A stretch of 9,751 nucleotides of DNA from Chloroflexota bacterium. Lineage in GTDB: Bacteria > Chloroflexota > UBA6077. The stretch spans positions 1-9,751 of the forward strand of contig JAJZQR010000198.1 in NCBI GenBank assembly GCA_021806765.1, given 5' to 3'. A model generated the notes under the pieces. The model was not told the origin of the DNA. It worked only from the letters and a program-made list of their open reading frames with translations, and made no database searches. Position numbers and translations under genes: made by a program. Positions within the stretch are counted from its first letter, which is position 1; each line of letters begins with the position of its first letter. Below are positions 1 to 9,751 of the stretch, piece by piece.

Positions 1-257
1 AGCGGGTCCCCTGCCCGCGTATGGCCTTCTCTCCCGACCGCTTCGATGCGTTGGCGAGCCTCTGCCGGCAGAGGGAGGCCCGAGGGGTCATCTACGTCAG
101 CCAGAAGTTCTGCGACGGCTCCCTGTACGACTTCGCACCCCTGCGGGAGCGACTTCAGCGGGAGGGGATCGCCACTCTGCTGTTGGAGTTGGACGCCTCC
201 GCCGTGACCGTGGGACAGACCAGAACCCGCATCGAAGCCTTCCTGGAGGCCCTGTAG
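1..257 (+). CDS. 2-hydroxyacyl-CoA dehydratase / benzoyl-CoA reductase-type D-component subunit, C-terminal fragment (5' end outside window)
   Basis: This is the last 84 residues of a D-component subunit of the HgdB/BcrC family; the reading frame is open from base 3 to the TAG at 255-257. The fragment shows the family's C-terminal pattern: a Cys shortly after the left edge (RVPCPR), a stretch GVIYVSQKFCD with a second Cys, and the ending GQTRTRIEAFLE, typical of these proteins. In the family such cysteines help bind an iron-sulfur cluster that receives a low-potential electron from the activator. An ATG at 21 is open to translation but lies inside the conserved part, so it is not the true start. 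The next gene begins on the last base of this stop codon, which indicates one transcript and a two-subunit enzyme. The substrate (hydroxyacyl-CoA or aromatic acyl-CoA) cannot be told from this piece. Confidence 0.85.
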   Translation, partial: RVPCPRMAFSPDRFDALASLCRQREARGVIYVSQKFCDGSLYDFAPLRERLQREGIATLLLELDASAVTVGQTRTRIEAFLEAL

Positions 258-1519
258 TGGGTTTCTTCGACGTGCTGCAGGGGACCCTGACCCGAACCCC
301 GTGGCGAGGGATGGTAGTCCCCGCCCTCCAACTGGCCATCTTGAGCCTCCGCTTCGACAGATCCCACCGCTGGAACTCCCAGCGGATGCTGATCGCCTTC
401 GGCCTGCGACTCTCCCTCCGGGCCTTCGAAGGGCGCGATCCGGTGGTGTTCACCAGCCTGCTGACCCCACCGGAGCTGTTGCACAGCCTGGATGCGGTGC
501 CCTTCGGCCTGGAGCCCGCCGGGGCCGGGGCGGCCCTGCTGCAGGTGGCGGCTCTCACGGCCGCTGAGCGGGCCTGGGCGCCGCCCGACGGCTGCACCGT
601 CCTCCGTTCTGCCCTGGGGGTGGCCCACCTGGGACTCCTCCCGAAGCCGTCGGCGGTGGTCTGCACCTCCTGCCTGTGCGATTCCACCCCCAAGGTGTCG
701 GCGGCCGTGGCCAGGATGGAGGGAGTCCCGTTTCACCTCCTGGACGTCCCCTACGAGGACTCACCCGAGGCGGTGGCCTACCTGGCGGACCAGATGAAGC
801 GGGTGGCCGGGGAGTTGGCGGAGGTGTTCGGGCGCCCGTTCCGGCCGGAGAGGATGGCCGAAGCCATCGAGACGTCCAACCGGACTCGCAGCCACCTGCT
901 GGCCATCAACGACCTGCGAAGAAGCCACCCCGGGCTGCTGGATTCCACCTTCGCTCAGGACTTCGTCTACGCCCTCAGCCTGCTCCTGGGCAGTCCCGAG
1001 GGGGCGGTCCTCTTCCAGTCCTACCACCGGGAGTTGGAGGAGGCGGCACGATCGCACCCAAGGGCGGCCGGCGGACCTCGGCTGTTGTGGCTGCATCTGC
1101 TGCCATACTACCGGCACGGCTTCCTGGAGGTGGCGGAGAGGGCGGGCGCGACGATCGTCTTCGAGGAGTTGAACCGGCTTTTCTGGGACGAGATGGACCC
1201 CCAGCGTCCCTGGGAGAGTCTGGCACGCCGCTGCCTTGGACACCCCTGGAACGGGCCCCTGGAGAGGCGGCTGGCGGGGATCCGGGACCTGGCGCGCCGG
1301 TTTCGGGTGGGTGGCGCCGTTCACTTCTCTCATCACGGTTGCCGGCACAGCTGGGGAGCTGGCAGGGCTCTGCGAGACGCCCTGGCCGAGGTGGGAATCC
1401 CTTTCCTGGAGTTGGAGGGCGATCTGGTCGACCCGCGGGAACGGGCGGGCGGGCAGCACGCCACGCGGCTGGAGGCTTTCATCGAGACGCTCGATCCAGG
1501 ACGCAGGGCTGACCGCTGA
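257..1519 (+). CDS. 2-hydroxyacyl-CoA dehydratase / benzoyl-CoA reductase-type D-component subunit
   Basis: The 420-residue product is a complete second subunit of the same family, about the usual length. It starts with GTG in a TAGTG overlap with the previous stop, with GGAGG at 245-249 seven bases upstream. Visible family features are a segment around residues 62-80 (DPVVFTSLLTPPELLHSLDAVPF), Cys113, a Cys-dense motif CTSCLCDSTPK with Cys136, Cys139 and Cys141, the motif around Cys362 (FSHHGCRHS), and the C-terminal GQHATRLEAFIETL at 399-412. By family knowledge the two D subunits each bind a [4Fe-4S] cluster and take one electron from the activator to drive radical dehydration or ring reduction of a CoA thioester. 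CTSCLC has more cysteines than I remember for this position. The enzyme should be cytoplasmic and oxygen-sensitive. The exact substrate is not inferable; neighbouring metabolic genes are missing. Confidence 0.85.
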   Translation: MGFFDVLQGTLTRTPWRGMVVPALQLAILSLRFDRSHRWNSQRMLIAFGLRLSLRAFEGRDPVVFTSLLTPPELLHSLDAVPFGLEPAGAGAALLQVAALTAAERAWAPPDGCTVLRSALGVAHLGLLPKPSAVVCTSCLCDSTPKVSAAVARMEGVPFHLLDVPYEDSPEAVAYLADQMKRVAGELAEVFGRPFRPERMAEAIETSNRTRSHLLAINDLRRSHPGLLDSTFAQDFVYALSLLLGSPEGAVLFQSYHRELEEAARSHPRAAGGPRLLWLHLLPYYRHGFLEVAERAGATIVFEELNRLFWDEMDPQRPWESLARRCLGHPWNGPLERRLAGIRDLARRFRVGGAVHFSHHGCRHSWGAGRALRDALAEVGIPFLELEGDLVDPRERAGGQHATRLEAFIETLDPGRRADR

Positions 1520-1530
1520 GATGCGCCTTA

Positions 1531-1558
1531 CTCAGTCCTCAGTCCTCAGTCCTCAGTC
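1531..1558. repeat. Four perfect tandem copies of the 7-mer CTCAGTC
   Basis: Four uninterrupted copies of CTCAGTC lie in the 60-base gap between the dehydratase subunit and its activator. The last copy runs into CTGACTGC, making a small inverted repeat, CAGTC-CT-GACTG, at 1554-1565 just before the activator's ribosome binding site. The copy number could vary by slippage and change the leader of the activator gene. There are no spacers, so this is not a CRISPR array. Confidence 0.9.
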
Positions 1559-1566
1559 CTGACTGC

Positions 1567-1574
1567 GGAGGAGG
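1567..1574 (+). promoter_or_regulatory. Strong ribosome binding site of the activator gene
   Basis: GGAGGAGG lies five bases before the ATG at 1580. It fixes the start of the activator and sits directly after the CTCAGTC repeat and its small inverted repeat, so any structure formed there could hide it. Confidence 0.75.
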
Positions 1575-1579
1575 TTCGT

Positions 1580-2383
1580 ATGGCGGTCGGGGACGGACGT
1601 CTGGCGGCCGGAATCGACGTGGGATCGGTCTCATCGGAGGCGGTGCTGCTGGCAGGGGACCAGATCCTGGCTGCGGTTGCGCTGCCGACCGGGGCTAACG
1701 GGCGCGTTGCCGGGGAGAGGGTGCTGGAGTCGGCCCTGCGTCGGGTCGGGGCCGCGAGACAGGAGCTAGCCTTCGTCGTGGCCACCGGGTATGGCCGGAA
1801 GGGGGTGGGGCTGGCCCACCGGGCTGTCACCGAGATCACCTGCCACGCCCGTGGTGCCCGCTACCTGATGCCCGACGCGCAGACCGTCATCGACATCGGT
1901 GGCCAGGACAGCAAGGTGATCCGAGTGGACGGCGGGGGGACGGTCGTGGACTTCGTCATGAACGATCGTTGTGCCGCCGGCACCGGGCGCTTCCTGGAGG
2001 TGATGGCTCGGGCCCTGGAAGTCCAGTTGGAGCAGCTGGCCGAGTTGTCGCGCCGAGCCTCTCGCACTGCCTCCATCAGCAGCACCTGCACAGTCTTCGC
2101 CGAATCGGAGGTGGTGTCGCTGGTGGCGGAGGGGGTGCCTCGGGAGGAGATCGTCTCGGGGTTGCACGCGTCGGTGGCCGAGCGGATCTACGGCATGGTG
2201 CAGCGTTTGACCCTCGTTCCCCCGGTAGTGATGACCGGTGGGGTGGCCCACAACGCCGGAGTGGTGCTGGCCATCGAGGAGCGGCTGGGTTGCCGGGTGG
2301 AGGTGGTCCCCGAGCCTCACTTGGTGGGGGCCCTGGGAGCGGCCCTGATCGCCGCGGAGATGATGGCCAGGCCGGCCTCGTAG
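1580..2383 (+). CDS. Acyl-CoA dehydratase activator, component A (BadF/BadG/BcrA/HgdC-type ATPase)
   Basis: The 267-residue protein is a textbook-size activator of the ASKHA ATPase fold. Phosphate loop 1 is GIDVGSVSSEAV (11-22), phosphate loop 2 is DIGGQDSK (105-112), and the adenosine region is MTGGVAHNAG (218-227). Cys131 in NDRCAAGTGRFLE and Cys170 in SSTCTVFAESEV correspond to the two cysteines through which, in this family, each monomer helps hold one [4Fe-4S] cluster at the homodimer interface. ATP hydrolysis drives transfer of a low-potential electron from this cluster to the dehydratase. Directly following the two D-component subunits on the same strand, it is their likely partner. 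In the classical glutamate-fermentation operon the activator comes first; here it comes last. The start is supported by the GGAGGAGG upstream. Confidence 0.93.
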   Translation: MAVGDGRLAAGIDVGSVSSEAVLLAGDQILAAVALPTGANGRVAGERVLESALRRVGAARQELAFVVATGYGRKGVGLAHRAVTEITCHARGARYLMPDAQTVIDIGGQDSKVIRVDGGGTVVDFVMNDRCAAGTGRFLEVMARALEVQLEQLAELSRRASRTASISSTCTVFAESEVVSLVAEGVPREEIVSGLHASVAERIYGMVQRLTLVPPVVMTGGVAHNAGVVLAIEERLGCRVEVVPEPHLVGALGAALIAAEMMARPAS

Positions 2384-2409
2384 CAGCCAGCCGACTTGAA
2401 AACGTCGCA

Positions 2410-2446
2410 GGGCACCTGGCGCGAGCGCAGCGCCACGCCGGTGCCC
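2410..2446. terminator. GC-rich hairpin between convergent genes, possible terminator without T-tract
   Basis: GGGCACC (2410-2416) pairs with GGTGCCC (2440-2446), and TGGCG (2417-2421) pairs with CGCCA (2431-2435), with a four-base bulge CGCC on one side. The hairpin starts 27 bases after the activator stop and 53 bases from the stop of the opposing yccF gene, a fitting place for a two-way terminator. No T-run follows on either strand, so classical intrinsic termination is doubtful. Its loop holds GCGAGCGCAGCGC, a 13-mer that recurs at 6350-6362. Confidence 0.4.
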
Positions 2447-2473
2447 CGCCACCCGGTCCGCGATGGACGGGAC

Positions 2474-2487
2474 GCGGGGCGCCCCGC
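2474..2487. repeat. Perfect 14-base GC palindrome
   Basis: GCGGGGCGCCCCGC is its own reverse complement. It lies in the convergent gap, 12 bases from the yccF stop. It may be part of a termination structure or the remnant of an intergenic repeat; nothing in the window decides between these. Confidence 0.6.
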
Positions 2488-2498
2488 CCTGCGCAAGC

Positions 2499-2888
2499 TC
2501 AGTACCGGTACAGAGTGGTCACCCCTCCCGCTCGCTCGAACATCAAGAAGGCCACCGGAATCCCGATAATGGTGATCATGAAGACGTAGGCCAGTTGCAG
2601 CCAGAAGAACGAGAACCACCAGCCGATGAAGATGAAATAGAGCGCTCGCACCCAGAAGGGGTATTGCGCCGGTCCCAGTTCTGTTCCCGCTGCCGTCCTG
2701 TACTGCTCCATTGGTCGAAGTGTGATGATAGTGGGCAACCGGTCGATCAGCCAGATGCCGATGGGAATCCCGATGATGGTGACGAGGAAGAACCAGGCGA
2801 TGGCGATAACGATCTCCCCCAGCCACCAGCCGATCAGCAGGAAGTAGATGATGCGCACGATCAGGCTGGTCTCTTCGCGCTCGACCAT
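2499..2888 (-). CDS. yccF: YccF family inner-membrane protein (duplicated YccF domain)
   Basis: This 129-residue, strongly hydrophobic protein consists of two copies of the YccF (DUF307) domain, at residues 11-57 and 80-126. The copies line up over 47 residues without a gap and share the signature YF-IGWW followed by TIIGIP; each contains about two membrane-spanning stretches. The two copies are joined by a short polar linker (about 58-79). Length and layout match the bacterial family, whose function is unknown. The ATG at 2886-2888 is preceded by a purine-rich AAAAGGGGGCGGA. It is the last gene of the minus-strand series, 95 bases downstream of yjbQ and convergent with the activator gene. 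Whether it belongs to the terpene transcript is unclear because a hairpin lies in the gap. The family call is confident; the role is not known. Confidence 0.92.
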   Translation of the reverse strand: MVEREETSLIVRIIYFLLIGWWLGEIVIAIAWFFLVTIIGIPIGIWLIDRLPTIITLRPMEQYRTAAGTELGPAQYPFWVRALYFIFIGWWFSFFWLQLAYVFMITIIGIPVAFLMFERAGGVTTLYRY

Positions 2889-2920
2889 CGCTATCCGCCC
2901 CCTTTTCCCTTATTCCTGGC

Positions 2921-2939
2921 CCTGCCATACGGAGGCAGG
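2921..2939. terminator. Short hairpin between yjbQ and yccF
   Basis: CCTGCC (2921-2926) and GGCAGG (2934-2939) form a six-base stem with a seven-base loop. It lies in the 95-base gap after yjbQ in the direction of transcription and before the yccF start. No T-run follows, so it could be a weak terminator, an attenuating structure or chance. Confidence 0.3.
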
Positions 2940-2983
2940 CACCAGGGGGCGAGGGAATAGCACTGTCCATGCCGTCGAGGAAA

Positions 2984-3562
2984 CTAGCAACCCATGATCT
3001 GAACAGCTACCTCCCTGGTCCTCGCCCGGTCCAGTTCCACCAGGAAGAGCCGCTGCCAGCGGCCGACCTGCAGGTAGCCGTTGATCACCGGTATGGTCTC
3101 GCTGGTGGAGAGGAGGAGATGCTGGCAGTGGGAATGGGCGTTAGGGGACTCATCCTCTTCCATGTTGACGTAACGCACGATGAAGTTGTTGTGATAGTAA
3201 TCCCGATCCTCCGGACAGATTTCCCGGAGGAACCTCTCCATGTCTTTGATCAGTTCGGGCTCATGCTCGTTGATCTTGATGGCCGCGGTAGTGTGGCGCG
3301 AGTATGCGGTGACGAGGCCGTTGGTAATGCCGGCAACGGTCACCACGTGGGCGACGTCGTCGGTGATGTCTATGAACTGCGGCCCCCGCTCCGTCTGGTA
3401 GCGCAGGACCGTTGTGGAAACCCGCAGCAATCCCTCGGCCAGATACGACTTGACCACCGGCGGCCGATGGCCTTCCGGAGGCTCGGCCAAGGCTACCTTC
3501 GCTGTCGGCGCCTCTTGCCGGTGAGCGTTGCCGTTGCGTTGGGGGTCCGGGGGCACACCCAT
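2984..3562 (-). CDS. yjbQ: YjbQ / UPF0047 family protein, coupled to the diterpene cyclase gene
   Basis: The chosen start gives 192 residues. The core, from about residue 37 to the end, is a full UPF0047 domain: FIDIT (63-67), SRHTTAAIKINEHEP (88-102) with the conserved His, SPNAHSHCQHLLLSTSETIP (139-158), and the ending GRWQRLFLVELDRAR with VQIMG. E. coli YjbQ has been reported to have weak thiamine-phosphate synthase activity, but the true role of the family is unsettled. I chose the ATG at 3562 because a perfect GGAGGTGA (3568-3575) lies five bases upstream; an ATG at 3577 would lie inside that site, and the frame stays open to 3706 without a better start. Residues 1-36 are an extra, Pro- and charge-rich tail not found in the usual 130-140-residue proteins. 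The gene starts five bases after the cyclase stop, so coupled translation and a link with diterpene metabolism are likely, though the link is inference. Confidence 0.88.
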   Translation of the reverse strand: MGVPPDPQRNGNAHRQEAPTAKVALAEPPEGHRPPVVKSYLAEGLLRVSTTVLRYQTERGPQFIDITDDVAHVVTVAGITNGLVTAYSRHTTAAIKINEHEPELIKDMERFLREICPEDRDYYHNNFIVRYVNMEEDESPNAHSHCQHLLLSTSETIPVINGYLQVGRWQRLFLVELDRARTREVAVQIMGC

Positions 3563-3567
3563 CTCGG

Positions 3568-3575
3568 TCACCTCC
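3568..3575 (-). promoter_or_regulatory. Ribosome binding site of yjbQ overlapping the cyclase stop codon
   Basis: On the minus strand GGAGGTGA forms the last codons of the cyclase gene, its final TGA being the stop. It sits five bases before the ATG of yjbQ at 3562. Ribosomes finishing the cyclase therefore stop right on the yjbQ initiation site, which supports translational coupling and decides the start. Confidence 0.8.
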
Positions 3576-5187
3576 ATCTGAACTCCAGTCCCCGTTGCGT
3601 CCCGCTCCTGGTGCTTGCCAGCACCCTCGGTTCTTGTAGCCTGCGGTAGGCCGTGCGAGCCGCTTGGATTGCCGCCCGCACCACCAGGACTGGAGTGTAG
3701 AGACACTTATCGATCCACATGGGTGGGAAGAGGGACGCGGGGGCAGACTGGTCCGTCGGGACAGCGTTGCGCAGGTAACGGAGGCCTGCCGCGCACCGTT
3801 GGCGGTCGCGCTCAGGCACCCTGTCGGGAGTATCCGCCGCGAGGGCCAGGACGGCGTAGGCCGTCTCTTCCGCCGTCGGCACACCGTAGAAGCCCCAGGA
3901 TCCGTCAGGATTCTGCGTTTGGCGGAGCCAATCCCGTGATTGCTGCACCAGGGGCTCCATGCGCTTGAGTTGATCGGGCGGCAGGAGGCTAAGGATGGGC
4001 AGGGCGTGGGCGGTCGCGTAGTAGGGCGAGATGTGCCACTTGTCGTACCAGAAGAGGCCGCCTACCCGCTGGTCTATCAGGTAGTCCAGAAGACGGTCTA
4101 CGGTGCCGTGGAGCTGTCGGTATCCCGGGACCCTCAGCAGCGCGTGCAGCACGTGGAGGTTGACTCCCACGGAGGAGTGGCGTTCGTGGGGGAAGCTGGC
4201 GAAGTAACCATCCTTCGTCGCGAAGCCCTGCAGCACGTTCGGGTCTACCGGTTCCCCCAGGTCGTGCAGCAGCAGGAGCGCCACGGCGGTGTCGTCGGCA
4301 TCGGGAATAGGGAAAGTCGGGGACAGGCTGACGCCGCCGGCCTGCAGGGCTGAACGCAGAGCCGTCCGCTCGCCGGGGCTGAGCAGCAGGGCAGCAGGAA
4401 CGCTGGCCAGGAACAGGTGATAGGCGGCCCACAGCAGTTCGAAGGTCTCGCATGGGTGCAACACCGGTGCCGTGGACCCGCCGGCGTGGGCCAGACTCGC
4501 CTCCAGATAGCTGAGAGCCCGAGGATCCCTGCTCTGAGCGAAGTAAAAGGCCGTAGCTGCGGGCGAGTTTCCTATGGCCCCGTTCCCTCCCTGAGCGGCT
4601 CGGAGGCCTGCGGGGTCCGCCTGGTCCCCCAGGAACTCCAGGGAGTGGACCACCGTGGTCCGCGGAGAGTAGAGGGCGCTCGAAGGGATGAGCCGCAGCT
4701 TCTCCGCCCGCTGCTGTGCATAGATGTCCAAGTGGGGGGGCACAGGCACCCTGGCCTTTTGGGCTCGCTGCACCAGGGTCGGCAGGAGAAGCTCGAAACC
4801 CACCAACTCGATCGGCTCGGTGGCCAGCAGATGTCCGCGCTGCCAGAGGTAGCGGGTGCCGGCGGCAATGCACTCCCGGTCGGTGGAGCGGTGCCCGAAC
4901 CTGGCCAGCGGTGCCAGGGCGGCCAGAGTACACAGGAGTCGATCGTGCTCGTAGCGGATGGAGCCTCCCCAGCTTCCGTCCGGCCACTGGTTCTCCACCA
5001 GCCATTGCAGTGCCGTGGGGAAGCTGGAACTGTTCTCTTGGCCCTGCGCAGGCACCCCGGCCAGCCATGCCGTGTCGTAGGCTGTGCCGGCGATGCCCGG
5101 ACGGGCGTCGGGCTCTGCGAGCAAATCGACTGCGAGTCGCCCGCGACCCTGTGCTTCAGTCACGGCTGTTTCCCGTTGCCCCGACAT
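3568..5187 (-). CDS. Class II diterpene cyclase (copalyl/kolavenyl/halimadienyl diphosphate synthase type)
   Basis: The 539-residue protein has the features of bacterial class II diterpene cyclases, which protonate geranylgeranyl diphosphate and close it to a bicyclic diphosphate. Visible marks are AYDTAWLA (36-43) near the N-terminus, QW-type repeats QWPDGSWG (67-74) and QNPDGSWG (425-432), TVVHSLEFLG (178-187), GNSPAATAFYF (206-216), the catalytic acid motif PDADDTA (295-301, DxDD at 296-299), WYDKWHISPYY (380-390) and a late WIDKCLYTPVLVVRA. The DxDD aspartate is the proton donor. No class I DDxxD motif is seen, so the diphosphate should be kept. The length (about 500-540 in this group) and the AYDTAW/SPxATA motifs separate it from squalene-hopene cyclase (about 630). 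It starts seven bases after the class I synthase stop, with AGGG nearby as ribosome binding site. The precise product skeleton cannot be predicted. Confidence 0.93.
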   Translation of the reverse strand: MSGQRETAVTEAQGRGRLAVDLLAEPDARPGIAGTAYDTAWLAGVPAQGQENSSSFPTALQWLVENQWPDGSWGGSIRYEHDRLLCTLAALAPLARFGHRSTDRECIAAGTRYLWQRGHLLATEPIELVGFELLLPTLVQRAQKARVPVPPHLDIYAQQRAEKLRLIPSSALYSPRTTVVHSLEFLGDQADPAGLRAAQGGNGAIGNSPAATAFYFAQSRDPRALSYLEASLAHAGGSTAPVLHPCETFELLWAAYHLFLASVPAALLLSPGERTALRSALQAGGVSLSPTFPIPDADDTAVALLLLHDLGEPVDPNVLQGFATKDGYFASFPHERHSSVGVNLHVLHALLRVPGYRQLHGTVDRLLDYLIDQRVGGLFWYDKWHISPYYATAHALPILSLLPPDQLKRMEPLVQQSRDWLRQTQNPDGSWGFYGVPTAEETAYAVLALAADTPDRVPERDRQRCAAGLRYLRNAVPTDQSAPASLFPPMWIDKCLYTPVLVVRAAIQAARTAYRRLQEPRVLASTRSGTQRGLEFRWR

Positions 5188-5194
5188 CTCAGCC

Positions 5195-6223
5195 CTAGCT
5201 CCCCTGCGCAGCGAAGGTGTGGTAGTCGTGATGGGTGTAAAAGTCGCAGACGAAGCGAGCGATATCCGCTGTGGCCGCTTCCGGCCGTCCCGTCTGGGTG
5301 GAAGCCCGGCTTTGCAGTTCCTCCAATCGGTTCAGCCCGCCGGCGATGTCTGCCCGCACGCGGCCCTCCGCCTGTCGATGAGCCTCCTCGGCGCTCAGCC
5401 CCGCCTTCTGGAGCCCCTGTTCCAGGATTACCAGGGCGTTGATCTTTCCCTCACCCACCTCCTTCCAATAGGTCTGCAGGTCGTTGGCGAGGCGAATGCA
5501 GGTAGAGGTGATCCGTTCCATGGTGCGGAGGTGATCCACATGCTCGGGGGTAGAGGGATCGTCGGAGGTGATGATGGCCGCCCACACGTAAGGAGGGCCC
5601 CCGACGCTGTAGAGTCCTGTCTCGACGTACTCCTCGTAGGAGGGGAGCGAGGCGGTGCGGTCCCGCCGGTAGCCCAGCCGCCAGTGGTCCTCCCTGATCA
5701 TTCCATCGATAGTCCCGCCCAGGGCATCGGCCCAGCGGGCGCCCAGGGATTCGAAGAGGGGATAGCGGGCCAGAACATCGCGGACGTCGGCCAGGGCCGC
5801 TGCCAGACTGTCGCCAGGCGGTGGGGACTCCCGATAGTGGGCGATGGCTTTGTAGCGCTCGGCCCGAAGCGTCAAGTCGGCCCGAGACAGCTGTTCCTCA
5901 TCGAAGACGTCGTCCAGGGCGAAGACCCAGAGGCTCAAACTTGCCGTCGCGACGAGGGCATCCGCGTCGCAGAAAGAGGCCGCAGCCGCAACCGACAGGG
6001 ATAGGGGCTCTACTCGGATCCGCCTGATCGGAGGATAGCGGGCTGCCCATCGGTCCAGCTTCGGAGAGGTTTGGGTGCTCAAGTCGAAAATGCGTAGCTG
6101 TTCCGCGGTATCCAGAGACTCCAGGAAACGGCTACGCAATCCCGCCCACGGAGAGGCTTCTGCCTGCGTCTCCGGCGGACTGGACTGTTGTGCTGACGGA
6201 GTGTGCTTCCCCGGCGATGGCAT
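5195..6223 (-). CDS. Class I terpene synthase (probable diterpene synthase acting on the class II product)
   Basis: This 342-residue protein fits the single-domain bacterial class I terpene synthase family. The first metal-binding motif is DDVFD (104-108) within LWVFALDDVFDEE, and the second (NSE) is NDLQTYWKE (247-255), with Asn247, Thr251 and Glu255 as the expected magnesium ligands. These enzymes ionise the allylic diphosphate and quench the cation with water or by proton loss. The first 30 residues are low in complexity and probably disordered. In the segment EYVETGLYSVGG (198-209) I see Gly203 where an Arg acting as diphosphate sensor is usually expected. GGGAGGGG lies just before the ATG at 6223. 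Its position directly upstream of a class II cyclase strongly suggests it uses that enzyme's bicyclic C20 diphosphate, as in the kolavelool pair of Herpetosiphon aurantiacus; the product itself is unknown. Confidence 0.93.
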   Translation of the reverse strand: MPSPGKHTPSAQQSSPPETQAEASPWAGLRSRFLESLDTAEQLRIFDLSTQTSPKLDRWAARYPPIRRIRVEPLSLSVAAAASFCDADALVATASLSLWVFALDDVFDEEQLSRADLTLRAERYKAIAHYRESPPPGDSLAAALADVRDVLARYPLFESLGARWADALGGTIDGMIREDHWRLGYRRDRTASLPSYEEYVETGLYSVGGPPYVWAAIITSDDPSTPEHVDHLRTMERITSTCIRLANDLQTYWKEVGEGKINALVILEQGLQKAGLSAEEAHRQAEGRVRADIAGGLNRLEELQSRASTQTGRPEAATADIARFVCDFYTHHDYHTFAAQGS

Positions 6224-6251
6224 CTAGTGCCCCTCCCGTAGCCTCTACATA

Positions 6252-6300
6252 CCCTTCTCTCACTAATCGGCATCTCCCTCCGAGAACTTTAGGAGAAGGG
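6252..6300. promoter_or_regulatory. Inverted repeat in the leader of the diterpene operon
   Basis: CCCTTCTC (6252-6259) and GAGAAGGG (6293-6300) are perfect complements separated by 33 bases. The first arm lies 28 bases before the start codon of the class I synthase, so the pair would fold in the 5' leader if transcription starts to its right. It could also be a spaced operator. No known riboswitch is recognised. Confidence 0.3.
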
Positions 6301-6354
6301 AGGGTAGCTACATGGGAATCGGAAGGCAGGTCCAGGGCACGCGGCACTAGCGAG

Positions 6355-6366
6355 CGCAGCGCTGCG
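6355..6366. repeat. Perfect 12-base palindrome next to a shared 13-mer
   Basis: CGCAGCGCTGCG is self-complementary. It overlaps GCGAGCGCAGCGC (6350-6362), which also occurs at 2421-2433. Both copies are preceded by CAGGGCAC and GGC, which suggests a degenerate intergenic repeat family. Confidence 0.5.
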
Positions 6367-6380
6367 GCCCGGCGGCGGGC

Positions 6381-6406
6381 GTGAACATGCCAGAGGGCAT
6401 GTTCAC
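6381..6406. terminator. Perfect 11-bp hairpin in the gap between the PHP gene and the diterpene operon
   Basis: GTGAACATGCC (6381-6391) and GGCATGTTCAC (6396-6406) are exact complements around a four-base loop AGAG. The hairpin lies 42 bases beyond the stop of the PHP gene in the direction of transcription and 158 bases before the class I synthase start. A second small stem, GGGG-GTGT-CCCC, follows at 6407-6418. The position suits termination of the PHP transcript, but no T-run follows on the minus strand; a regulator site with dyad symmetry upstream of the terpene genes is the alternative. Confidence 0.5.
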
Positions 6407-6447
6407 GGGGGTGTCCCCAGAACCATAAAAGACTCTGTGATAGCGAT

Positions 6448-7182
6448 CTACCGGTTGGCCAGGGTGGCTCGTAGCCCTCGGGTGGGTTTCTCTACCCAGC
6501 TCTTGAACACCTGTCGCAGGTGCTCCTGCACGGTTACGGTTCCAGATTCACCAAACCGCGCCCTGGTTTGGCGGTGGGCGAGAGACCTCTCGAACTCGGT
6601 CGGGGTGCGCCCATGGAAGAAGGTGAAGGCCGACCCGATCTGGGCCAGGTGGTGGGCATCGCTACCCCCTAACTCGGCCAGGTGGAAATCCCGCCGGTTG
6701 AAGGTTCGGATCTTCTCCGTGTTGCCTCGGGCACCGATGGCCGCGTTGCACACCTCGATGCCGTCGATCTTCACCCCCTGCCCGAGCAGCCAGAGGATGT
6801 GCCGGTATCCCCCGCTGGGGGTCCACATCACGGTGGGGTGGGGGATGCCGACCATACCGCCCATTTCGTGGACCAGGGCGATGGTGTGGCGGTAGCTCCT
6901 ACCACGGGGGAACGGCTCGGTGGGGTAGGGTGGACGGAAGAAGTAGGCCAGGAGGTGACGGCCCAGGGTCGCAGTGATCTCTGTGGCAACCACCACCCGA
7001 AATCGGTAGTCGGGGTGATCCTTGACCCACTCGACCGCTTCCAGGGCTCCGTCAACCTGGTCGTGGTCGGCAATGGCGATCAGGTCCAGGTCGGTATTCT
7101 CCTGCACGTGGGTCATTATCTCGGGGACAGAGGCCATGCCATCGCTGACGCTGCTATGGATGTGGAGATCTGCTTTACCCAA
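6448..7182 (-). CDS. PHP-domain metal-dependent phosphoesterase
   Basis: The 244-residue protein carries all PHP-family metal-binding motifs: DLHIHS at 5-10 (Asp5, His7, His9) with Asp14, IADHD at 37-41, Glu68 in ATEIT, His115 in GIPHP, and GSDAH at 173-177. PHP proteins of this type bind two or three metal ions and hydrolyse phosphoesters such as short oligonucleotides, nucleoside 3',5'-bisphosphates (the YciV/RNase AM type) or sugar phosphates; the substrate here is unknown. The start is TTG at 7180-7182: the first internal Met (residue 16) would delete the DLHIHS motif, and AGGTG (7190-7194) lies seven bases upstream. It is on the same strand as the upstream membrane-protein gene, 94 bases away, and ends 224 bases before the diterpene operon, with a strong hairpin between, so it is probably not part of that operon. 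Confidence 0.9.
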   Translation of the reverse strand: MGKADLHIHSSVSDGMASVPEIMTHVQENTDLDLIAIADHDQVDGALEAVEWVKDHPDYRFRVVVATEITATLGRHLLAYFFRPPYPTEPFPRGRSYRHTIALVHEMGGMVGIPHPTVMWTPSGGYRHILWLLGQGVKIDGIEVCNAAIGARGNTEKIRTFNRRDFHLAELGGSDAHHLAQIGSAFTFFHGRTPTEFERSLAHRQTRARFGESGTVTVQEHLRQVFKSWVEKPTRGLRATLANR

Positions 7183-7276
7183 GAAACGACACCTGGTGCA
7201 GATTGGGTGGGAAGCGAGACACGAGGCGATCTGCCACCATCATACCAGGGATGGGGCAGCAAAGAAAGAGGTGGAA

Positions 7277-8581
7277 CTACTGCTGGCTGGAGGATTGCTC
7301 GGCGACGGTCTTCACGTGGACCCTCAAGGCCTGATTGGCCCAATCCGGCCAAAGGGTGATCTGAGCGGGTTTGCTGAAGCCGGTCATGGCTGCCAGGGCC
7401 TTCTCGGCATCGGCCAGCCTCTTGCCGCGGACGGCGGCCGCGACCGCCCCACTGTCCACGTTACGCTTCAGAACGCCGTCGGCCTTCACCCGCAGGGTCA
7501 TGTGCTGGCCCTCGGCGTTGACGACTGCCGGCGGGTCCATCTTCGGATCCCCCACCTCTTTGAAGTCCCGCGGGACATCCTGATTCCACAGGGACATGAC
7601 CAACCGGTTGAAGTCGTCGTTGTTGTAAGCGAGACCGGTCAACTTGATCTCCATCGAGCCCCCGAGGGTATCCGCGGTGTCCCCAATGTTGTGATCGTAA
7701 CGCTCGCTGATGATCTGCGTCTGGATGCTCTCCTCAGGCATCGACTCGTCGCTCTTCATCTGGCTCTTCAGTTGAGCCGTGGCCTGGGTGGTAGCATCCT
7801 TTATCATCTGCTGCCGCAGCGCATCCCGCAACTGAAGCGTGATCTGGGCACCTGGCTGGAACCCTGAAGAGCTGTCGCTGGGCTGGTTGGGCGGCGGTGC
7901 CACCTGCTTGACGTTGATGGAGTCGTTGACCTGGACCGTGGTCTCCACCACGTGTCCGGAGATGCGTTGTGCCGTGGTATCGACGCGGGGCCCTCCGATC
8001 TCCACCAGCACCTCTACGTTGCGGGCCATGGACTGGGTCTCCGGATAGACCGTGACCACGGACACCGGCACAGCCAGGTAGGCCATGGCCATCAGGATGG
8101 TCGCCAACATCCCTCCCATCAGAAGCCCCCATCGGCTGACACCTACGGCGGGTGTGAACTCCTCCGGATCGGTGAAGGAGACGACCTCCGACCGGTCAGG
8201 CGCTGGTATCCTGCTGCCGTAGTAGGCTCTCATGGAGCTGTAGACGTGGCGGAAACCATTCTCCCGGGCGAAACCGCGGCGGTTGATGTCGTCGCTGACG
8301 ATGATCAGATCCAGCCCCAGCTCCCGCTGGAGGCGGCGGAGAACCCGGAACTCCAGACCATCGCGCAGGGTCTTGATGTTGGCGGGCAGGACCAATACCA
8401 CCCGCGGGAGTCTGGTGCTTTCCAGTTTGCTCCTGACGGAAGTCAGATCGTCGTCTCGGTCGACTTCGATAACGGTTTCGTGCTGGGGTCCATGGCCGGC
8501 CAGAGCATCAACATAAGTCCTCATATCGTCCCCTGAGCCCAGGCGGACGACATCATCTTGGCTTTGTCTGAAGGCCGACAT
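7277..8581 (-). CDS. Single-pass membrane protein with baseplate J/gp47-like outer part
   Basis: From the ATG at 8581 the product has 434 residues. Residues about 34-125 look like an alpha/beta domain: an ETVIEVDRDDDLTSVR segment, then VVLVLPAN and DLIIVSDDINRR, as often found at the front of these Chloroflexota proteins. One hydrophobic segment follows at about 151-180 (GLLMGGMLATILMAMAYLAV), and the remaining 250 residues should lie outside the membrane. The C-terminal block with VRGKRLADAEKALAAM and ITLWPDWANQALRVHV resembles the ending of proteins annotated 'baseplate J/gp47 family', a label by distant similarity that does not mean a phage origin; no other phage gene is near. Function is unknown, perhaps cell-envelope related. 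GAGGG five bases upstream supports the 8581 start; an ATG at 8524 is also possible, and the frame extends to a TTG at 8641. Confidence 0.75.
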   Translation of the reverse strand: MSAFRQSQDDVVRLGSGDDMRTYVDALAGHGPQHETVIEVDRDDDLTSVRSKLESTRLPRVVLVLPANIKTLRDGLEFRVLRRLQRELGLDLIIVSDDINRRGFARENGFRHVYSSMRAYYGSRIPAPDRSEVVSFTDPEEFTPAVGVSRWGLLMGGMLATILMAMAYLAVPVSVVTVYPETQSMARNVEVLVEIGGPRVDTTAQRISGHVVETTVQVNDSINVKQVAPPPNQPSDSSSGFQPGAQITLQLRDALRQQMIKDATTQATAQLKSQMKSDESMPEESIQTQIISERYDHNIGDTADTLGGSMEIKLTGLAYNNDDFNRLVMSLWNQDVPRDFKEVGDPKMDPPAVVNAEGQHMTLRVKADGVLKRNVDSGAVAAAVRGKRLADAEKALAAMTGFSKPAQITLWPDWANQALRVHVKTVAEQSSSQQ

Positions 8582-8732
8582 GAATTCCCTCGAGTGGATG
8601 ATTTCTGGGGACTGATCCCTCGAGCCTCCCTGGAAAGCCAACCGTTCGGCTACCCCTCGGAACCAGTCCTACGGGGGAAATGCAAGAAGCGGACCTATCC
8701 GGGGAGTGCTCTGGCACCGTGATTGTGATGGG

Positions 8733-8793
8733 TGTAGGGGCGGACGTCTCTGTCCGTCCCGCCCTTGGGCCGGCAGAGACGCCGGCCCCTACA
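8733..8793. repeat. Imperfect inverted repeat with TGTAGGGGC ends (likely interspersed element)
   Basis: The ends TGTAGGGGC (8733-8741) and GCCCCTACA (8785-8793) are exact complements. Inside, GGACGTCTCTGTCC on the left matches the reverse complement of GGCAGAGACGCC on the right with few changes, and each half has its own small dyad around GTCTCT/AGAGAC. The whole 61-base unit can fold into one long hairpin or two small ones. It begins at the very end of the nucleoside phosphorylase gene and fills part of the gap before the membrane-protein gene. The design recalls small non-coding repeats scattered between genes in Chloroflexota; only one copy is in this window, so a family is inferred. Confidence 0.7.
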
Positions 8794-9676
8794 TGCCAAA
8801 ACTACCGTGGAGGCCGGCAGCCGCTTCCAGGGCGACGTCGGCCGCCGTCAGCAGCGCGCGTGTGTAGCTGAGGGTGTGGAAGCCGGGCGACCATTCGTCT
8901 CCCAGTTGGTCGGAGATGGCCGCCACCAGGGCTACTCGAGCGCCGCGGCGGAGGGCCACGGCGAAGAGGGCGGAAGCTTCCATCTCGACGGTCAGGACTC
9001 CGGTAGAGCGCAGCCGGGCGACGGTGTCGGCGCACTCCCGGTAGGGCGCGTCGGTGGTCCAGGTGGGGCCGAGGGCCGGCGTTGGTTTGCCCAGATGGAG
9101 GGCCGCCGAGATCAGCGCGTCCACCAGTTCGGACGACGGCCGGCTGGGTTCGCCGGCCGGCAGGTAGTGGTGGGAGGTCCCCTCGTGCCTAAGGGCGTCG
9201 GTGGGCACCGCCAGGGAGCCCACTGGTAGGTCGGGCTGGAGGCTCCCCGCCGAGCCGGCCAGCAGGACCGTCCTGACCCCGGCGGCGATCATCAGCTCCA
9301 GGGCGGAGGCCGCGGCGGGAGCCCCGATGGGCAACCGGGCGACGGCCAGGCTCTTCCCTCTAAAGCTACCCCTGGCCATAGGCCAAAAGATCGGAGTCGG
9401 CCAGCGGGTGGGAGCTTCGGCGCCGATCCTACCGGCCAGCCGATCCATCGCCCGCTGCTGGAAGGTGGCCACCAGCAGGTCCGGCAGGGCCAGTTGGTCG
9501 AGGCCGCAGCCCATCAGCTCGGCATAGTAGGCGAGCGTTCGCTCTGCTGTTATCAGCGGTTCCGATCCGTCGAAATCCCAGGTCACCGTCGTGGCTACCT
9601 CCATTGTGGTAATGATTGTAAAGGGACGGTCCCAGTCGAACAAGGGGAGGTCTCGAAGGGGGAGCGCGCTAAGCAT
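8789..9676 (-). CDS. Nucleoside phosphorylase (uridine/purine phosphorylase family, PNP_UDP_1)
   Basis: The 295-residue protein has the order of motifs of NP-I family phosphorylases: PIGAPAAASALELMIAAG (117-134), the loop LLAGSAGSLQPDLPVGSL (138-155), a base-proximal region TDAPYRE (208-214), and the ribose-binding signature VEMEASALF (230-238), where the EMEA motif holds the sugar hydroxyls. Asp256 in ISDQL occupies the position of the catalytic acid seen in purine-type enzymes, but base specificity cannot be fixed. The enzyme would split nucleosides with phosphate in salvage. The first Met at 9676 gives a slightly long N-terminus (residues 1-40); a second ATG at 9604 lacks a ribosome binding site. 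The stop TAG (8789-8791) is supplied by the right arm of the TGTAGGGGC inverted repeat, so the last residues may have been altered by that insertion. It is the first gene of the minus-strand series seen here. Confidence 0.9.
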   Translation of the reverse strand: MLSALPLRDLPLFDWDRPFTIITTMEVATTVTWDFDGSEPLITAERTLAYYAELMGCGLDQLALPDLLVATFQQRAMDRLAGRIGAEAPTRWPTPIFWPMARGSFRGKSLAVARLPIGAPAAASALELMIAAGVRTVLLAGSAGSLQPDLPVGSLAVPTDALRHEGTSHHYLPAGEPSRPSSELVDALISAALHLGKPTPALGPTWTTDAPYRECADTVARLRSTGVLTVEMEASALFAVALRRGARVALVAAISDQLGDEWSPGFHTLSYTRALLTAADVALEAAAGLHGSFGM

Positions 9677-9741
9677 CTGGCCTGAGATCGCGTATACAAT
9701 TCGTCGTCATGCCCGCGAAGGATGCACGATTCCAAACTTGG

Positions 9742-9750
9742 TGTTATAAT
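9742..9750 (+). promoter_or_regulatory. Possible extended -10 promoter element facing out of the window
   Basis: TGTTATAAT matches the extended -10 consensus (TGnTATAAT) exactly and lies in the upstream region of the minus-strand phosphorylase gene. It would drive a divergent gene starting beyond 9751. No convincing -35 hexamer is visible 16-18 bases before it. An ATG at 9709 on the same strand opens a frame that reaches the window edge, but it has no ribosome binding site. Confidence 0.25.
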
Positions 9751-9751
9751 T

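Follow-up and report, generated by a model that had tools for sequence, protein, structure and literature searches.

A predicted bicyclic-diterpene operon of Chloroflexota with a YjbQ gene, some of whose relatives are linked to isoprenoid enzymes

Proteins of the UPF0047/YjbQ family have, to our knowledge, no settled physiological role, which raises the question of what such a protein does directly behind a pair of terpene synthases. This arrangement is found in a stretch of 9,751 nucleotides (in the following called the window), part of a 30.9-kb contig from a Chloroflexota bacterium. On its reverse strand, a class I terpene synthase gene (positions 5195–6223, 342 amino acids) is followed after 7 bases (5188–5194) by a class II diterpene cyclase gene (3568–5187, 539 amino acids) and then, after another 5 bases (3563–3567), by a gene for a YjbQ/UPF0047 protein of the Cys type (2984–3562), which has 192 amino acids when counted from the ATG at 3562. 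The open reading frames and direct reading of the gaps confirmed the three genes, coordinates and spacings given in a preliminary description, and the motifs that it had named (DDVFD, NDLQTYWKE and DADD) are present as claimed. Chance reading frames are excluded because the best homologues share 73% (class I), 77% (class II) and 73% (YjbQ) identity.

The YjbQ frame is open further 5′ of the ATG, up to a GTG at 3706. A GGAGG lies 8 bases 5′ of the ATG and overlaps the stop codon of the class II gene, and this position in the sequence suggests that the two genes are translationally coupled. A promoter scan of the window found none (0.4 expected), and a terminator scan found six (1.9 expected), none of them directly 3′ of YjbQ. 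In line with the preliminary description, the Pfam scan of ten window ORFs detected no prenyltransferase or oxidase domain in this part of the contig.

The class II protein matches PF13243 (SQHop_cyclase_C) at 4.5e-15. Its catalytic acid motif of the DxDD type, DADD at residues 296–299, aligns with the DCDT of the solved structure 6vpt, and D296, D298 and D299 are invariant across 23 aligned class II proteins. This structure is also the best PDB match (3e-56, 194 bits, over residues 22–510); it is named only “Cyclase”, but we take it to be the tuberculosinyl diphosphate synthase of Mycobacterium tuberculosis, a diterpene cyclase. Further class II cyclases follow among the PDB matches, of which 5bp8, 3pya and 9b99 are named as diterpene cyclases. 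The squalene-hopene cyclase 2sqc reached just 61 bits compared with 194 for 6vpt, so by bit score the window protein is closer to the diterpene cyclases than to the squalene-hopene cyclases. Many close homologues carry the JGI name halimadienyl-diphosphate synthase, a label based on homology only; our literature search, which reached few subscription papers, returned nothing on halimadienyl in Chloroflexota. The class II alignment had no match among viral contigs, and among plasmid records it had only distant matches below 60% identity (136 records, mostly from rhizobia and Streptomyces).

The class I protein matches the Pfam families PF19086 (Terpene_syn_C_2; 5.9e-22) and PF03936 (1.1e-9), and its best PDB profile match is 7e4n, the bacterial synthase Sat1646 (1.6e-21). 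Both metal-binding motifs are present: DDVFD at residues 104–108 corresponds to DDxxD/E, and NDLQTYWKE at residues 247–255 to the NSE/DTE motif (N,D)Dxx(S,T)xxxE. Across 20 aligned class I proteins D104, D105 and D108 as well as N247, D248 and E255 are invariant, while residue 251 varies between S and T, with T in the window and S in most relatives.

The best solved relatives, 6vpt for class II and Sat1646 for class I, support the diterpene reading that had been given for the pair. Alternatively, the pair may use farnesyl diphosphate and yield a drimane-type sesquiterpene instead of a diterpene. Among the PDB matches of the class II protein, 7xkx, presumably a drimenyl diphosphate synthase, ranks second at 133 bits and would fit this, as would the five NCBIfam terpene synthase models matched weakly by the class I protein, four of which are sesquiterpene-type by name, although all matches fall far below the cut-off. 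With the presumed tuberculosinyl enzyme closer at 194 bits, and with the halimadienyl name, a homology label, on many close homologues, we regard a sesquiterpene product as improbable.

In the diterpene pathway that we favor, the class II cyclase would protonate geranylgeranyl diphosphate via its DxDD motif to form a bicyclic diphosphate of the labdane, halimane or clerodane type. The class I synthase would then ionize this intermediate with Mg2+ held by the DDxxD and NSE motifs, and release a diterpene hydrocarbon or alcohol.

The preliminary description had placed such pairs in a few bacteria; we found an abundant family instead, and the named homologues are from Chloroflexota. At E ≤ 1e-30, the class II alignment matched 40 of 400 genomes of the phylum. 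A class I gene followed by a class II gene occurs in seven relatives (L001, L003–L006, L050 and L051). When genome contigs were scanned, eight loci contained class I, five of them also class II (L001, L003–L006) and none YjbQ.

In the survey for the three-gene order that had been proposed earlier, not one of the 42 class II loci examined, many of which are cut by contig ends, has YjbQ next to the cyclase gene. The neighbors were examined for loci other than L243–L247 (class of G006). For these 42 loci, the order class I, class II, YjbQ is therefore rejected as a general rule, and the contiguous three-gene order is rare. Searched with the class II alignment, the 400 phylum genomes, an order and a class group of G152, an order group of G002, the class of G032 (3 genomes) and the class of G006 (298 genomes) yielded no relative that reaches the 75% of P0242/P0243. 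P0122 and P0243 both lie on contigs of 9,853 bases, a circumstantial hint at a second contiguous three-gene case.

Two genomes have YjbQ at some distance from the synthases. In G002 (L048), about 4.4 kb with receiver, kinase and GGDEF/EAL genes separate class II from the YjbQ gene downstream, which is tail-to-tail with an IPP isomerase gene. G001 has the end of a kinase gene, GGDEF/EAL, YjbQ and IPP isomerase on a contig (L049) other than that of L001; from gene order alone, L049 may continue L001. We did not count these arrangements as the same operon because the YjbQ tree sets their YjbQ proteins apart from that of the window.

Looking at the neighbors of class II, we unexpectedly found a sensor kinase gene nearby in 29 of the 42 loci. 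Kinase and receiver domains also lie upstream in L116, which we take to be the locus of Herpetosiphon aurantiacus, whereas none were detected in the ten scanned ORFs of the window. Literature searches, again with few subscription papers covered, yielded nothing on terpene synthases together with histidine kinases for diterpenes of Chloroflexi. As a bolder extension, the Chloroflexota diterpenes made by such pairs might be signals that are read or controlled by the adjoining sensor kinases. Kinase and receiver genes that recur next to class II cyclases would also offer a route to the purpose of bacterial diterpenes.

The third protein of the operon belongs to the UPF0047/YjbQ family, with matches to PF01894 (UPF0047; 119.9 bits, cut-off 27; 8.6e-35), to the NCBIfam model TIGR00149 (115.7 bits, cut-off 67.75) and to the structure 2p6h (3.2e-22). 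It keeps the His, Asn, Asp and Glu columns conserved in solved members; compared with 2p6h, the polar residues of HTTAA, NE, HN, NAHxH, G-WQR and D-R are retained and about 11 residues are inserted. The motif of the Cys type, NAHSHC, spans residues 141–146. An AlphaFold model (mean pLDDT 72.6) was poor at residues 122–135 and 138–146 and was left unused because it is weak where the Cys lies. Matches to YjbQ at E ≤ 1e-10 are present in 258 of the 400 Chloroflexota genomes; phage records gave four weak matches of about 30% identity.

The preliminary description had supposed that YjbQ takes part in the pathway. This gained support from YjbQ proteins of the same type that are fused to type-2 IPP isomerase (IDI2) or to polyprenyl synthetase. 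Among all 90 close Chloroflexota loci at E ≤ 5.4e-38, we counted 8 fusions with type-2 IPP isomerase and 21 with polyprenyl synthetase, and 8 more YjbQ genes on the same strand and within 1 kb of squalene/hopanoid-type or polyprenyl synthase genes. Two others are tail-to-tail with IPP isomerase, two have no closer link than a polyprenyl synthase gene on the opposite strand at a distance of about 3 kb, and 49 lack any such isoprenoid gene in the examined stretch. The subtype is thus not exclusively isoprenoid, given the 49 unlinked and the 2 distant cases. None of 20 hand-picked loci with lower-scoring YjbQ showed the link, compared with 37 of the 90 (Fisher p = 1.3e-4, uncorrected for relatedness); for unfused YjbQ alone the difference is not significant (8/61 versus 0/20, p = 0.19). 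No ORFs of the kinds counted here were found in 380 kb of other regions.

Pfam assigned PF01070 plus PF01894 to four of six YjbQ proteins analyzed, PF01894 plus PF00348 to one and UPF0047 alone to one. One IDI2 fusion matches the type-2 IPP isomerase 1vcf (1.2e-76) and, further along, YjbQ structures. Six of the eight IDI2 fusions lie beside squalene/hopanoid-type genes, and a gene of the ubiE/COQ5-type family adjoins nine of the 12 polyprenyl synthase fusions that were laid out. In the YjbQ tree all 29 fusions fall into one clade (98/98) and may therefore represent one to three events. The unfused isoprenoid-linked members appear in several places outside this clade; well-supported branches force only two changes of this label, although the tree shows five. 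The window YjbQ lies outside both the fused clade and the clade of the G001 and G002 proteins. The Cys is equally common in unlinked YjbQ proteins (45/51) and absent from a few fused ones.

YjbQ could also be no more than a bystander. It would then serve a housekeeping function, vitamin-related (thiamin or pyridoxal) or otherwise, and be co-transcribed with the synthase pair by chance. The absence of YjbQ beside class II in the 42 loci and the 49 unlinked loci of the census speak for this, as do findings in E. coli: thiamin phosphate synthase activity was reported for YjbQ (Morett et al. 2008), which reportedly rescues thiE mutants (PMC3091646), and its overexpression is reported to relieve the pyridoxal-phosphate auxotrophy of a pdxB mutant by an unknown route (PMC7954711). 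On the other hand, there are two kinds of in-frame fusions with isoprenoid enzymes, same-strand isoprenoid neighbors elsewhere in the tree and only 5 bases between class II and YjbQ in the window. Moreover, most of the genomes tested (36 of 40) have a ThiE match over the cut-off, an argument against a role in thiamin synthesis alone. This argument does not extend to the IDI2-fused genomes G010, G023 and G069, which have no ThiE match, nor to G001, whose only match lies below the cut-off. Altogether, a bystander seems rather unlikely to us.

YjbQ might instead aid the MEP pathway indirectly, by providing thiamin phosphate for the thiamin-diphosphate-dependent DXS. The reported synthase activity (PMC3091646) would suit this, and DXR was over the cut-off in 39 of the 40 genomes, 38 of which have an isoprenoid-linked YjbQ, so that most of them use the MEP pathway. 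However, DXS passed in only 25 of the same genomes while ThiE passed in 36, the fusions join YjbQ to IPP isomerase and polyprenyl synthase and none to DXS was seen, and a cofactor is required in catalytic amounts only. We consider this possibility very remote.

From the gene order, motifs, homology, fusions and neighborhoods, all observed directly, we infer that the operon probably encodes a bicyclic-diterpene pathway together with an isoprenoid-linked YjbQ enzyme, including the substrates, products and YjbQ reaction proposed here. In this reading, the coupled YjbQ represents a Cys-bearing subtype of UPF0047 and would act as an enzyme in the isoprenoid pathway. Our best guess, by analogy, is that it displaces diphosphate from a prenyl-type diphosphate, by transfer to a nucleophile or by hydrolysis, because the thiamin phosphate synthase activity reported for E. 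coli YjbQ also displaces diphosphate. More tentatively, and with the odds against it, Cys-type YjbQ proteins may include a hitherto unassigned class of isoprenoid enzymes. Their direct substrates would be prenyl diphosphates or products made from these, and they would work alongside the enzymes of diterpene and squalene/hopanoid formation, IPP isomerase and polyprenyl synthase. The window YjbQ would then perform the last diterpene step, either transferring the diterpenyl group to a nucleophile or releasing diphosphate.

The fusions to isoprenoid-pathway enzymes point to a new role for this very common family. Together with the operons, they lead to the prediction that part of the YjbQ subtype belongs to isoprenoid metabolism; our literature search, again covering few subscription papers, found no paper linking YjbQ/UPF0047 with isoprenoids, terpenes or IPP isomerase. 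If true, this would name a missing enzyme or accessory protein for hopanoid, quinone-tail or diterpene biosynthesis.

The O-methylkolavelool cluster of H. aurantiacus (Nakano et al. 2015; PMC9440906) is, like the window, a case of a class II and class I diterpene pair in Chloroflexota. The window differs in having class I first and YjbQ third, and without a methyltransferase in its ten scanned ORFs it does not follow the cluster-type order. That order is class II, class I and SAM methyltransferase, in agreement with L116, where three genes stand in a row, one for a class II cyclase, one of 303 amino acids that has no match in Pfam, and one for a methyltransferase. The class II proteins of the window and of L116 are far apart in the tree. 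In the tuberculosinyl system, whose cyclase (presumably 6vpt) is the best solved relative of the window class II, the partner is a transferase of the cis-prenyltransferase fold that makes tuberculosinyl adenosine, whereas the partners in the window are an alpha-helical class I synthase and YjbQ; no Pfam domain of the former fold was detected in the ten window ORFs. E. coli YjbQ is of the same family and shares the conserved polar columns, but the window protein belongs to a Cys-bearing subtype with close relatives in fusions or operons with isoprenoid genes. The Chloroflexota fusions of YjbQ with IPP isomerase or polyprenyl synthetase are joined instead of separate and do not lie beside diterpene synthases, but they contain the same YjbQ subtype as the window, tied to isoprenoid enzymes.

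On the minus strand the class I terpene synthase gene (5195-6223) is followed head to tail by those for the class II cyclase (3568-5187) and YjbQ (2984-3562), with gaps of 7 and 5 bases, respectively. Direct reading of the ORFs and gaps bore out the coordinates and motifs (DDVFD and NDLQTYWKE in class I, DADD in class II) of the preliminary description. A GGAGG sequence 8 bases before the YjbQ ATG overlaps the class II stop codon which, together with the short gaps, makes coupled translation of class II and YjbQ likely. The Pfam and NCBIfam domain assignments are far above chance; the NSE motif of the class I protein, aligned with its relatives, has T where S is usual. In the interval separating class I from a PHP gene, positions 6380-6407 form an inverted repeat with perfectly matched arms of 12 bases and a loop of 4, possibly a terminator lacking a T tail or an operator. 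Elsewhere in the window, a 454-aa ORF (7277-8641, minus strand) matches no Pfam or NCBIfam model at E≤0.01, and the end of a D-type 2-hydroxyglutaryl-CoA dehydratase gene, a second, complete copy and an acyl-CoA dehydratase activase gene (3-2383, plus strand) hint at an anaerobic host.

The best structural match of the class II protein is 6vpt (3e-56), and with 194 bits to 6vpt versus 61 bits to squalene-hopene cyclase it is much nearer to class II diterpene cyclases. For class I, a profile of 20 proteins matched Sat1646 best (1.6e-21). Protein searches, each scoring about 8,000 candidates, yielded 263 class I and 1135 class II relatives at E≤0.001, so the pair belongs to an abundant family. 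The few relatives with a named organism among the 120 matches listed per synthase were all Chloroflexota. In the class II tree the window protein groups with P0243 and P0242 (100/98) within the Chloroflexota pair family. The order class I then class II is retained in seven loci (L001, L003-L006, L050, L051) and reversed, with a weaker class I match, in L056 and L058. We consider it very probable that the window pair makes a diterpene.

The three-gene order, proposed as a functional unit, did not hold up as a conserved contiguous arrangement in the sequences examined. YjbQ was absent from the sequence examined around 41 of 42 class II loci, several of these stretches ending at contig ends, and in the sole exception, L048, it lies about 4.4 kb downstream. 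The nearest relatives of the window YjbQ (P0122, 73%) and class II (P0243, 77%) are each recorded on one contig only, 9,853 bases long in both instances, which hints at a possible second three-gene case; no class I protein from a 9,853-base contig was among the 120 class I matches listed.

Unexpectedly, most class II loci carry signalling genes, and the window YjbQ occupies the position of the receiver in relatives. At 29/42 loci, counted without regard to kinship, a histidine kinase domain is encoded no more than 3.6 kb from class II and in the same orientation (L003-L006, L048, L050, L051, L055, L056, L058, L062-L067, L098-L105, L112, L114-L117), and 27 of the 29 also show a receiver match at ≤6 kb. 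The arrangements are of at least four kinds: class I-class II-receiver-kinase (L003-L005, L050, L051), class II-kinase-receiver (for example L063), kinase/receivers-class II (L116) and receiver-kinase-class II (L104, L105). In L003, L048 (kinase divided between two ORFs), L063 and L116 the kinase or receiver assignments were borne out by Pfam. As background, twenty hand-placed 19-kb regions, together 380 kb, had 4 kinases, of which genome G203 alone accounts for three. No kinase was found within 3.6 kb at 13/42 loci (L001, L054, L057, L059, L060, L061, L106-L111, L113); among these, L001 has a receiver and a kinase cut by the contig end, and the contig ends at class II in L061 and L106. GGDEF-type matches lie near L054, L057 (GGDEF and HD by Pfam), L059 and L060, three of the four also with an IPP isomerase match. 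No kinase or receiver domain was detected in the ten window ORFs scanned. The frequency of kinases and receivers in varied gene orders suggests that Chloroflexota diterpenes are linked to signalling.

For YjbQ itself, we searched its alignment against 400 Chloroflexota genomes sampled evenly across a larger set. Ten loci were first chosen for long open frames (9/10 fused); the census then took all 90 listed places with E≤5.4e-38 (L068 and L069 with 1.5-kb flanks only), and linkage was scored by blastp against isoprenoid genes from census loci. YjbQ is fused to polyprenyl synthetase, on its N-terminal side, in 21/90 loci (L138, L139, L146, L147, L202-L209, L232-L240) and to type-2 IPP isomerase (IDI2) in 8/90, six of the eight adjoined by squalene/hopanoid-type genes. 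A further 8/90 are unfused but lie on the same strand ≤1 kb from squalene/hopanoid-type or polyprenyl synthase genes; two (G001, G002) are tail-to-tail with IPP isomerase, and in two others a polyprenyl synthase gene lies on the opposite strand at a distance of about 3 kb. No isoprenoid gene was found by blastp in the sequence examined around 49/90. The labels SHC, HpnC, HpnD and HpnE are our own; Pfam assigned the queries to squalene-hopene cyclase, squalene/phytoene synthase (two) and amine oxidase. In six YjbQ proteins Pfam recognized PF01070+PF01894 (4/6), PF01894+PF00348 (1/6) and UPF0047 alone (1/6). Residues 16-345 of one IDI2 fusion match type-2 IPP isomerase 1vcf (1.2e-76), and about 360-500 match solved YjbQ proteins. 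A ubiE/COQ5-type methyltransferase family gene stands beside 9 of the first 12 polyprenyl synthetase fusions, and also at two control loci. Four phage records from human faeces (MT838668.1, MT837887.1, MT835894.1, MT835658.1) gave weak YjbQ-like matches of about 30% identity.

An isoprenoid link was seen at none of 20 hand-chosen control YjbQ loci with lower scores (97-125 bits; long contigs for the most part), and isoprenoid genes at none of twenty 19-kb regions hand-placed on class II contigs of nine genomes, only one of which is also in the census. The fused forms constitute one clade (98/98); the polyprenyl synthetase fusion requires one event, the IPP isomerase fusion one or two, and the unfused neighbourhood five changes, two of them forced by well-supported branches. 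The number of independent events is small, and among unfused loci the contrast is not significant (8/61 linked versus 0/20 controls, p=0.19). The case from fusion is strong and that from neighbourhood suggestive; weighing these restrictions, we regard a functional tie of YjbQ to isoprenoids as probable.

The window YjbQ has a Cys directly after the N-x-H-x-H signature, as do 14/14 close relatives from the protein search, all unfused isoprenoid-neighbour (8/8) and IPP-isomerase-near (2/2) proteins and most fusions (18/21 polyprenyl synthetase, 6/8 IPP isomerase). Because unlinked members carry it too (45/51, including the two with polyprenyl synthase at about 3 kb) and controls do not (0/20), this Cys marks a YjbQ subtype and not the isoprenoid link.

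We tested 40 genomes, 38 with isoprenoid-linked YjbQ (including G001 and G002) and two with the class II family only (G152, G032). DXR was above cut-off in 39/40, HMG-CoA reductase in 3/40 and DXS in only 25/40; these genomes mostly run the MEP pathway. DXR above but DXS not above cut-off was the pattern in G010, G023, G069, G331, G289, G282, G403, G240, G388, G383, G160, G001, G002 and G152; two of these, G160 and G001, encode HMG-CoA reductase too, and G259 has a partial DXS match only. Such genomes may have an alternative or split DXS, or may be incomplete. ThiE was above cut-off in 36/40 genomes, so YjbQ is not the sole possible thiamin phosphate synthase in most; three IDI2-fused genomes (G010, G023, G069) had no ThiE match and that of G001 was below cut-off.

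In the mechanism we consider most likely, class II would turn GGPP that the cell makes elsewhere into a bicyclic diphosphate, class I would strip the diphosphate to give an olefin or alcohol, and YjbQ would act afterwards or in parallel on a prenyl-type diphosphate or the product. Thiamin phosphate synthase displaces diphosphate from an activated carbon, chemistry of the same kind as prenyl transfer, and on this analogy we tentatively guess that YjbQ could be a diphosphate-displacing enzyme. Thiamin phosphate synthase activity is reported for YjbQ in PMC3091646.

In the literature searched, which leaves out most subscription journals, we found no report of YjbQ as partner of a diterpene pair or of its fusions with IPP isomerase or polyprenyl synthase; the class II and class I pair is already known in kind.
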